Below are positions 1 to 64,000 of a DNA stretch of 64,000 bases, one piece after another. Both the position numbers and the translations under genes were made by a program. The DNA is from Halonotius aquaticus (GTDB taxonomy: Archaea > Halobacteriota > Halobacteria > Halobacteriales > Haloferacaceae): assembly GCF_003605575.1 (NCBI RefSeq), contig NZ_QKNY01000018.1:186001-250000 (forward strand). The letters are read 5' to 3'. Each line of letters opens with the position of its first letter. The stretch's first letter is position 1. A model generated the notes under the pieces. It ran no database searches. It had not been told where the DNA came from and saw only the letters and a list, made by a program, of their open reading frames with translations.

Positions 1-1
1 G

Positions 2-832
2 CCGATCTACGTTGGCCTCGACAGCGCGGACGTGTGGGCCAGCCCCGAGGCGTTCCAACTTGACGACCAGAATCGGCCAACAGCGGTCGCCGGCGTCCCG
101 CCGAACAGCGGCGACGATGGGCAAAAGTGGGGCAACCCGCTGTACGACTGGGGGACGCTCGCCGACAACGACTACGACTGGTGGGCCCGCCGGCTTGATC
201 GGCTCTTTGGACAGGTCGATGTGACGCGACTCGATCACTTCCAAGGCTTTCTGGAATACTGGGCGATCCCAACCCATGCTGACTCCGCAGCGGAGGGCGA
301 GTGGCGCGACGGCCCCGCCTACGACTTCTTCGAGACAATTCGGGATCGGCTTGGCGAACTCCCGTTTATCGCTGAGGATCTCGGGTTCCCGGACGCCGAA
401 CTCAACGCCTTAATGGACGAGTTCGGCTTCCCCGGCATGCGCGTCCCGCAGTACGCCGACTGGTGTCAGGACGGCAACACCCACCAGCCGATGAACTACC
501 CAAAAAATGCCGTGGGCTACACGTCGACCCACGACACCAACACGTTCCAGGGCTACTACAACGATCTCGGTGACCGCCAGCGCGAGTGTCTCCACTACAA
601 CCTCGGTGTCGACGGCGGCGACATCCATTGGTCGATGATCGAGGCCGTCTGGCGATCCGATGCGGTCTTGGCGTTCACGACGATGCAGGATCTGCTTGCC
701 CTCGACAGCCACGCCCGGTTCAACACGCCCGGCACCGCCGAGGGCAACTGGACGTGGCGGGTTACCAGCGATGGGCTTGACGAGGACATCGCAAACAAGC
801 TCGGCACGATGACGATGATCGAGCTTCGATAA
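2..832 (+). CDS. malQ: 4-alpha-glucanotransferase (amylomaltase), 3' part
   Basis: C-terminal 276 residues of a GH77 amylomaltase; the gene is cut by the left edge. The enzyme transfers alpha-1,4-glucan segments between malto-oligosaccharides in the cytoplasm. All three catalytic carboxylates of GH77 can be seen: the nucleophile Asp in RLDHFQGF (near base 230), the acid/base Glu in AEDLG (near 372), and the transition-state Asp in STHDTNT (near 532). The opening PIYVGLDSADVWA matches the family block that precedes the 250s loop. The stop is TAA at 830-832. The next gene starts 57 bases downstream on the same strand, so co-transcription is possible but no functional link is evident. The family assignment is secure. 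Confidence 0.95.
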   Translation, partial: PIYVGLDSADVWASPEAFQLDDQNRPTAVAGVPPNSGDDGQKWGNPLYDWGTLADNDYDWWARRLDRLFGQVDVTRLDHFQGFLEYWAIPTHADSAAEGEWRDGPAYDFFETIRDRLGELPFIAEDLGFPDAELNALMDEFGFPGMRVPQYADWCQDGNTHQPMNYPKNAVGYTSTHDTNTFQGYYNDLGDRQRECLHYNLGVDGGDIHWSMIEAVWRSDAVLAFTTMQDLLALDSHARFNTPGTAEGNWTWRVTSDGLDEDIANKLGTMTMIELR

Positions 833-889
833 CGACGCTCGGCCGCGGAACCGAAACCCCGAAACCCGCTGTTTGCGACCTATTGTGTA

Positions 890-1804
890 ATGGAGACAGG
901 CGTCATTCCGGTCGACGACCTCGACGGCCCCTTCGATCTGCAGTCGACGGTCGAAAGCGGCCAGAGCTATCTGTGGAGTCGGCTCGACGGGAAGATGTAC
1001 ACCACCGACGACGCCCACGGTGGGCAGGCGTGGTACGAAACAGTCGTCCCGCCGCTCGACGGCGTCAGCGACGAGCAGGCTGTCGTCCGTGTCCGGCAGG
1101 TCGACGACCGAATCGAGTGGGAGTCGACGACCGACGCCGTCCCGATCCTCACCCACCTCCTGCGGCTCGACGACGATCTCACCGAAATCACCGCTGACGC
1201 GCCCGACGAGCCACTGTTCGACCGCGCCTTCGAGCAGTACCGCGGGATGCGACTCGTCCGCGATCCGCCGTTTGCCTGCCTCGTTTCATTCATCTGTTCG
1301 GCCCAGATGCGGGTGAGCCGAATACACGGGATGCAACAACGACTCGCCGCCGAGTACGGCGAAAGCGTCGAGTTCGACGGCCGCACCTATCAGGCGTTTC
1401 CGACGCCCGAGGCGTTGGCCGCCCGCACCGAAGCGGAGTTGCGCGATCTCAGCCTCGGCTACCGCGCGCCGTACGTCCAACGGACGGCTGAGATGGTCGC
1501 CGGCGGCGAGGCCGACCCGGCTGATGCCGTTGGTCGGGAGTACGAGGCTGCCCGCGAGTATCTCACCCAGTTCGTCGGCGTCGGCGACAAGGTCGCCGAC
1601 TGCGTGCTGTTGTTCTCGCTTGGCTACCTCGAAGCGATCCCGTTGGATACGTGGATTCGGACTGCTATCGAGGAGTACTACCCCGACTGTGAGCAGGGCA
1701 CCTACGCCGAAACGTCGCGGGCGATCCGCGAGCGGTTCGGCGGCGAGTACGCCGGCTACGTCCAGACCTACGTGTTCCATTACCTCCGAAATGGCGGCGA
1801 GTAA
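890..1804 (+). CDS. ogg: OGG-type DNA glycosylase/AP lyase
   Basis: 304-residue HhH-GPD glycosylase of the OGG1/AlkA type, expected to remove oxidised purines such as 8-oxoguanine and to nick the abasic site. The N-terminal block with ESGQSYLW (residues 22-29) fits the OGG_N domain. The helix-hairpin-helix FVGVGDKVADC (228-238) supplies the catalytic Lys234, and PLDTW supplies the catalytic Asp253. Both a Lys and an Asp are present, so a bifunctional glycosylase/lyase is inferred rather than a monofunctional AlkA. There is no Cys-rich Fe-S tail, unlike Nth/MutY. The ATG at 890 follows TTGTGTA and has no Shine-Dalgarno, consistent with a leaderless transcript. Substrate is not determinable from sequence. 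Confidence 0.9.
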   Translation: METGVIPVDDLDGPFDLQSTVESGQSYLWSRLDGKMYTTDDAHGGQAWYETVVPPLDGVSDEQAVVRVRQVDDRIEWESTTDAVPILTHLLRLDDDLTEITADAPDEPLFDRAFEQYRGMRLVRDPPFACLVSFICSAQMRVSRIHGMQQRLAAEYGESVEFDGRTYQAFPTPEALAARTEAELRDLSLGYRAPYVQRTAEMVAGGEADPADAVGREYEAAREYLTQFVGVGDKVADCVLLFSLGYLEAIPLDTWIRTAIEEYYPDCEQGTYAETSRAIRERFGGEYAGYVQTYVFHYLRNGGE

Positions 1805-1878
1805 GTCGAGAGCGACGGCTTCGGGGGAGCTGTCGTTGCAGCCGAACTTTCATACTTGCCGCCGTGCTACAGACGCAC

Positions 1879-2283
1879 ATGGACTGCCGAGTCGTCGTCG
1901 ACGCTGCGGTATCGGTGTACGACGTAGAAACAGTCGATGAGGCTGTCCGCATTGCGATCTCGAAGACCGGCGAGCTGCTGAACCCGGATCTCAACTACGT
2001 CGAGATCGATATGGGGTCGCCGACCGGCCCCGACGGCGATGAGCTGCCGCCGGCCTACATCGTCGCCGATGAGGCCCTCGTCGCCCTTGAGTTGACGATG
2101 GACGTATTCAACGTCGAACAGGAGGAACACGCAAAACGGGTCGCCCGCACGGAGATCGGCCAACGACTCAGCGAGATCCCGCTGGAAGTGAGTGCGATCG
2201 AAATACTCCCCGACGAAGCAGGCGACACAGACGAAGACGACAGCGAGGTCGATGACGAATCCGGTGACGGCGGAAACGAATAA
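1879..2283 (+). CDS. DUF555 family protein
   Basis: 134-residue protein of the DUF555 (UPF0212) family, widespread in Euryarchaeota and without a known function. The N-terminal half (MDCRVVVDAAVSVYDVET, then AISKTGELLNPDLNYVEI) is the conserved core. The C-terminal 25 residues are a low-complexity acidic tail (DTDEDDSEVDDES), a haloarchaeal addition. I place the start at ATG 1879 because homologues begin there; a GTG at 1864 would add five residues. The family has Cys3 near its start but no obvious metal motif. It stands alone between a glycosylase gene and a lipoprotein gene on the same strand. Confidence 0.85.
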   Translation: MDCRVVVDAAVSVYDVETVDEAVRIAISKTGELLNPDLNYVEIDMGSPTGPDGDELPPAYIVADEALVALELTMDVFNVEQEEHAKRVARTEIGQRLSEIPLEVSAIEILPDEAGDTDEDDSEVDDESGDGGNE

Positions 2284-2332
2284 GGCAGCAAAGCAGGCGT
2301 TGTTTTAGCCGTGGGGTGGCGTACACGGAGCT

Positions 2333-2671
2333 ATGGCAACGAGGCGAGGATTCAGTGCTGGCGTTCTAACAGCCGGTGTTGTCGGGATCGCCGGCTGCTC
2401 CGGGTGGGCTGGAACAACAAAGACGAGAGCAAGCGGGGCTGATCAGACCCAGGAAATTGAGGTTGCCAATGGAAAAATGATCAGCGTCGAGGTCGAAAAC
2501 GAAGAAGGAGCGGTGACCGTCGCACGAATCGTCGCCCCAAACGGTGAGACGGTGGTCGAATCCGATGTCACCGGCGTCGCCACCATCACCCATACAGCGA
2601 CCGAAAACGGTGTGTACACCGTCGATATCAGGCCGGCACGACGGGGGTATTATCATATCGACATCGAGTAG
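2333..2671 (+). CDS. small Tat lipoprotein, unknown function
   Basis: 112-residue exported protein. The N-terminus has a twin-arginine start (MATRRGFS), a hydrophobic stretch and a lipobox, AGCSGW, with Cys22 as the likely lipidation site. The mature part is about 90 residues of alternating hydrophobic and polar beta-strand-like sequence (EIEVANGKMISVEVENEEG, GVYTVDI), resembling a single small beta-sandwich domain like those in secreted peptidase accessory domains; that comparison is by pattern only. It is probably anchored on the outer face of the cell membrane. No partner is evident. The coding assignment is supported by the complete signal and lipobox. Confidence 0.75.
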   Translation: MATRRGFSAGVLTAGVVGIAGCSGWAGTTKTRASGADQTQEIEVANGKMISVEVENEEGAVTVARIVAPNGETVVESDVTGVATITHTATENGVYTVDIRPARRGYYHIDIE

Positions 2672-2730
2672 ACGGCTCCCCGAGCCCGCCGTGTGAGGAG
2701 ATATTTACCTACCCCAGCGTAGTGTAGGAT

Positions 2731-3645
2731 ATGCAAACCCACATCGTCCCGGTCGGCTTCGATTACGACCGGCTCATCGCGCCGCTGATCCGCGATCAGT
2801 TCGACGTGGATCGAGCGATCCTCCTTGAGGGCGCGGTCGGCAGCGAGGCCAACGTCGAGTATTCTCGGAATCTGGCCTCTAAACTCGAAACCGACTTCCA
2901 GAGCCTGCTCGGCGCGGAAACCGACCGGATCCGCCTCGAAGACGTGTACGACTACGATGCCGCTTTCGAGGGCGCGTTCGAACTTATCAACGAGCAACTC
3001 GACGGCGGCGCGGAGGTCTGGGTCAACGTCTGCTCGATGCCGCGGCCCGTCAGCTTCGCCTTCGCAACCGCGGCCCACTCGGTGATGGTCGAACGCCAAG
3101 AGGATAGAGACCGAATTCACACCTACTACACCGCCCCTGAGAAGTATCTCGAAACCGAGTTGGCCGAGGAGCTCCGGGCCGAACGTGAACTCCTCGGTGA
3201 CCTGCTTGAGGCCGAGGAGTTCGACCGCGAGCGAGTTGAGGAACGGCTGGAGAGCACCGCCAATCTCTTGGCGGAGTTCGACGAACGCGGCAGCACCATC
3301 GGCGCAAAGGAGATCAACGGCCAGCATATCGTCGAGCTCCCGGTGGCCTCCTTTTCCAGTGTCAAACCCTTCGAGGAGCTCATTCTCTTTACCCTTGGCG
3401 AGCACGGCGAGTTCGATTCGGTCAGCGAGCTTGCGGAGGCACTCGCCCGCGATCTCAACGAGGAGTACACCGACAGCTTCCGATCGAAGGTGATCTACAA
3501 CGTCGACCGCCTCGGTCCCGGCGGCAAGGGCTACATTGAACAGGAGGAGATCGGCAAATCCTACCGGACGACGCTCTCGCGGATCGGCGAGCTATGGGTT
3601 CGCTCACACGCGGATACGACGCGTGAGTCGCCGAACCTGAACTAG
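2731..3645 (+). CDS. CARF-like/winged-helix regulator (HFX_2341, DUF6293)
   Basis: 304 residues. The N-terminal 130 residues form a Rossmann-like domain beginning MQTHIVPVGFDYDRLI, with a strand-loop pattern like the CARF domain of Csa3 regulators; WVNVCSMPRP (about 92-101) would lie at the ligand-binding face. Residues 135-195 are charged and probably helical. The C-terminal 110 residues read as a winged helix (FTLGEHGEFDSVSELAEAL, then VIYNVDRLGPGGKGYIEQ). Proteins of this type are annotated as HFX_2341 family regulators. A nucleotide-second-messenger ligand is inferred from the fold; no CRISPR genes or arrays occur in this window. It starts at ATG 2731, about 25 bases after a TATA-like ATATTTA. 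Its stop overlaps the convergent small gene by 4 bases. Confidence 0.8.
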   Translation: MQTHIVPVGFDYDRLIAPLIRDQFDVDRAILLEGAVGSEANVEYSRNLASKLETDFQSLLGAETDRIRLEDVYDYDAAFEGAFELINEQLDGGAEVWVNVCSMPRPVSFAFATAAHSVMVERQEDRDRIHTYYTAPEKYLETELAEELRAERELLGDLLEAEEFDRERVEERLESTANLLAEFDERGSTIGAKEINGQHIVELPVASFSSVKPFEELILFTLGEHGEFDSVSELAEALARDLNEEYTDSFRSKVIYNVDRLGPGGKGYIEQEEIGKSYRTTLSRIGELWVRSHADTTRESPNLN

Positions 3646-3770
3646 AGGAAGCTGCCGACGAGTTGGTAGAGCAAGCCGAGCGCAAACACCGCGACCAGCA
3701 GGGCCGTCGTCACGACGACCGCCGGCGAGAGCTCCGTTTCCTCCGTGGTGATGTACGAATCTAGTTCCAT
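3642..3770 (-). CDS. 42-residue single-span membrane protein
   Basis: Short gene starting at ATG 3770. The product begins MELDSYITTEETELSP and continues with one hydrophobic segment of about 22 residues (residues 17-38, VVVTTALLVAVFALGLLYQL), ending GSFL. It converges on the CARF-like regulator gene, and the two stop codons overlap by four bases. The same frame stays open to 3839, but upstream codons do not look like protein and ATG 3770 gives a tidy cytoplasmic tail followed by a membrane span. Function unknown; small one-span proteins like this are common in haloarchaea. Confidence 0.6.
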   Translation of the reverse strand: MELDSYITTEETELSPAVVVTTALLVAVFALGLLYQLVGSFL

Positions 3771-3825
3771 ACTCCAGAGTGGTCGCTCCGGGATGTAATG
3801 TTTTGCTACTTCAGGATAACAGTTG

Positions 3826-5325
3826 TCAGCCCGATGCACCCATCATATTCACTGTCTGCCGAACCCATCCCGTCGCACCGCTTGGATAGGAATCCGACCG
3901 CTCTTCGGGCTGAACAGTGCCCTCACCATCGACCGCCCGGACGACCACCTCGTGGCTGCCGTCGGGGTCGAACTCGTGTCGCCACTGCCGCCATACGTCG
4001 TCGCCGGGCAGCGGCTCAGAGAGCTCGGCGTCCTCCCACGTCGACCCGCCGTCGGTCGAAACCTCGACACGTTCGATGCCGCGGGTGCCGGCGTAGGCGT
4101 GACCCGCCAGTTCGATCGCGCCGCTGTCGAGCGTGGTGGTGCTCCACAGCTTGGCGACCGTGTTGACCGGGCCGGTGCCGTGCCAGCCGCGCTGTTCCCA
4201 GTAGCCGTCCATTGCCTCGTCGAGTAGTTCGATCTCGCTGAGCCACTTGACGTTCGTTTCCCCCCAGTGACCGGGCACGAGGACGCGCACCGGATGGCCA
4301 TGGGATTGCGGAAGCGGCTGGCCGTTCATCTCCCAAGCGAGGAAGGCATCGTCAAGCGCGTCAACGGGGAACTGAACGAAGTAGTCGTCCTCCGCCCGCA
4401 GCATCGCACAGTCACACTCGCCCTCCGGATCGGCTTCGTCCAACAGCGACTTGATCGGCGTCCCAGTCCAGACGGCGGTATCCATCTTTTCGCCGTTGAG
4501 ATCTTCGCCGACACAGCGCAGCGTCACGTAGCGATGTTCGGTCGGCATCGCGGTCAACTCGTCGTAGCTGACGGTCACGTCGTCGCCGACCTCGCCGGTG
4601 ATCGTCATCGACCAGTCGTCAGCTGGGACTTCGGGATCGAACTCGGCGATGTCAACGTTGTAGAACTCGCCGATCTCGCTGACTAACCCCGGTACGTCGC
4701 CGTCGATATCAAGCGCTTGGGCGTCGGCCTGTTGCAGCCGGTCGGCGACCGCCTCGCTGACCGGCTCGGTGGTACCATCGCCGCCGCCAGCATTGGCGAG
4801 GCGGCCGACACCGGCGGCAACGCCGATAAACGCGGCTGCACTGGCGAGGACGCGCCGCCGGGCAGGGTTGTGCTCGATTGCGTCGCCTGCTTGCACGCCA
4901 AGTGCGGTGAACACCAACACCGGCGCGGCCGCACCGACCGCCAGCGAGGGGTCGGCCGTGATCGCCGCGGTGACACCCCACGCAAGCCCGCCGGCAAGGA
5001 CGATCCCGAGTGTCGACTGCGTGAGTCGGTCGGCGACACGGACGCCGAGTAGGGCAATCGCCCCAAGCAGGCCGACGGCGAGCCCCACTGAGAGAGCGAT
5101 ATGCAGCAGGTGACCCTCATCGCCGATGGTCTCGATGACGAACGCGACGAGTCGGCCGGGAGTGAGCCGAACGACCAGCGCGTCGATCGGCGCAACGATG
5201 AACTGGCGGGTGTAGCCAGCGACCGCATACGAGCCGGCGACGCCGGTGATGCCGGCAAGCAGCGCGACGAGCAGTTCGGTGCTGTGATCAGACACCTGTG
5301 CTCGGAATTGAGTAGAACGATCCAT
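3826..5325 (-). CDS. membrane-anchored molybdopterin oxidoreductase, sulfite-oxidase fold
   Basis: 499 residues. The first 160 residues contain four to five membrane segments. A linker follows, then an oxidoreductase molybdopterin domain (about 215-375) with the molybdenum-ligand Cys271 in YVTLRCVGEDLNG, and substrate/cofactor motifs QSHGHPVRVLVPG and GETNVKWLSEIEL. Residues 385-499 form the immunoglobulin-like dimerisation domain typical of sulfite oxidase, ending GWVRQTVN. A heme domain is absent, so electrons must pass to a separate carrier. The substrate could be sulfite, a sulfoxide or another small oxyanion; the sequence does not decide. The fusion of an N-terminal membrane bundle with the SuoX fold is known in haloarchaea. 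The Asp/Met-repeat lipoprotein gene lies 77 bases upstream on the same strand, so the two may be one transcript. Confidence 0.88.
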   Translation of the reverse strand: MDRSTQFRAQVSDHSTELLVALLAGITGVAGSYAVAGYTRQFIVAPIDALVVRLTPGRLVAFVIETIGDEGHLLHIALSVGLAVGLLGAIALLGVRVADRLTQSTLGIVLAGGLAWGVTAAITADPSLAVGAAAPVLVFTALGVQAGDAIEHNPARRRVLASAAAFIGVAAGVGRLANAGGGDGTTEPVSEAVADRLQQADAQALDIDGDVPGLVSEIGEFYNVDIAEFDPEVPADDWSMTITGEVGDDVTVSYDELTAMPTEHRYVTLRCVGEDLNGEKMDTAVWTGTPIKSLLDEADPEGECDCAMLRAEDDYFVQFPVDALDDAFLAWEMNGQPLPQSHGHPVRVLVPGHWGETNVKWLSEIELLDEAMDGYWEQRGWHGTGPVNTVAKLWSTTTLDSGAIELAGHAYAGTRGIERVEVSTDGGSTWEDAELSEPLPGDDVWRQWRHEFDPDGSHEVVVRAVDGEGTVQPEERSDSYPSGATGWVRQTVNMMGASG

Positions 5326-5402
5326 AGGTTAGCTCCCAACATCGGTGGTGTCGCCGCGCAGACGCACCAGTGGTGAGTGTGGCTGCAACATCAGGTGTCA
5401 AC

Positions 5403-5729
5403 TCAGGTATCGTCGCTCATCGTTTCGTTGTCCATCGTCTCGTTATCCATCGAGCCGTCATCCATTGAGTCGTTCATTGTCTCGTTGTCCATCGATCCAT
5501 CATCCATGGAGCCGTCCATTGTCTCATTGTCCATTGAGCCATCATCCATGGAGCCGTCCATTGAGTCATCATCCATGGAGCCATCCATTGTCTCATTGTC
5601 CATTGAGCCATCGTCAATCGATTCGTCTGACTCCTCATCAGGTGTGCTGTCGGTGCCTGCACAGCCGGCAAGCGCGACCACCGTTGCCGTGCCGGTCGCC
5701 TGCAGCAATCGTCGTCGTGTGCGTGCCAT
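5403..5729 (-). CDS. Asp/Met-repeat lipoprotein
   Basis: 108 residues. A Tat-type signal (MARTRRRLLQATG) ends in a lipobox, LAGCAG, with Cys23. The rest is almost entirely tandem repeats built from DGSMDNETM and DGSMDDDSM units, giving Met every three to five residues within runs of Asp, Asn and Ser. There is no folded domain to recognise. In the DNA the repeat is a near-exact series of CCAT-containing units between 5410 and 5620, so the locus is a coding minisatellite prone to length change. Met and Asp in this density could bind metal ions, but this is inference. It lies upstream of the molybdoenzyme gene in the same direction. Confidence 0.75.
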   Translation of the reverse strand: MARTRRRLLQATGTATVVALAGCAGTDSTPDEESDESIDDGSMDNETMDGSMDDDSMDGSMDDGSMDNETMDGSMDDGSMDNETMNDSMDDGSMDNETMDNETMSDDT

Positions 5730-5847
5730 ACCGTCACCACAGCCAGCCTCTCAAAGGGTATTTTGCAAGGTTCGACCAAACACTGTTCACACTCAGTTCA
5801 AATTTCGGTCGGCATCGAGGGCGCGAAGTTTGAACGGAGTTTGATCG

Positions 5848-5870
5848 CTTCTTGAAGAAGCTATTTAGCT
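5848..5870 (+). promoter_or_regulatory. palindrome plus TATA-like box upstream of regulator module
   Basis: A perfect inverted repeat CTTCTT-G-AAGAAG (5848-5860) is followed at once by CTATTTAGCT (5861-5870), a good haloarchaeal TATA-like element. They precede the winged-helix gene at 6014, leaving a leader of roughly 120 bases if transcription starts about 25 bases after the box. The palindrome may be an operator for the regulator itself; this is inference from position and symmetry. Confidence 0.35.
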
Positions 5871-6013
5871 ACTTACTGTGACGAGACAGCTATCGTGCCG
5901 CCTGCGGGTGATCGAGTGCGATCTACAAACCAACGACAGAGTACCAGTCATGGAGAGCCCATCGTTCCATGTGGAAAGCGATTTGCCACTGCCGCATGGA
6001 GTACGCCTAACTA

Positions 6014-6289
6014 ATGGAGAAATCCCTGTGGTACCTCTTTGCCGGGAGCCGTGGCGGTGTCAACAGGGTTCGCATCGTGCGGGAGCTCAGCGATCGCCCA
6101 CAGAACGCAAACGAGCTGGCTGAAACACTGGATGTCGACTACAACACGATCACCCACCACATAGAGATGTTACACGAACACGATGTCGTCGAGCCGAGCG
6201 AGCATGACTACGGAAAGCTGTACTTCCTCACCGATCGGTTTGAGCAGTACAGCGAGACGTTTGAACAGATCGCCGCGGAGGTCGAATAG
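6014..6289 (+). CDS. winged-helix regulator, ArsR-like, module 1
   Basis: 91-residue DNA-binding protein. It opens MEKSLWYLFAGSRGGVNRVRIV, then a helix-turn-helix (NELAETLDVDYNTITHHIEML, about residues 34-55) and a wing (GKLYFLTDRF). An in-frame TAA directly precedes ATG 6014, which fixes the start. The membrane-protein gene begins 2 bases after its stop, so both are translated from one mRNA. A clear paralogue with the same SRGG block, YGxxYFLxDR wing and partner arrangement is encoded at 33576-33866. No sensor domain or Cys cluster is visible, so any signal would have to come from the membrane partner or bind the wing region. Confidence 0.85.
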   Translation: MEKSLWYLFAGSRGGVNRVRIVRELSDRPQNANELAETLDVDYNTITHHIEMLHEHDVVEPSEHDYGKLYFLTDRFEQYSETFEQIAAEVE

Positions 6290-6291
6290 CG

Positions 6292-6591
6292 ATGATCGCA
6301 AACATCGCAACCCCAGCCGCGATGGGCGTCGCCGGCATCAACAGCGTGCTGCTGCTGATTCTCGTTTCGGTCTGGGTGCGAAACTATCGGCAGTTCGGCT
6401 CGCCGATGATCCTCGGCCTGCTCGGGTTTAGCAGCGTTTTGCTCATCGAGAATCTGATCGCGCTTGCGTTCTTCTTCAGCAGTATGCAGGCGCTGTACAG
6501 CATGGATCCGCTGGCCGGGCAGGTCGTCTTGGGGATGCGACTGCTGGAGCTGATCGCCATCGGGTTCCTCAGCTACGCAACGCTGCAGTGA
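6292..6591 (+). CDS. three-span membrane protein, partner of module-1 regulator
   Basis: 99 residues, almost entirely hydrophobic. About three transmembrane segments can be drawn: residues 10-28 (AGINSVLLLILVSVWV), 38-60 (ILGLLGFSSVLLIENLIAL) and 75-97. A short basic loop, RNYRQFGS, lies between the first two. It resembles the DUF7521-type haloarchaeal membrane proteins that sit beside ArsR-like winged-helix genes. Translation is coupled to the regulator gene (2-base gap). The role is unknown; an anchoring or signal-sensing partner is inferred from the conserved gene pairing, which recurs at 33161-33866. Confidence 0.75.
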   Translation: MIANIATPAAMGVAGINSVLLLILVSVWVRNYRQFGSPMILGLLGFSSVLLIENLIALAFFFSSMQALYSMDPLAGQVVLGMRLLELIAIGFLSYATLQ

Positions 6592-6620
6592 CGGCTCCAT
6601 CGTGTTGAACGGAAAGAGAG

Positions 6621-6691
6621 TGGGACTGCCGAGAGTCGAACTCAGGTCCTACGGACCCCATCCGCAGAGGATACCACTACCCCACAGTCCC
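6621..6691 (-). tRNA. tRNA-Pro(GGG)
   Basis: 71-base tRNA on the minus strand. Acceptor stem GGGACTG (from 6691) pairs with CAGTCCC, and the discriminator base is A (complement of 6621). The D arm is GGGTAGTGGTATCC. The anticodon stem TGCGG/CCGTA closes the loop ATGGGGT, in which T33 precedes anticodon GGG. The T arm is CTGAG-TTCGACT-CTCGG. There is no intron and no encoded CCA. It lies between the module-1 membrane gene and a toxin-antitoxin pair. Confidence 0.95.
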
Positions 6692-6764
6692 GCACCCGAG
6701 GAAATGCGAGGCGGTCGTTTAACACCTTTGTTTCGCTCGTCGCCGCCGGCTGTGTCGGGTGGTT

Positions 6765-7124
6765 TCAGTGCTGCTTCTCGATGTCGCCGGACAGATACTC
6801 GCTGCTGCGAGCAATGATCCGCCGGGTGAACTCATTGGTCACTTGTCCCTGTGGATTTGCGACCGCGTCGTGTTTGATCGTTGCGAGCACCCATGGAGAA
6901 CAGTATGAAAGCTTGTCAGGATTGAAGCCAGCAACCCAATCGCTCTCGGTGACCGCGATGTTTGCGGGAAGATCACTCAGTGTGAGCCCTGCACAGATAT
7001 ACTCCTCCCCTCGGTACGGAACCGCATCCGCGCTGAGAACGAGCCATGGCCGCGGATTCGAGCCGGTGCGATACGGATCAGGAGCCCACACCACGTCGCC
7101 AGCGAGAAACCGGTCACTCGTCAT
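6765..7124 (-). CDS. PemK/MazF-like toxin
   Basis: 119 residues with the start typical of the PemK/MazF endoribonuclease family: GDVVWAPDP (residues 9-17) followed by NPRPWLVLS (23-31), the strand-loop block that carries the conserved Arg-Pro. The C-terminus is helical (NEFTRRIIARSSEYL). Members cut RNA at short sequences, and some bind their antitoxin through this same face. Its start overlaps the end of the upstream winged-helix gene by 11 bases, so the two are translationally coupled in the order antitoxin then toxin. No frameshift or stop is seen, so the toxin appears intact. Activity and target site cannot be read from sequence. Confidence 0.75.
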   Translation of the reverse strand: MTSDRFLAGDVVWAPDPYRTGSNPRPWLVLSADAVPYRGEEYICAGLTLSDLPANIAVTESDWVAGFNPDKLSYCSPWVLATIKHDAVANPQGQVTNEFTRRIIARSSEYLSGDIEKQH

Positions 7125-7488
7125 CGCGGAGCGTGCGCGGATCGACGGCGTGGGGTTCCCACTCGCTCAGCTGTGGCGGGTGATCCGCCTCCTCCCGCTC
7201 GGTAAGCGTTGCCGCTGCGTGTTCACCGGCGGCGTCGACGCTCTGTTCGTGGTCGCTGATGCGCCAGTAGGGTTCCCGGTGATCGACCTGCCCACGCTCG
7301 CGGAGTCGCACGAGCGTCGGGCCAACCGATCCGGATTTCACGCCGGTGTTGGCGGCGATCTCGCTTTGGGTGTACGCTGTCTCCGGGTGCTCTCGAAGAA
7401 AGGAGAGAATCCGATCCGCGTTGGTGCCGGCCGCGGGCTCGCCGGCGTCCACCGAGAGCTCCTCAAACTCGTCGCTGGTGATCGGCAT
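7114..7488 (-). CDS. winged-helix protein, probable antitoxin
   Basis: 124 residues. The middle (residues 25-75) is a MarR-like winged helix: RILSFLREHPETAYTQSEIA, then TGVKSGSVGPTLVRLRERG and a wing ending YWRIS. The C-terminal 45 residues are acidic and low in predicted structure (SEWEPHAVDPRTLRDDE), the part most likely to wrap the toxin. The gene overlaps the PemK/MazF-like gene by 11 bases. Antitoxin function is inferred from that overlap and from the DNA-binding-plus-tail layout; MazF partners are more often AbrB- or RHH-type, so this pairing is less usual. It probably represses its own operon. Confidence 0.65.
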   Translation of the reverse strand: MPITSDEFEELSVDAGEPAAGTNADRILSFLREHPETAYTQSEIAANTGVKSGSVGPTLVRLRERGQVDHREPYWRISDHEQSVDAAGEHAAATLTEREEADHPPQLSEWEPHAVDPRTLRDDE

Positions 7489-7542
7489 ACAGATGGGTTG
7501 TACTGGCGTGTATTGAATGTATTGCGCGATTGTGGATCGAGG

Positions 7543-8496
7543 TTACACCAACACGGCTTCGAGATCAACCACAACACCGCTGTCGGCGTCGGGGTCGCCG
7601 ACGAGCCGCCCGAGACAGACCGCACTCCCGTTGGGCGTGTAGCAGGCCACAAGCGCGTCGTCATCGACCGCGCTGTCTGGCCCCTCGATCACACCCGGCG
7701 CGTACACCGGCGCGCCGGTGGCGACCTGTTCGGCCGCCGAGGGCGCGATGACGACACTCGGCAGATGCTCCAGTGCGCGCTCGGCCGGTTGGACAATCTC
7801 CCGCAGCCATTCGGTGTCGCCCTCGCGGGCGACCGCCAGCGCGTCGGTGAACTCATGCAGATCGACCAAGGAGGTGTCGTCGAAGGGGTCAGTCGCGGTG
7901 CGGCGAAGATGGCCCATGTGTGCGCCCGTCCCGAGTGCCAGCCCCAGATCGTGACACAGCTTGCGAACGTAGGTGCCGCTTTCACACGCGATCCGGAGCA
8001 ACGCCTGGCGGTCGGTGTGATCCAACAGCTCCAGCGCGTAGATTTCTCGGACGCGAAGTTGGCGACGCACCGCGCTTTTCCGTGGCGGCTTCTGGTAGAG
8101 CGGTGCCTCAAACCGCGACAACACCGACTCGAAATCCGCCGGCTGTGGGCCGTGTAGTTCCAAGACCGTAACGTACTCCTTGCGCCCTTCGAGAAAGGCC
8201 TGCGCCATCCGGGTGGCGTCACCGAGCAGCATCGGCAGACAGCCCGTCACCTTCGGATCCAGCGTCCCCGCATGCGCCGCGCGGTCAACCGTGGGTGACT
8301 CCGTGTTCGGTGTCGACTCCTCGTCGTCAGCAGCCGAGGCAACGAGGTCGTCAACGGCGTCGCCGGCCAGATCCCGCACCCAGCCGGCGACCTGGTGGGC
8401 TGAGGGGCCGGCGGGCTTATCTAGGTTGACGACGCCGAACGCTAGCAACTCGGCGGGCGTGCGATCGTCGGGCGCGGCGCGAAGTGGATCACTCAT
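7543..8496 (-). CDS. cbf5: rRNA pseudouridine synthase Cbf5 (H/ACA complex)
   Basis: 317-residue TruB/Cbf5 family protein, the catalytic subunit of archaeal H/ACA guide-RNA pseudouridylation complexes. NLDKPAGPSAHQV (24-36) opens the catalytic domain and HAGTLDPKVTG (75-85) holds the catalytic Asp80. ESGTYVRKLCHDLG and GTGAHMGHLRR are further TruB motifs. The last 80 residues form a PUA domain that would bind the ACA end of the guide. Between residues 45 and 70 there is an acidic, low-complexity insertion (SAADDEESTPNTESP) that non-halophilic homologues lack. It follows cmk by 11 bases on the same strand and belongs to the adk-DUF106-cmk-cbf5 cluster. Confidence 0.93.
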   Translation of the reverse strand: MSDPLRAAPDDRTPAELLAFGVVNLDKPAGPSAHQVAGWVRDLAGDAVDDLVASAADDEESTPNTESPTVDRAAHAGTLDPKVTGCLPMLLGDATRMAQAFLEGRKEYVTVLELHGPQPADFESVLSRFEAPLYQKPPRKSAVRRQLRVREIYALELLDHTDRQALLRIACESGTYVRKLCHDLGLALGTGAHMGHLRRTATDPFDDTSLVDLHEFTDALAVAREGDTEWLREIVQPAERALEHLPSVVIAPSAAEQVATGAPVYAPGVIEGPDSAVDDDALVACYTPNGSAVCLGRLVGDPDADSGVVVDLEAVLV

Positions 8497-8507
8497 TGGA
8501 GCTGGGC

Positions 8508-9086
8508 TCAGAAGTCGTAGACAACGCCCTCGACAGGGGCTTTCCCCTCATCGATGTCGGGATCGTAGGCCTCGACGGCGGTGGTAAGCATCCGCTGGAC
8601 AGCCTCAGGGCCCCAGCGGGCGGTGTTGTAGGTGATGTCATAGATCGAGAGATCCGCGATGTCAATATTGTAATACTCCTGATACCGCTTGCGCTCGCTT
8701 TGTTCGCGGCGTTCGGTCTCCTCGCGGGCGACGGCGACCGATTTGTCCTCGCGGTCGGCGATGCGGTCGGCGCGGACGGCCAGCGGCGCGTCAAGCCAGA
8801 TCTTCACGTCCGCGTGGTCGCCGGCGAGCCAACCAGCAAGCCGGGACTCCAGTACAACGTCGTCGTCTTCGACGGCGATCTCCCGCAGTCGGGCGTCGAG
8901 ATCGCGGTCGATCTGATCGTCCTCCTCGGCTAACTCGTTGAACTCGACGGGCGAAAGGCCGCGTTCAGCGGCCAACTCACGGAAGATATCGCCGCCGCTG
9001 ACGTGATCGAGATCAAAGGCCGCCGCGAGCGCGGCAGCGTTCGTGGATTTCCCGCTGCCGGGGGGGCCAGAGACGGTGAGTAACAT
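8508..9086 (-). CDS. cmk: cytidylate kinase
   Basis: 192 residues starting [15 protein letters not shown], whose P-loop (GPPGSGKST, residues 7-15) binds [13 protein letters not shown] and ESRLAGWLA match the CMP-binding segments of archaeal CMP kinases, and [18 protein letters not shown] fits the mobile lid. The enzyme phosphorylates CMP and dCMP. I set the start at ATG 9086 because the P-loop then has the usual spacing from the N-terminus; an upstream in-frame codon at 9107 would add seven residues without family support. The gene lies between DUF106 and cbf5, a conserved archaeal neighbourhood. Confidence 0.93.
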
Positions 9087-9182
9087 ATCCGTCCTGCGGC
9101 CGTCCACCTAAAAGAGATTACCCTTCAGCGCGCCCGTGGTGCGCGGTCGCACACGGACGCCAGCGGCACCGAAAGAGCCGGC

Positions 9183-10067
9183 TCAGTTCGAGGACGGCGT
9201 CATGCTGATGTTGAGTCCCTTCTGGATGATCTGGTTGAACGCCATCGAACACAGGAAATACCAGACGATCCAGATCTGCATCGGGCCGACGATCCCGGTC
9301 GTCCAGGAGACCTCACCCGCAAACGGGATGACGATGTTCTGGAAGGCGTAGTGTTCGACCCCACCGCGGAAGCCGAGCGCCCAATACATCCAGAGGAACG
9401 CCGGGATGGTGAGGAACATGATCCAGACCATCGGGCGGAACTGCTCTTTGAACATGCCGAGTTGGTCGCCCATCGCCTCCATCTGCTCCTGTTGAATCTC
9501 TTCGAGGGCCTCCTCGTCGCCGCGCTCCTTGGCATCCTCGCGTTTCTGCTTGATCTCGTCCATGCGGGCCTTGTACTCGCCCATCTTTTCGGTGTCCATC
9601 AGCGCGACCCGCAGCAGCGTCGAGTACAGCCCGGTCGCCAACGCGATGATCATCACAACGACGTAGAACGGCACAATGTTCGTCAGCGGGCCGAGAACGA
9701 CATCGATCGCCCCGGCGACGACATTGCGGGCTGGAGCCCACGCGTAGCCGGCAAAGAGGCCGACAGTCAGCCCGGCGGCGCCCTTGTCCCACTTTGTCCA
9801 GGAGGACGATTCGATCTCGTCGGTTGCACTCTCCTCTGTGAGCCCCGCACGGACGGCATCGGGGGATTCGATCTGAAACCCGCTGTCGCCGTCGACGAGG
9901 ATCCCTTTCTCGATCAGTCGGCCCCACTGGCCGCTGGTGATCTCATCGCGGACATCGACCCACTGCACCTCGTTGTCGGTGGCACTGTCGAGTACCGTCT
10001 CGATGGCCGCCTTCATCTCGGCGTCGGCGGTGACCAACGAGCGAACTTTGCGTTCGATTCGACTCAT
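9183..10067 (-). CDS. DUF106 membrane protein (Oxa1/EMC3 superfamily)
   Basis: 294 residues. A cytoplasmic N-terminal region of about 95 residues precedes a membrane span (AAGLTVGLFAGYAWAP), a second (VVVMIIALATGLYSTLLRVAL), a charged coiled-coil hairpin (about 178-215, KARMDEIKQKREDAKERGD), and two more spans near 225-245 and 262-282. Three spans plus a cytoplasmic coiled coil is the layout of the DUF106 proteins, relatives of YidC/Oxa1 and eukaryotic EMC3/TMCO1, which insert proteins into membranes. The gene lies between adk and cmk; secY often precedes adk in this archaeal cluster but is not here. The N-terminal 95-residue extension is unusual for the family. Confidence 0.88.
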   Translation of the reverse strand: MSRIERKVRSLVTADAEMKAAIETVLDSATDNEVQWVDVRDEITSGQWGRLIEKGILVDGDSGFQIESPDAVRAGLTEESATDEIESSSWTKWDKGAAGLTVGLFAGYAWAPARNVVAGAIDVVLGPLTNIVPFYVVVMIIALATGLYSTLLRVALMDTEKMGEYKARMDEIKQKREDAKERGDEEALEEIQQEQMEAMGDQLGMFKEQFRPMVWIMFLTIPAFLWMYWALGFRGGVEHYAFQNIVIPFAGEVSWTTGIVGPMQIWIVWYFLCSMAFNQIIQKGLNISMTPSSN

Positions 10068-10127
10068 TGTGCCCTCGTTGGCAACGCGTGAATAAGAAGG
10101 TTGTACTCTGCCGGTGCCGCGCAGCGA

Positions 10128-10745
10128 TCAGTCGTCGAGACCGACAGCGTCGACGATGCGATCAAAGACGCCGTCTGGATCGGCTTCGCCGTCAACCTCG
10201 ATCAGGTCGCCGGTCTCTCGGTAGTGCTCGACGACAGGCTCGGTATTTTCGCGATAGACCTCCAGTCGTTCGGCGGCGACCTCTTCGGTGTCGTCGTCGC
10301 GCTGTTCGAGTCGCTCGACGATCTCGTCGTCGTCGGGCATGTTGAACTCGGTGTGGTACACGTCGCCCGTTTCGGGGTCGACACGGCGACCCGTCAGCCG
10401 GCGCAGGAGTTCGTCTTCGCCAACGTCGAGGAAGACAACAGCGTCAAGCTCGGTGATCGAGTCAAGATACTCGACCTGCGAGAGGTTTCGTGGGTAGCCA
10501 TCGAGGATGAAGCCGTCGGCCTCGTCGATGGCGGTCTCGACGATCTCGTTGACCAGGCCGTCGGGGACGAGTTCACCGGCATCCATATACTCCCGTGGGG
10601 TGCCGTACTCGGTTTCCATGTCCTTGTTCGCCCGAAGCGCGTCGCCAGTTGTGATGTGTTCGAGATCGAATTCGTCGGCGAGCCGCGAGCTTTGGGTTCC
10701 TTTACCAGCACCAGGCGGGCCAAGCAACAGCAGTCGATTGCTCAT
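10128..10745 (-). CDS. adk: adenylate kinase
   Basis: 205 residues. The P-loop GPPGAGKGT (9-17), the AMP-binding [10 protein letters not shown] and DGYPRN motifs, and the lid [13 protein letters not shown] identify a long-form adenylate kinase (ATP + AMP to 2 ADP). The lid has no zinc-binding cysteines. The sequence is strongly acidic, as expected for a halophile. It is the first gene of the adk-DUF106-cmk-cbf5 series on this strand, separated by 60 bases from DUF106. Its ATG at 10745 follows an AT-rich GGTACC-type leader without Shine-Dalgarno. Confidence 0.95.
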
Positions 10746-10812
10746 ACTGGTTCCACTCCGGGCTACCTTATAGGTTTGAACAATTCCCGCGCCAGCGATC
10801 AGTGGGCGGCTG

Positions 10813-11601
10813 CTACCCCTGTAGCTGCGTCGTCGTTTCGACCAGCGGGTGGCGATCCTGCTCGATGATAGTGATGTCGCCGATCGACGACAACCCCTGC
10901 TCGGCGGCGGTTTTGGCCATGCCCAACGCCAGTGGCTCAGCGGGAACGATCACGTAAGCGTCCATCTCATCGATCCCGAGGCGGTCGGCCGCGAGCACGC
11001 GGTGGTGACCGTCAGCGAGATACAGCTCACCGTCGCCGCCGGCATCGATCACAACCAACGGCTCGGCGAGGCCGCGTTCGAGTTCGTACCGCCGCCCGTC
11101 GAGTTCATCGGCGTACACCTCCGCCTGTGTTGGCACAAGCTCGGCGAGTGGCACCTGTCGGCGTTCCTGGGTAAGCTCGACACCGTGGAGATCGGTGAGC
11201 GTGCGGCTCAGCTTGGCGACCTTCTCCGGGGTCGCCCGCTCGATCTGACTGCGGATCACGTCCGTATTCGAGAGGATACCGACGAGTTCGCCGTCATCGA
11301 CGACCGGCAGCTTCTGAATGTCGGAGCGGACGATCACCCGGGCGGCGTCGGTGATCGTCATCTCGGGATCGGCGACGATCGTCTCCTCGCTCATCACCGC
11401 CGCAACCGTTGTCTCGGGGTCGGCAGCAAGCAGATCCCGCCCGGTGACAAATCCCTCAACATGGCCGTCACGGGTGACCGGAAACCCGTTGTGGCCGTCC
11501 TCGCCGTCGATCTGCTCGCGGACAGCCCCGACGGTATCGGTTGGGTCGACCGTTGTGACCGACCGCGTCATATAGGCTGCTACCTGTGGCTCGCTGTCCA
11601 T
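10813..11601 (-). CDS. CBS-pair protein with SerK-like/ParB-like domain
   Basis: 262 residues. Two CBS motifs occupy about 8-60 and 65-120 ([33 protein letters not shown]), normally an adenosyl-nucleotide sensor. From about 145 the protein reads as a ParB/sulfiredoxin-like domain: [14 protein letters not shown] (154-167) and [13 protein letters not shown] (193-205). The DGHHR motif is characteristic of the ParB-superfamily free-serine kinase SerK of Thermococcus and its relatives. A kinase regulated by AMP/ADP/ATP through the CBS pair is therefore a reasonable inference, not shown. The start is ATG 11601; the reading frame runs farther upstream but into the next gene. It follows the RCK-DHH gene by 40 bases on the same strand. 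Confidence 0.78.
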
Positions 11602-11641
11602 CAGCGGCTCTACAGGAAGCCACCTGAAAAAACCACGGTCG

Positions 11642-13096
11642 TTACTCCGGCGGGAACCGCACCAACGGATGGCCGTACTTGCCTGGTTCAGGTGCGGTAT
11701 CGAGGGCTTCGAAGAACCGCCCGGCGATCGTGTCGTGGACGACAACCGATAGCGTCTCCCAGTCTTCGACAGCATCGAGGACACCGATCGGTACCTGCGC
11801 GCCGGCCATCGTCGCGTGGCCGCCCGCGCTGCCGACCTGATCGAAGGCCTCACGCAACGTTTCGCCGAGATCGACCGCCGAACCGCGGGTGCGGCCAGAA
11901 ACATAGATGGTCTCCTCGTCGTAGCCGAAGACGATGACCGTCTCGACGCCGTCCATATCCAGCAGCTTGTCGGCAGCCTGCGGGAGTGCGTCCCGCTCGG
12001 CAAGCCGGCCGACACAGCTTGCCAGCGCGGAGCCACGAACCTCCCGGCCGTCGATGGCGGCCGCCAGCGTGTCGGCGACGCTGTGGCTCATCGTCGGCGA
12101 TTCGATCTTTGTGAGCGCGCGTTCATCGGCGTACGCCGAGAGGAAGGCGGCAGCCTCGAAATCAGCGGGGGCGACCCCGCGGGTGAAGCCGTCGGTGTCG
12201 GTCTGAACCCCATACAGCAGCGCGGTCGCCAACGATTCGTCGGGCGTCAGGCCAAGCTGTTGGAAATACTTGACCATGATCGTACTCGTCGACCCCAGTG
12301 CCGGGCGGATATCCAGATAGCCGCCGCGCTCGTCGATCGGTTCGCGTTGGGGATGGTGGTCGACAACGAGGCGAACGATCGTCTCCGGCGGCAGCCCGTC
12401 GTTGACGCCGGGACGGGCGTGGTCGACCAGCGCGATCGCCCCAAAGTCATCGACCGCGAATGACTCCGGGGTCGTCGCCGTCAACGACAGCGACAGCAGG
12501 TTCACCAGCGCACGGTTCTCTTGGTGGGTGATCTCCCCAAAGTAGTAGGCCTCGCTGTCGACGCCGACATGGTCGGCGATCTCGGTGAGGGCGATCGCGC
12601 TGGCGATGGCGTCAGGATCAGGATTGTCGTGGGCGACAACCGCTAACGGCTCCGACAGCGGCCGGATCGCCGCCAACAGCCGTGCCATCCGGTCGCCGCG
12701 GTCGTCGCCGGCGATCGACTGGAGTTCGGTGGCTACCACGTCAGCTGGCTCGACAAGGTCGTCGGCAACGCGGTGGAAGGCTGCGCGTTGGGTCTCGTCG
12801 ATCGTATCGGTACAGACCGCGATCAGCGTCGCGTCGGGAAAGGCCACCCGTGCGCACTCGGCGATCGCACAGCCGCGAGCGTCGTCGGTAGCAGCGACAA
12901 CGACCACGTCGGCATCGTCGGGGTACTGTGTTGGATCGGTCGGATCACCCTCGGTCGCCCGAATCCCGGCCTCCCGGAGCGTGGTCGACCAGCCGCGGTC
13001 GTCGGTGACGACATACAGCGTCCCGGGCTCGTCGGCGACGCTGGTCGCGACGGCGTTGCCGACGGCGTGGTCACCGAGGACGAGCCGACGCATCAT
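11642..13096 (-). CDS. RCK-DHH fusion phosphoesterase
   Basis: 484 residues. Residues 1-125 form a TrkA-N/RCK-like Rossmann domain (LVLGDHAVGNAVATSV, then DVVVVAATDD), though the usual GxGxxG is altered to LGDHAVG. Residues 145-330 are a DHH phosphoesterase domain with HDNPDPDAIAS (156-166), VDHARPG (224-230) and the signature VDHH (245-248). The end is DHHA1, with GSAGGHATMAG near 425. DHH-DHHA1 enzymes hydrolyse cyclic dinucleotides or oligonucleotides with Mn2+; all visible metal ligands are present. The RCK part suggests control by a nucleotide or a role in ion homeostasis. A cyclic-di-AMP phosphodiesterase is one plausible role. The 5' neighbour on this strand is the complex I operon end. 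Confidence 0.85.
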   Translation of the reverse strand: MMRRLVLGDHAVGNAVATSVADEPGTLYVVTDDRGWSTTLREAGIRATEGDPTDPTQYPDDADVVVVAATDDARGCAIAECARVAFPDATLIAVCTDTIDETQRAAFHRVADDLVEPADVVATELQSIAGDDRGDRMARLLAAIRPLSEPLAVVAHDNPDPDAIASAIALTEIADHVGVDSEAYYFGEITHQENRALVNLLSLSLTATTPESFAVDDFGAIALVDHARPGVNDGLPPETIVRLVVDHHPQREPIDERGGYLDIRPALGSTSTIMVKYFQQLGLTPDESLATALLYGVQTDTDGFTRGVAPADFEAAAFLSAYADERALTKIESPTMSHSVADTLAAAIDGREVRGSALASCVGRLAERDALPQAADKLLDMDGVETVIVFGYDEETIYVSGRTRGSAVDLGETLREAFDQVGSAGGHATMAGAQVPIGVLDAVEDWETLSVVVHDTIAGRFFEALDTAPEPGKYGHPLVRFPPE

Positions 13097-13153
13097 AGAC
13101 GTAGGTTGGTGAGAGTTCGGGAAGACCCTGCCGTGTCGACGACAGGTGGGTGA

Positions 13154-14683
13154 TCAGGCGAACAGCGCGGCCGCGGCGGCCTCGGCGGTCTCGATGACCG
13201 GCCCGAAGCCCGGCAGGAGCAACACGGTCACAACGCCGGCGACGATGACCGCGGCGTAGAGGCCGGTCGGTGCGTCGCCGATGGCGTCGAGATCAGTCGT
13301 CGCATCCTCAAGCCACAGCGCCTTGACGACCCGGCTGTAGTAGAACAGCGACAGCGCGCTGGTGACCGCACCAACCGCCGCGAGCCACCAGAAACCGGCG
13401 TTGATCGCCCCAAGGAAGAGGACGTACTTCGAGAGGAAGCCGCCGAACAGCGGGAGGCCGGCAAGGCTGAACATGAACACCGCCATGGCGAGACTCGCCA
13501 TCGGCGCGCGCTCGGCGAGGCCAGCGTAATCCTCGAAGGTACGGCCGACGCCCCAGCGTTCGACCATCGCAATGAACAGGAACGCACCGGTGTTCATGAA
13601 GCCGTAGACGAACAGGTGGGCCATCGCCGCCCCCATCACCGTCGCGTTGGTGGCACTCGCGCCGGCGGTGATCGCCGCCAGCCCGATCAGCGCGTAGCCC
13701 GCATGTCCGATCGAGGAGTACGCAAGCATGCGTTTGACCTCGGTTTGGGTCGCCGCCGCGAAGTTGCCAAGCACCATCGTGACGACCGCAAGAATCCCGA
13801 ACAGCAGCCCCCAGTCGATGCCGATGTCGAGGGCAGGCTGGAAGGCGGTCGCAAAGACGCGGAAGCCGACCGCGAAGCCGGCAGCCTTCGAGGCCGACGA
13901 GAGGAACGCCGAAACCGGCGCAGGCGCGCCCTCGTAGGCCTCCGGTGCCCAGAAGTGGAACGGCACCGACGCCGTCTTGAAGGCGACGCCGCCGGCGACC
14001 ATCACGATCCCGACCCCGAGCACGCCGTTGAGATCGCCGACCGAGCCGATCTGGGCGGCGATATCGGGCAGCAGCAGTGAGCCCGTCGCCGCGTACACGA
14101 GACTGATCCCGAAGGCCAAGACAGCCGAGGAGACCGCACCGATAAGGAAGTATTTCAGGCCGGCCTCGACGCTGCCGCGATTGTCTTTGAGATACGCGAC
14201 AAGCGCGTAGGATGGCAGCGACGCCATCTCAAGGCTGACGAAGACGGTCGCCAGCGAGTTCGAAACCGCCATCAGCCCCATCGCCGTCGTCGCCAACAGC
14301 AACAGCGAGTAGAACGACGCCGGGTTGGCGTCAGTCTCAAAGTAGTCGTAGCTGGCGGCGATGACGAGCGTGGCGACACTGGTGAAGATGGCCGTGAAGA
14401 ACAGCCCGAGGCCATCGACGATGATCGCCCCACTGAAGAGGCTGATCGCGCCGCCGTGGGTCGGCTGGCCGGTGCCAGCGAGCAGATACCAGATGGCGAC
14501 GCCCAGCGCCGACAGCGTGCCGGCGATCGAGGTCAGCGCCAACAGCTTGTTGTCACGGCCGTCGGGCCGGAGGCTGTTGATACCGAAGACGACGAGGCCG
14601 GTCAGCGCCAGTAGGACGACCGGCAGCAGCGCGCGCACGCTGAACACCCAGTCGGTCGCGGTACCTTGGAGAAGGAGGCTCAT
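13154..14683 (-). CDS. nuoN: complex I subunit N
   Basis: 509 residues with 13-14 predicted membrane segments, an antiporter-like subunit of respiratory complex I. Conserved charged residues inside the membrane are visible in the block VSLEMASLPSYALVAYLKD (about 148-166) and in the FKTASVPFHFWAPEAYEGAP motif (near 235-254), which is diagnostic of NuoN/MrpD-like subunits. It pumps protons across the cell membrane when electrons reach quinone. The gene overlaps nuoM by four bases (ATGA) and is the last of the operon; the next gene starts 57 bases farther on in the same direction. Confidence 0.96.
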   Translation of the reverse strand: MSLLLQGTATDWVFSVRALLPVVLLALTGLVVFGINSLRPDGRDNKLLALTSIAGTLSALGVAIWYLLAGTGQPTHGGAISLFSGAIIVDGLGLFFTAIFTSVATLVIAASYDYFETDANPASFYSLLLLATTAMGLMAVSNSLATVFVSLEMASLPSYALVAYLKDNRGSVEAGLKYFLIGAVSSAVLAFGISLVYAATGSLLLPDIAAQIGSVGDLNGVLGVGIVMVAGGVAFKTASVPFHFWAPEAYEGAPAPVSAFLSSASKAAGFAVGFRVFATAFQPALDIGIDWGLLFGILAVVTMVLGNFAAATQTEVKRMLAYSSIGHAGYALIGLAAITAGASATNATVMGAAMAHLFVYGFMNTGAFLFIAMVERWGVGRTFEDYAGLAERAPMASLAMAVFMFSLAGLPLFGGFLSKYVLFLGAINAGFWWLAAVGAVTSALSLFYYSRVVKALWLEDATTDLDAIGDAPTGLYAAVIVAGVVTVLLLPGFGPVIETAEAAAAALFA

Positions 14684-16209
14684 GGCGCCCCACCTCCCAA
14701 CAACTCAAGCAGCGGAACGGTTGCATCGCGGATCATATCGAAGAACAACGAGGGGACAACGCCAAGCACGATGATCGCCGCCAGCAGCGCGACCAGCGGG
14801 GCGACATCGTGGATCGGCGCGCGGTCGAGGTCGTAGTCGGTTTCGAGGTTGAACGGGCCGAACAGGGTTCCCTGCATCGCACGCAGGAGGTAGCCCGCAA
14901 CGATGACGATGCCGAACATCGCCACGGCGGTAAAGACCGGCGCGTACGGCAACACCGTCGAGCCAAAGGAGCCGACGAAGATGAAGAACTCCCCGGCAAA
15001 GCCGGCCATCAGCGGCAGTCCCATGTAGGCGAACGCGCCGGCGACGAGGATCCAGACGGCGATCGGCATCCGATCGGCCAGCCCGGACATGTCGCCGACG
15101 AGGCGGGTGTGAGTCGCGTTGTAGATGACGCCGACGGCCATGAACATCAGCCCCGAGATCAGGCCGTGGGCGATCATCTGGAACGTCGCACCACCAAGCC
15201 CAAACTCGGTGAATGCGACCAGCCCGAGGAGGACGTAGCCCATCGACGACACGGAGGAGTAGGCAACGATCCGTTTGAGATCCTCCTGGGCAAGGGCTAA
15301 CATTGCGCCGTAGATCACGGAGACGACGGCGATGATGGCGATCGGCACCGCGAAGTACTCTGCCTGTGCGGGCAACATCGTGTAGTTGAACCGCAGCAGG
15401 GCGTACGTCCCCATCTTCAGCAGGACGCCTGCCAGCATCACCGACACCGGCGTCGGGGCTTCAACGTGGGCGTCCGGCAGCCACGTATGGACGGGTACGA
15501 CCGGTACCTTCACCGCAAACCCGATGAACATGGCCGCGAAGGCGACCAAGGCCAGCGTCTCGCTTGGCAGCCAGAAGAAGTTGCCAAGCTCGCCCGCGGC
15601 CAGCGATTGGGTGATCTCCGGCAGCCCGAAGCTGTTGACCGGCAGGCCGATCACCAACATCATGAAGCCGATGAACATCACCAGCGAGGCGATGTTGGTG
15701 TAGACGAAGAACTTGATGGCGGCGTACTTCCGGCGTGGGCCGCCCCAGATCCCGATCAGGAAGTACATCGGGACGAGAACCGCCTCCCAGAAGACGAACC
15801 AGAGGAAGAAATCTAGGGCGGTGAAGACGCCGATGAGGTTCGCCTCCATCAGCAACATGAGGCCGTAGAACTGGCTCTTGCGGTCGTCGATCGGTGTCCA
15901 CGCGCTGACGATCGCCAGCGACGTGAGGAACGTCGTCAGGATCACCAGCGGCAGGCTGATGCCGTCGAGGCCGACGTACCACTGCAGTTGGTAGCCGGCG
16001 ACCTCCAGCCACGGGACAACGGTGTTAAACGCGATCTCGCCGCCGGTGAGCGCGTTGCCGCCGGTCTCGAAGGCCGACCACAGATAGAGGCTGCCGGCGA
16101 TCGGCAGCAGGCTGAGGCCGAAGGCGAGTTTGGGTGCGTACTCGTCGGGGGCCGCAAAGACGAGCAGGGCCGCTGCGAACGTGACCGCCAGTAGTGCTTC
16201 GAGTATCAT
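14680..16209 (-). CDS. nuoM: complex I subunit M
   Basis: 509 residues, about 14 membrane segments, with the antiporter-subunit motif PVVPVHTWLPDAHVEAPTP and the lysine/glutamate-bearing helices of NuoM. I choose ATG 16209 as the start: GGAGG lies nine bases before it, and the codon overlaps the nuoL stop as TAATG, the usual arrangement for coupled translation. An in-frame GTG at 16218 lies within that Shine-Dalgarno and is unlikely. The protein is one of three proton-translocating antiporter-like subunits encoded here in series. Confidence 0.96.
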   Translation of the reverse strand: MILEALLAVTFAAALLVFAAPDEYAPKLAFGLSLLPIAGSLYLWSAFETGGNALTGGEIAFNTVVPWLEVAGYQLQWYVGLDGISLPLVILTTFLTSLAIVSAWTPIDDRKSQFYGLMLLMEANLIGVFTALDFFLWFVFWEAVLVPMYFLIGIWGGPRRKYAAIKFFVYTNIASLVMFIGFMMLVIGLPVNSFGLPEITQSLAAGELGNFFWLPSETLALVAFAAMFIGFAVKVPVVPVHTWLPDAHVEAPTPVSVMLAGVLLKMGTYALLRFNYTMLPAQAEYFAVPIAIIAVVSVIYGAMLALAQEDLKRIVAYSSVSSMGYVLLGLVAFTEFGLGGATFQMIAHGLISGLMFMAVGVIYNATHTRLVGDMSGLADRMPIAVWILVAGAFAYMGLPLMAGFAGEFFIFVGSFGSTVLPYAPVFTAVAMFGIVIVAGYLLRAMQGTLFGPFNLETDYDLDRAPIHDVAPLVALLAAIIVLGVVPSLFFDMIRDATVPLLELLGGGAP

Positions 16210-18239
16210 TAGAACCACCCTCCGATGAGGCCGAAGACAACAAGCAGTGTCGTCAGCCCCAAGGTCAACAGCAGGGCGTAGTTGCTGACGACGCCGCTTT
16301 GAATCCGTCTGATCCGCTCGCTGCTCAGCAGGCTCACCGAGGAGACACCGTTGACGACGCCGTCGATGACACCCTGATCGAAGGTGTCGGCACTCCCGGC
16401 GACCGCGCGGGTGTTGTCGGCGACCCAGACCTGGAACTCATCCTGGTAGTAGTTGTTGTACAACAAGGCTTTGAGCCCGCCGAGTTTGTCGGTGTGCTCG
16501 GCGGGATCAGCCACGTTGTACAGCGCCCACGCAAGCGCGAGGCCACCGAGGGCGAGCCCAAGCGAGACAGCCGCACCGGCGAGCACGGTCGACACCTCGC
16601 CGCCGAAGAGGTACTGGCTACTGTAGGGGTTGAGCTCGGCGTAGTGGTGTGAGGAGAGTCCCTCGATGCCGCCCCAGTGGTTGTCGAGCCAAAGGTGCAG
16701 GTAGTCGATGCCCTCGATGCCGAGGACTTTCTGTACCGGCACCATGTTGATGCCGCCGGTGACGACGGCCAGCACGCCGAGGACAGACAGCGGCCCTTTG
16801 ACGTTCCACCGAACCGGATGAGGGTCGCGGGCGAGGCTGCTCCGGGGCTCGCCGTGGAAGGTGAGGAACACCATCCGGAAGGTGTAGAAGGCGGTGACGG
16901 GCACCGCGAGCAGCCCCATCACGTAGGCACCGAGGATGAGCGGCTCGTCGAGGCCGTGGATCAGCGCCTCATACAGGATCTCGTCTTTCGACCAGAAGCC
17001 AGCAAATGGGAAGATGCCCGCGAGTGCGAGCGAGCCCGCAAGGAACGTCCAGTAGGTGACGGGCATCTTGTCCTTGAGGCCGCCCATATCCCACATATCC
17101 TCGTTATGGTGCATGGCGATGATGACCGAGCCAGCACCGAGGAACAGGAGGGCCTTGAAGAACGCGTGCGTGGTCAGGTGGAAGACAGCCGCAACGTAGC
17201 CACCCGAGCCGAGTGCAAGCATCATGTAGCCATACTGTGAGATCGTCGAGTACGCCAACACCTGTTTGAGCTCGCGTTTGACGACACCCATCGTCGCCGC
17301 AAACAGCGCGGTGAAACCACCAACGAAGGCGATGATCGCCATCGTCGTCGGCGAGAGCACGTAGAAGCCGTACATCCGGGCAACGAGATAGACACCGGCA
17401 GCGACCATCGTTGCGGCGTGAATAAGTGCCGAAACCGGCGTCGGGCCTTCCATCGCGTCCGGCAGCCACGTATGCAGCGGGAACTGCGCGGATTTTCCGA
17501 TGACGCCGCCAAGAATCAGGAGGCCAACGATCGTGAACCACGTCGACACCTCAAGGCCGCCGGGTGTCCACACGGTCGCCTCGCCGTTGAGCGCGGCCTC
17601 GGCGAGGGCAGGGAACGATTCCGTGCCGGCGAACGCCGCGGTTCCAAAGGTCGTGAAGACGGCGACGACGCCGACGAGGAAGAAGTAGTCACCGAACCGG
17701 GTGACGAGGAACGCCTTCTTCGCCGCCGACGGCGGGCCGGGCTCCCGGAAGTGGAAGCCGATCAGGAGGTACGAACACAATCCCACCAGCTCGAAGAACA
17801 TGAACGCCATGAGCAGGTTGTCGGCGATGACGAACCCCAGCATGCTGGCGGTGAAGAGGCCGAGGCCAGCGTAGTACCGCGGCAGGTCACGCTCGTCCTC
17901 GTCGTTCATATAGCCGAGACTGAAGATGTGGACGAGCATGGCGACCAAGGAGACGATCACAAGCATGAGCGCCGACAGCGGATCGATCAGCGCGCCGAAG
18001 GTCAGCCCCCACGGCTGGCTGCCGACACCGGTCGCCCATGTGTAGTAGGTTTCCTGGAAGGCCGCGCCGTTGCGCACGGAGACAAGCACCCACAGCGACA
18101 GTGCCAGCGACCCCGCGGTCGCGGCGATGCCACCGTAGGCCCCCCGTTTCGGGAGGTTGTCACGGCCGAACAGTGCGACGATAAACGAGACGAACGGCAA
18201 CAGGACGATTGCCGGAACGTATGCGGATGCTGATACCAT
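16209..18239 (-). CDS. nuoL: complex I subunit L
   Basis: 676 residues and about 16 membrane segments. The motif FPLHTWLPDAMEGPTPVSALIHAATMV (split here as FPLHTWLPDAMEGPTPV and SALIHAATMV) is the NuoL signature. The C-terminal part (about 560-676) includes the long amphipathic lateral helix that clamps the membrane arm, seen as the charged GGLKALLYNNYYQDEFQVWV region, and a final span. It forms the distal proton channel of complex I. Stop and nuoM start overlap by one base; nuoK ends three bases before its ATG at 18239. Confidence 0.96.
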   Translation of the reverse strand: MVSASAYVPAIVLLPFVSFIVALFGRDNLPKRGAYGGIAATAGSLALSLWVLVSVRNGAAFQETYYTWATGVGSQPWGLTFGALIDPLSALMLVIVSLVAMLVHIFSLGYMNDEDERDLPRYYAGLGLFTASMLGFVIADNLLMAFMFFELVGLCSYLLIGFHFREPGPPSAAKKAFLVTRFGDYFFLVGVVAVFTTFGTAAFAGTESFPALAEAALNGEATVWTPGGLEVSTWFTIVGLLILGGVIGKSAQFPLHTWLPDAMEGPTPVSALIHAATMVAAGVYLVARMYGFYVLSPTTMAIIAFVGGFTALFAATMGVVKRELKQVLAYSTISQYGYMMLALGSGGYVAAVFHLTTHAFFKALLFLGAGSVIIAMHHNEDMWDMGGLKDKMPVTYWTFLAGSLALAGIFPFAGFWSKDEILYEALIHGLDEPLILGAYVMGLLAVPVTAFYTFRMVFLTFHGEPRSSLARDPHPVRWNVKGPLSVLGVLAVVTGGINMVPVQKVLGIEGIDYLHLWLDNHWGGIEGLSSHHYAELNPYSSQYLFGGEVSTVLAGAAVSLGLALGGLALAWALYNVADPAEHTDKLGGLKALLYNNYYQDEFQVWVADNTRAVAGSADTFDQGVIDGVVNGVSSVSLLSSERIRRIQSGVVSNYALLLTLGLTTLLVVFGLIGGWF

Positions 18240-18242
18240 TGG

Positions 18243-18545
18243 TTACCACCTCATCGAGTCGGCGTTCAGCACGTCAATCTCACCGAAGTTGCGGTACAGT
18301 ACGAGGACGATCCCGATCCCAACGGCGACCTCGGCGGCGGCCAGCGCGATCACGAACAGCGCGAACGTCTGGCCGGTGAGGTTGCCCCACTGGAAGGAAA
18401 ACGCGACGAGGTTGATGACCGCCGCGTTCAACATCAGCTCGGCGGACATCAGGAAGTACAGCGCGTTCCGCCGGGTAAGGATGCCGAACAGGCCGATACA
18501 GAAGATCGCCGCCGACAACACCAGATAGTATTCGGGTGGCACCAT
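18243..18545 (-). CDS. nuoK: complex I subunit K
   Basis: 100 residues, three membrane segments. The conserved intramembrane glutamates are visible in LMSAELMLNAAVINLVAF (about 32-49) and AAAEVAVGIGIVLVLYRN (about 69-86). The gene starts directly after the nuoJ2 stop (TAG then ATG with no gap), so the two are coupled. NuoK belongs to the proton path between the quinone site and the antiporter subunits. Confidence 0.95.
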   Translation of the reverse strand: MVPPEYYLVLSAAIFCIGLFGILTRRNALYFLMSAELMLNAAVINLVAFSFQWGNLTGQTFALFVIALAAAEVAVGIGIVLVLYRNFGEIDVLNADSMRW

Positions 18546-18923
18546 CTATCGGTCACCTCCCTCATCGGTGGGCTCACGCTCGGCCACGTCGCCGGCGACG
18601 ATATCGCGGCCGCCGTCGGTGAGTGCCGAGACGATCGAGCCCTCATCCTCGCGTTTGGCGAGGTAGATCGCGGCATCGAGGGCGACATCGAGTGCCAGCG
18701 CGATGATCAGGAACGCGGCGAGAAAGCCTTCCGCAGGGATCTCGCCGATCCCGATATCAAACAGCGCGTAGCCGATGTTGTGGACAAGCGAGGCGTCAGC
18801 CGGGAAGCCAGTTGGCTCGGGGAAGCTGCCAGCGGCCCCAAGTGCCATCGTTGCCAGAACGGCAAACAACGCGGTCACAGCCAACGCCGCAGATGCCCTA
18901 TCTGAGCCGTCGGTATCGGTCAT
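18546..18923 (-). CDS. nuoJ2: complex I subunit J, C-terminal half
   Basis: 125 residues with two clear membrane segments (about 12-30 and 66-88), equivalent to the C-terminal half of bacterial NuoJ. The last 35 residues are a charged cytoplasmic tail (AKREDEGSIVSALTDGGRD). In haloarchaea NuoJ is commonly encoded by two genes; this one overlaps the first half-gene by four bases (ATGA). Sequence conservation of this half is low, so identification depends mainly on position between nuoJ1 and nuoK. Confidence 0.85.
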   Translation of the reverse strand: MTDTDGSDRASAALAVTALFAVLATMALGAAGSFPEPTGFPADASLVHNIGYALFDIGIGEIPAEGFLAAFLIIALALDVALDAAIYLAKREDEGSIVSALTDGGRDIVAGDVAEREPTDEGGDR

Positions 18924-19186
18924 ACGTTGGTCACCTCCAGGTCGGTCTCGCGTCGCGTCAGCATCACGGCAAACGTGATCAAGATGAGAACCCCGCCGAC
19001 GTAGACGAGGATCTGCATCGCTGCAATGAACTCCGCTTGCAGCAGGACGTAATGCACCGCGACGCTCAGCAAGGAGGCGCCCAACAGCAGCGACGCGTGA
19101 AACACGTCGTCGACGAGGACGACACCCAAGCTGAAGCCCACCGTCAGGAGGGCGAACAGCGCGAACGCGATGGTCTCATAAACCAT
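18920..19186 (-). CDS. nuoJ1: complex I subunit J, N-terminal half
   Basis: 88 residues, three membrane segments. VYETIAFALFALLTVGFSLG starts the protein, and MQILVYVGGVLILITFAVM (about 59-77) is the well-conserved NuoJ third helix with the pi-bulge-forming VGGV. It ends with a charged tail that merges by overlap into nuoJ2. A gap of 141 bases separates it from nuoI, the only sizeable break in the operon. Confidence 0.92.
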   Translation of the reverse strand: MVYETIAFALFALLTVGFSLGVVLVDDVFHASLLLGASLLSVAVHYVLLQAEFIAAMQILVYVGGVLILITFAVMLTRRETDLEVTNV

Positions 19187-19327
19187 TACCTGTATGTCCC
19201 GATGGAATCCCTTTGAAGATTTCGAGACTGATCCGCAAAACAGCCGTTTGTACAGACGGCCTCACGGCTCTGCGGGGGCAACACGACGCGGTGAGACAGC
19301 GCGGTCAGCGTGGAGCGGCTGGGGCGA

Positions 19328-19789
19328 TTACTGGTAGTCGACTTCGCCGTCGCCCTCGCCGATCCAGGCGTCCCGATCCGGATTCCGTGAGTTCAGCGGG
19401 TCGATCCCCTTGTACCACGGCACGTTTTTGAGCTGTTCTTTGTTGTAGGCGAACTCATCCTTCGTATCCGCCGTGAACTCGAAGTTCTGGGTCAGCAGAA
19501 TGGCGTCGACGGGACAGACCTCCTCACAGAGCCGGCAGTAGATACACTGCCCGATGTGGAGGTTGTACTGTTCTCCATTTCGTTGGTCGTCCATCACGAT
19601 CTGGATCGTGTCGTTCGGACAGACGTTTTCGCACTGTCGACACCAGATACAGCGTTCCTGACTGAACTTGTGGACACCGCGGAACCGCGGGCTGACCTCA
19701 GGTGCTGTTTCGGGGTATTCGACCGTGAAGGTCTTCCCGTCCAATGCGTGTTTCATCGTCGTCGCCATCCCTTTGAGAAGTCCGATCAT
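19328..19789 (-). CDS. nuoI: complex I ferredoxin-like subunit I
   Basis: 153 residues with two 4Fe-4S motifs, CIWCRQCENVCP (near 47-58) and CIYCRLCEEVCP (near 86-97), which bind clusters N6a and N6b in the peripheral arm. NuoI hands electrons on toward NuoB and quinone. Because NuoEFG are not encoded in this operon, the NuoI surface may be the docking point for the actual donor (reduced ferredoxin or another carrier); that is inference. The gene overlaps nuoH by four bases. Confidence 0.96.
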   Translation of the reverse strand: MIGLLKGMATTMKHALDGKTFTVEYPETAPEVSPRFRGVHKFSQERCIWCRQCENVCPNDTIQIVMDDQRNGEQYNLHIGQCIYCRLCEEVCPVDAILLTQNFEFTADTKDEFAYNKEQLKNVPWYKGIDPLNSRNPDRDAWIGEGDGEVDYQ

Positions 19790-20859
19790 GCTATCACTCC
19801 CACGATAATGGCCGTGAGCACCAGGTTAGCGAAGGAGAGCACGAGCATCCCCTTCCAACCGATCTCGATCAGCTGGTCGATACGAACGCGTGGCAGTGCC
19901 GACCGCGCCCACTGGGTGAACAGGAAGAACGCCCAGATCTTGATCACAAACCAGACGAACCCTGGCAGCACCGGACCGGCTGGGCCACCGAGGAAGATCG
20001 TCGCCATGATCGCCCCACCGAGGAAGACGTGAAGGAATTCCCCGAGGTAGAACAGGACGAAGTACACCGACGAATACTCGGTCTGGTAGCCGGCAACGAT
20101 CTCGGTCGGTGCCTCCGGAATGTCGAACGGATTGCGGCCGATCTCCGCCATGTTTGCTACGAGGAACAACACGAATGCGAAGGGGTTGACGAAAGCGAAC
20201 CACGCCGGGATCGACACACCGGCGATCGAGACTAGCGTCGTGCTCTGTTCGGCGACGATCGTGCTCAGCTGCAGCGAGCCGGTGAAGACGACGACCGACA
20301 TCGCCGTCACGATCAGCGGGATCTCGTAGGCGATGTTTTGGGCGACCGCCCGCAGCCCACCCATCAGCGAGTACTTGTTGTTCGAGGCGTAGCCGCCCAT
20401 CACCAGCGAGATCGAGGCGATCGAGGCGAACGCGAAGACGAGGGCAAGCCCCGCCTCAGGGTCGGCAAGCTGGATGTTGAACGGGCCGAGACTCCCCATC
20501 GGAATGACGGCGAACCCAAGCATCGCCGACGCCGGCAGGATCAGCGGCGCGAGATCATAGGAGGGGCGATCGGCACCATCCGGGATGATCAGCTCCTTTG
20601 AGAGCAGCCGCACCGAGTCGGCGATGATGATGAACAGCCCAAACGGACCGATCCGGTTGACGGCGATCCGGTCGGTGAAGGCGGCCGTGATCTTCCGTTT
20701 CGCCCACGGGCCGGCGACACCGGTGAACGCCAACATGACGTTGCCGACGACGAACGCGCCGATGAGCGCGCCGACAGCCGCGCCGAGGGCGCCCTCAAGG
20801 CCGAGCAGGTCGGCGATCTGTTCCGGCAGCAAGACCTCGCCTTGGAGAACGCCAGCCAT
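19786..20859 (-). CDS. nuoH: complex I subunit H
   Basis: 357 residues, eight membrane segments. RIGPFGLFIIIADSVRLLSKE (shown here in part, RIGPFGLFIIIADSVRLL) and EIGRNPFDIPEAPTEIVAGY carry the quinone-cavity carboxylates typical of NuoH. It joins the membrane arm to the peripheral arm and forms much of the quinone channel. Its start codon shares one base with the nuoCD stop (position 20859). Confidence 0.96.
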   Translation of the reverse strand: MAGVLQGEVLLPEQIADLLGLEGALGAAVGALIGAFVVGNVMLAFTGVAGPWAKRKITAAFTDRIAVNRIGPFGLFIIIADSVRLLSKELIIPDGADRPSYDLAPLILPASAMLGFAVIPMGSLGPFNIQLADPEAGLALVFAFASIASISLVMGGYASNNKYSLMGGLRAVAQNIAYEIPLIVTAMSVVVFTGSLQLSTIVAEQSTTLVSIAGVSIPAWFAFVNPFAFVLFLVANMAEIGRNPFDIPEAPTEIVAGYQTEYSSVYFVLFYLGEFLHVFLGGAIMATIFLGGPAGPVLPGFVWFVIKIWAFFLFTQWARSALPRVRIDQLIEIGWKGMLVLSFANLVLTAIIVGVIA

Positions 20860-22517
20860 CAGCGATCCACCTCGCCGAGCACGATGTCAAGACTGCCGAG
20901 CGATGCGATCGCATCCGGGACGTACTCACCGTTGGACATCTCCGGCAGCGTCTGGAGATTCGAGAAACACGGACTCCGGATCTTAAATCGACCGGGCTTC
21001 TCGGTGCCGTCCGATCGGATGTAGATCCCGAGTTCGCCTTTCGCGCCCTCGACGGCTTTGTAGATCTCCGTGTCGTCGTCGGGTTTGATCGTCCGCGGGA
21101 CGTTCGACTGAATGTTACGCTCGTCTTCCGGCCAGTCTTCAAGCAGGTCGATACACTGCTCGACGATCTTGGCTGATTCTTCGACCTCGCGCATCCGGAC
21201 GAGCAGGCGGCTGAAGTTGTCACAGCCGTCCTCGGTGACGACATCCCAATCGAGGTTTTCGTAGTAGCCGTAGGGGTCGTCACGCCGCACGTCGTAATCG
21301 ATGCCCGAACCGCGGGCGACCGGGCCGGTCGCACCGTAGCTTTTGGCGACTTCCGGCGGGAGGACACCGGTGTCGACCGTCCGCACCTGCAGGATCTCGT
21401 TGGAGGTCATCATGTCGTGGTACTCCTCCAGTGCGGTCGGCAGATCGTCGAGGAAGTCCCGGGTCATCTCGAAGAACTCCTCGCGGGGCTCCGGCAGATC
21501 CCAGACGACGCCGCCGAGCCGGAAGTAGTTGAACATGAGCCGCTGGCCGGTCAGCTCCTCGAGGATGTTCTGTACCTTCTCGCGATCCCGGATCGAGTAC
21601 ATGAACAGCGCGGTGAAGTCGCCGTAGATGTCGAGGGCGAACGTGCCCAGCGCGAGGAAGTGCGCCGCCATCCGGCAGAGTTCCGCGCCCATGGTTCGGA
21701 TGATCTGGGCGTATTCGGGCACCTCGATGTCGGCGAGTTCCTCGGCCGTCCGCGCGTAGGCCCACTCGTTGAGCAGCCCCGCCGAGATGTAGTCCCAGCG
21801 GTCGGGGTACGGCATGATCTGGTAGCGGTAGGTGCTGTTCTGACACATCTGCTCCTCACACCGATGGAGGTAGCCGATGTCGGGTTCGAGATCGACGACC
21901 TGCTCGCCGTCGAGGACGGTCTTGATGTGGAGGACGCCGTGGGTCGCCGGGTGGTGCGGGCCGATGTTGAGGTACATCGTCTCGCTGTCGTTGTCGGCCT
22001 TTTGATCCTCCAACAGCGGGTTCTGGTGTTCCCGTAGCGGGACGACCTGCGGCTGATCTTGATCGTAGGATTGCCCCAGCGGATGGCCCTGCCACGTTTC
22101 GGGGAGGAGAATCCGGCGGAGATCAGGGTGGTCGTCGTACTCGATGCCGATGAGGTCGTAGGCCTCTCGCTCGTGCCAGTCAGCCGTCCGGAAGACCTCG
22201 TTGGCCGATTGACTGACCGGGTTTTCCTTGTCGGCAGGGACGACGATGCTGACCTCTTGAGTGCGGTCGTCGTAGCTCGTCAGATGGTAGATCGACTCGT
22301 AGCGATCCTCGTATTCCTCGGCGGTGACACAGGAAAGGTGATCGAAGCCGGCCTGATCGCGGAGGCGACGCAGGGCGTCAACGACTGTGTCGGGTTTGAT
22401 CACGAAGCCCGGCGCGTTCAGGTGTTCCTCACGGCCGATGACGAGGTCGCCGAGGAGATCAGCGATTTCCTCAGGGGTCTGTACCGCGTCGGTGTCGGCA
22501 GGGAGTTCCACGCTCAT
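20859..22517 (-). CDS. nuoCD: complex I subunits C and D, fused
   Basis: 552 residues. The first 165 residues are the NuoC (30 kDa) domain, with HEREAYDLIGIEYDDHPDLRRI-type sequence ending PETWQGHPL. From about 180 the NuoD (49 kDa) domain starts MYLNIGPHHPATHGVL, with the quinone-site His in GPHHPATHG, and ends in EVDR. The C-D fusion is known from haloarchaea and enterobacteria. The last visible family block, IASLGSLDIVLGEVDR, contains the expected Asp-Arg end. It overlaps nuoB by four bases. Confidence 0.96.
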   Translation of the reverse strand: MSVELPADTDAVQTPEEIADLLGDLVIGREEHLNAPGFVIKPDTVVDALRRLRDQAGFDHLSCVTAEEYEDRYESIYHLTSYDDRTQEVSIVVPADKENPVSQSANEVFRTADWHEREAYDLIGIEYDDHPDLRRILLPETWQGHPLGQSYDQDQPQVVPLREHQNPLLEDQKADNDSETMYLNIGPHHPATHGVLHIKTVLDGEQVVDLEPDIGYLHRCEEQMCQNSTYRYQIMPYPDRWDYISAGLLNEWAYARTAEELADIEVPEYAQIIRTMGAELCRMAAHFLALGTFALDIYGDFTALFMYSIRDREKVQNILEELTGQRLMFNYFRLGGVVWDLPEPREEFFEMTRDFLDDLPTALEEYHDMMTSNEILQVRTVDTGVLPPEVAKSYGATGPVARGSGIDYDVRRDDPYGYYENLDWDVVTEDGCDNFSRLLVRMREVEESAKIVEQCIDLLEDWPEDERNIQSNVPRTIKPDDDTEIYKAVEGAKGELGIYIRSDGTEKPGRFKIRSPCFSNLQTLPEMSNGEYVPDAIASLGSLDIVLGEVDR

Positions 22518-23218
22518 GGTGAATCAGCCCAGTTGTACCGCATGACCAGATCCTCGACATCGATTTCCTGTGCGAGCTGGTCGACGATCTCATCGCGTTC
22601 GAGGTCACCGAACTCCTCAAGCTCGTAAGGTTTGACCGTCACCGGCGAGGACTCACCGTTGGCGATCCGCTCTTGGAGTTTGGCGACGCCGTAGATGAGC
22701 GCCTCCGGCCGCGGCGGACAGCCCGGGACGTGGATGTCAACCGGGATGACCTCCTCGGCACCCTTGACGACGTTGTACCCCTCCTGGAAGGGGCCGCCGG
22801 AGATGGTACAGGAGCCCATGCCAATGACGAACTTCGGCTCGGGCATCTGGTCGTAGACGCGTTTCATCCGCGGGGCGAACTTCGAGACGATTGTCCCGGG
22901 GATGATGATCACGTCGGCCTGCCGGGGCGACGCGCGGGGGACGCCGGCCCCGAAGCGGTCGAGGTCGTGTTTGACCGCGTAGGTGTGCATCATCTCGATG
23001 CTACAGCAGGCGATCCCGAACTGCAGCATGAACATCGAGGAGCCCCGCACCCAGTTCATGAACTTATCGAACTTGGTGAGGATGAACGGCGAGGAGCCAA
23101 ACGCCTCCCGCAGTCGGGAATTAAACCGGTTGTCTTGTCCCGAGAGCCGTGCCTCGCGGGTCTCTGTGCCTACCTTCGAACTGTCGGTAACGAACGGTTG
23201 TTGATTGTCGCTGCTCAT
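22514..23218 (-). CDS. nuoB: complex I subunit B
   Basis: 234 residues starting MSSDNQQPFV. The tandem cysteines of cluster N2 are in FGIACCSIEMM; GMGSCTISGGPFQ and VPGCPPRPE provide the other two ligands. The start at ATG 23218 overlaps the nuoA stop in an ATGA arrangement. The protein has a 55-residue hydrophilic N-terminal extension before the conserved core, longer than the bacterial form. It passes electrons to quinone at the NuoD interface. Confidence 0.96.
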   Translation of the reverse strand: MSSDNQQPFVTDSSKVGTETREARLSGQDNRFNSRLREAFGSSPFILTKFDKFMNWVRGSSMFMLQFGIACCSIEMMHTYAVKHDLDRFGAGVPRASPRQADVIIIPGTIVSKFAPRMKRVYDQMPEPKFVIGMGSCTISGGPFQEGYNVVKGAEEVIPVDIHVPGCPPRPEALIYGVAKLQERIANGESSPVTVKPYELEEFGDLERDEIVDQLAQEIDVEDLVMRYNWADSP

Positions 23219-23628
23219 GTGTTCTGTCGCTCCGTTTTCTGCGTGGCCGCGCGAATACTCCGCGTCCACTGTACCGCACCGACGCGCCACGCCCAGACGA
23301 GACCAACGACGAGAATCCCGATGAAGGCCAAAAGCGGGAGCAGCGCCTGTGATAGGGGGACACCCGCCTCCAACGCGGAGCGGTACATGACCGCCCACGG
23401 GAAGACCATCACCGTCTCGATATCGAAGACGACGAACAGCAGCGCGACCATGTAGTACTGGATGTTGAGCTGGACGCGCCCCGAGCCGGTCGGGATCTCA
23501 CCGCTCTCGTAGGTCGTTTTCTTACCACTTTCTGGGACGGCTGGACGCAACAACGCCGACACCACGATCATCGCAAGCGGGATCGCAATGCCGACCAACG
23601 CCAGTGCCCCGATAGCTAGCCATGACAT
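23215..23628 (-). CDS. nuoA: complex I subunit A
   Basis: 137 residues and three membrane segments. Conserved NuoA features are the YESGEIPTGSGRVQ loop (with the equivalent of the family Cys position occupied by Ser/Gly) and LFVVFDIETVMVFPWAV, which holds the helix-2 acidic residues. ATG 23628 gives the usual short N-terminus, MSWLAIGALALVG. First gene of the nuo operon; the 100-base region before it presumably holds the promoter. Confidence 0.94.
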   Translation of the reverse strand: MSWLAIGALALVGIAIPLAMIVVSALLRPAVPESGKKTTYESGEIPTGSGRVQLNIQYYMVALLFVVFDIETVMVFPWAVMYRSALEAGVPLSQALLPLLAFIGILVVGLVWAWRVGAVQWTRSIRAATQKTERQNT

Positions 23629-23737
23629 TCGATATACTCCGTAACACACGAGCGTTTGCGCCCGGCCCTCATAAGCATTGATTTTCTACCGGCTAGGTGG
23701 GCATTCGTGGGCTGACGCAGCGACCGGCGATCAGAAC

Positions 23738-24361
23738 CTACGCGTCGTGGTCGCGGAAGCCATCGATGCCGAGATCGTGGAGGGCTTTCGAGACATCGCC
23801 GACGCCGCCCTGCAGTGAGTCGTGGTACTCGATCAACGCCTGCTCGATCTCCTCGTGTTCACGCGCGATGATCTGACCCGCTGAGAGCCCAGCGTTAAAC
23901 GACTTGCCGGCATCGACAGCCGTCAGCGGCGCGCCGGTCGGCATCCCGATGACGCTGTCGACGGACTTCTCCTGGACGGGGACGCCGATCACCGGAATCG
24001 GGTAGGCGATCGACGCGGTCATATTCGGCAGGTCAGCGGATTTTCCGCCCGCACCGGCGATGATGACGTCGAGCCCGCGGTCAGCAGCAGTCTCGCCGTA
24101 GACGGTCATGAGTTCCGGCGTCCGGTGTGCGGAGACCACATAGCTCTCGAAGGTGAACCGGCTCTCGGGTGGATTATCGAAGTCGGTCTGCTCGGCAAAG
24201 CCGAGTTCTTCGAGGGCCTCGTACGCGCCGGCCATCACATCGAGATCGGAATCCGAACCCATGATGATGCCAACATCCGGGGTCGTTTCCGGATCGCGCT
24301 GCTGGGCGGCTTCGGCTTCGAGTCGATCCATCAGCTCTTGGACTTCGGGTGCGGTTGTCAT
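23738..24361 (-). CDS. purE: N5-carboxyaminoimidazole ribonucleotide mutase
   Basis: 207 residues, class I PurE, which converts N5-CAIR to CAIR in purine synthesis. GIIMGSDSDLDVM (about 31-43), SAHRTPELM and AGAGGKSADLPNM are the active-site blocks; the His of SAHR is the proton shuttle. The C-terminal 50 residues after the core (HEEIEQALIEYHDSLQ onward) are longer than in bacterial PurE. ATG 24361 is chosen because it starts MTTAPEVQEL directly upstream of the core; purK ends 43 bases upstream, making a purK-purE operon. Confidence 0.95.
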   Translation of the reverse strand: MTTAPEVQELMDRLEAEAAQQRDPETTPDVGIIMGSDSDLDVMAGAYEALEELGFAEQTDFDNPPESRFTFESYVVSAHRTPELMTVYGETAADRGLDVIIAGAGGKSADLPNMTASIAYPIPVIGVPVQEKSVDSVIGMPTGAPLTAVDAGKSFNAGLSAGQIIAREHEEIEQALIEYHDSLQGGVGDVSKALHDLGIDGFRDHDA

Positions 24362-24404
24362 TGGTTTGGATGCTCCCAGCGGCGGCAAGTGTGTTGTGGT
24401 TGCG

Positions 24405-25574
24405 CTACTCGCCGACGAAGGTGACGCCATCGCGGAGCGATTCCGCGCGGTCGAGCAGCGCATCGCGGTCGCCGGGGTCGTCGGCGTCAGCGTCCGGATC
24501 AGTGACGGTGATATGCCCCATCTTTCGGAGCGGGCGAGCCTGTTTTTTCCCGTACCAGTGGAGATGGGCGTTCGGCGATTCAAGGACGCTATCGACGTTG
24601 TGGAGCGTCGCTGCCTCGGGCTCAGCCACGTCGCCGAGGATGTTTACCGAGACAGTTGGTTCTCGGAGGTCAGTCGATCCGAGCGGCCAGCCGAGGACGG
24701 CACGAACGTGGGTTTCGAACTGCGAGGTGCGCGCACCTTCGATCGTCCAATGGCCGGAGTTGTGTGGCCGCGGCGCGATCTCGTTGACGAGGATTTCGCC
24801 GTCCTCGGTTTCGAAGAGTTCGATCCCGTAGACGCCGTAGCCGTCGAGAAACTCCAAGACATCACGAGCGACCTCGCGGGCGCGATCACGTGTCTGATCG
24901 TCAGTGCGGGCCGGTGAAACGCTGGCCCGGAGAATCTCCTCCTCGTGGATCGTCTCGGTAACAGGATAGGTGGCGACGCCGTCGGCTCCCTTGACACCGA
25001 TGACCGAGAGTTCGCGCTCGAAGGGGACGAATGCCTCGGCCATCGTGTCGACGCCGAGTTCGTCGAGGGCGGCGGCCGCCTCGTCAGGCTCCTGAACGGG
25101 TGTGTTGCCACGGCCGTCGTAGCCGCCCTCGCGGGCCTTGAGCATCACGCCGTCGAGTTCCTCGACTGCGAGCCGGAGGTCTTTCTCGCCGCCGATCCCG
25201 ATGAAATCCGGCACCGGAATGCCGGCGTCGGCGAGGGCTTCCTTCTGGACGAGTTTGTCCTGAATCGTCCGGAGGGTGCCGGGATCGGGGTTGATCGGCA
25301 CGTCGTACTCGTCGGCGACCGATTCGAGCAGATCAGGATCGGCGAGTTCGATCTCGAAGGTGAGCACGTCGCTTGCGGCGGCGAGTTCCCGTACTGCGTC
25401 GGGGTCGTCGAAGTCGCCGACGATCTGGTCGCGGGCGACAAGCGAGGCCGGACACTCGGGTGTCGGATCGAGGACGATCACCTCGACGCCGAGCGGCGCG
25501 GCAGCCTCGGCGAGCATACGACCGAGTTGACCACCGCCGACGACGCCGAGCGTCGGGCCGGGGAGCGTTGTCAT
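24405..25574 (-). CDS. purK: N5-carboxyaminoimidazole ribonucleotide synthase
   Basis: 389 residues of an ATP-grasp enzyme that makes N5-CAIR from AIR, bicarbonate and ATP. LGVVGGGQLGRMLAEAA (9-25) begins the pre-ATP-grasp domain; AREGGYDGRGN is the phosphate-clamp loop; EIAPRPHNSGHWT is the metal/carboxylate-binding motif near the end of the grasp. The start is ATG 25574 (MTTLPGPTLG). It is followed by purE in the same operon. The divergent gene encoding the phospholipase-D-like protein begins 96 bases away. Confidence 0.95.
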   Translation of the reverse strand: MTTLPGPTLGVVGGGQLGRMLAEAAAPLGVEVIVLDPTPECPASLVARDQIVGDFDDPDAVRELAAASDVLTFEIELADPDLLESVADEYDVPINPDPGTLRTIQDKLVQKEALADAGIPVPDFIGIGGEKDLRLAVEELDGVMLKAREGGYDGRGNTPVQEPDEAAAALDELGVDTMAEAFVPFERELSVIGVKGADGVATYPVTETIHEEEILRASVSPARTDDQTRDRAREVARDVLEFLDGYGVYGIELFETEDGEILVNEIAPRPHNSGHWTIEGARTSQFETHVRAVLGWPLGSTDLREPTVSVNILGDVAEPEAATLHNVDSVLESPNAHLHWYGKKQARPLRKMGHITVTDPDADADDPGDRDALLDRAESLRDGVTFVGE

Positions 25575-25641
25575 ACGCGGGAGATTCCGGCGGGCGAAAA
25601 TAAGGGTTCTTACCTGCGGTGTAACCGGCTCCGACCGGATG

Positions 25642-25648
25642 TTTTTAT
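25642..25648 (+). promoter_or_regulatory. TATA box for phospholipase-D-like gene
   Basis: TTTTTAT in an otherwise GC-rich purK/PLD intergenic region, 23 bases before the GTG start at 25671. The spacing suits a leaderless haloarchaeal promoter. Assigned by sequence and position only. Confidence 0.45.
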
Positions 25649-25670
25649 CCGAAGCCGCAGCAGACCCCGC

Positions 25671-27314
25671 GTGGCATGGCACCACTGGCTCCGAGCGCTT
25701 GGCTGGCTCCTCGTCTGTGGCTGCCTCCTCATCGCCGCGCCATCTGTGGGGATGGCAAGCGCAACAACAGACACCGCAACGACAGGGGAGATTGTCGAAC
25801 TCTATCCCAACCCGACGACCGACGAAAACCGCGGTGAGTATGCAACTGTCACGATCACCGAACCGGGCAACTGGACGCTCACCGACGGCGAGGGGGTCGT
25901 CGACCTGCCGGACGACCGGACTGGACGGTTCGCCGCGACGAGACACCCCGACAAAACCGCGACCTACACGAACGCAATCCCGGTCGCCACCGACGGCAGC
26001 TTCCAACTCGCTGTCAGCGGTGAGACGCTGACCCTTCGCCGCGGCGACAGCGTCGTCGACACTGTCAGCTACGCGGACGCCCCGGAAAGCCAGCAGTGGC
26101 GCGCCGATCGCGAGCCACGCTGGCAGCCCGCGGGCTTCGAGCCGCGAGCACCCACCACCGTCACCGACGCGTCAGTCGAGGCGTTCGTCCTCCCCGATAA
26201 TCCAGCCGCACCGATCGAGGCGATCGACGACGCCGACGACCGACTCTATCTCGCGGCCTACACGCTGACCGATCAACGGGTCGTCGACGAGTTGATCGCC
26301 GCCCGCGACCGCGGGGTCGACGTGGCCATCCTCGTCGAGGGTGGCCCGGTCGGTGGCATGACGGAACAGCAGGCGACCGTCCTCGACGAACTCACCGCCG
26401 CCGGCGTCAACGTGCGTGTGATGACCGGCGATGCGGCACGATTTCGGTATCATCACGCCAAGTACGCCGTCGCCGACGACACCGCCGTTGTTCTCACCGA
26501 AAACTGGAAGCCATCAGGCACCGGCGGAGCCGACAGCCGCGGCTGGGGATTGATCGCCGACTCGGCGGGGGTCGCCAACGAACTGGCCGCGATCTTTGAA
26601 CACGATACAACGTGGAAGGATACCCCGAAGTGGGAGACTGTCCGAGGAGAAATCGAGACCGTCGAAGCTGAGGCGGCGACCGGCTCGTATCCACAACGCC
26701 ACCCGCCGATGTCGACGACAGCCGACAAGCTGCGGGTGTTGGCTGCCCCCGACAACGCTGAATCGGCACTGGTCGAACGCATCAACAACACTGAGGAGGA
26801 ACTACTCATTATTCAGCCGTCGATCGGCGACCGCGACTACCGGCTGCTCCGGGCGGCGATCCGCGCGGCCGATCGCGGCGTCGAGGTGCGGATCCTGCTG
26901 AGTGGAACCTGGTACGCCGAGGAGGAAAACACGGCGCTGGCGGAGACGCTGCGCGATCGGGTGGTCGACGACACCGTCCCGCTCAGCGTTCGGGTCGCCG
27001 ACGAGAACGACCGATTTGGGAAAATCCACGCCAAGGGGATCGTCGCCGACAACACCGCGGTCATCGGCAGTCTCAACTGGAACGACAACTCCGCCGAAAA
27101 CAACCGCGAGGTGGCGATCGCCGTCACCGACGCCGCCGTCGCCGACTACTACCGAGAGGTCTTCACCGGCGACTGGCAGGCCGGCGGCGACGGCGGTGGG
27201 TTCAGTGTTCTCCCAAGCGGCGAGCTTCTGGCCGGGCTCGTGGTCGTCGCTGTCGCCGTGATCAGTGCCACCGCGCTGCTCGCGAAGCGGTGGCTGGTCT
27301 TTGTTGAGAACTGA
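25671..27314 (+). CDS. exported phospholipase-D-like protein with lamin-tail domain
   Basis: 547 residues, starting at GTG 25671 (MAWHHWLRALGWL when initiated with Met). Residues 1-33 are a Sec-type signal. Residues 40-145 resemble a lamin-tail domain (EIVELYPNPTTDENRGEY, then GNWTLTD). Two phospholipase D halves follow, with HKD-type motifs YHHAKYAVAD (near 260) and IHAKGIVADN (near 451); the Asp of the canonical HxK(x)4D is present in both. A C-terminal membrane span (about 515-535) and a short basic tail anchor it. The active site is intact, and it would face outside the cell. It could cut DNA or phospholipid; PLD-fold nucleases and phospholipases cannot be separated by motif alone. Frame extends upstream of 25671 only as an antisense shadow of purK. 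Confidence 0.82.
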   Translation: MAWHHWLRALGWLLVCGCLLIAAPSVGMASATTDTATTGEIVELYPNPTTDENRGEYATVTITEPGNWTLTDGEGVVDLPDDRTGRFAATRHPDKTATYTNAIPVATDGSFQLAVSGETLTLRRGDSVVDTVSYADAPESQQWRADREPRWQPAGFEPRAPTTVTDASVEAFVLPDNPAAPIEAIDDADDRLYLAAYTLTDQRVVDELIAARDRGVDVAILVEGGPVGGMTEQQATVLDELTAAGVNVRVMTGDAARFRYHHAKYAVADDTAVVLTENWKPSGTGGADSRGWGLIADSAGVANELAAIFEHDTTWKDTPKWETVRGEIETVEAEAATGSYPQRHPPMSTTADKLRVLAAPDNAESALVERINNTEEELLIIQPSIGDRDYRLLRAAIRAADRGVEVRILLSGTWYAEEENTALAETLRDRVVDDTVPLSVRVADENDRFGKIHAKGIVADNTAVIGSLNWNDNSAENNREVAIAVTDAAVADYYREVFTGDWQAGGDGGGFSVLPSGELLAGLVVVAVAVISATALLAKRWLVFVEN

Positions 27315-27334
27315 GGAGGCAGTAGCCGACCGCG

Positions 27335-29233
27335 TTATTCCAGCGGAGCCGTACTCGACAGCGATTCGTCAAGGTCGGCGTCAGCCATCTTCTCGACCAG
27401 GAGGTCGATCACCGACTCGCGGCGACCCTTGACGAACTTGATCGAGCCGACGACGAGGTGGCCGCCGCCGGAAACACCGGAGCCGGGGAGTTCCTCGTTG
27501 AGCTCGGTCACCATCTCGGGGATATCGAGCCGGACGCCGTCGGAGCGGAGCACGGCGAAATCCGGGCCGTAGCCGATCGTGATCACGGGTTCGCCGGTTT
27601 CGGTGACCTTCCGGTCGTGGAGGTTGCCGGTCGTCTTGCCGGGCGCAGGGTAGGTAAACCGATGGGCGAAGTTATCGAGATCGATGCGGTAGAGATGCGC
27701 CTCGGAGTCGAGTCTTTCGTGTTCGACATGCGGCTCAAGGGCGTCGAGTTGACGTTCCACGTCACGTTCAGCGCGCTCAGCGAGGAACTCAATGAGGCGT
27801 TCGTGGCGATCGGAATCGTCACAGCCCACGTCAAGTACGTCGTTGACGAGGGTCTTGCCCTCGCTGTAGCGCAGCCAGTGGGCGGCGTAATCGAGGGCCT
27901 CGCCGATGGCTTCGAGATCGTCGCGATCGTAGCCGGCTTCCTTCGCGCGGAAGACAAACCGCGGCATCACGTCGGCTTTCGAGCGATCCGAGAGGCCGGC
28001 GACCGCCGGCACGTGTTCGACATCATCGCTGATCGAGGGGTCGATCAGCCGGGCGAGTTCGACCGACATCATGCCGGTCGTGATCCGGTAGTCCTCGCCG
28101 TAGAGGTAGGGGTTGATGTGGGCGTCCAGCAGTGGGTCGACCGCCTCCGGATCGGGGTGGTGGTGGTCGAGAACGACGATCGGGATGTCGTAGTGGGCGA
28201 GGTTCCGGTAGGCCGGCACATCCTCCTCGGTCGAGCCGTTATCGAGCATCACCAACAGCGGGAGCTTCTGGCCGTGGCGATCCTGGCCCTCAAGGGCGAA
28301 GTTGAGATCCCGCGTCACGTCCTCCATCTCGTAGTAGGGAGCCTTGCTCGGCAGGCGTTTACAGAGGTGTTCGGGGGCGTCGGGATCGGCGTGTACCTCG
28401 GTGATGAAGTTTTCTAGGGCGAGTTGCAGCGGCGTCGCCCCACACATCCCGTCGCCATCAGCGTGATGCCGGATACGGATCGGGCGACCCTCAAGAACTG
28501 TCCGCCGCAGCCGTTCGGCGAGATCCACCAGATCCTCGAAGATCGGCTCAAACGCGGGCCATTCGATCAGTGGCTCGATGTCGGCCGGTGTCGCCCGCTC
28601 GGAAAGCGTCTCATCGATCGACTCAGCCGCAGCCGCAGCCGTGTCGTCGGCGAGGATCGTCAGCGACTCGATTTCCAACTGCCGAACATCGTCGTGGAGT
28701 TCAACCGCCCCGTTGATCCGAACAACATCGTCGACAGCGGCATCAGGGTACGCTCGGACGCCAGCCTCCTCAAAGGCCGCACCGCTGACGATCCCGGTGC
28801 CGTCGGTGACCTCGAAGATGGTCGGCCCGCCGGTCTGTTTGATCTGGACGAGTTGCCCCTCGACGGTGACGGTCTCGCCGGTTTCGAGGTCATCGATCGC
28901 CGTGATATCCGGTTCGTGTTCGCGAAGCTCCGTCCGGTAGTCGTCGAACGCGGGAAGATCGAAGGCGAGATCGCCGTTGTCCTTTGCGGAATCAAGGGTG
29001 ACAACGAGGCGGTCGCCCACGTCGTAGGCGCGATCAAGATTCGACTCGTGGATCAGCCCCGAGACGTTGTCGGAGATGTCAACGAAGACGCCGTAGTCGA
29101 CGACGCCGTTGACGACAGCGTGGTAGTGTTCGTCCGGTGAGACATCGGTGATCGTACAGTCAGGGGCGAGATCGTACACGACGGGACGCGAATCATCCCG
29201 AACGCCGGAATCCCCGGCGGACTCATCAGTCAT
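27335..29233 (-). CDS. RecJ-like DHH phosphoesterase with S1 and OB domains
   Basis: 632 residues. An S1 domain (about 28-95, HAVVNGVVDYGVFVDI) is followed by an OB-fold nucleic-acid-binding domain (about 105-195), then a DHH domain with RHHADGDGMCGA (near 255), LDNGSTEED and the signature LDHHHPD (near 353), and a DHHA1 end with SGGGHLVVGSIKFVKGR. The order S1-OB-DHH is that of archaeal RecJ-like proteins, which degrade single-stranded DNA or RNA with divalent metal and associate with replication or RNA decay in different species. All expected Asp/His ligands can be seen. It ends just 20 bases from the stop of the convergent PLD-like gene. Confidence 0.88.
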   Translation of the reverse strand: MTDESAGDSGVRDDSRPVVYDLAPDCTITDVSPDEHYHAVVNGVVDYGVFVDISDNVSGLIHESNLDRAYDVGDRLVVTLDSAKDNGDLAFDLPAFDDYRTELREHEPDITAIDDLETGETVTVEGQLVQIKQTGGPTIFEVTDGTGIVSGAAFEEAGVRAYPDAAVDDVVRINGAVELHDDVRQLEIESLTILADDTAAAAAESIDETLSERATPADIEPLIEWPAFEPIFEDLVDLAERLRRTVLEGRPIRIRHHADGDGMCGATPLQLALENFITEVHADPDAPEHLCKRLPSKAPYYEMEDVTRDLNFALEGQDRHGQKLPLLVMLDNGSTEEDVPAYRNLAHYDIPIVVLDHHHPDPEAVDPLLDAHINPYLYGEDYRITTGMMSVELARLIDPSISDDVEHVPAVAGLSDRSKADVMPRFVFRAKEAGYDRDDLEAIGEALDYAAHWLRYSEGKTLVNDVLDVGCDDSDRHERLIEFLAERAERDVERQLDALEPHVEHERLDSEAHLYRIDLDNFAHRFTYPAPGKTTGNLHDRKVTETGEPVITIGYGPDFAVLRSDGVRLDIPEMVTELNEELPGSGVSGGGHLVVGSIKFVKGRRESVIDLLVEKMADADLDESLSSTAPLE

Positions 29234-29324
29234 ATACGTCCGATAGGAGTGACCAACGTGTTAAGCTTGTTATCTCCGCTCGCCGGGGCTTTCGGAACGC
29301 TTAGATGGCCGCCCGGCCGAAGAG

Positions 29325-29849
29325 ATGGCAATGCGGCTGTTCCGTTCGAGTGAGATCCTCGGCATCGCCCGTGAGACCTTGGAGTTTGCACTCGAAGCCA
29401 GCGAGGCGACCCACCCCAACGAGTATATGGGCCTCCTTCGAGGCGAGGACGCCCGCAAGTTCGATCTCGAACGGCGCGGCCAGGTCATCACCGACGTGTT
29501 GGTGATTCCCGGCACCAAATCCGACCCCCAGAGTGCGACGGTCAAATCAAATATGATCCCCAACGACCGCAAGGCCGTCGGCTCGGTGCACTCCCACCCA
29601 AACGGCGTGTTGCGACCGAGCGACGCGGATCTGAAAACATTCCACAAGGGCAACGTCCACATCATCATCGGCTCACCGTACGGCTGGCGCGACTGGAAGG
29701 CCTTCAACAGCAATGGCGACCCCCGATCACTCGATGTGCTCGATGTCGACCTCCCCGAGGAGCAGTTTTTCGACTTCACACAAGCAGACATTGACGCCGA
29801 ACTGCGGGCCGAGGGTCGCGACCCCGGCAGCGAGGAGTCCGAGCGATGA
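29325..29849 (+). CDS. JAMM/MPN+ metalloprotease, probable desampylase
   Basis: 174 residues. The full JAMM zinc motif is present: Glu33 in [10 protein letters not shown], then VHSHPNG (His89, His91), and Ser99 and Asp102 in RPSDAD. Archaeal members remove the ubiquitin-like SAMP proteins or cut MoaE-SAMP linear fusions. The C-terminal 35 residues are acidic and may be flexible. ATG codons at 29325 and 29331 are both possible starts; the second gives [12 protein letters not shown], a common N-terminus in the family. The gene overlaps the FAD synthase gene by four bases, so the two are translated together. Confidence 0.9.
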
Positions 29850-30283
29850 CCGAACCGACACGCGCGGTCGCCCAGGGCACGTTCGACCTGCTGCATCCGG
29901 GCCATATCCACTACCTAGAGGAGGCTGCGACGTACGCCGACGAACTTCACGTCATCGTCGCCCGGCGAGCCAACGTCACCCACAAGGAGCCGCCGATCCT
30001 CTCGGATCGCCAGCGACAGGAAACTGTCGGTGCCCTCGGCGTCGTCGATGCGGCCCACCGCGGCCACCCCGAAGATATCTTCGTGCCGATCGAGCAGATC
30101 GATCCCGATGTGATCGTCCTCGGCCACGACCAGCATCACGACGCCGCGGCGATCAGCGAGACACTGGCCGACCGCGGCATCGACTGTGAGATCGAGCGGG
30201 CAAGCACCCGCGAGCCGAGCCACGACGCGGAACTGCTGTCCTCGCGGGCGATCATCGACCGGATTCTAAAGCAACGCGGCTGA
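29846..30283 (+). CDS. ribL: FAD synthase (RibL type)
   Basis: 145 residues of the adenylyl/cytidylyltransferase superfamily. The HxGH active site HPGH (17-20) follows AQGTFDLL, and [12 protein letters not shown] near the end is equivalent to the ISSTxxR motif. In Methanocaldococcus RibL uses ATP to adenylate FMN; haloarchaeal orthologues are annotated the same way. The pairing with a JAMM gene (ATGA overlap) recurs in haloarchaea, but the biochemical link, if any, is not known. Confidence 0.85.
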
Positions 30284-30360
30284 GAGCCGGGTCGGTGCCG
30301 ACGAGGCGACGGCATGGCAACATCGGTCGGTTTTTGTGGGCGACGGGTAGTTCGATCAGT

Positions 30361-30540
30361 ATGGGATTTGGAAGCTACGACGAGTCCGAACAGCAGGATC
30401 AAGACGTCGAGACGGACGACAGCGACGGCGTCGCGGTGCACGAAAACGACCACGACGGCGAGATGTCGTTCGAATCCGATGCCGATACAGACAATCTCAT
30501 TGATCAACTTTCTGAGATGAAAGACGACGAAGACGCGTAG
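30361..30540 (+). CDS. DUF5786 small acidic protein
   Basis: 59 residues starting MGFGSYDESEQQDQD. More than a third of residues are Asp or Glu, and the last 15 form a short acidic helix (LIDQLSEMKDDEDA). It matches the haloarchaea-only DUF5786 family. ATG 30361 is chosen because homologues begin MGFGSYDESEQ; the frame is open upstream without family support. Function unknown. It lies between ribL and DUF5830 on the same strand. Confidence 0.8.
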   Translation: MGFGSYDESEQQDQDVETDDSDGVAVHENDHDGEMSFESDADTDNLIDQLSEMKDDEDA

Positions 30541-30623
30541 TCGACGCCCACAGCAGTCGTTTGTAGACGCGATACCGACCCGGTTGACGGAACGATTATG
30601 CGCGCCGGCAGCGAAGCCGGGCT

Positions 30624-31040
30624 GTGACCGACGGCGATCCGGCGGCCGATGAGACACCCGACGGCGACGCTCCCCAGCGTCGGGCGGCGAAACGCGAACT
30701 CGCACTCACGCTTATCGAACACCTCGAAACCGACGAGCTGCCGCTGTCGGCGGTGATCGATCGGATCGAGACGGTGACCACGAGCCCATCGCTCACCCGG
30801 GAGATCCTCGATACCGCCGAAAAACGGGGGCTCATCGAGCGCGAGGATGGCCGGATTCAGGTGCGGCGCGGCGGGAGCTTCGTCCGCTTCGACCAGCAGG
30901 TCGTTGCCCGCGACGGCGAGTTTACCTGTCAGCGATGTGGTGCGGGGCTCTCAACGGGCCATTTCATCGTGTTTGAGACCGGCGAACTCGGGCCGTTTGG
31001 CTCGGCGTGTATTCGGAAAGTCGTTGGCCGCGACGATTAG
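30624..31040 (+). CDS. DUF5830 winged-helix/zinc-ribbon-like protein
   Basis: 138 residues, GTG start at 30624. Residues 20-75 look like a winged helix (ALTLIEHLETDELPLSAVI; ILDTAEKRGLIEREDGRIQ). The C-terminal part holds CQRCG (about 102-106) and one later Cys in FGSACIRKVVG, a partial zinc ribbon. It belongs to the haloarchaeal DUF5830 family. A nucleic-acid-binding role is inferred from the winged helix plus cysteine pair. Its convergent neighbour ends 20 bases away. Confidence 0.75.
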   Translation: MTDGDPAADETPDGDAPQRRAAKRELALTLIEHLETDELPLSAVIDRIETVTTSPSLTREILDTAEKRGLIEREDGRIQVRRGGSFVRFDQQVVARDGEFTCQRCGAGLSTGHFIVFETGELGPFGSACIRKVVGRDD

Positions 31041-31060
31041 ATCAACAAGAAAAACGGCTG

Positions 31061-32260
31061 TTATCGACCGCGTCGGAGCTCTTCGATCAACGTCTCGATC
31101 AGTTCGTTCTGGCGGGCCAGTTGCTCCTCTTGGCGGTTCATCCGCTCGGCGAGGGTGGCGACCGTCTCAGACAGATCATCCTCATCGACAGGGCCAGCGG
31201 ACTCAAACCCGGAGTTTTCAAAGCCACTCGATTGTGTCGTCTCGGGCGTCGCGGCGTCAGTAGTCGTCGTCGAATCGGCTGCGGTTCCGGTGGTAGTGGT
31301 CGTCGGCTGGCTTTCGGCCTCGCTGTCGGCGGTCGTCGACGACGGGTTCTCGCTGGTGGGCGTCGTCCCGCTGTCGGCGGTCGTCGTGGGCTCACTCTCG
31401 GCAGGGGTTGATGATTGGTCGCTACCGCCTTGGCCGAGCGACGCCGCGAGCGCCTCATCGCCAACAGACTCGCTTTCTGTCGACTCCGTGGCTGCGTCTG
31501 GGTTGCCCTCGGGGTCAACGTCTGGTGGATTCGCCCCAAGCGGATCGATCCCCTCGCCGAAGTCGAGTTGATCGGCCGAGGCCTCCGCATCGACTGGTGT
31601 GTCCGGCTCGTCGTCGGCCGCCGCAGCGACCTGCGCACGCAGCGCGTCGATACTGTCGACCTCGTGGAACGCACAGACCGCGTCGACGACAGCCTCTCGG
31701 ACAGCGCGGGCGTCGTCGCTGGGGATCTTAAACCGATCCTGCCGACCGTCGTGGGTGAGGACGACCGTGGTGGCAACACTACCCTCCTCGAAGGTTACGT
31801 CGGTGATCGACGCGTACTCGAAGGTCTCGAAGTCCTCAGTCCAGACCGGTGTTCCGATATGTTTGACGACCTGCCGGCTGGTGATGATCAGCGTGATCTC
31901 ACTAAATCGGAACGTCTTCAGGACGCTTTCGCCGGGCTCGGTGACGCCGGCAGCGTTGATGACGCCAGCGAGGATCGGGAACAGCGCGTCGTCGATCCGG
32001 GATGACGGCAGCGACAGCGTCTCGGTGCCATCGAGGCCGTACTCCATGGTCAGCTTGGCTTTCCGGCGGCCCTCCGACAGCGTGAGGCGTTCGGCGTCAT
32101 GAGGGTACTCCTCGACGGCCTCATCGGAAAGGAGCCCCTCAGCACGGTAGACGAGCGTCCGCGTCGGCGTGACCGCAAGGATGTCGTCGCCACCCAGCGA
32201 GACCTCCGCGACGGCAGGTTCCTCGCCCAGTGCGGACGTAAGTGCGTCGGGCAGACTCAT
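31061..32260 (-). CDS. DUF7115-type haloarchaeal protein with Ser/Thr-rich linker
   Basis: 399 residues starting MSLPDALTS. The first 190 residues form two repeated PH-like beta domains (EVSLGGDDILAVTPTRTLVY; SEITLIITSRQVVKHIG), reminiscent of bacterial PH-domain proteins that read out binding through a beta sandwich. Residues 215-355 are a low-complexity linker rich in Ser, Thr and Asp, including long Thr runs. The last 30 residues are a coiled coil (LAERMNRQEEQLARQNELI), suggesting oligomerisation. There is no signal or membrane segment, so it is probably cytoplasmic. The function is unknown. Confidence 0.7.
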   Translation of the reverse strand: MSLPDALTSALGEEPAVAEVSLGGDDILAVTPTRTLVYRAEGLLSDEAVEEYPHDAERLTLSEGRRKAKLTMEYGLDGTETLSLPSSRIDDALFPILAGVINAAGVTEPGESVLKTFRFSEITLIITSRQVVKHIGTPVWTEDFETFEYASITDVTFEEGSVATTVVLTHDGRQDRFKIPSDDARAVREAVVDAVCAFHEVDSIDALRAQVAAAADDEPDTPVDAEASADQLDFGEGIDPLGANPPDVDPEGNPDAATESTESESVGDEALAASLGQGGSDQSSTPAESEPTTTADSGTTPTSENPSSTTADSEAESQPTTTTTGTAADSTTTTDAATPETTQSSGFENSGFESAGPVDEDDLSETVATLAERMNRQEEQLARQNELIETLIEELRRGR

Positions 32261-32433
32261 TGCTATATGATGCCGGTGGTGGGTCATAAATCCGGCTGTC
32301 TCATTGGGTATAAAAGGGGCATTGACAGCGAAAGCAACGGGCAGCCGGCGGGTCGGATAGCCGACAAATCGCCTGCCGAGAGACCGCCGTAGATGAGAAG
32401 GTTAAAGAACCGGATCAGGGTATATTGGGGTGC

Positions 32434-32584
32434 GGCCGGGTGGCTTAGCTGGACATAGCGCCGCACTCATAGGGTTACTGAGATTCGGTGCGGTACCGCC
32501 TTGGAAGCGTCCGCTCCCATGAGGCCTGCCGAGCCTCGTACCTGGGATATGCGGAGATCGTGGGTTCGGAGCCCACCCCGGCCA
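32434..32584 (+). tRNA. elongator tRNA-Met(CAT) with 77-base intron
   Basis: The exons give a 74-base tRNA: acceptor GGCCGGG (32434-32440) with CCCGGCC, D arm GCT...AGC, anticodon stem CCGCA/TGCGG around loop CTCATAA, and T arm GTGGG-TTCGGAG-CCCAC. Anticodon CAT is at 32468-32470. The intron (32472-32548) interrupts between positions 37 and 38, the usual archaeal site; its ends can fold into a bulge-helix-bulge for the splicing endonuclease. It has no canonical box C/D pair that I can see. Discriminator is A; CCA is not encoded. An intron of similar length in this tRNA is known from Haloferax. Confidence 0.92.
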
Positions 32585-32656
32585 TCATTCTACTGTCAGT
32601 CTCGCGTGACAGCGAGGGAAACCCGCTTTGAGCAGTTGAAAAAGGAACGTAAGCCG

Positions 32657-32839
32657 TTAGACCGGTCGTTCGGTGCCGCTGGTGCCAAAGAGATAGGTGC
32701 CGGTAGTCAACAACACAGCAGCGATAAGAAGAATGCTGTACGTTAGCAGTCCCTCCTGCCAGAGCAAGCTAGGGATGAAGAGCAACGCCCCGACGACGAA
32801 CAGTGCGATCCCGATACCGGCCTGATTCGGTATATCCAT
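32657..32839 (-). CDS. 60-residue two-span membrane protein
   Basis: Starts MDIPNQAGIGIALFVVGALL. Two hydrophobic segments (about 8-26 and 32-52) are joined by a short loop, LLWQEGL; the tail, GTSGTERPV, is polar. It resembles haloarchaeal DUF7470-like membrane proteins. It converges on tRNA-Met. Function unknown. Confidence 0.65.
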   Translation of the reverse strand: MDIPNQAGIGIALFVVGALLFIPSLLWQEGLLTYSILLIAAVLLTTGTYLFGTSGTERPV

Positions 32840-33160
32840 ACTGCCCGACAGTCTGGACGCAACTGTCTTGAGCGTTCTGCTCTCTCGACTTCACGTAGTG
32901 TCGGTCACTGACAGTCACAACAGCGGTGGCAGGTGCACTGATGCCCGGAGAGGTTCTTACCGAAGATAGTGAAACAGCGGTATTTGTCTCAAATCTGGGA
33001 GATCGAACTGTGCAAGATGTAGAGCGTGAAGTCAGTACGGACTTTGCGTGTGGGCAGTCGAAGTGAATCTTGGATTTCTCCACTTGTTCAGTTCTTGGCT
33101 AACTGATCAATACGCGTTACCCGCGGAGACTTGTTCGGATAAATGAAAACAGGGACGAAG
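32840..33160. other. intergenic stretch without a convincing gene
   Basis: 321 bases of lower GC than the flanking core genes. A 41-codon plus-strand frame at 32941-33066 reads VFVSNLGDRTVQDVE and could be a gene fragment, but it has no upstream promoter or family match that I recognise. The DNA around 32985-33045 resembles 40155-40215 upstream of malic enzyme (LGDxxVQ in both when read in the matching frame). Confidence 0.4.
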
Positions 33161-33586
33161 TCATGTCTGGCTCTGATAGAGAAGAACCAGGATCGCGAGC
33201 CCAATGAAGAAATCCGGAATAAACACGAACGCACCGATATTTGGCCGGGGTCGGAAGCCAAATATGTTATGGACTAACGGATTTGAAGAAAACGCGTAGA
33301 GGAAGAGCGCAAGGCTCAGGACGAGTAGGCTTGCTGTGTACTTGTTCGGAAGATCGCGATAAAGCTGCACGTAGATGGCGAGGAGTACAACCAGTAACAC
33401 GAGATTTAGGGTTGTGAAAAAAACCTCCATTCGAATAAGCAGTTCAACCTGGGAGGAGAGCGCCCTCGACGGTGGGCCATGGGATGGAATCGTTGTGAAG
33501 AGTGCAACTAAGAGTGCGATACCACTCGCGACGGTCGCACTCGCTACTGTCGTTCCAAGTGGACTCTTGATCCAGTTACGAATCAT
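33161..33586 (-). CDS. four-span membrane protein, partner of module-2 regulator
   Basis: 141 residues from the third of three consecutive ATG codons (33592, 33589, 33586). Four hydrophobic segments are visible: about 12-31 (SATVASGIALLVALFTTI), 49-73 (FFTTLNLVLLVVLLAIYVQLY), 82-100 (SLLVLSLALFLYAFSS) and 118-139. The last two of these, with the loop between, resemble the module-1 membrane protein at 6292-6591 in layout but not obviously in sequence. Start codons overlap the end of the regulator gene by 11-17 bases, so translation is coupled. Confidence 0.75.
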   Translation of the reverse strand: MIRNWIKSPLGTTVASATVASGIALLVALFTTIPSHGPPSRALSSQVELLIRMEVFFTTLNLVLLVVLLAIYVQLYRDLPNKYTASLLVLSLALFLYAFSSNPLVHNIFGFRPRPNIGAFVFIPDFFIGLAILVLLYQSQT

Positions 33587-33866
33587 CATCAACTCCGGCC
33601 TGTTCCGCCACGTCTTCCATAATATCGAGGTTGTTCATCATTCTGTCTGAGAGGAAGTACATCTGCCCGTACTTGTCGCCCTCCGTGGTCACGATATTGC
33701 TCTCTTCGAGGACTTCGAGGTGGTGCTGTACTGTTTTGTAGTTCAAATCTAGGTCATTCGACAATTGATTGGTGTTTCGTGGCTGGTCGTTGAGTGCGCG
33801 GAGGATACGAAGCCGATTGCGGCCTCCACGAGAGCCACCAATGAGCCACCAGAGCAACTGCCGCAT
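33576..33866 (-). CDS. winged-helix regulator, ArsR-like, module 2
   Basis: 96 residues: MRQLLWWLIGGSRGGRNRLRIL, helix-turn-helix NQLSNDLDLNYKTVQHHLEVL (about 33-53), wing YGQMYFLSDRM. It is a clear paralogue of the protein at 6014-6289: the GSRGGxNRxRI block, the spacing to the recognition helix, and the YGxxYFLxDR wing are shared. It is followed by a multi-span membrane-protein gene in the same overlapping arrangement. Base composition is lower in GC than in core genes here. Confidence 0.82.
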   Translation of the reverse strand: MRQLLWWLIGGSRGGRNRLRILRALNDQPRNTNQLSNDLDLNYKTVQHHLEVLEESNIVTTEGDKYGQMYFLSDRMMNNLDIMEDVAEQAGVDDDS

Positions 33867-33934
33867 CTATTAAGTGTTCATCTGGTCGGTGCAAATATAT
33901 TCTGTCTCGGTTCGAACGATACGACGGCCTCGAA

Positions 33935-35008
33935 TTAATCACCAATCCAAGAGATAATTCGATCAGCGATTTCACCGTTATTATCGTCTTGCATCATGAG
34001 ATGTGTATTTCCGGATATCCCTTCGTCCGGAAGGCTAAGCAGCGTCGATGCGGGACTTGTCTCTCCTGCGAGTTCTGCAGTTGTCTGTGTTGCTTCCTTG
34101 CGACCAGTCTGTCCACGCTCGTCGACATAATCGCCATACACACCCATAAACGGTGCATCGCCACCCATCTCCGCCACAGTTTGGGGGTCAGTCGGCGCAC
34201 CGACTGGCTCAACTGCGACGATCCGTTCAACGAGGTCTGGCATAGCTTGTGCAACCGTGAATCCGGAACTACCGCCCGCTGAGTGAACGAGCAGCACCCC
34301 CGGACCAACACGATTGAGAAGCGCCTCTAAGGCGGCAGTCTCTTGGGGTGGTGCAAACCGACTCCCACCGCCACGTCCACCCGTCTGGCTTCCACTTTGT
34401 CTACCGCCACCTCCGCCACCAGTGCTAACGTATGCGGGGAATGACGCAACGAGTTGGTCGACTGACTCGACCGGGTATCGAACGTCCTCGTATGGGTCAC
34501 CGACTTCAGAGCCGAACCCCCACGTCGGCCATGCTCGATCGATAGACCAGCGAGAGAGTGACGCAGAGTCAGAGTTCTGGAGGGCAGCAGTGTCTAAGCC
34601 ACCTGAATCGACGTTTCGAGGGGGATTGAATACATACACTGGATGGCCAGCTTCGGCAAAGTACTCCACCCAGCCGCGTCGACCGTCAGGTGTCGTCCGA
34701 TAAATGTACGGTGACAACCCAAGACCGGGCACCATTACGACGGGTGACTTGTCGGTGGCCGTATCGGGCCGTGTATATACGACTTCAGCACGTCCGTCGA
34801 TGACCGTACTACTGCTTGTGTCTGCGTTGCCGACGTAGAAATTTCCGAACGTCGGAGAGTCGTCATTCTGTTGTTCGGATGGCGGAGAGGCCTGTGTACT
34901 GGTGTCCGGTTCGCTGTTGTCAGTTGTGCTATTGCACCCCGCGATAGTCGCAGCAAGTGCGACTCCAGTTGCGCGAAGAAACGCTTTCCGAGAGATACCC
35001 GATGACAT
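33935..35008 (-). CDS. lipoprotein esterase, alpha/beta hydrolase
   Basis: 357 residues. A Tat signal (ISRKAFLRATG) leads to a lipobox, IAGCNS, with Cys24, then a Ser/Thr-rich spacer. The alpha/beta hydrolase begins VVMVPGLGLSPYIYR (oxyanion region). LLVHSAGGSSGF (near 240-251) is the nucleophile elbow, with Ser in HSAGG, and GNTHLMMQDDNN near the end carries the catalytic His, as in the Esterase_713-like group. A Gly-rich loop, STGGGGGGRQSGSQTGGRGGG in part, lies at about 195-217 and is unusual. It acts outside the membrane. Substrate not known. GC content is lower than in core genes. Confidence 0.8.
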   Translation of the reverse strand: MSSGISRKAFLRATGVALAATIAGCNSTTDNSEPDTSTQASPPSEQQNDDSPTFGNFYVGNADTSSSTVIDGRAEVVYTRPDTATDKSPVVMVPGLGLSPYIYRTTPDGRRGWVEYFAEAGHPVYVFNPPRNVDSGGLDTAALQNSDSASLSRWSIDRAWPTWGFGSEVGDPYEDVRYPVESVDQLVASFPAYVSTGGGGGGRQSGSQTGGRGGGSRFAPPQETAALEALLNRVGPGVLLVHSAGGSSGFTVAQAMPDLVERIVAVEPVGAPTDPQTVAEMGGDAPFMGVYGDYVDERGQTGRKEATQTTAELAGETSPASTLLSLPDEGISGNTHLMMQDDNNGEIADRIISWIGD

Positions 35009-35439
35009 ACAGATCGTACTGGCCGGGAAACTGACTTAGTCGATTGCCGAAATCGGCCACAGGTTAGGCACAAATTCAGTCCAGTTCATGTAGAACGCCA
35101 GATATTGACAGATGATAATAAGTTGAGGTAACTACCATGTCGCTCAGAGCATATGCATTGAGAGCACCGGTCTCAACTTCTGCAAACCGATTTCTGTTGT
35201 TTGTAGAAGAACTATAACTTGGTTACTGTGTTGAAATTCTCCGATAGCGTGCTGAATATGCGCTCTCCATCTTGCATGCCACCCAATAACAATATCGCTA
35301 AGCTGATCGTTGTTTCACACAGTTAGCTAAGAGCCCCGGAGAAATAGGCACTTGAACGCGATCAACGTGATGCAAGCGTGGTGGTGAAATAGACTGGCTG
35401 GGAGGAACGAACGCATGACGGCAGCAACGGAGCGTTCAG
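35009..35439. other. AT-rich intergenic stretch, no gene seen
   Basis: 431 bases upstream of the esterase gene and downstream of an unknown two-gene locus. No frame above 40 codons is convincing. It contains one strong inverted repeat (35177-35209, listed separately) and a stretch around 35330-35395 whose reverse complement reads FHHHACITLIAFKCLF, which may be a gene remnant. Promoter sequences for the esterase gene must lie in its left part. Confidence 0.5.
35177..35209. repeat. inverted repeat
   Basis: Arms CTTCTGCAAAC (35177-35187) and GTTTGTAGAAG (35199-35209) pair at 10 of 11 positions as DNA and at all 11 as RNA if G-U is counted, with an 11-base loop. It is about 170 bases upstream of the esterase start. 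It could be an operator, a transcript hairpin or a mobile-element end. Confidence 0.6.
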
Positions 35440-36342
35440 CTATCCGTCAGCCGGTTTGATGACTGTCGTTGCACTGTCGGCAGCGGCGGGAATGAACACG
35501 TCGGTGTCGACCGTCTTTTTCTGTCCGGACGCGACAGTGCCAACCGGACAACTCCGACTCGATAGCAGTGTCTCGCCGTCATAGAACTCGACAACGAGGT
35601 CGATATCGATGGCTTCGCCGTCGTTGTCGATCGTGACCTCGGCACGCCCGAGTTCATCGTTGATATCGGCCACAGCGTGGTTGTCCCCCTTACTGTTGTA
35701 GAAGACCGGATCGGTAGCGGTGAAGTGCTCGGCAGCATCGCCAAGATAGCGGAACAGCCCCTCGCTGATCTGTTCGTAGTGATCGTAGGCTGGGCTCTCC
35801 GCATCAAGGATCGTCCCGATCGGGTTGAGCGCGGCCCGAAGATCACTGGCGATAGTCGATCGGTTACTAGGATTCGTTTTGAGCCGCTTGTACTCCGTGA
35901 TAAACGGGTCGAACTGCTCAGGGAGATCGCCGTCATACTGCTCGCTGAGTGCCTGCAGTTGCTGATCAAAGTTGAGCATTGGCGGCAACGAAGCAGACAC
36001 CGGTTCCGCCGGAACCCACGGTCGCTTTGCGTCGGTCGGACGGGGTGTCTCGTCACCTTGCTCCGGCGTCGTCGCATCGAAATACCCAAGCGAATCAAGG
36101 AGTGCGGCAAACCCGGCACTGACCACAGTGATGATGAGTACACCGGCGGTCAGCAGATGTGAGACCGGCGGCTCAACCGGGCCGAGTTGAAACAGCGCGA
36201 TAAACACGCAGGTGACGCCGCCGATCGTCAACAGGAACGAGCCAAGATTTGGATCCTCGCCGGTCAGAAACTCAATGCCCGAGAGGAACCCTGCGTCCGT
36301 GGGTGACGTCGTACTGTCAGAGGAAGATTCTGGTGGACTCAT
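35440..36342 (-). CDS. membrane-anchored protein of unknown function (second gene of pair)
   Basis: 300 residues starting MSPPESSSDSTTSPT. Two membrane segments lie at about 36-54 (LLTIGGVTCVFIALFQLG) and 62-85. The remaining 200 residues are soluble: a helical part (FDQQLQALSEQYDGDLPEQF, TEYKRLKTNPSNRSTI) and a C-terminal beta-sandwich-like part (AEVTIDNDGEAIDIDLVVEF) that resembles extracellular or CARDB-like domains, by pattern only. The start is adjacent to the stop of the upstream gene (ATG 36342, preceding stop at 36344), so they form one unit. I do not recognise the family. Confidence 0.65.
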   Translation of the reverse strand: MSPPESSSDSTTSPTDAGFLSGIEFLTGEDPNLGSFLLTIGGVTCVFIALFQLGPVEPPVSHLLTAGVLIITVVSAGFAALLDSLGYFDATTPEQGDETPRPTDAKRPWVPAEPVSASLPPMLNFDQQLQALSEQYDGDLPEQFDPFITEYKRLKTNPSNRSTIASDLRAALNPIGTILDAESPAYDHYEQISEGLFRYLGDAAEHFTATDPVFYNSKGDNHAVADINDELGRAEVTIDNDGEAIDIDLVVEFYDGETLLSSRSCPVGTVASGQKKTVDTDVFIPAAADSATTVIKPADG

Positions 36343-36343
36343 G

Positions 36344-36628
36344 TTAGTCAGCCTGTGGTTGGCTGGCGGCACTGTTGGCGTCAATGGCCCGTCGAAGCAC
36401 CTGCACGAGGTGCGACACCCAGATGCCGGCAGTAAACCCGAACAGGGTGCCAACGGTTGTCATCCGGAGCGTGTATTCGAACGGGGAAAACGCGGCAAGA
36501 ATACAGAGCCCACCGAAGATGACCATCAACACATACTGAACACGGGTGTCGCTGTTTGCACGGCGTATCTCACTAAGCATCTCTACACAGTAGAGGACGT
36601 ACAGTGGGTTAAATCCATTGTGTAGCAC
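36344..36628 (-). CDS. small membrane protein, first gene of pair
   Basis: Up to 94 residues (MLHNGFNPLYVLY); an internal ATG at 36580 (MLSEIRRANSDTRV) is the more likely start because the preceding codons look less like protein. Two membrane segments follow (about YVLMVIFGGLCILAAFSPF and TVGTLFGFTAGIWVSHLV), then a short charged tail. The gene ends two bases before the ATG of the 300-residue membrane protein, so the two are probably co-translated. Function unknown. Confidence 0.55.
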   Translation of the reverse strand: MLHNGFNPLYVLYCVEMLSEIRRANSDTRVQYVLMVIFGGLCILAAFSPFEYTLRMTTVGTLFGFTAGIWVSHLVQVLRRAIDANSAASQPQAD

Positions 36629-36774
36629 AGGTTCACAGATTGCGGCGGTGGTATCGGTAAAACAAGTCGGGCTGATAGCTATCGGCTATCGTTGTCGATC
36701 GTCGTTTACACTGGCCGGTGACAAAATTTGTCACGCGACAACCAGGGAAGGGTGCCGCTGTGTTCAACAGTTGG

Positions 36775-37365
36775 TTACTCGACGATTTCCTCGGGTGGCT
36801 TCCGCTCGCCGGCCGGCACGACGACATCAAGCCAGTTTTCCTCCGGCGGCAGCGGGCAGGCGAAGGTCTCGCTGTAGGCACAGAAGGGATTGTAGGCGAG
36901 ATTGAAATCCAGCGTGACGGTGTCGCCGTTTGTGAGTTCCTCGTCGGGTTCGGTCTCCATATACCGCCCGCGGTGGTAGGTCTGCTGGCCGGTCGTCTTA
37001 TCGCGGAACGGGATGAAGATCGTATCCGTATCATCGCCCTCTTGTTGATAGCCGGCGAGCTGTTGGCGTTCATCGCGGAGTTCGAATTCGAAGATATAGG
37101 CGCGAAGGTAGCGGATCGGTTGGCCCGCGGTCACGTCGAGTTCGATCGGTTCGGGGTTCCCGTAGACACGAACGCGTGTCGGAACACGGAATTCTGGCTT
37201 AGGTTCGAAGTACGACAGGCCATCGAAATCGTCCCGTACCTCGGGCTGGATCGGCGACTGTGAATGTTCGGTGAAGAACTCGTCTTTGTCCGCCCGCATC
37301 TGTTTGATCTCGCTGACCCAGCGTTCGTACTCTGCTTCGGCGTCAGTCGCGTCGGAATCGGTCAT
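36775..37365 (-). CDS. DUF1684 family protein
   Basis: 196 residues. The family block YNPFCAYSETFACPLPPEEN (near 160-178) is present, along with KTTGQQTYHRGRYM, which are the conserved parts of DUF1684. Members are widespread in bacteria and haloarchaea and are of unknown function; the block holds two conserved cysteines. No signal or membrane segment, so it is cytoplasmic. It is divergent from the small gene at 37484 with 118 bases between. Confidence 0.85.
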   Translation of the reverse strand: MTDSDATDAEAEYERWVSEIKQMRADKDEFFTEHSQSPIQPEVRDDFDGLSYFEPKPEFRVPTRVRVYGNPEPIELDVTAGQPIRYLRAYIFEFELRDERQQLAGYQQEGDDTDTIFIPFRDKTTGQQTYHRGRYMETEPDEELTNGDTVTLDFNLAYNPFCAYSETFACPLPPEENWLDVVVPAGERKPPEEIVE

Positions 37366-37483
37366 ACCCCGGATTTGGGGCGAAGCTACCTAACGGCGTT
37401 GCACCGCGGCGCGCCTTGCTGTCGAAGATCGATGGGCGGCCCACAATCGAAGGGTCGTTACTGCCAGGAGGCGAACCCGGGGT

Positions 37484-37774
37484 ATGGCCGATCTCAACCC
37501 GATCGCAAAGCGGATTCACAACGTGACGCCTGATCCGGTGCGGCTGACGCTGGACGATGGTACCGAAGCCATCTTCGAATTCGAATGGACGGAGTTCTTC
37601 CAACAGGAGTTTCAGGCAGAGGGCAGCCGCGTTGACGACGACGCCAGCTACCGACTTGTCTCCAGTGACGACAACGAGGACGTGCTTGTCGGTCGCCAAC
37701 CCACTGACAGCGACGGCTGGGAGATGCTCGGCGCGATCGCCACCGCAGAAGCCGCCGACAGCGACGCGTCCTAA
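37484..37774 (+). CDS. conserved haloarchaeal protein, unknown
   Basis: 96 residues, MADLNPIAKRIHNVTPDPVRL, then TLDDGTEAIFEFEWTEFFQQ. The sequence alternates beta strands and short helices and may be a small beta-barrel; acidic throughout. A TATA-like element is not obvious, but codon use and acidity match real haloarchaeal genes. It converges on malic enzyme, with stop codons six bases apart. I do not recognise the family. Confidence 0.7.
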   Translation: MADLNPIAKRIHNVTPDPVRLTLDDGTEAIFEFEWTEFFQQEFQAEGSRVDDDASYRLVSSDDNEDVLVGRQPTDSDGWEMLGAIATAEAADSDAS

Positions 37775-37780
37775 CGGCTG

Positions 37781-40033
37781 TTAGCCGGAGTCCTGGGCGT
37801 CGACGACGGCGACACCGGCGAGGTTGACGATATCCTTGACCTCATCGCCGCGCTGGAGAACGTGTACCGGCTTGTCCATCCCGACAAGCATCGGGCCGAT
37901 CGCCGCCGCGCCGCCGAGCCGTTGGAGGAGTTTGTAGCCGATGTTGCCCGACTCCAGATTCGGGAAAATAAGGACGTTTGCGGGCGCGTCGAGTTGCGCG
38001 AAATCGTAGGTGTCGCTGAGGATATCCTCGACGACTGCGGTGTCGGCCTGCATCTCGCCGTCAACCGGGAAGTCGACCGCTCCGTCCCCGTGGAGCCGTG
38101 AGACAGCCTCCCGGATGGTGGCCGTCGCCTCGTTGCGAACGCTGCCGAAGTTCGAGTACGACAGCATGGCGGCTCGCGGCTCAACGTTGAAACTGCGGGC
38201 CAACTCGGCGGTGTGTTTGGTGACCTCCGCCAGCACGTCGGCGTCGGGGTGCTGATTGACCGTCGTATCGGCACAGAAGACAACGCGATTTTTGAACGCA
38301 AGCAGGTAGACCCCGGCGGCGTAGTTCGCGTCGTCTGCGGTGCCGATCACCTGCAGCGGCGCGCGCAACGCCGAGGGGTAGTGGTGGGTGAGCCCGGTCA
38401 ACATCGCGTCGGCGTCGCCGGATTCGACCATCACACTGCCGAGATAGTTGGTGTCGCCTTCGATGAGCTCGGCCGCCTCGCTGCGGGTAATCCCCTTGCG
38501 ACGCCGTAGCTCATACAGCTGGTCGGCGTAGGCGTCGAGTTCACGGCCGCTGGGGTCGACGACCTCCGGCTCGAAGGCCAATCCGAGGCTATCCGCCGTC
38601 TGGCGGATCTCGGCTTCGTCGCCCAGGAGTACGGGATCGGCGATCCCCTCCTCGTCGAGCTGGTAGGCCGCCCGGATCATCTTTTCATCCGTGCCCTCGG
38701 CGAGGGCAACGCGTTTGGGATCGCTTTTGGCCTTGTTGAGGACGATCCGCATCATCTCACGGGATTTGCCGAGCCGGGCCTCTAGCTGTTCGGCGTAGGT
38801 GTCGAGGTCGTCGATCTCGGTGCGCGCACAGCCGCTGTCCATCGCCGCCTCGGCGACCGCGGGGGCGACCTCGAACAGCACCCGTGGATCAAGGGGTTTC
38901 GGGATCACGTAGTCGGGGCCGAATTGGAGGGGTTGATCGCCGTAGGCTTTGACGACCTCGTCAGGAACGTCCTTACGGGCTAACTCTGCCAGCGCCTCGG
39001 CGGCGGCGCGTTTCATCGCCTCGTTGATATCGGTCGCCCGGACGTCGAGCGCGCCACGGAAGATGAACGGGAAGCCGAGGACGTTGTTGACCATGTTTGG
39101 ATAATCGGAGCGGCCGGTAGCAACGATCACGTCGTCCTCGCGGGCGGCTTTCGCCGACTCATAGTCGATCTCGGGATCGGGGTTGGCCATCGCAAAAATG
39201 ATCGGGTTGTCGGCCATCGAGCGCACCATCTCTTGGGAGACGATGCCGCCGACAGAGAGCCCGACGAAGACATCCGCACCGTCCATCGCGTCGGCGAGGT
39301 CACCGTCGGGCACATCGCGGGCAAACCGCTGTTTGTACTCGTTGAGGTCATCCCGGTCGGTTGTGATGATCCCCGAGGAGTCACACATCGTGATATTGTC
39401 GTGGTCGACGCCGAGTGAGACGTAGAACTCGGCTGTCGCGATCGCCGAGGCCCCAGCCCCAGAGAAGACGATATCCAACTCATCGAGGGGCTTGCCGGTG
39501 ATGTCGGCCGCGTTCAGCAGGGCTGCACCCGAAATAATGGCTGTACCGTGTTGGTCGTCGTGAAAGACGGGGATATCCATCCGCTCGCCGAGCCGATTTT
39601 CGATCTCGAAGCACTCGGGAGCCTTGATATCCTCCAGGTTGATGCCGCCGAAGGTCGGCTCCATGGCGGCAACCGACTCGACGAAGGCGTCGGGATCGCT
39701 GATGTCGAGTTCGATATCGAAGACATCGATGTCGGCGAACCGCTTGAACAGGACGCCCTTGCCCTCCATGACGGGTTTGGAGGCCTGCGCGCCGATGTCG
39801 CCGAGGCCGAGGACGGCCGAGCCGTTGGAGACGACGCCGACGAGGTTGCCCTTCGCGGTGTACTCGAAGGCGGCCGTTGGATCGTCGTCGATATCGCGAC
39901 AGGGGGCGGCAACGCCCGGCGAGTACGCTAAACTCAGGTCGCGTTGGGTGTTGGTCGGTTTCGTCGTCTCGATTGCGATTTTTCCCGCTGGCGGTTCCCG
40001 GTGGTACTCGCGTGCATCGTCATCTAATCCCAT
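37781..40033 (-). CDS. maeB: NADP-type malic enzyme with phosphotransacetylase domain
   Basis: 750 residues. Residues 1-200 hold the malic domain ([14 protein letters not shown], and [19 protein letters not shown] with the metal-binding Asp and catalytic Lys/Tyr surroundings). The NAD(P) domain follows with [15 protein letters not shown] (near 197-211). From about 430 a phosphotransacetylase-like domain begins ([53 protein letters not shown]), which in MaeB enzymes regulates rather than makes acetyl phosphate. It oxidatively decarboxylates malate to pyruvate. Upstream lies a 490-base AT-rich gap with a strong inverted repeat. The gene is complete and well conserved. Confidence 0.95.
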
Positions 40034-40525
40034 ACCACGCTGATGCCGGGGCAGTCACAAAAGTACTGGCTCCGCCGGCCGGCGATCGACCCGTTCTCCC
40101 GCTGCGATCAGGGTGGTGTCAGAGCTCCGGTGGCGGTGGCGAATATGGCGAACTCGTACTTCGGTCGGAGAGTTGGGAGATGGAGCCGTGCAACATACGC
40201 AGGGTGAGTCGGTCACTCACGTTATCCACATCAGTCCTCTATCCGTCGGTGGTCTTTTAGGTGTCTTACAGCGCGGGCAACGTATATTCACACTAACATT
40301 GTAAATTCGTCCGTATTTGACACATTTAGTTGTAGTTCTGTTCATTTATGCTCGTAGCTTTTAACAATACATAAATATTTGCGCTAATTATTGTTAACTG
40401 CCATAATTTACGCTGTCGTATTTCTCAATCGCAGATGCACGCCTTTCATCTTGCATACCAACTGGTGACAAGACCAACCGGTTGTTTCGCCGCGTTCGAT
40501 CAGATCAGAGCCCGTTTCGACAGCC
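40034..40525. other. AT-rich intergenic region upstream of malic enzyme, no gene seen
   Basis: 492 bases. The part next to maeB is GC-rich and may contain the maeB leader. From about 40265 to 40430 GC content drops sharply, with homopolymer-rich AT sequence and a nine-base inverted repeat (listed separately). No reading frame of plausible composition is seen. It separates maeB from the 3' end of a disrupted sensor-kinase gene. Confidence 0.6.
40361..40397. repeat. perfect inverted repeat in AT-rich region
   Basis: TTAACAATA (40361-40369) and TATTGTTAA (40389-40397) are exact reverse complements with a 19-base AT-rich spacer that itself contains TAAATATTT (40372-40380), a further palindromic AT element. 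The block is about 330 bases upstream of maeB. It could be a protein-binding site or an architectural/insertion site. Confidence 0.75.
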
Positions 40526-41917
40526 TCACCTGTCTCGTTTCGGCAGCGTCACCCGGATTCGGTTGCCGCCGGCCTCGCGTGTTTCAACCGCGATCGATCC
40601 CTCGGAGAGTTCGATGACCCAGTAGATGAGCCAGAAGCCGAGGCCGCTGCTGTGGTACAGCGCGTCCATCTCATGGTCGCCGGTGAGCACGCTGGCCTCC
40701 ATGGTTGGGATGGCGACACCGTTGTCCTCGACGGTCAGCGTGACCGCGTCGTCGACGGCGACGGTCACGTCGACAGTCGGGCAGTCGTCGGTGTTGTGCG
40801 TGACGGCGTTCTCGATCAACTCGACGACCGCCGCTTCGAGCGCGTTGATCCCGCAGGTCGGCGCGGTCTCGGGCGTCGACAGCGTGAGTTCGGCATCGGG
40901 ATAGCGGTCGCGGACGGTCTCGACGCCGGCTCCGACGACCGCCGTAAGATCGAGCGGGCCCGACGATTTCCCGTCGGTCAGCGCCTCGATGATGCCGCGC
41001 TGTTTCTCCGCGCTGGAGAGGAGATTTTCGCCTGTGCGCCGGATGACGGCGGCGCGGTCGGCGGCCTCGGGCGCCGTCTCCTCGATCAGCTCGGCGTTGC
41101 CGATGATGACGCCCATGTCGTTGCGGACGTTGTGTCTGAGGAGCGTGTCCATCACCGCAAGCTGTCGCTCGCGGCGGCGCCGGTCGGTGATATCGCGGGC
41201 GAAACCGGCGATCCGGACGACATCACCGGCTTCGATGATCGGCTCGGCCTGTACCCACACCCAGTGTTGGTACTCTGTCGCCGCGTCGACCCGGTACTCC
41301 ATCTCAACTGATTGGCCGTCAACGAGACAGTCCATCGCCTCCGTCACCGCCGGTCTGTCGTCGGGATGAACCGCAGCAAGGAACGCCTCGGGGTCGGCTT
41401 CGATGGCCTCGATCGGCTATCCGAACACCGACTCGTAGGCAGGGTTGACAAACAGTAACTCCGACCAGTCGCCGCTGAACAGCCACAACACGTCGCTGGT
41501 CGTTGCCGACAGCTCACGGAGGCGCGTCGACAGCGTCCGGCACTCCTGTTTGGTGCGCTCGCGGTCGGTAACATCGCGGGAGCTGACGACGTAGCCATCG
41601 AGGCGATCGTCGGTCACGTTCGACATTTGGCTTTCCAGCCAGACCCAGGAGTCGTCGGCCGCTCGAAAGCGGTATTTGACGCTACCGGCGGTGTATCCCT
41701 CGCGGTTGATCGTCTCGGTGAACCGTTCCCGAACCGCATCGACATCGTCAGGGTGGAGATAGTCGAAAGTGTTGGTGCCGACGAGATCGTCCGGCTCGTA
41801 GCCGAGGATGCGCCGCGCTGCGTCGTTGACGTAGGTGAACCGCCCGTCGTCGTCGAGGAGAGCGATCTTGTCTTGAGCGTGATCAAGGAGGACGCCAAGT
41901 GAGGCCGAGCGTGACAT
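40526..41917 (-). pseudogene. PAS-domain sensor histidine kinase, interrupted by an amber codon
   Basis: A single reading frame of about 463 codons is broken only by TAG at 41417-41419. The first part encodes a PAS domain (FTYVNDAARRILGYEPDDLVG) and the start of a second (LFVNPAYESVFG, then stop). Immediately after the stop the frame resumes PIEAIEADPEAFLAA and HPDDRPAVTEAM, finishing the second PAS, then a histidine phosphoacceptor (LLRHNVRNDMGVIIGN), an N box (ELIENAVTHN) and G boxes (VEDNGVAIP; SSGLGFWLIYWV). Kinase motifs are intact. A single-base change from CAG (Gln) or TGG (Trp) would explain the stop. Alternatives are a sequencing error or two separate proteins, the second starting at ATG 41347. 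No response regulator is adjacent. Confidence 0.8.
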
Positions 41918-42037
41918 GGATGGGGTACCGCTTGAGGCAGCGTGAACCCGGGTCGGAGACTGCGGGACTAACTAAATAATCGTGATATATGCGTAAAAAA
42001 CTGTGCCGTAAGCGGCGTCTCGGATAACGAACTTCGA

Positions 42038-43153
42038 TTACTCGACGACCGCCGTTTCGCCACCGTCGTCGATGGCGTCCGTCTGGGGTCGCAGCCGCAG
42101 ATCGTCGTCACAGGCCGCCAGCATCGCCACCTCGTAGTTCGTGACGTAGGTCAACACCGCGACCTGCACCGGTAACAGCAACACCCAGCCAATCAACAGC
42201 GTCACCAGCGCCAGCAGGCCTAACACCAGAAGTGCGGCGTTGGAGGCGGTCACCGCACTGACGCTCCCAAAGACGCCGAAGACGATGACGAGAGCGATGA
42301 CCCCACCGATGGTAAGGACGATCCCGTAGACGAGTATCGAGAGGATCGCTCGGGCGATGCCGACCGCCAACAGCAGCAGGAAGTGGACGACAAGATAGAC
42401 GCCGAACTGTGACAGTTGCCCGCGGAAAACGGGCCAGAATCGCCGCCACCCGTCGAGGACGCCGCTGTCGGTGACGACCATCGTCGGGACGACAAACTCG
42501 CTTGTGATCCGGCTCACGATCGTCGAGAGGAGCATGACGCCGATGACAAGGAGGCCAGCCGCCACAAACACCAGCGGGCCAACCGGAATGTCGGCAACTG
42601 CGAAGAACACCACGAGTCCAGCGAGCGGCCCGACAGTCAGCAGTCCGAGCCCAAATTTAAACACATACAACCGGAGCGCCTGGCCGAATCGACGTTTGGC
42701 CGGCTCGATGAGCCGAACCGTGTCGGTCTGGAGATCGTCGTAGAAGACGAATCGCAACGTCTCCGTGAGGAGGCCGAGCACCAGCACGATGGCGAATGCC
42801 AGGAGGCCGATCGCAACGAGGAGCCCGAGTTCGGCACCGGCCATCTCAAACAGTTCACTCGGCGGCGGCACCTCACCGGTCGGCGGCGCGCCGGCGGTCA
42901 CGTTACCGTCGGGGGCGAACTCGCCACCCGTCGGCGAAGCGGTGATGTTCTCATCCGGGGTTACATTGCCACCGGCAGGGCCATCGCCGGGGAACGAGGA
43001 GGGGAGGTTCAACAGGCCGAGGCCGGAGCCGCCCGTCCCGACGAAGATCGAGATGAGGGCGAGTTTCAGCCATCGACCGACAGCAAACGGGGACAGAAAC
43101 GACCGAGTTTCCTCGATCGCTTCGTCGACACTATCGATCGCGTGCCATGACAT
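42038..43153 (-). CDS. DUF7544-like multi-span membrane protein
   Basis: 371 residues, MSWHAIDSVDEAIEETRSFL at the start, then about six membrane segments. An initial span is followed by a Gly/Pro-rich loop (about 45-115, EVPPPSEL) and then four to five hydrophobic helices (LLVAIGLLAFAIVLVLGLL; VFVAAGLLVIGVMLL; LLLLAVGIARAILSILVYG). The C-terminus is charged (DDLRLRPQTDAIDDGG). It belongs to a group of haloarchaeal proteins distantly related to YckC/RDD-like or DUF975 proteins. Function unknown. ATG 43153 gives the conserved MSWHAI start. Confidence 0.75.
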   Translation of the reverse strand: MSWHAIDSVDEAIEETRSFLSPFAVGRWLKLALISIFVGTGGSGLGLLNLPSSFPGDGPAGGNVTPDENITASPTGGEFAPDGNVTAGAPPTGEVPPPSELFEMAGAELGLLVAIGLLAFAIVLVLGLLTETLRFVFYDDLQTDTVRLIEPAKRRFGQALRLYVFKFGLGLLTVGPLAGLVVFFAVADIPVGPLVFVAAGLLVIGVMLLSTIVSRITSEFVVPTMVVTDSGVLDGWRRFWPVFRGQLSQFGVYLVVHFLLLLAVGIARAILSILVYGIVLTIGGVIALVIVFGVFGSVSAVTASNAALLVLGLLALVTLLIGWVLLLPVQVAVLTYVTNYEVAMLAACDDDLRLRPQTDAIDDGGETAVVE

Positions 43154-43205
43154 ATGTGTGACCAGTCCTGACGCCCTCAAAGGGGTTTCGAAGGCTCAAA
43201 TCGCG

Positions 43206-44327
43206 TTAGGGATCCCGATGCAGCACCGCTGGCCGGGTGAGTGTGGCGTCGCCGTCGACGGCGTCAACGGCGGCCACATCGATCGTCGGCCACGCGTCGG
43301 GCAGCGTCAGCGGTTCGATGGTGTTGTCAGTGACCAAGACGGTACCCTCGCTTTTCGCGCCCTGCACGGTCGGATTCCACGCGTAGGCCATCGGCGTGAA
43401 GACAGAGGCGTCGTGATCGGGCGTGGCGATCCACTCCCGGCCAGCGAAGCCGGCAGCCCCACCCTGATGATGGTGTGTCCACTCATCAGGCCAGTCGACA
43501 GCGACGTAGGCCCGCTGGATGGCGTCAAACACGTCGCCGGCGGTGCCACCGTCGGCTGCAACCTGCTGGGTCGCCGCCAGCGCGCTTACCTCGACGGCCG
43601 CAGCAGCATGGTGGCGGTCGGCGAGCCAGTCGGGCGCGTCGAAGGCAACCGTTCGGGTCGCACTCGCATAGAGGCCGCCGCGGTGGGCCGTGACCGACAG
43701 CAACGCGTAGTCGCCAAGTGCCGTCTCGGTCGGCGTGTAGTGGCGGTACCCCTGAGCACGCTTGTCGCCACCGACGAGAACCACCGGCGCGACGAGCCCG
43801 CGGGCTTCGAGTGCCGCCCGGAGTTCGGTGGCGACCTCGCGTTCGGTGTCCGTGGCGGCGATCGACCGCCCGACAGCCTCGATGGCCGCGGCCACATCCG
43901 CGCCGACCGCCCGATAGCGATCGATATCGGCGTCGGTTAGCGGCTGGCGGAGTGTTGTTGGGTCGACCGTCGCAAAGCCCGGCACGTCGAAATCGGCAGC
44001 GGCCGGCGTCGGCGACCGCTCGGCGACAGCCTCGGCCAGCGAGTCGGCATACCAGTCGGCGGCGGCGACCGTGAACTCGGATGGAAGCTCTTCGTCGCGG
44101 AGCCGCGGGGCTTCGATGGTGTCGGTGACGACGCGGAAGCCAGCCTCGCGGTCGTAGCCGGCGGCGGCGACGCCGACCGGCCCCTCGCGGTCGACGACGT
44201 TGCTGCCGCCGGTCAGCCACGCGAAGCTGTTGGGACGAGCAAACCAGACGGCCGCGAGATCGGTCGCATCGAGATAGGTAGCAAGTCGTGCCCGGCGGTC
44301 GGCTAACGGCGGCGTTGCAGGTGGCAT
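43206..44327 (-). CDS. M24-family (creatinase-like) protein with degenerate metal site
   Basis: 373 residues. The N-terminal half (NSFAWLTGGSNVVD) and pita-bread C-terminal half align with Xaa-Pro aminopeptidases: GYRHYTPTETALGDYALL, then LYASATRTVAF (220-230), HHHQGGAAGFAGRE (285-298) and GAKSEGTVLVT (323-333). Of five expected metal ligands, the two Asp positions are Ser211 and Ser222 and the first Glu is Asn318 (WNPT in place of xEPG); His (285-287) and Glu327 remain. The protein is therefore unlikely to hold a dinuclear metal centre and may be a non-peptidase binding protein or a different hydrolase. It has no signal. The gene is divergent from heme A synthase. Confidence 0.8.
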   Translation of the reverse strand: MPPATPPLADRRARLATYLDATDLAAVWFARPNSFAWLTGGSNVVDREGPVGVAAAGYDREAGFRVVTDTIEAPRLRDEELPSEFTVAAADWYADSLAEAVAERSPTPAAADFDVPGFATVDPTTLRQPLTDADIDRYRAVGADVAAAIEAVGRSIAATDTEREVATELRAALEARGLVAPVVLVGGDKRAQGYRHYTPTETALGDYALLSVTAHRGGLYASATRTVAFDAPDWLADRHHAAAAVEVSALAATQQVAADGGTAGDVFDAIQRAYVAVDWPDEWTHHHQGGAAGFAGREWIATPDHDASVFTPMAYAWNPTVQGAKSEGTVLVTDNTIEPLTLPDAWPTIDVAAVDAVDGDATLTRPAVLHRDP

Positions 44328-44402
44328 ATCACGCTCTTAGATTGCAGCTACTTGAAGCCGGAGCACCGCCGTCCGAATGCAGTGAACGCGCGTGTGAACA
44401 AG

Positions 44403-44410
44403 CCTAAATA
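44403..44410 (+). promoter_or_regulatory. TATA box for heme A synthase gene
   Basis: CCTAAATA, centred about 27 bases before ATG 44434. The spacing suggests a leaderless transcript for the heme A synthase gene. Confidence 0.45.
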
Positions 44411-44433
44411 GCCAGCGGCCCGACTTGCGGCAA

Positions 44434-45303
44434 ATGCTTGAACGCCCAAACTGGTTCACGTTTCGACGGTTTGCGGCGGTCACGACAGCCCTGACGGTGT
44501 CGCTGATTACCCTCGGCGTCTACACCTCAGCGACCGGCTCCGGGCTGGCCTGTCAGGCCCAGTGGCCGCTGTGTTCCGACCAGTTGATCCCGACGCTGAC
44601 GATCAACCCGGATTTTATCGAGTGGTTCCACCGGTTCGTTGCGATGATCACCGGCTTCTTCATTCTCGGGACGGCCGGCTGGGCGTGGCAACGCGGTGAT
44701 CGGCGGACGACACGCGCCGCTGTCGGGGCGGTTGTCCTGCTCCCGCTGCAGATCTCGATCGGCGCGATCACCGTGACGATCAACGGGCTCGTGCCGTGGG
44801 GGTATGCGGTTCCGACGCATGCGGCGCACCTCGTGGCCGCGCTGTCGATCTTCACGCTGTTGTCGCTGACGACGATCTACGCCTACCGCGAGCACCACAG
44901 TCGCCCGCCACGCACACGGAGTCGACGCGCCCTCGGTGTTGCCCTCGTCGCCCTGTTGGTCAGTGGCCTGTTTAGCCGTGGCGTCCCGCTGTTGCAGTAT
45001 TCGCCGGGCGCCCAAGCGTGGTATTACGCCGTGTCGCTGGTCGCGGTTGTCGGACTGTTGGCGACGGTGCACTGGCTGACCGGCGTCGACCGGCTCGGCC
45101 GGCAGTTGGCCGGTGCCGCCCTTGTGATCATCGTCGGCACCATGCTGATCGGCCGGGATCTCATCGTCTACACGCCGACCGTCCAACTGCTCAATTTCGG
45201 GCTGTATGTGGCCGCAGTAGTGCTCGTCTCCGCCGGGCTCTGGCGACTGTTCGGGAGGGCACCGTCGCCGTCGACACCGTTTGGAACCGAGCACTCAGAG
45301 TAG
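44434..45303 (+). CDS. ctaA: heme A synthase (COX15/CtaA)
   Basis: 289 residues, eight membrane segments. GVYTSATGSGLACQAQWPLC (about 29-48) is the conserved loop after the first helix; FHRFVAMITG and PTHAAHLVAAL carry heme-ligand histidines in the first half, and VHWLTGVDRL belongs to the second. CtaA converts heme O to heme A for terminal oxidases. I choose ATG 44434; a TTG at 44425 is also in frame. The loop cysteines at GLACQ and PLCSD are present, as in type-2 archaeal CtaA. Confidence 0.93.
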   Translation: MLERPNWFTFRRFAAVTTALTVSLITLGVYTSATGSGLACQAQWPLCSDQLIPTLTINPDFIEWFHRFVAMITGFFILGTAGWAWQRGDRRTTRAAVGAVVLLPLQISIGAITVTINGLVPWGYAVPTHAAHLVAALSIFTLLSLTTIYAYREHHSRPPRTRSRRALGVALVALLVSGLFSRGVPLLQYSPGAQAWYYAVSLVAVVGLLATVHWLTGVDRLGRQLAGAALVIIVGTMLIGRDLIVYTPTVQLLNFGLYVAAVVLVSAGLWRLFGRAPSPSTPFGTEHSE

Positions 45304-45342
45304 GACGCATCGTCGACAAGTCATGAAAGGCGTGCCCGCCGC

Positions 45343-46836
45343 CTACATAAAGTCGTTGAGCCCGGCCTGATTCTCATCGTCATCAGCAGTCTCGGCTGTG
45401 GCATCGCCGTCAGTGTCGGCGTCGACAGCGGAGCCGCTTGCCTCGCTGTCGTCGCCACGACTGGAGGCGGCAGGATCGCTGTCCGTCCCATCGGCGTCGC
45501 CGCCGTCGAGTGTGCCCCCGGCGAACGCGCCGCCGGAGTGGGCTTCGATCGCCTCCGCACGCAGTTCCTCGGCGTCGGCGACGATCGACTCAACCTTGTT
45601 CGTTGACTCGCCGCTGCCGGTGATAAACGAGACCGCCGCTTCGTCGAGGTCGTAGGCCGCCGTCATCGCCACGGTCAACTCTCGAGGTTTGCAGTGGTGT
45701 GTCATCGCCGACAGGAAGGGCAACACCGCTCGGCGGGCGGTGTCGATGCTGAGCCCGCTCCGCTCGGCGATCCGTTGACAGACTTCGTCTGCGGTCTCGT
45801 TGGAGCCGGGCCAAAACTGCGGGCGGTTGTAGCGCGTCCAGCCGCCAGAGGTACCGTCGCGGGCGGCAGCAACCCCGGCGGCCGCGTTGTCGGTCGCATA
45901 CCGCCAGTAGCTGTAGTTTTGGGTGGCGCGCACGCGACCCAGCCAGCGGTCGGCGTTGGCTAAGACGTCGTAGGCACGAGCGGCCTCTTTGGGCTCATAG
46001 ACCGCCAGCAGGTTGTTTTCGAGCCACTTCGTCAGGTCATCGGGTGTCTCATCGACCCGGTAGGCCGACTGCAGGGCCTCCTCAGCAGATTCTTCCTTGA
46101 GAACGGCATCGAGAAACGGAAAGAGATCCATCGCTCGATCCCGGCCGCTGGTGACGACATCCTCGGCCGTGATCGCATCGCGGCCTTCCGCGGCGGCCTG
46201 GAGGTCTTTGATCGCCCCCCGGAGGTCGCCGTCGTTAGTGTCGGCGATCACGTCGAGGGCGTCCTGTTCGTACTCGATGTCCTCGCGGCGACAGATATCC
46301 CGGAGGACAGGAACGATCGATCGACTCGACACATCGCGGAACTCGATGTCCTCACAGGCGTTTCTGAGGCCGCGGGACATCTCGTAGAACTCGTTGGCGA
46401 TGAGGACGATCGGTTGGCTGGCGTCTTTGACCAGCTTCGTGATCGCCGACGCGCCGCCGCGGTCGTAGGTGCCGTGGATGTTGTCGGCCTCATCAAGGAT
46501 GACGAGTTGGCGGCTTTCGGTGTCGCCGCCGCGCGCGCCGCCACCGCCCGCACTGCCAGCCAAGGTGGCGTTGTTCGCCGCCCGCCCGGCAAACCGCTCG
46601 ATCACGTCGGCGGTTCGCTGGTCGGAGGCGTTGAGTTCGACCGTCTCCCAGCCCATATCGTTGGCCAGCGCGTGGGCCGCGGAGGTCTTGCCGACCCCCG
46701 GCGAGCCATAGAGGATCACCGCCTGTCCGTGGTCGTCCCACGTTTCGGCCCACTCGTGGAACGCATCGCGGGCTTTGTCGTTGCCGCGAACCTCCGAGAG
46801 GGTGGTCGGACGGTAGCGTTCGGTCCAATCAGCCAT
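45343..46836 (-). CDS. rfcL: replication factor C large subunit
   Basis: 497 residues starting MADWTERYRPTTLSEVRGN. It has a Walker A GSPGVGKTS (about 46-54) and Walker B VILDEADNIHG. RFC-L with four small subunits loads the PCNA clamp. The C-terminal 100 residues are an acidic, low-complexity tail, and the last residues, QAGLNDFM, fit the PCNA-interacting peptide pattern QxxLxxF(F/M). ATG 46836 is chosen because the conserved ERYRP start follows directly. The broken DUF5615 gene lies 37 bases upstream on the same strand. Confidence 0.95.
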   Translation of the reverse strand: MADWTERYRPTTLSEVRGNDKARDAFHEWAETWDDHGQAVILYGSPGVGKTSAAHALANDMGWETVELNASDQRTADVIERFAGRAANNATLAGSAGGGGARGGDTESRQLVILDEADNIHGTYDRGGASAITKLVKDASQPIVLIANEFYEMSRGLRNACEDIEFRDVSSRSIVPVLRDICRREDIEYEQDALDVIADTNDGDLRGAIKDLQAAAEGRDAITAEDVVTSGRDRAMDLFPFLDAVLKEESAEEALQSAYRVDETPDDLTKWLENNLLAVYEPKEAARAYDVLANADRWLGRVRATQNYSYWRYATDNAAAGVAAARDGTSGGWTRYNRPQFWPGSNETADEVCQRIAERSGLSIDTARRAVLPFLSAMTHHCKPRELTVAMTAAYDLDEAAVSFITGSGESTNKVESIVADAEELRAEAIEAHSGGAFAGGTLDGGDADGTDSDPAASSRGDDSEASGSAVDADTDGDATAETADDDENQAGLNDFM

Positions 46837-46873
46837 TATCCGGATGTGGCTCGTCGCTTGCTTAGTGGTTGCG

Positions 46874-47222
46874 CTACCGACGCCACTCATCGAGCCACAC
46901 GAGCGCGTCAGCGAGTTCGTCGGGCGGATAGGCGGCAAGGACACGTTCAAGCGTCCGCACCGCAGCCTCGGGGTCATCGCGCAGATAGTTCCCGTCAGTG
47001 TAGACGACGATCCCGGCGTGGGTGACAGTTTCCTGTAGGTCGCCGGCAAAATCCTTCTTATCGTGTGAGCAGAATATGGCCGTTCTCAGCACAATATTCC
47101 AGGAGGCGTTTGTCGGCCGTCGACGCGGCGACGGTAGCTTTCGCTTCGAGAACGTCATGGCCGTTCGAGCGAAGCGTCGTGACGAACACACGAGGAACGT
47201 GTTCGTCAGCAAGAAACGTCAC
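46874..47222 (-). pseudogene. DUF5615 PIN-like toxin, frameshifted
   Basis: The gene starts at GTG 47222 with VTFLADEHVPRVFVTTLRS and continues to HILLTR, where it meets a stop (TAA, about 47077-47079). The family sequence resumes in another frame: HDKKDFAGDLQETV onward to LVWLDEWRR. Family members read ILLTHDxKDF at this point, so two bases (one CA unit in ACACAC) are missing. DUF5615 proteins are PIN-like nucleases, the toxin of DUF433 pairs. The ancestral gene was about 115 codons. The intact DUF433 gene lies directly upstream, so this is a decayed toxin. Confidence 0.8.
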
Positions 47223-47224
47223 GG

Positions 47225-47503
47225 CTACGTCGCGGGTTCAGGTGGAGACAGCGATTGCTCTGCAAGCGTCGTTTCAGCAGTATCACGCTCCTGGCGGAAG
47301 GTACGCATTTCCGCTGGGTGTTCGTGGTAGTACGCCAGCGCGGTATACACCGCACCCAGAGAGATATCAAGTTGGTCGGCAACATCAACTGGCTCGTGAT
47401 CACCATCAACGACTAGTTCGTAGACGTGGAGGACACCAACGCGTGTGTCCGCAATTCGGGGGCTTCCGCCGAGTACGTCCTCAGTACGGACGATCATCGT
47501 CAT
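47225..47503 (-). CDS. DUF433 antitoxin
   Basis: 92 residues, MTMIVRTEDVLGGSPRIADT, then RVGVLHVYELVVDGDHEPVD. IADTRVxVxHV and DQLDISLGAVYTALAYYHEH (the helical DNA-binding part) are diagnostic of the DUF433 family. The C-terminal 30 residues (TFRQERDTAETTLAE) are polar and likely bind the toxin. The stop TAG is three bases upstream of the toxin GTG. The upstream frame from 47584 is rejected because it lacks family sequence. With its toxin broken, it may persist only as a regulator or cross-reacting antitoxin. Confidence 0.85.
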   Translation of the reverse strand: MTMIVRTEDVLGGSPRIADTRVGVLHVYELVVDGDHEPVDVADQLDISLGAVYTALAYYHEHPAEMRTFRQERDTAETTLAEQSLSPPEPAT

Positions 47504-47609
47504 TAGCTGAGTATACCGCGGGAACGGATATAAATCTCCGTGTGGAGGATAGAACGCTGTGGCTGCGATAGCCGGTAGATTCATGCAGACTGTCCTGAAA
47601 GTGTGTGGT

Positions 47610-48047
47610 ATGACAGATCATCAATCACACGCGATGGACGACAACGAGATCGGTGCCCTGCTCGGTACCGGCGGCACCGGCGTGATCGCCTTCGCCGACG
47701 AGGACGAGCCATACGCCATCCCGATCTCCTACGGCTACGATGACGACGCCGAGGCGTTCTACATCCGGTGTGGGTTTGCCCCCGACAGCGAGAAACGCCG
47801 GTTTGTCGACGACGGCGTCACGGCGTCGTTGGTCATTACCGACGACACCGGCACCTGGCGGAGCGTCATCGCCCGTGGGCAGCTCACCGAGATTTCCGAA
47901 CCCGCGATCGAGGGCGGGGCCGCCCAAAGCATTCGCCGGATGAACATCCCCTACGTGACGATTCACGAGACGCCAGCGACAGCGATGGAGTTTGAACTCT
48001 ACCGACTTGACCCCGAGTCGGTCACCGGTCGCAAGGAACAACCCTGA
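47610..48047 (+). CDS. pyridoxamine 5'-phosphate oxidase-fold flavin-binding protein
   Basis: 145 residues, MTDHQSHAMDDNEIGALLGT, then GVIAFADEDEPYAIPISYGY. This is the split-barrel (PNPOx-like) fold seen in haloarchaeal proteins that bind FMN or F420. GRKEQP at the end is short. The N-terminal strand-turn (GTGGTGVIAFA) and YAIPISYGYD are the usual FMN-contact segments. Substrate is unknown; a PNPO role is unlikely at this length. The start is ATG 47610. Confidence 0.8.
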   Translation: MTDHQSHAMDDNEIGALLGTGGTGVIAFADEDEPYAIPISYGYDDDAEAFYIRCGFAPDSEKRRFVDDGVTASLVITDDTGTWRSVIARGQLTEISEPAIEGGAAQSIRRMNIPYVTIHETPATAMEFELYRLDPESVTGRKEQP

Positions 48048-48176
48048 CCGGCCGGGCGACACGACAACACCAGCGGCCGGCGAGAGACGTACGACAGTTG
48101 TCTAGCCTGTGGTTCGACAGATTTTTTCCCAAACCGTCGGTAGCGGTGATATGGGACAACTGGCGGTGTGTCGGCG

Positions 48177-48884
48177 ATGACGACGACCGTACGTGAGGAT
48201 CTCGCCCACCGGATCGCCGGTGAGGTCACACTGAGTGATGATCCCGGAGCCACGCTGAAAAAATGGCGTACCGATTTCAACATCTCCCAGACGGAGTTGG
48301 CTGCCCAACTTGACGTGTCGTCGTCGGTGATCTCGGATTACGAGAGCGGTCGGCGGGAGAGCCCCGGCATCGGCATCGTCCGCCGGCTGGTCACCGCCCT
48401 GCTCGACGTCGACGAGACCCGCGGCGGCAGCCACATCCGGCAGTACGGCCGCGTGCTGTCGGCCGGCTTCGAGAGCGACATCGTCCACGACCTGCGGGAG
48501 TATCCGGCTGCACTCCCGCTCGATGATTTTTATGACGCCCTCGACGCTACCGAGGTCAGCGAGGGCAAGTGGGATTACGTCAACGGCCACACCGTCATCA
48601 ACAGCATCCAGACGATCACCCGCCTGAGCAACGAGGAATTTTATCGGCTCTATGGCCAAAGCACCGACCGCGGCCTCGTTTTCACCAACGTGAGCCGCGG
48701 CGAGGGACCGCTGGTCGCCATGCGCGTCGTCACCCCGACCCCGAACGCGGTCGTCCTGCATGGAATCGAGGCAGACGACCTCTGGGAACACGCTCCCGCC
48801 CTCGCCGAGATCGATGGCTTCTCGCTGGCGACATCGACCCGGGATCTCGAGGACGCGCTGGCGGAACTGCGGGAGCTAGCCTGA
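48177..48884 (+). CDS. XRE-family regulator with C-terminal effector domain
   Basis: 235 residues from ATG 48177 (a GTG at 48168 adds three). The helix-turn-helix is at about 30-60, LKKWRTDFNISQTELAAQ then LDVSSSVISDYESGRRES, a typical XRE pattern. Residues 75-235 form a conserved archaeal domain (GRVLSAGFESDIVHDLREYP; TVINSIQTITRLSNEEFYRLY) found behind such HTHs and possibly binding a small molecule. It is known widely in Euryarchaeota as a predicted transcription regulator. Target genes are not indicated. Confidence 0.85.
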   Translation: MTTTVREDLAHRIAGEVTLSDDPGATLKKWRTDFNISQTELAAQLDVSSSVISDYESGRRESPGIGIVRRLVTALLDVDETRGGSHIRQYGRVLSAGFESDIVHDLREYPAALPLDDFYDALDATEVSEGKWDYVNGHTVINSIQTITRLSNEEFYRLYGQSTDRGLVFTNVSRGEGPLVAMRVVTPTPNAVVLHGIEADDLWEHAPALAEIDGFSLATSTRDLEDALAELRELA

Positions 48885-48903
48885 TTGGCGGTATCGACAC
48901 CGC

Positions 48904-49074
48904 TCAATAGTCGAGCTGGCTGTTGATTCCGACTGCGAGCGCAAGAACGCCACCGACGGCGACAACAACGCTGCCGAGCCACGCCTGCGAGGACGCGTCG
49001 ACGATCTGACTCCCCCAGAGGCCAGCGAGGAGGGCGAGACCGCCGGCGACGATGAACTGGACGAACCGTTCCAT
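48904..49074 (-). CDS. 56-residue two-span membrane protein
   Basis: MERFVQFIVAGGLALLAGLW starts the protein; a second hydrophobic segment is at about 32-50 (GSVVVAVGGVLALAVGI), with a Gln/Ser-containing loop between. The tail is NSQLDY. ATG 49074 is preferred over an upstream frame. It ends 20 bases from the XRE gene (convergent). Function unknown. Confidence 0.6.
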   Translation of the reverse strand: MERFVQFIVAGGLALLAGLWGSQIVDASSQAWLGSVVVAVGGVLALAVGINSQLDY

Positions 49075-49138
49075 CGCTTGCGTTGTTGCCGCGGCACCGA
49101 CGAGAAGGTTACCGTTTGCGCAGCCACGCGGAAGCGAC

Positions 49139-50611
49139 TCAGAGCACACGGCGACGCCCGATTCCACCCTCGCGCAAGTCGGATTCCGATACCGGCATGA
49201 CGTACGTCCCTACTCGTTCGCGTCGCCACCAGTCGCCGGTTTCGGCGCGCTCCTCGCGGGTCGCAAAGCGGTAGCGATAGCGACGCACGCGGAGTTGTTC
49301 CGGCGGCGCGTCGGGAAACGGATTTGATTCGAGCAGCGACAGCGTCGCCGCGTCGTTCTCGAAGAGGGCCGCGAGGAAGGCTGTGAACCACCGCTGTCGC
49401 GGGCCAGGTTGGGGTCGCATCGCGGCGAACCAAAGTTGCCAGTCCAGTCGCAGGTGGTAGGGCGCCCACTGCGGCGGTCGCTCGTCGGTGCGGACAGGCT
49501 GGCCCTTGAACTCATAGGCCTGCCAGTCGTCCTCGGTAGGATTGCTCGCCGTCGTCCCCTCAACGACCAGTTGGAAGCGGTCGGTCGTCACCGAGCCGAA
49601 CGCGCCGTAGGTGTTAACGAGTTTGAGCGGGTCGAAAGCGGTGTTCATCACCTGCGACCGCGAGAGCATGTTCGCGGTCGGCTGGATGCTGAGCGCGGCA
49701 ACGACGATAGCAAGGAGGATCGACGCCGCTGAGAGCCAGGCTGGCGTTGCCGTCGTTGCGGGGACGGTGATCGGCAACACGGTCGTCAGAACGCCGTCGC
49801 TGAACAGCGCGACCGACTGGACGATAGTCAGCGCGTTCAGGAACGCGAAATTGCCCGTGAGCATAAGCCAGCCCTGAAAGCCGATGGTCGCCACGCCGGC
49901 GGCCGCGGCGAACGGCTGCGGGGCGAAATAAAGAAAGGGCACCGCGAGTTCGACGACGTGGTTGCCCAGTGTTTCGAGCCGATGGAACCGATCCGGCAAC
50001 CGATGGGCGAACCAACTCAGCGGGTTCGGGATGGGCTGGGTTTCGTAGTGGTAGTCAAGACATGTCAGGTCGCGCCAGCAGTCGTCGCCGCGGATCTTGA
50101 TCAGCCCCGCGCCGAACATATTGCGGAACAGCAGCCACTTCAACAGCCAGATCACGACCACGGGCGGCTGGCTTGGCCCCGCGCCGAGAAAGACAGCGAG
50201 AAAGCCGGTTTCCAGCAGCATCGACTCCCAGCCGTAGCCGTAGAAGACGCGGCCGGCGTTGACGAACGACTGGTAGAACCCCCACAGCAGGAGCCACAGC
50301 AGCATCGATGCCGGCACGGCGTAGGGCGCGGGCAGCCAGTAGGGGCCAGCCAGCAAGGCGACAGTCGAGAGGGCAACACCAGTCCATGCGACAAGCCCGA
50401 TGGTGCGGTCGCTCGAAAAGAAATAGAACAGACTGGGTCGCTCCCAGAAGGTGGTACCCTCGACGTACTCCTCGATCGGGAGCAACCCGTCCTCACCGGC
50501 CAGCGGACGGAACTGCGTGGCGGCGACGAGAAACGCCAGCAGGTAGATGACCGCGAGGCCGCGCTGGAAGACGAAGCGAACGAGCCAGTAGCTCCCGGCC
50601 TCCGGCAGCAT
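49139..50611 (-). CDS. lipase maturation factor family membrane protein
   Basis: 490 residues, about nine membrane segments, MLPEAGSYWLVRFVFQRGL at the start. ESMLLETGFLAVFLG, LLKWLLFRNMFGAGLIKIRG, CLDYHYETQPIPNP and FAHRLPDRFHRLETLGNHVVEL are all LMF1-type motifs. The C-terminal soluble part (TYGAFGSVTTDRFQLVVEGT onward, about 330-480) matches the LMF soluble domain. The eukaryotic protein helps fold dimeric lipases; archaeal members have no defined role. No signal of frameshift. An upstream ATG at 50638 would add nine residues. Confidence 0.88.
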   Translation of the reverse strand: MLPEAGSYWLVRFVFQRGLAVIYLLAFLVAATQFRPLAGEDGLLPIEEYVEGTTFWERPSLFYFFSSDRTIGLVAWTGVALSTVALLAGPYWLPAPYAVPASMLLWLLLWGFYQSFVNAGRVFYGYGWESMLLETGFLAVFLGAGPSQPPVVVIWLLKWLLFRNMFGAGLIKIRGDDCWRDLTCLDYHYETQPIPNPLSWFAHRLPDRFHRLETLGNHVVELAVPFLYFAPQPFAAAAGVATIGFQGWLMLTGNFAFLNALTIVQSVALFSDGVLTTVLPITVPATTATPAWLSAASILLAIVVAALSIQPTANMLSRSQVMNTAFDPLKLVNTYGAFGSVTTDRFQLVVEGTTASNPTEDDWQAYEFKGQPVRTDERPPQWAPYHLRLDWQLWFAAMRPQPGPRQRWFTAFLAALFENDAATLSLLESNPFPDAPPEQLRVRRYRYRFATREERAETGDWWRRERVGTYVMPVSESDLREGGIGRRRVL

Positions 50612-50685
50612 ACGCGACGCTGGTGGCGTCAACGACAAATACGTACCGCAAACCGACGACTGCGACCGTCAGAAACCCGCGATAG

Positions 50686-51060
50686 CTATCGGGCTGTCGG
50701 CGTGATGCCGTCGCCGACGGCGTCCATCACTTGGAGGACAGCACTGGCAGCCAGCCCTTGGGCGACCTCGCGTTGGGTCTCGTCGTCGAGACCGGCTTCC
50801 AGCTCATCAACGTCGGGCGTGTAGCCCGCGGTCACGGGGTGGCCGGCCGGCGGGTCGACCGCAACGGTGGCGGTTGGGCCGCCGTCTTGGAGTTCCGAGC
50901 CGACATGGTAGCCCTCCGGGAGATACGACTCCGTCTCAGAAACGATGGCTGCGACAGCGTGTCGGAGCGCGCGCTTCTGGCCGCCCGAGAGTTCGACATC
51001 GGCGGTTGGCTGGTCGTCGATGCCCATCCCGGCACCTGCCCCCGGATAGTTTCCGTTCAT
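50686..51060 (-). CDS. DUF5811 family protein
   Basis: 124 residues, MNGNYPGAGAGMGIDDQPTA. A helix-rich N-terminal part (VELSGGQKRALRHAVAAIVS, then ETESYLPEGYHVGSEL) is followed by a strand part (DGGPTATVAVDPPAG) and a C-terminal helix (REVAQGLAASAVLQVMDAV). It belongs to the haloarchaeal DUF5811 family. ATG 51060 is selected as the family start. Function unknown. Separated from pdaD by 83 bases on the same strand. Confidence 0.8.
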   Translation of the reverse strand: MNGNYPGAGAGMGIDDQPTADVELSGGQKRALRHAVAAIVSETESYLPEGYHVGSELQDGGPTATVAVDPPAGHPVTAGYTPDVDELEAGLDDETQREVAQGLAASAVLQVMDAVGDGITPTAR

Positions 51061-51143
51061 TTGAGAGTCAAGGAGAATAGGTGCGGCCGTGATAAAAAGG
51101 CGTCGGCGACGGCGATCCTCCGGGCGGCGTTGGGTCAACCGCG

Positions 51144-51623
51144 TCAGCAGATCGGCTCGCTGTCGCCGTAGGCTGCGAGCACGACCGCCGCGGTGTGGCC
51201 GCCACCGTCAGCGTCGACCGTGGACACAAGCGTGTCGCGATCGGTAAACTCCCACTCGCGGAGCTCACAGCCGGCATCGAGTCCGCGGCGGGCGGCAGCC
51301 TCGACGGCGTCGGGATCGGTGCCGGAGGCTTCATAGAACAGTCCGGGGCCCGGCCCGGTCGCCCACGCGATTGCGGTCGTCGCCGTCTCGGCTGCCTCGT
51401 CGGGGGCGACGACAGACCGCCCCTCAACGACGGTCAACTGGTTGCCGGCTGCCCCAAGATCAGGCGCGCGGTCGACAACCTCGATCGTCGCGTCGGCCGG
51501 GATGACAGAGGAAACAGCAACCAGATTGTAGTTGTGGAGGTTCGCGTCGGCGAGTGCGGCGTCGTAGGCAGCCATCGCCGTGGGGGCGCGGCCGATCCCG
51601 CCGGCGACGTGGATCGTCGTCAT
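51144..51623 (-). CDS. pdaD: pyruvoyl-dependent arginine decarboxylase
   Basis: 159 residues. The self-cleavage site lies in NLVAVSSVIPADA (33-45): cleavage between Ser38 and Ser39 would give the pyruvoyl cofactor on Ser39. GPGPGLFYEASGTD (near 93-106) is the other family block. The enzyme makes agmatine from arginine; in archaea agmatine is also used to modify the tRNA-Ile2 wobble base (agmatidine), needed for AUA decoding. Start codons at 51629 and 51623 are both possible; I choose the second. A separate promoter is likely since pan ends 105 bases away in the same direction. Confidence 0.9.
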   Translation of the reverse strand: MTTIHVAGGIGRAPTAMAAYDAALADANLHNYNLVAVSSVIPADATIEVVDRAPDLGAAGNQLTVVEGRSVVAPDEAAETATTAIAWATGPGPGLFYEASGTDPDAVEAAARRGLDAGCELREWEFTDRDTLVSTVDADGGGHTAAVVLAAYGDSEPIC

Positions 51624-51734
51624 TACCATACCGCGGCGGCCCGGCGGGTAATCGGTTACGGATCACCACGAGAAATGAAACGGGGTCACGTAGCTGCTGT
51701 TGGTGGATACCGCCGTCAGTCGTCGATAGCGGGA

Positions 51735-52958
51735 TTAGTGACGGTACCGAACGACGCCGTCGTCGGTCTCATTGGCGTCGAGTTTCTCGCGGGCGTCGTC
51801 GATATCCTCCCGGGAGACGGTCGTCCGGTCGTCGCGGATGGCGAACATCCCGGCCTCGGTGATGAGGCTCTCGATGTCCGCGCCGCTGTAGCCATCAAGC
51901 TCGGCTGCGAGGTCAGCAAAGTCGACATCGCTGTCAACGTTGATCTGCTGGCTGTGGATCTCAAGGATGCGCTCGCGACCCTCGGCGTTCGGCTTCGGCA
52001 CCTCGATGAGGCGGTCGAAGCGGCCCGGACGCAAGATGGCCTCATCCAGCATATCGAAGCGGTTCGTGGCGGCCATCAGCTGAATCTCGCCGCGCTCGTC
52101 GAACCCGTCCATCTCCGAGAGCAACTGCATCATTGTTCGCTGAACCTCGGCGTCGCCGGAGGTCTTCGAATCGGTTCGCCGGGAGGCGACAGCGTCGATC
52201 TCGTCGATGAAGACCACGGCTGGCTCGCGTTCGGCGGCCAGCGAGAACAGATCGCGGACGAGCCGTGCGCCCTCGCCGATGAATTTTTGGACGAGTTCGG
52301 AGCCCGTCATCTTGATGAACGTGGCGTCGCTCTCGTTGGCGACAGCCTTGGCGAGCATCGTCTTGCCGGTGCCTGGTGGGCCGTGCATCAGCACACCCGA
52401 CGGTGGGTCGATGCCGACGGCGTCGAACTGCTCTGGGTTTTCGATGGCGTCTTCGACGGCCTCCCGCACCTCCGTCACCTGGTCGTCGATCCCGCCGATG
52501 TCGTCGTAGGTTACGTTGGGGGATTCGGTGACTTCCATCGCCTGTGCTCGGGCATCTGTCTCGTCGTCAAGCACCTGCTGGATGCCGAAGGATTCGTTGA
52601 TGGCGACGCGGTCGCCGGATTCGAGTTCGTCTTCCAGCTCCGGCGTCACCTCGGTGAGTACCTCCTGGTTGTTGCCGTGCTGTTTGATGACGACGTTGCC
52701 GTCGTCGGTCAACTCCTCGACGCTGGCGATGTAGAGGGCGGCCGTCTTCAAGGCCTCATTGCGATCTTTGAGCCGGCTGACCTCCTGGTGGAGGTCGGTT
52801 CGCTGTTCGGTGGCTTCCGAAAGCCGGGTTTCGAGCTCCTCGTTGACAGCCATAAGCCGCTTAAAGTGTTTCTTGAGTGCCGACAGCCGCTCGGCGGGCG
52901 ACATCTCAGGATCCAGATCCAGCCGTGGGCGGTCGGGAATCGACGGGCTACGTGACAT
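51735..52958 (-). CDS. pan: proteasome-activating nucleotidase PAN
   Basis: 407 residues. An N-terminal coiled coil (about 22-75, HFKRLMAVNEELETRLSEA) is followed by an OB domain (about 80-135) and the AAA+ ATPase. Walker A GPPGTGKT is at 193-200, Walker B VVFIDEIDA near 250, and the arginine-finger/sensor-2 region in RPGRFDRLIEVPKP. It unfolds substrates for the 20S proteasome. The C-terminus is VVRYRH. The HbYX docking motif of PAN requires Tyr as the penultimate residue; here the Tyr is third from the end, so the canonical position is not met. The gene runs opposite to nothing nearby; pepF follows it by 96 bases upstream on the same strand. Confidence 0.95.
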   Translation of the reverse strand: MSRSPSIPDRPRLDLDPEMSPAERLSALKKHFKRLMAVNEELETRLSEATEQRTDLHQEVSRLKDRNEALKTAALYIASVEELTDDGNVVIKQHGNNQEVLTEVTPELEDELESGDRVAINESFGIQQVLDDETDARAQAMEVTESPNVTYDDIGGIDDQVTEVREAVEDAIENPEQFDAVGIDPPSGVLMHGPPGTGKTMLAKAVANESDATFIKMTGSELVQKFIGEGARLVRDLFSLAAEREPAVVFIDEIDAVASRRTDSKTSGDAEVQRTMMQLLSEMDGFDERGEIQLMAATNRFDMLDEAILRPGRFDRLIEVPKPNAEGRERILEIHSQQINVDSDVDFADLAAELDGYSGADIESLITEAGMFAIRDDRTTVSREDIDDAREKLDANETDDGVVRYRH

Positions 52959-53054
52959 TCATCATGTGATTCGGTCTGCCGGTAAATGTGCCTTTGGGTC
53001 GCGGGGAATGTGCCGTGGTACCACGGTTCTTGTCAGCGACACCGATCGAACGGC

Positions 53055-54863
53055 TCAGCGCAGCTCGTCGATCCGATCAAGATACGTATCGTAGACACCG
53101 AGGGCCGATTCGATGGGGTCGGCACTGGTCATGTCGATGCCGGCGAGTTCGAGGGCCTCGATCGGGTAGACGCTGCCGCCGGCGGCCAGCATCTCGCGGT
53201 AGTCGGCAGCAGCCGACTCGTCGACTGCGTCGGTAGCTGAATCGCCGAGAATCCCATCAACGATGGCGACCGCCGCAGAGATGCCGGTCGCATACTGGTA
53301 GACATAGAAGTTGTAGTAGAAGTGCGGGATTCGCTGCCACTCGCGGTGAATCCGGTCGTCGATGACGGCTGGCTCGTAGTAGTCGCTCTTGAGCCCACCG
53401 TAGAGCTCGTCGAAGACGTCCGGCGTCAGCGGCTCGTCGTTCTCGGCGCGTTCGTGGATCCGCTGTTCGAATTCGGCAAACATCGTCTGCCGATAGAGCG
53501 TCGACCGGAACCGTTCGAGGTATTCGTCGAGGACGTGCAGCCGGAGTTCGTCATCGTCGACAGTCTCAAGCAGGTGCTGGGTGAGCAGTGTCTCGTTGAC
53601 CGTCGAGGCGACCTCGGCGACGAAGATCTCATAGCTTGCGTCGTGCCACGGCTGGGCCTCCTGTGCCAACTCCGAGTGCATCGAGTGGCCCAACTCGTGG
53701 GCCAGCGTAAACATCGAGGAGATGTCGTCCTGGTAGTTCATCAGGATGAACGGCTGGGTGTCGTAGGTGCCCGAGGAGAACGCGCCGGAGCGTTTGCCGC
53801 GATTCTCATACACATCGACCCACCGGCTATCCAACCCCTCGGCGAGTCGATCGCGGTAGGATTCACCCAGCGGTTCGACCGCCTCGATGATCCACTCCTT
53901 TGCCTGCTCGTACTCGACATCCGGCCCCTCCTCGCCGGTGATCGAGGTGTAGAGATCCCACATCTGCAGGTCGTCGACGCCGAGCGCGTCGCGTTTGATC
54001 TCGGCATGGCGGTGGAGGGAATCGAGATTGTCATGCACAGTCTCGACGAGCGTATCGTAAACTTCGACGGGGACATTTGGGCCATCGAGAGCAGCCTCGC
54101 GGGCTGTCTCGTAGTTCCGTGCGCGGGCGACCTTCACGTCCTTGCGAACCTGCTTTTTCAGCGATGTGCCGACAGTGTTGCGGACGGTCTCCCACTCGTC
54201 GTAGTAAGCCTCATGGACGCGCTGGCGAAACGCACGGTTCTCGTGTTTCTGGAGCGTCGTGAAGTTGGCCTGGCTGATCTCGATGTCCTCGCCGTCTGGA
54301 TCCTCGACGGTCGGAAACTCCATGTCGGCGTTCGACAACATCGAATAGATCTCACTCGGCGACGACGTGACCTCGCCCAGCTCCGCCAGCAGCTCCTCGA
54401 CTTCCGTCGAGCGCGTGTGGGGCTTGCCCCGAAGCACGTCATCGAAGAAGTGCTCGTACTCGGCGAGAGCCGGCTCCTCCTCAATGAACGCATCAATGTC
54501 GTCTTCGGTCAGCTCCTGGATCTCAGGTTCGATGTAGGAGGTCGCGCTGGAGGCCTCCGAGGAGAGCGCTTCAGCTTTCCCCGAGAGTGCCTGATACTCC
54601 TGATTTCGGGTGTCCTCGCTGGATCGAAGGTTTGCGTAGACAGACAGCTGAGCGACCTCGCGCATGATCTCCTCGCGGAGTTCCAGCAGTTCCAGCAGGG
54701 TTTCAGGGCTCTCGGTGACCCGTCCCTCGTAGGCTTCGAACTCCTCGATTCGCCCGGAGACCGTCTCGAAGTGTTCGGCCCACGCGTCGTCAGATTCGAA
54801 GATCGATCCGAGTGCCCACTTGTGTTGCTCGTCGATTTCGGCCCGTTCGGGAACCGTACTCAT
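53055..54863 (-). CDS. pepF: oligoendopeptidase F
   Basis: 602 residues, M3B zinc metallopeptidase that cuts short peptides in the cytoplasm. The HExxH is TLAHELGHSMH (His near 387), with the third ligand Glu in VAEVASTVNETLL about 25 residues later. SQANFTTLQKHENRAFR and FILMNYQDDISS are family blocks. N-terminal helical domain as in PepF. It is divergent from nothing; truA ends 24 bases away on the same strand. Complete and intact. Confidence 0.95.
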   Translation of the reverse strand: MSTVPERAEIDEQHKWALGSIFESDDAWAEHFETVSGRIEEFEAYEGRVTESPETLLELLELREEIMREVAQLSVYANLRSSEDTRNQEYQALSGKAEALSSEASSATSYIEPEIQELTEDDIDAFIEEEPALAEYEHFFDDVLRGKPHTRSTEVEELLAELGEVTSSPSEIYSMLSNADMEFPTVEDPDGEDIEISQANFTTLQKHENRAFRQRVHEAYYDEWETVRNTVGTSLKKQVRKDVKVARARNYETAREAALDGPNVPVEVYDTLVETVHDNLDSLHRHAEIKRDALGVDDLQMWDLYTSITGEEGPDVEYEQAKEWIIEAVEPLGESYRDRLAEGLDSRWVDVYENRGKRSGAFSSGTYDTQPFILMNYQDDISSMFTLAHELGHSMHSELAQEAQPWHDASYEIFVAEVASTVNETLLTQHLLETVDDDELRLHVLDEYLERFRSTLYRQTMFAEFEQRIHERAENDEPLTPDVFDELYGGLKSDYYEPAVIDDRIHREWQRIPHFYYNFYVYQYATGISAAVAIVDGILGDSATDAVDESAAADYREMLAAGGSVYPIEALELAGIDMTSADPIESALGVYDTYLDRIDELR

Positions 54864-54887
54864 ACAGGAAGGTGGCCGACAGCGCGC

Positions 54888-55745
54888 CTAAAGGTTGTCC
54901 TCCGCATCGTTGAGGTGATCGGCCAACGTCGTGCTAACGCGATGGCCGACGAACGCATCGCGTGCACGCTTGCCGAAGGCGCCGACGCCGCTGGCCGCGG
55001 CTCGGGAGTCGCACTCGAAGTCGACGCCGGGGTACGCGACCGCCGACAACACCAGCGGTTCGGGCGACGCTGTCTGCGGCTGGGGATCGACCGCGTCGTC
55101 GCCGAGCAGCGACTCGATCCATGACAGCGACTTGCTGCCGCTGGCGACGGCCTGGACGACCGCGACGAGCCGGCGGACGAAATGGCGCGGAAAACCACCG
55201 GCGGCGACGGTGAGCACCAGCACGTCGCCGTCGCGGTCGATGCTGGCGGTGATATCACGTTCGGTGCCGGTGTCATCGGGCGTCAAATTGTGAAAATCAT
55301 GGTGGCCGCTGAGTGCGTCGACCGCGTCGGCAGCCCGGTTGTCGTCGATGGTGGGGCGGCCATCGAGCGGTCGGTGGGCGGTTCCGTTCGGCGGCGCGTA
55401 GAGCTCATAGACGTACTCGCGTCGCGCCGCGTCGTGAGTCGCATGGAAGTCGGCGTCAACATCGGCACTGGCCCACACCCGGATCGTCGCCGGTAACTCG
55501 CTGTTGAGCGCGCGCGGCGAGAGCCACTCGGGGCACTCGAAGGCGACCGTCTGAGCGACCGCCGACACGCCGGCGTCAGTGCGGCCCGCCGCAGCGTAGC
55601 CCGTTGGTTTGTTGGCCTCCGGCGGTAGGATCGACAGCGCGCGGAGCGCGTCGAACAGCGCACCCTCGACGGTTGGCACCGATGGCTGCCGCTGGAAGCC
55701 GTAGAACGGCCGGCCGTCGTAGGCAAGGCGGAACGCGCGCATCAA
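54888..55745 (-). CDS. truA: tRNA pseudouridine synthase A
   Basis: 285 residues. AGRTDAGVSA (about 53-62) holds the catalytic Asp57; the opening RAFRLAYDGRPFYGFQRQ is the family start. GGFPRHFVRRLVAVVQAV in the second half is also typical. It modifies tRNA positions 38-40. The protein is shorter in its loops than some archaeal TruA proteins but complete. The RNase P RNA gene lies 55 bases upstream on the same strand, so RNA-processing functions cluster here. Confidence 0.93.
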   Translation of the reverse strand: MMRAFRLAYDGRPFYGFQRQPSVPTVEGALFDALRALSILPPEANKPTGYAAAGRTDAGVSAVAQTVAFECPEWLSPRALNSELPATIRVWASADVDADFHATHDAARREYVYELYAPPNGTAHRPLDGRPTIDDNRAADAVDALSGHHDFHNLTPDDTGTERDITASIDRDGDVLVLTVAAGGFPRHFVRRLVAVVQAVASGSKSLSWIESLLGDDAVDPQPQTASPEPLVLSAVAYPGVDFECDSRAAASGVGAFGKRARDAFVGHRVSTTLADHLNDAEDNL

Positions 55746-55799
55746 CTGGCTGTTCCAACGCGGCGGCGAAAAGAGTTCACCTGTCGCTCACGAATTACT

Positions 55800-56190
55800 C
55801 CGGGTTGAGAGGAGTAAGCCCCCTTCTGTTTCGACCCGACATTCGGCTGAGCAGTCGCGTCGTGTTCGGACTACCTCGGCGGCCGGCGACCACACCGCGT
55901 GGCCGACCGACCGCCTGACGCGACCTTGCACCGGTGAGGATTCACCGTTCCATCCGTTCCTGCCCGTCTCGCGGGCGAAACCCGCATTCCTCGGTGGATT
56001 AACTCCCTTTCCTTACGGATCGGTTCGCGCACCTCATCGGTCGGGGCAGGGGGTCTCGTTGCTGTTTCAGCGCCAGCCGTCTCCGACTCCGGGCTTGCGC
56101 CCGGTCACCTGTCCGAACGGTGGGGGGACTTTCCTCATGGGGGGTGCCCGCTGGCACCATGCCCACGGGGATCGGGCTCTCTCTACCCGA
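55800..56190 (-). ncRNA. rnpB: RNase P RNA
   Basis: About 391 bases, archaeal type A. Reading the minus strand, the conserved GAGGAAAGTCCCCCCAC (CR-I) lies near 56137-56121, ACAGAAGGGGGCTTA (CR-V) near 55833-55819, and P1 is formed by CGGGT(A)GAGAG at the 5' end and CTCTCAACCCG at the 3' end. Long GC-rich helices and GCCCGGGCGCAAGCCCGG-type hairpins fill the middle. It processes the 5' ends of tRNAs with archaeal Rpp proteins. Ends are placed by the P1 pairing and are accurate to a few bases. TTTT at 55769-55772 (minus strand) may terminate it. Confidence 0.93.
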
Positions 56191-56211
56191 TTGATATGGA
56201 CTCAGCGGTCG

Positions 56212-56222
56212 GATAAACGGTT
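56212..56222 (-). promoter_or_regulatory. TATA-like element for rnpB
   Basis: On the minus strand CCGTTTATCCG, centred about 26 bases before the predicted 5' end of RNase P RNA at 56190. This is the spacing of an archaeal TATA box. Confidence 0.5.
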
Positions 56223-56304
56223 CGGTGGGGCAGTTGGTCGTCGACCGCGATTCCTGCACAACGAATGGGAAGAATTGAAGTCGGCAGCCCCCATGGATAC
56301 GTCT

Positions 56305-56907
56305 ATGTCCGAGGCACAGACCGTTCAGCTGAGTTATGATGACGGTGCACGAGCGGTCGAGCTTGCGCGGGAAGCAGTCGAATCGTACGTCCTTCATGGC
56401 CAACGCGAACACCCAGGGAGCATGCGAGATGCCTTCTACGCCCGAACCGGGGCGTTCGTCCGTATCCAATCAACACGCGGACGGGGGCAACTCCGCGGCT
56501 GTGCCGGGGCCTATCGCACCGACGACCAGCTCGGTCACGCCATCGTCGACGCGGCGATTCAGGCCGCCTCGTCGGATTCGGCGGGCTCGGAGATCGGCGC
56601 AAAGGAGCTCTCGGATCTCTCGATTTCGGTCTGTGTCGTCAGCAACACGCTGCTGACAAACGATCCCATCGAAGATATCGAACTCGGCACCCACGGCGTC
56701 GCCCTCGACACCGGCAACGACCACGCCTGGCTCTATCCGACACTCCCCGTCGAACAAAACTGGAGCAAAGAAAAGTATCTCTCCTTGGTCTGTAAGAAGG
56801 CGAATGTCTCCCCGGTTGCCTGGCAGGACGACGACACGATGATCACCCTTTTCGAAGGCCAAGTTTTCCGCGAGCGACCTGACGGCGGCAGCGTCGAAGC
56901 ACTCTAA
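56305..56907 (+). CDS. AMMECR1-domain protein
   Basis: 200 residues from ATG 56305 (MSEAQTVQLSYDDGARAVE); ATG 56293 is an alternative. The signature motif RGRGQLRGCAGAYRTDDQLG (about 57-76; family LRGCIG-like) is the AMMECR1 core, with the conserved Cys in LRGCAG. VALDTGNDHAWLYPTLPVEQ and LCLVCKKANVSPVAW-like blocks follow. The family is universal in archaea and eukaryotes, is often encoded next to MEMO proteins, and has no settled function. The 5' end of the frame upstream runs into the rnpB gene and is rejected as coding. Confidence 0.9.
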   Translation: MSEAQTVQLSYDDGARAVELAREAVESYVLHGQREHPGSMRDAFYARTGAFVRIQSTRGRGQLRGCAGAYRTDDQLGHAIVDAAIQAASSDSAGSEIGAKELSDLSISVCVVSNTLLTNDPIEDIELGTHGVALDTGNDHAWLYPTLPVEQNWSKEKYLSLVCKKANVSPVAWQDDDTMITLFEGQVFRERPDGGSVEAL

Positions 56908-56925
56908 CCCCGCGAGGCGAGCGTG

Positions 56926-58098
56926 CTACACCCGGTCTGTCCGACCAAATCCGACCAGCGACGCGTCGCGGGCGGCCCGCTCGGTGGCTCCCGACAACGA
57001 GAGATCGAAGTCGTCGACAACGTCGCCATCGCGGATGAGCGGCTCCAAGAGCGGTTCGCCGTCGGCCGGTGCGTCGCCCGCACGGTGGCCGACGTGGTGG
57101 CCGCCGTCGGCCGTCCGGTAGACCGATTTCACGCCGGAGAGCTTCCCGCGTTTCGCGATCGCCTCGCCATCGACTTCGACGATATCGAGGGCAAAATCGA
57201 CAGGATCGGCGTTTGAGATCGTACTGCCAACCCCGAAGCCATCGGCAACGTCGCGTAGCTCCCGAAGGTCGTCGACGCCGAGCCCGCCGCTGAGGAAAAT
57301 GTCAACATCTTCGTAGCCAGCGGCGTCGAGTTCCCACCGGACTTCGCGGATGATATGCCAGAAATCACCGCGCCGCGAGCCCGTGGTGTCGAGACGGACG
57401 CCGTCAAGCGCGTCGCCGAAGGCGTCAGCCGCCCGGAGCGACTCGTCGACCTCGTCGCTGAACGTGTCACAGAGGGCGATCCGCTGGACATCGTCGCCGA
57501 CGGCGGCGTCAAAGGCCTGCCACGCGGCTTCCTGCTCGCCGCGACCGAAACACAGCAGGAGGGCGTGTGGCATCGTGCCGCTGGCTTCGCGGTCGATCTG
57601 GTCGCCGGCAGCAACATGCGAGAATCCATCAAGGCCGGCCAGCAGCGCGGATCGCTCGACGACCGCCGCGATCGAGGGATGGACGTGCCGCGCCCCGAAC
57701 GACAACACCGGCGAATCGGGGGCGGCCTCCCGAACGCGTCGGGCGGCGGTTGCGATTCCCGACGCGTGCGACAGAAAGCCGAGCAGCGCGGTTTCCAGCC
57801 GGGCAAAATCGAGATACGGCCCCTCGATTCGCATGACCGGCCCGCCGTCGAAACAGTGGCCCGCCGGGATCGCGTCGACATCAACCGCGCGGTCGGCCAA
57901 CAGTGCGGCCGCGTCTTTCACACCGGCGAGCAGTTCGAACTCGCCGGTCGGGAACTGGTCGGCGGTTACCTCGGCGACGACCCGAGGGTTGCGATCAGCA
58001 TGTTTGAGCGCGGCGTCGGTGCGCTCGAAGTAGGCGTCGGTCGCCCGACCGCTGTGGATGGCTTCGGGCGAGATGATATCGAAATCGAGGTCGCGCAT
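56926..58098 (-). CDS. pncB: nicotinate phosphoribosyltransferase
   Basis: 390 residues of the NAPRTase family, which links nicotinate to PRPP for NAD salvage. DQFPTGEFELLAGVKDAAAL opens the core, SFGARHVHPSIA is a family block, and VRLDTTGSRRGDFW (near 233-246) and LSGGLGVDDLRELRDV are the phosphate-binding strands of the TIM-barrel. GVGSTISN carries the second phosphate loop. It is similar to the archaeal-type, shorter enzyme. The gene is complete, convergent with AMMECR1 (stops 18 bases apart). Confidence 0.9.
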   Translation of the reverse strand: MRDLDFDIISPEAIHSGRATDAYFERTDAALKHADRNPRVVAEVTADQFPTGEFELLAGVKDAAALLADRAVDVDAIPAGHCFDGGPVMRIEGPYLDFARLETALLGFLSHASGIATAARRVREAAPDSPVLSFGARHVHPSIAAVVERSALLAGLDGFSHVAAGDQIDREASGTMPHALLLCFGRGEQEAAWQAFDAAVGDDVQRIALCDTFSDEVDESLRAADAFGDALDGVRLDTTGSRRGDFWHIIREVRWELDAAGYEDVDIFLSGGLGVDDLRELRDVADGFGVGSTISNADPVDFALDIVEVDGEAIAKRGKLSGVKSVYRTADGGHHVGHRAGDAPADGEPLLEPLIRDGDVVDDFDLSLSGATERAARDASLVGFGRTDRV

Positions 58099-58152
58099 AG
58101 CCCGGCTTCGGCGGCGGTCACAAAAAGCCCGGTGGCCCGCGGGTCGCTGTCG

Positions 58153-59715
58153 TCAGTCTCGCGGTCGGGTGGCCGACCACGCGAGGGTCCATCCGGCAGC
58201 GAGCAACGCGAGGAGCGCGCCGGCGACACCGAAGCCGGGGATCTGCTCGCTCGTCGCTGATGGTGTGAGCCCGGGGGCGAGCTCTCGCAGTCCGTCGGTC
58301 GTCGGCGCGTGGACGATCCGCACCCGGGTGCCGTCGCGTTCGATCCCGTAGGCCCCGGCGAAGGCATCGTCGTCAAGTTCGTAGATGCCGGGATCGGTTT
58401 CAGTTGCGTTGCGCGCCGTGAGAATGGCTGTATACGCGCGGTGGAACTCGGTGGCGTCATCAGTCGTCTCCCATTCGGTTGTCCAGACGTAGCCGTCGTC
58501 GTCGCCGCGGCGGTAGGGGACGAGCGCGTCGCCAGCCCAGCCGTCGGAGGGTGGCGCACTGTAGGTTCGGCTGTCGTAGTCGCCCTCGGATTCATACAGC
58601 GTCCCCGGATCAACGGTATTGGCTCGGACGGTCGTCGCCTGGTACCAGAACATGACGAAGATCGACGCCTCGCCGGCGACCTCAGTGCCGTTGCGGCCCG
58701 GTTGGGTGTAGCGTTGCCAGCCGGCGGTCGCCGTGGTCGACGGCTCAATGGGCGAGATGTTGAGTGGTTCGCGGTGGATGATCTCGCTGGTCGTCGTCGG
58801 GGGATCGACCATCCGCTCGTCGACACCCGCCCACCCCTCTGTGGTGACGATCTCGTGGACATACCCCGGGCCGTCGGAGTACGGCTGGAGGACGACCGTG
58901 AGGATGCCGCGGTTGCTCGCCCCACCCTCGCCGCTGGTCGGGGACGCTCGCTGACACCGCCAGCGATCATCGTCACAGCGTTGTCTGTACAGATCCTCGA
59001 TGTAGCCTGCTTCGCCCTCATAGAGGCCAGTCACCGCCAGATCGGCGTCCTGTGTTTCGCCCCTGAACCGGGGGCTGGTGAGGTCGTGGCGTTGATCCTG
59101 CAGGGCGTGGGTCAACTCGTGAATCAGCGTCGCCTCGCTGACCCGCGGGGCATCAGGATCGTCGGCGACGATGACGATCTCGTCGCGTGTCGGGCTGTAG
59201 AGCCCGTTGACCGAGCCGGTCAGCGTGTCGGTGATCGCCGTCTGTGTGCTGGTGTTGTCGCCAACGATGAACAGCGCCTTCCAGACCTGATCGTTCCAGC
59301 GGGTGTATCGCCGGTCGGAGCCGTTGGGTGCCAACTCATCGCGGCCGAACGTCTCGCTGTCGACAACCCGGATCGGCACCGATTCCGTGAAGGGTTCGCC
59401 GCGGAGGTACTCCACGCGAGCCATCGAGCGGGCCAGCAGGCGATCGCGTTCAGCGGCGTCCAGCCCGTCGACCTGCGTGACGTTGATCGGATCGTCATGG
59501 CAGATCCCATCGACACAGCCGAGGCTCGTGTTTGCGGACTGCGAGTGGCTAGTCGGGGTTATCGGTGGCGACGGTGGCACCCCGACTGATGTCGCGGGCG
59601 TTGCTGTCGACGCTGCTGTCGCGGGTGCTGCTGTCGCCGCCGCTGCTGGAACGACAGTGCTGATGGCAAAAAAGACAAAGGCGACGACAAGCAGCGATCG
59701 ACCGCGGCGATCCAT
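58153..59715 (-). CDS. Hvo_1808-family surface protein with HExxH and PGF-CTERM
   Basis: 520 residues from ATG 59715 (ATG 59724 adds three). A Sec signal covers about 1-33, followed by an Ala/Thr/Pro-rich spacer. The domain carries LIHELTHALQD (near 197-207), an HExxH zinc site, and GLYEGEAGYIEDL (about 235-247) could provide the third ligand. The C-terminus, QIPGFGVAGALLALLAAGW then basic residues, matches PGF-CTERM, the tag removed by archaeosortase A when proteins are lipid-anchored on the S-layer. The family is known by the Haloferax name Hvo_1808. A cell-surface metallopeptidase is inferred; substrates are unknown. Confidence 0.85.
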   Translation of the reverse strand: MDRRGRSLLVVAFVFFAISTVVPAAAATAAPATAASTATPATSVGVPPSPPITPTSHSQSANTSLGCVDGICHDDPINVTQVDGLDAAERDRLLARSMARVEYLRGEPFTESVPIRVVDSETFGRDELAPNGSDRRYTRWNDQVWKALFIVGDNTSTQTAITDTLTGSVNGLYSPTRDEIVIVADDPDAPRVSEATLIHELTHALQDQRHDLTSPRFRGETQDADLAVTGLYEGEAGYIEDLYRQRCDDDRWRCQRASPTSGEGGASNRGILTVVLQPYSDGPGYVHEIVTTEGWAGVDERMVDPPTTTSEIIHREPLNISPIEPSTTATAGWQRYTQPGRNGTEVAGEASIFVMFWYQATTVRANTVDPGTLYESEGDYDSRTYSAPPSDGWAGDALVPYRRGDDDGYVWTTEWETTDDATEFHRAYTAILTARNATETDPGIYELDDDAFAGAYGIERDGTRVRIVHAPTTDGLRELAPGLTPSATSEQIPGFGVAGALLALLAAGWTLAWSATRPRD

Positions 59716-59746
59716 ACCGATCACACGTAGCCGGGCCTCAAGAACG

Positions 59747-60316
59747 TTACTCGGCGTCGAAGTCCCGGCGCATGGCGATCTCGAACCACGGACAGAGTCG
59801 CAGTTGGCGGTACCACTCTGGGTGTTTGTGGAGGTGGTCGTAGTCGACCCACAACAGACCGCCGATCTCCTCCTCGTCGGGATCGAGCGTCGTATCTTCG
59901 AGCGTCACCTGCAGGACAGCACAGACCTCCCACTCGACGCCAGCGTTCTCATAGTAACGTTTGTACTCAAATCGGTCGGTAAGCTCGACCTCGTCGTACT
60001 GGTCGGGAGTGACGCCGAGTTCCTCTTCGAGTCGCTGGATCGTCGCATCGACCTGGCTTTGGCCCTCGACGGGATGGGAGGCGACGGTGCCGTCCCAGTG
60101 GGTATCCCAGAGGCGTTTTTCCGGGCTGCGCTGGGCGAGCAGGAGTCGCCCCTCGCCGTCGAAAACGAGACAGGTAAACGCCCGATGACGGATCCCATCG
60201 CCGGTGTGGGCGTCGAGGCGGTTGACCAACTCCTGTTCGGTGTCGTCGGCGTCGACGGCGATCACGTCCTGGCCGGCGTTTGCGTGGCGGTCGTCGCCCG
60301 CGTCGTCAGCACTCAT
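59747..60316 (-). CDS. idi: isopentenyl-diphosphate isomerase-like Nudix protein
   Basis: 189 residues from ATG 60316, MSADDAGDDRHANAGQ. It aligns along its length with type-1 IDI: HRAFTCLVFDGEGRLLLAQR, then RLWDTHWDGTVASHPVEGQ, then ATIQRLEEELGV (Nudix-like helix). In bacterial IDI the catalytic Cys lies in VCGHP/CCSHP; here that position is Ala79 (VASHP). The second catalytic Glu is retained in VEWEVCAVLQ. So either this protein uses another chemistry or it is not an isomerase. Related haloarchaeal sequences are annotated as idi; the function here is less secure than the fold. Gene lies upstream of the surface protein on the same strand. Confidence 0.75.
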   Translation of the reverse strand: MSADDAGDDRHANAGQDVIAVDADDTEQELVNRLDAHTGDGIRHRAFTCLVFDGEGRLLLAQRSPEKRLWDTHWDGTVASHPVEGQSQVDATIQRLEEELGVTPDQYDEVELTDRFEYKRYYENAGVEWEVCAVLQVTLEDTTLDPDEEEIGGLLWVDYDHLHKHPEWYRQLRLCPWFEIAMRRDFDAE

Positions 60317-60385
60317 AGGTTGGTATGTACACAGCGGGGTCAATAAGGGTTCGATACGGGTCGCAGCAGGGTTCCGTGGTAGCAA

Positions 60386-60475
60386 TCAGATGAGACTCAA
60401 CAGTTCAAGCACGATATCAGCCGCCCACTCGTACCACGACCGCGAGTCGCTGTCGGTGTCCTCGTCGTCGGCCAT
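60386..60475 (-). CDS. 29-residue small protein
   Basis: ATG at 60475 gives MADDEDTDSDSRSWYEWAAD then IVLELLSLI. An acidic N-terminal part is followed by an amphipathic or membrane-touching helix. The strong acidity, a start codon with AT-rich upstream sequence (AATTCGTTGTGATATGG on the sense strand) and a clean stop support it, but the length makes the call tentative. It lies between the idi-like gene and lrp. Confidence 0.45.
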   Translation of the reverse strand: MADDEDTDSDSRSWYEWAADIVLELLSLI

Positions 60476-60516
60476 ATCACAACGAATTCGGAATCTAACA
60501 AAGTGTTTGTGACGCT

Positions 60517-60930
60517 CTACCCGAGCCGTTCATCGAGAATCAGCCGCGTTTTCGTTCCCTTGACCTCGTCTAACTCGCGGGCTTGGCTGATCAGGTCGTT
60601 GACGGCTTGGGTATCGACGCAGTCGACGACGAGAACGATATCGTCCTCGCCGGAGACCTGCCAAACGAAATCGACCTCCTCCCAGTCGGCCATCCGCTCG
60701 GAGACCGCGCTGGTGGTGACGTTCATGTCGACGGAGACTTCGATCATCGCCTTCACATTCCCGGTGCGCGTGGTAACGGTGAACCGCTCGATGATCCCCT
60801 CACTGGTAAGCCGATCGACGCGGTTGCGCACGGTGCCCTCCGAGGTGCCGATCTCGTCGGCGATCTCGGTGTAGGGCGTCCGGGCGTCCCGCCGTAGGAT
60901 CGAGAGGATCTGCCGGTCGAGATCGTCCAT
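60517..60930 (-). CDS. lrp: Lrp/AsnC-family regulator
   Basis: 137 residues. The HTH is in the first 55 residues (LDRQILSILRRDARTPYTEIA, then IGTSEGTVRNRVDRLTSEG), and the RAM domain follows (TGNVKAMIEVSVDM; WQVSGEDDIVLVVDC), which binds amino acids and makes octamers in relatives. It is divergent from carA across a 96-base region holding palindromes, so it probably controls carA and itself. Arrangement next to carA is common in haloarchaea. Confidence 0.9.
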   Translation of the reverse strand: MDDLDRQILSILRRDARTPYTEIADEIGTSEGTVRNRVDRLTSEGIIERFTVTTRTGNVKAMIEVSVDMNVTTSAVSERMADWEEVDFVWQVSGEDDIVLVVDCVDTQAVNDLISQARELDEVKGTKTRLILDERLG

Positions 60931-60961
60931 GCCGTGAGATGTGCCGGCAGGCCCTTACCGA

Positions 60962-61021
60962 TTACGAATTTCGTAACGAATCTTCGAACGACGCACTTAT
61001 TAGCGATCACCGATACGTATC
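60962..61021. promoter_or_regulatory. lrp/carA divergent control region with palindromes
   Basis: TTACGAA-T-TTCGTAA (60962-60976) is a perfect inverted repeat with one spacer base, overlapped by TTCGT-A-ACGAA (60969-60979). GATACGTATC (61012-61021) is another exact palindrome just before carA ATG 61027. ACTTATTA (60994-61001) is the carA TATA-like box, 26 bases before the start, giving a leaderless carA transcript. The sites lie on both sides of the TATA box, so regulator binding would affect carA directly. An Lrp operator is inferred from the adjacent gene. Confidence 0.6.
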
Positions 61022-61026
61022 TCGTA

Positions 61027-62088
61027 ATGTCAGACGCCTACATCGCGTTAGCCGACGGTCGCGTGCTGGAAGCGCGCTGCCGTGCGCCGGGCACCACCCG
61101 CGGCGAACTCGTATTCACAACCGCCTATACGGGCTATGAGGAAAGCCTCACCGATCCCTCCTACGAGGAGCAGGTACTCACCTTCTCGTATCCGCTAATC
61201 GGCAACTACGGGGTGCGCGCCGACCGCTTCGAATCGAGTCGCATCCACCCGCGTGCCGCCGTCGCCCGCGAGTTCACCGAGGAGATGGCAACCTGGTTCG
61301 AATCTGAGGGCGTCCCCGCGATCGATCACATCGAGACGCGTGATCTCGTCACCTCCATCCGCGAAGATGGCGCGATGAAATGCGGGATCGCCGCCGGCGA
61401 GGACGTCACCCCGGAAGACGCCAAAGCCGAACTCGACCAGTGCAAGGAGATGAGCGACCATACCGAGATCGGCCAGCAGGTGACCACGCCCGAGCCGACC
61501 GTCCACCGCGGCGGCGGCGAGGCCGACGTGGCCCTCATCGACTGTGGCGCGAAGGGATCGATCATTGATTCGCTCACGGAGCGCGGCGCGGACGTCCACG
61601 TCCTGTCGTGTCAGACCGCCGCCGAGGAGATCCGCGAGCTCGATCCCGATGTGCTGTTTATTTCCAACGGACCGGGCGATCCCGCAAACTTCCAGAACGC
61701 CCAGTCGCTCGTCGAGGCGTTCGCCGGGGAAATTCCGATCGCCGGCATCTGTCTCGGCCAGCAGATCGTCGCCCGCGCCTTCGGCGGCGACACCGAGAAG
61801 ATGGCCTTCGGCCACCGCGGCGTCAACCAGCCTGTCCGCGACCTTGAGACCGATCAGGTCGTCATGACGACCCAAAACCACGGCTACACCGTCTCCGACC
61901 CGGGCGATCTTGTGGTCACCCAGCGCAACGTCAACGACGACACCGCAGAGGGGCTGGCCGACGACGAACGTGGGATCATCACCCGCCAGTATCACCCTGA
62001 AGCCAACCCTGGCCCACACGACTCGCTTGGCTTCTTCGACGACGTGTTGGCGATGGTTGATACGCAGTCGGCTGTCACCGCCGACTGA
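61027..62088 (+). CDS. carA: carbamoyl phosphate synthase small subunit
   Basis: 353 residues, MSDAYIALADGRVLEARCRA. The N-terminal domain (RGELVFTTAYTGYEESLTDPS) is the CarA fold; the C-terminal class I glutaminase carries GICLGQQ (Cys near 241) and QYHPEANPGPHD with the catalytic His. It supplies ammonia to CarB for pyrimidine and arginine synthesis. carB is not next to it in this window. ATG 61027 is fixed by the family N-terminus and by the promoter spacing. Confidence 0.95.
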   Translation: MSDAYIALADGRVLEARCRAPGTTRGELVFTTAYTGYEESLTDPSYEEQVLTFSYPLIGNYGVRADRFESSRIHPRAAVAREFTEEMATWFESEGVPAIDHIETRDLVTSIREDGAMKCGIAAGEDVTPEDAKAELDQCKEMSDHTEIGQQVTTPEPTVHRGGGEADVALIDCGAKGSIIDSLTERGADVHVLSCQTAAEEIRELDPDVLFISNGPGDPANFQNAQSLVEAFAGEIPIAGICLGQQIVARAFGGDTEKMAFGHRGVNQPVRDLETDQVVMTTQNHGYTVSDPGDLVVTQRNVNDDTAEGLADDERGIITRQYHPEANPGPHDSLGFFDDVLAMVDTQSAVTAD

Positions 62089-62191
62089 GGCGCGGCGTCA
62101 AAACGACCACAGAGAACGACCGGGTCGAATCGACCACCGCGAGCCGGAAATCGGCAGTCGTTTACTGCTTGCTGATCGAGGTGTTGGCATC

Positions 62192-62584
62192 ATGGCTGAC
62201 GTGCTCGATCAAGATCTTTACGAGCGAACCAAGGCATTACTCGAACCCGGCGACATCGAGTTGGCGGGTGTCATTGTCCACACCGATCTCTCGGGTGAGG
62301 AAGACCTCGAAATGCAGGAGCTCACCGTCGACCTCAACGATGTGATCGCCGCCCACACAGACAAGGGTGAAAGCTACATCTACGCCGGCAACGACGACCC
62401 CGAGTTCGCCTCCAACCAGTTCCACGGGCGAACCCTAGAGGACGATGAATTCGTCTGGGAGTGCCAGCAGCTACTGCGAGACGGGCGGTTTCATCTCGTC
62501 TTCTACTATGAGGCAACCGCCGACCACGAGGCGATCATCGAGGCGATGGAAGACCGCGATCTGTCGGTGACCCCGGTACCGTAG
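62192..62584 (+). CDS. DUF5778 family protein
   Basis: 130 residues, MADVLDQDLYERTKALLEPG. The sequence, with GDIELAGVIVHTDLSGEED and FVWECQQLLRDGRFHLVFYY, matches the haloarchaeal DUF5778 family. A mixed alpha/beta fold is predicted; no motif suggests a reaction. Strong acidity and codon use support expression. Function unknown. Confidence 0.8.
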   Translation: MADVLDQDLYERTKALLEPGDIELAGVIVHTDLSGEEDLEMQELTVDLNDVIAAHTDKGESYIYAGNDDPEFASNQFHGRTLEDDEFVWECQQLLRDGRFHLVFYYEATADHEAIIEAMEDRDLSVTPVP

Positions 62585-62654
62585 TTGAGCGCCGACAACA
62601 GGTCGTGGCGACGATAACCGAGAGGTTGACACGGCTGGCGATCCAATCGGTTGT

Positions 62655-62876
62655 ATGGCAGAGACGACGTTGCGGGAGTTTCTCAGCACGGATGCCCTGC
62701 TGTTGGCGACAGTGTTGCTCGTCGGCGTCGCCGGCTCCGGGGTCGCCCGGTGGAGCCTCGGCCAACTCGGGTTCACGACGCTGGGGGAACTGGTCTATAT
62801 CGCCGGCTACGGCGGGATGGTTGTCGTCGTCTGGTATGGCTGGATTCGGCCGCTGGATATCACCGGCCCGGAGTAA
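62655..62876 (+). CDS. 73-residue membrane protein
   Basis: MAETTLREFLSTDALLLATV, two membrane segments (about 14-31 and 44-62), and a tail RPLDITGPE. No known family to me. The gene stands alone between DUF5778 and a second small membrane protein; both are likely real because of their composition. Confidence 0.65.
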   Translation: MAETTLREFLSTDALLLATVLLVGVAGSGVARWSLGQLGFTTLGELVYIAGYGGMVVVVWYGWIRPLDITGPE

Positions 62877-62973
62877 TGACAGTCCCAATACAGATGGGAA
62901 GGCGAGACACCGGCAGTTGCGGCGACAGAGAACGGAACTTTAATGCGCGTTTCAACGACACCTCCTACTAGGC

Positions 62974-63222
62974 ATGCTGCCGTTATTCATCGACGCGATC
63001 CTGGTCGACTACAACATCGGGCAGTTCCTGCTGCTCGGGTTCGTCCTCACGACCCTCGGTGCACTCCCACTGAAATCACAACAGGTGATCGGCATCAACA
63101 CGATGCTGTTCGGCGTGATCTTCGTGTTGACGCCAGCGTCGCTGCTGCCAAACGTCTACCTCTTTTTGGGGTTGACGCTGTTGGTCATCGGCCCGATGGT
63201 CTACGTCACCGCCCGTGGATGA
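62974..63222 (+). CDS. 82-residue membrane protein
   Basis: MLPLFIDAILVDYNIGQFLL starts the protein; three hydrophobic segments (about 15-31, 37-56, 60-78) follow. CTTTAATG (62937-62944) lies about 31 bases before ATG 62974 and can serve as a TATA element. The function is unknown. The tail, VTARG, is short and basic. Confidence 0.7.
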   Translation: MLPLFIDAILVDYNIGQFLLLGFVLTTLGALPLKSQQVIGINTMLFGVIFVLTPASLLPNVYLFLGLTLLVIGPMVYVTARG

Positions 63223-63312
63223 CGATCGCGGGCCGATGAGCACGACGGCAGCCACCGGCCGGCGGCGGCCGGCTTCGCTACCTTTTTCGGGCGACTGCGA
63301 TAACCCCAACGC

Positions 63313-64000
63313 ATGATTACGGTTCGGGCCCCGGCGACGAGCGCGAACCTCGGCAGCGGCTTCGATGTCTTCGGCGTCGCCTTCGATCGGCCGGCTGACA
63401 TCATCCGCGTCGAACGCGCCGAGCAGACGACCATCGACATCACCGGGGTCGGCAGCCAGTATATCCCGACTGATCCCGACGCCAACACCGTCGGCGCGGT
63501 CGTCGACGCCTTAGACGCGCCGGCCCACATCGAGATCGACAAAGGCGTCCGGCCAGCCTCGGGGCTGGGCTCCTCGGCGGCGTCGGCAGCCGGCGCGGCC
63601 GTCGCGCTCAACGAACTCTATAATCGCGGGCTCAGCCGATCAGAGCTCGTCCCCATTGCCGCCGAGGGCGAGGCCGTCGTCTCCGGGACGGCCCACGCCG
63701 ACAACGTCGCCCCATCAATCCTTGGGGGCTTCACGATCGCCACCGCCGACGGGGTCGAATCCGTCAGCACCGACATCTCGCTTGTCGCCTGTCTGCCGGA
63801 GATCGCCGTCTCGACGCGGGATGCCCGCCGGGTCGTCCCCGAAACCGCACAGATGGCGGAGGTCGTCGAGACCGTCGGCAACGCGGCGACGCTGGCTGTC
63901 GGGATGTGTCGCGGCGATCCTGATCTCGTCGGTCGCGGAATGGATGATCCGCTGGTGACGCCCGCCCGCGCGGAGTTGATCACCGGCTACGACGCGGTTC
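63313..64000 (+). CDS. thrB: homoserine kinase, 5' part
   Basis: First 229 residues; the gene runs off the right edge. MITVRAPATSANLGSGFDVF is the GHMP kinase start, and RPASGLGSSAASAAGAAVAL (near 76-95) is the phosphate-binding motif. SGTAHADNVAPSILGGF is a ThrB block. It phosphorylates homoserine on the way to threonine. ATG 63313 lies ten bases after GATAACCC. Nothing in the visible part suggests disruption. Confidence 0.93.
   Translation, partial: MITVRAPATSANLGSGFDVFGVAFDRPADIIRVERAEQTTIDITGVGSQYIPTDPDANTVGAVVDALDAPAHIEIDKGVRPASGLGSSAASAAGAAVALNELYNRGLSRSELVPIAAEGEAVVSGTAHADNVAPSILGGFTIATADGVESVSTDISLVACLPEIAVSTRDARRVVPETAQMAEVVETVGNAATLAVGMCRGDPDLVGRGMDDPLVTPARAELITGYDAV

Follow-up and report, generated by a model that had tools for sequence, protein, structure and literature searches.

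In the haloarchaeon Halonotius aquaticus, a short open reading frame (ORF) rich in Met-containing repeats lies beside the gene of a membrane molybdoenzyme. We asked whether this ORF encodes a real protein, and whether its product and the enzyme could work together outside the membrane. The analysis started from a 64,000-nt stretch of DNA (contig NZ_QKNY01000018.1, positions 186,001 to 250,000), which we call the window, and in which the locus comprises the following features.

3826..5325, (-) strand: membrane SuoX-fold molybdoenzyme, 499 aa (PF00174, PF03404; conservation; model and PDB neighbours)
5403..5729, (-) strand: predicted Met-rich Tat lipoprotein gene, 108 aa, ATG start
5742..5763 (approximate), (-) strand: BRE/TATA-like promoter element GAACCTTGCAAAATACCCTTTG of the lipoprotein gene, at about -44
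5785..5802, (-) strand: operator-like tandem site TTTGAACTGAGTGTGAAC, upstream of the lipoprotein promoter
5829..5846, (+) strand: second operator-like site TTTGAACGGAGTTTGATC, pointing to the wHTH gene and conserved in H. roseus
6014..6289, (+) strand: winged-helix (wHTH; ArsR/HTH_20-like) protein, proposed regulator (PF12840 above cut-off; adjacency)
6292..6591, (+) strand: small membrane protein, 99 aa, always paired with the wHTH protein; no family above cut-off

The repeat ORF encodes a predicted Met-rich Tat lipoprotein

The N-terminus of the 108-aa protein, MARTRRRLLQATGTATVVALAGC, carries a twin Arg and a lipobox and is followed by an array of DGSMDNETM-type units with a TRF score of 207-221. 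The Tat lipoprotein features were identified by direct reading (RRRLL...ALAGC), the TAT model giving 12.8 bits against a cut-off of 16.7. From the first to the last Met the array spans 62 residues and holds 14 Met (23%), with a Met-to-Met spacing of 4-6 throughout; His, Cys, Lys, Arg and aromatic residues are absent from these 62 positions. The initial annotation had described repeats of this type, which are indeed present, and had assigned about 80 of the 108 residues to them; this count was slightly high, since residues of the array types (Asp/Asn/Ser/Thr/Gly) fill positions 38-108, and the actual figure is about 62-71.

The homologue from Halonotius roseus (L009) is 128 aa long and retains the signal and the lipobox. 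Over the 24 codons of this region, the two genes differ by seven synonymous and two non-synonymous changes, and the repeats differ in number and order. Because most of the changes in the retained signal are synonymous, whereas the repeats are rearranged and expanded, we conclude from the sequences compared that the repeat ORF (5729..5403, (-) strand) is real and coding. A chance repeat or a non-coding artefact was ruled out by the TRF score together with the H. roseus comparison.

The scans of the own genome were pattern searches. The DNA pattern for Met-x4-Met-x4-Met was found only in this array and at C10:564829-564876, which has Arg/Lys-rich codons between its Mets and is therefore not the same kind of protein. 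Use of P0001 as a whole-genome homology probe was set aside, as its matches were mostly weak and resembled Tat lipoprotein signals or acidic linkers. A second tandem array lies elsewhere in the window (59586-59648; 27-bp unit, 2.2 copies).

The adjoining enzyme is a SuoX-fold protein distinct from MsrP

The enzyme gene is located downstream of the lipoprotein gene on the same strand after a gap of 77 nt, and its product contains an Oxidored_molyb domain (PF00174) and a Mo-co_dimer dimerisation domain (PF03404). The AlphaFold model (mean pLDDT 89.7) shows five long hydrophobic helices, which read as transmembrane (TM) helices, followed by the SuoX fold. An Arg156-Arg157 pair, present in 97-99% of 96 relatives, precedes the last TM helix and reads as an internal Tat-like signal. 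With this topology, and by analogy with other Tat-dependent membrane proteins, the Moco (SuoX-fold) domain would be placed on the outer side.

Cys271, the Mo ligand, does not vary in the enzyme family alignment. By sequence alignment only, the position of SorA Arg55 is taken by Asn223 and that of SorA Tyr236 by Trp381, which is invariant in the 96 relatives; since neither SorA residue is kept, sulfite oxidation becomes less likely. Sulfite dehydrogenases were the best PDB fold neighbours, and MsrP followed later, matching in its catalytic domain only. The enzyme shares the SuoX fold, the Moco Cys and the dimerisation domain with SorA, SorT and SoxC, its best fold matches, but it differs from them at the two SorA positions and in its extra five-TM domain, and the sulfite dehydrogenase models of this group gave 112-119 bits against cut-offs of 420-600. 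With MsrP (YedY) it shares the SuoX fold, Tat export, the lack of a sulfite-binding Arg at the SorA Arg55 position and similar residues around the Moco Cys (FY..., RCV), the stretch FYxxD..DP....DW.L...GeV with LRCV resembling FYEFG..DP....DPWTLKISGEV with RMRCV of MsrP. However, MsrP has neither a TM nor a dimerisation domain and works with the heme b membrane protein MsrQ, and the enzyme scored 56 bits with the MsrP model (NF003767), whose cut-off is 207. A search for MsrQ-like heme ligands in the TM domain of the enzyme family revealed no conserved His, so a heme route of this kind is unsupported. The TM part has no similarity to MsrQ, and MsrQ was not among the recurrent neighbours of the enzyme loci. 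Judged by the family cut-off and by its architecture, the enzyme is not an MsrP. Taking the fold, active-site and Moco-stretch comparisons together, we keep the enzyme apart from both groups and file it, by its sequence features, as a SuoX-fold protein that is neither a canonical sulfite oxidase nor MsrP.

Met-rich proteins recur directly upstream of the enzyme

We searched 146 genomes of the order for the enzyme family and scanned the regions around 120 matches in six frames, calling a protein Met-rich when 40 residues in hydrophilic surroundings contained at least 6 Met. The family was represented by 96 loci, namely the window, five named records and 90 loci from the whole-genome search. In 30 of the 96 loci of this haloarchaeal sample, a Met-rich exported protein was encoded directly upstream on the same strand, and the other 66 had no Met-rich neighbour above the threshold. 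Relative to the extrapolated start of the enzyme, the end of the Met-rich protein fell between about 83 nt before and 44 nt after; this start was misplaced for L096, where the pairing was accepted by inspection. The Met-rich copy in L012 is apparently frameshifted, and L082, with no visible signal in the open frame, is possibly frameshifted in the same way. Only two other Met-rich matches occurred in family loci, one downstream (L087) and one antisense (L107), and none of 30 loci of other SuoX-fold paralogues (L137-L166) had a Met-rich partner.

The paired loci are spread over 14 genera and 10 families with the Met-rich gene always directly upstream, in agreement with the expectation that the pairing would be found in several genera. 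This rules out uniqueness to the present genome, but two thirds of the homologous enzyme loci lack the Met gene, which counts against the proposed enzyme-substrate link. General Met-richness of haloarchaeal surface proteins was also rejected as the cause, because in the fetched loci the Met-rich gene is nearly always found directly before the enzyme. On the enzyme tree, presence and absence of the Met gene require 13 changes, 10 of them forced by supported branches, which points to numerous gains or losses of the link. Of the four Halonotius genomes that encode the enzyme, two have no Met gene, yet carry an operator-like sequence (described below) before the enzyme.

Exported Met-rich proteins also exist without the enzyme. 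In other haloarchaea, Met-rich lipoproteins occur alone with no SuoX enzyme nearby (L236-L238, L243), and Met-rich linkers precede a PGF-like C-terminus (L239, L245, L246, L251, L253). A Met-Gly-rich stretch (MGGDGMGGDGM) in a cytoplasmic-looking protein adjoining archaellum-like genes (L248, 2194-3745) recurs in several genomes. A separate enzyme clade (L112, L113, L117-L120, L127) carries, in place of a Met-rich gene, a gene resembling CcmE (cytochrome c maturation) immediately upstream; the upstream gene of L119 matches Pfam CcmE at 3.5e-11.

The partners share a membrane-anchored Met array

The lipoprotein form with a twin-Arg signal was found in the window, in H. roseus and in one further genus (L050, L051). 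Most other partners have a signal peptide and a C-terminal anchor, either PGF-CTERM or a plain TM segment, and the PGF-CTERM (archaeosortase A) signature was above cut-off in both relatives tested, L062 and L071. The term lipoprotein is therefore true of the window protein but describes a minority form among the partners. Behind the Met-rich part, L055 and L087 carry a Spondin_N-like domain, below the Pfam cut-off in the former and above it in the latter.

Across 28 arrays with 2250 residues, Met makes up 19.4%, Asp 22%, Thr, Ser, Gly and Glu about 11-12% each, Asn 7% and Cys 0.4%, with a single His. The Met spacing is mostly 4-6, short MxM/MxxM motifs are rare, and the Met share stays within 14-32% while other residues drift. 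Different anchors (lipobox, PGF-CTERM) bring such like arrays to the same side of the membrane. Since most partners are anchored C-terminally and not by a lipobox, what stays constant is a Met polymer with almost no His that is exoplasmic, anchored in the membrane and probably flexible.

Such an array might be a neutral low-complexity surface linker that grows by slippage, with Met being incidental. Acidic low-complexity linkers are common in the surface proteins of haloarchaea, some of these linkers being Met-rich and located away from SuoX genes, and the repeat number varies between sister species as the anchors do between lineages. However, the Met content is held despite the drift of other residues, the place beside the enzyme is specific, and such a linker, if neutral, would hardly persist as a separate gene next to a single enzyme family, so we consider this explanation very unlikely.

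The same composition bears on the possibility that thioethers of the Met-rich protein bind Cu(I) or Ag(I) on the cell surface, the enzyme then protecting or serving copper homeostasis. Cu(I) binding by Met-rich stretches is seen in CueO and CusF. Moreover, MsrPQ of E. coli is co-regulated with the Cus copper system and induced together with it (PMC9302797), which would also make copper binding and an oxidant sink compatible functions. Nevertheless, the single His in the 28 arrays, the prevailing 4-6 spacing and a set of recurrent neighbours that includes neither a copper pump nor a multicopper oxidase argue against a role in copper binding, which we regard as improbable.

A tandem operator-like element and a wHTH protein accompany the pair

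An unsupervised motif search returned the BRE/TATA box, not the operator. The BRE/TATA-like element of the lipoprotein gene scored 15.2 against a 99% shuffle level of 10.5, with the window held out of training. The operator was scored separately after this search; it is a tandem 11-bp element with the consensus (TTBGAACGRAR)2, positioned upstream of or running into the BRE/TATA region in many promoters. With at least 18 of 22 positions matching, it was detected in 16 of the 30 Met promoters, where dinucleotide shuffles predicted 0.10, and in 1/13 and 3/53 of the other enzyme-family promoters, while none was found at this threshold in 606 other stretches or in 30 regions before other SuoX genes. 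As the consensus was written after inspection of the promoters scored, the contrast with the controls outweighs the absolute counts. When at most one mismatch was allowed in 22 genomes, all five sites were located at this operon; with three mismatches allowed, many other operator-like sites appear.

Within the own genome, searching the 18-mer with up to two mismatches identified one site beyond the two of the window. It has one mismatch and lies upstream of a glutaredoxin-like gene, 70-87 nt from the ATG; rough arithmetic with equal base frequencies predicts about 0.03 sites in this genome when no more than one mismatch is allowed. The orthologue in a second Halonotius species carries the identical 18-mer, giving two species of this genus in which a glutaredoxin-like gene has the operator (L281 1501-1518, L282, L283). 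The element is absent before the other Halonotius glutaredoxin paralogue (L311), and none was seen before glutaredoxins of other genera. As to the oxidant-linked role that the initial annotation had proposed, the operator common to a glutaredoxin gene supports the redox context, and the interpretation as a whole is partly supported. In another Halonotius sequence (L324, 1500), a two-mismatch site occurs about 120 nt before the gene of a Tat lipoprotein resembling a thioredoxin-fold protein.

The genes for the wHTH and small membrane proteins are divergent in the window; in most of the relatives possessing them, they directly follow the enzyme gene. They accompany 29 of 31 Met loci (L012 counted) and 13 of 65 loci without the Met gene; kinship inflates this association, and the independent pairs, at 4.8 to 1.0, show a trend that is not significant alone. 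The wHTH protein would act at the candidate tandem operator sites. Pairs of this kind were also found beside other exported proteins with no SuoX gene (L257, L258, L269, L267, L268, L271, L273), which suggests a wider family of envelope regulators; some of these exported neighbours resemble Spondin_N proteins by eye. Altogether, the comparisons lend good support to a conserved four-part module of Met polymer, molybdoenzyme, wHTH protein and small membrane protein, with the operator in many of its promoters.

Alternatively, the substrate of the enzyme may be a small molecule (sulfite, another sulfoxide, an N-oxide or a chlorate-like oxyanion), with the Met protein acting independently as a passive shield that is merely co-regulated. 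This would fit the sulfite dehydrogenases as best fold matches, the majority of enzyme loci without a Met-rich partner and the operator-like sites before some partnerless enzyme genes as well. It fits poorly with an adjacency repeated in 14 genera under a common operator, and with Asn223 and the invariant Trp381 at the SorA positions, and we hold it to be rather unlikely.

A possible envelope oxidant-defence operon

We lean slightly towards an envelope oxidant-defence operon, in which the molybdoenzyme would recycle a Met-rich oxidant sink. On the outer side of the membrane, hypohalous acids, singlet oxygen or oxidants of a similar kind would convert Met of the flexible tail to Met sulfoxide, and other envelope proteins would thereby be spared. 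With the Met-rich protein as its presumed substrate, the adjoining molybdoenzyme would reduce the Met sulfoxides and make the polymer available again. Envelope stress would be sensed by the wHTH/small membrane protein pair, which would control the operon. In favour are the pairing, the wHTH association, the operator, the glutaredoxin site, the Met arrays on the same membrane side and the absence of the SorA residues, together with the precedents MrpX-YedYZ and BcrXQP (PMC4623255, PMC8315932). Against it stand the 66 of 96 unpaired loci, a fold nearer to sulfite dehydrogenases than to MsrP, the lack of heme ligands and MsrQ, the wHTH association reduced to a trend after kinship correction, the post hoc consensus and the Met-rich proteins without the enzyme.

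According to these two reports, the bacterial systems MrpX-YedYZ (Azospira) and BcrXQP (Brucella) likewise have an exported Met-rich protein beside a SuoX-fold enzyme and a small regulatory pair, are induced by HOCl and act as a sacrificial sink. The arrangement that characterises MrpX, an exported Met-rich peptide beside a SuoX-fold enzyme, was found at the window locus and its relatives. By analogy, these systems are the closest in working principle, but neither the Met protein nor the enzyme belongs to the corresponding bacterial family. The haloarchaeal Met protein is membrane-anchored (lipobox/PGF-CTERM), acidic and without the Lys of MxKDx. The MXKDX repeat protein (TIGR02953) has in common with it a Met every few residues together with Asp, whereas the haloarchaeal arrays are almost without Lys; the window lipoprotein had no TIGR02953 match, and its relative L062 reached 18.3 bits against a cut-off of 41. 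In contrast to MrpX-MsrPQ, the haloarchaeal enzyme includes a TM domain and a dimerisation domain within its own chain, and MsrQ is lacking. In place of the ECF sigma/anti-sigma pair of the bacteria, the candidates for regulation are the wHTH protein and its small membrane partner. The haloarchaeal operon would thus follow the principle of bacterial MrpX with MsrPQ (YedYZ), using different parts on an acidic, salt-adapted scaffold. That it is an independent, non-homologous counterpart of MrpX-MsrPQ, with the membrane-anchored shield recycled by an MsrQ-free sulfoxide reductase from a so far unassigned membrane SuoX family, under control of the wHTH/small membrane protein pair at an operator that also serves thiol-redox genes, is a tentative but reasonable possibility.

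A haloarchaeal counterpart of MrpX-MsrPQ was not found among the open-licence papers searched, and a 2018 review described archaeal molybdoenzymes of the sulfite oxidase family as widespread, with no known role in Met sulfoxide reduction (PMC6211008). The module links one large archaeal SuoX family to a Met-rich protein at the cell surface, to a candidate regulator and to an operator, which makes the Met sulfoxide question testable in genetically tractable haloarchaea. By comparison with the bacterial systems, the pairing looks like a separately evolved version of the sacrificial-methionine defence against bleach-like oxidants. If this is true, sacrificial methionine coupled to a molybdoenzyme would have arisen in both prokaryotic domains, and cells living in brine under strong light would possess an exoplasmic repair system.
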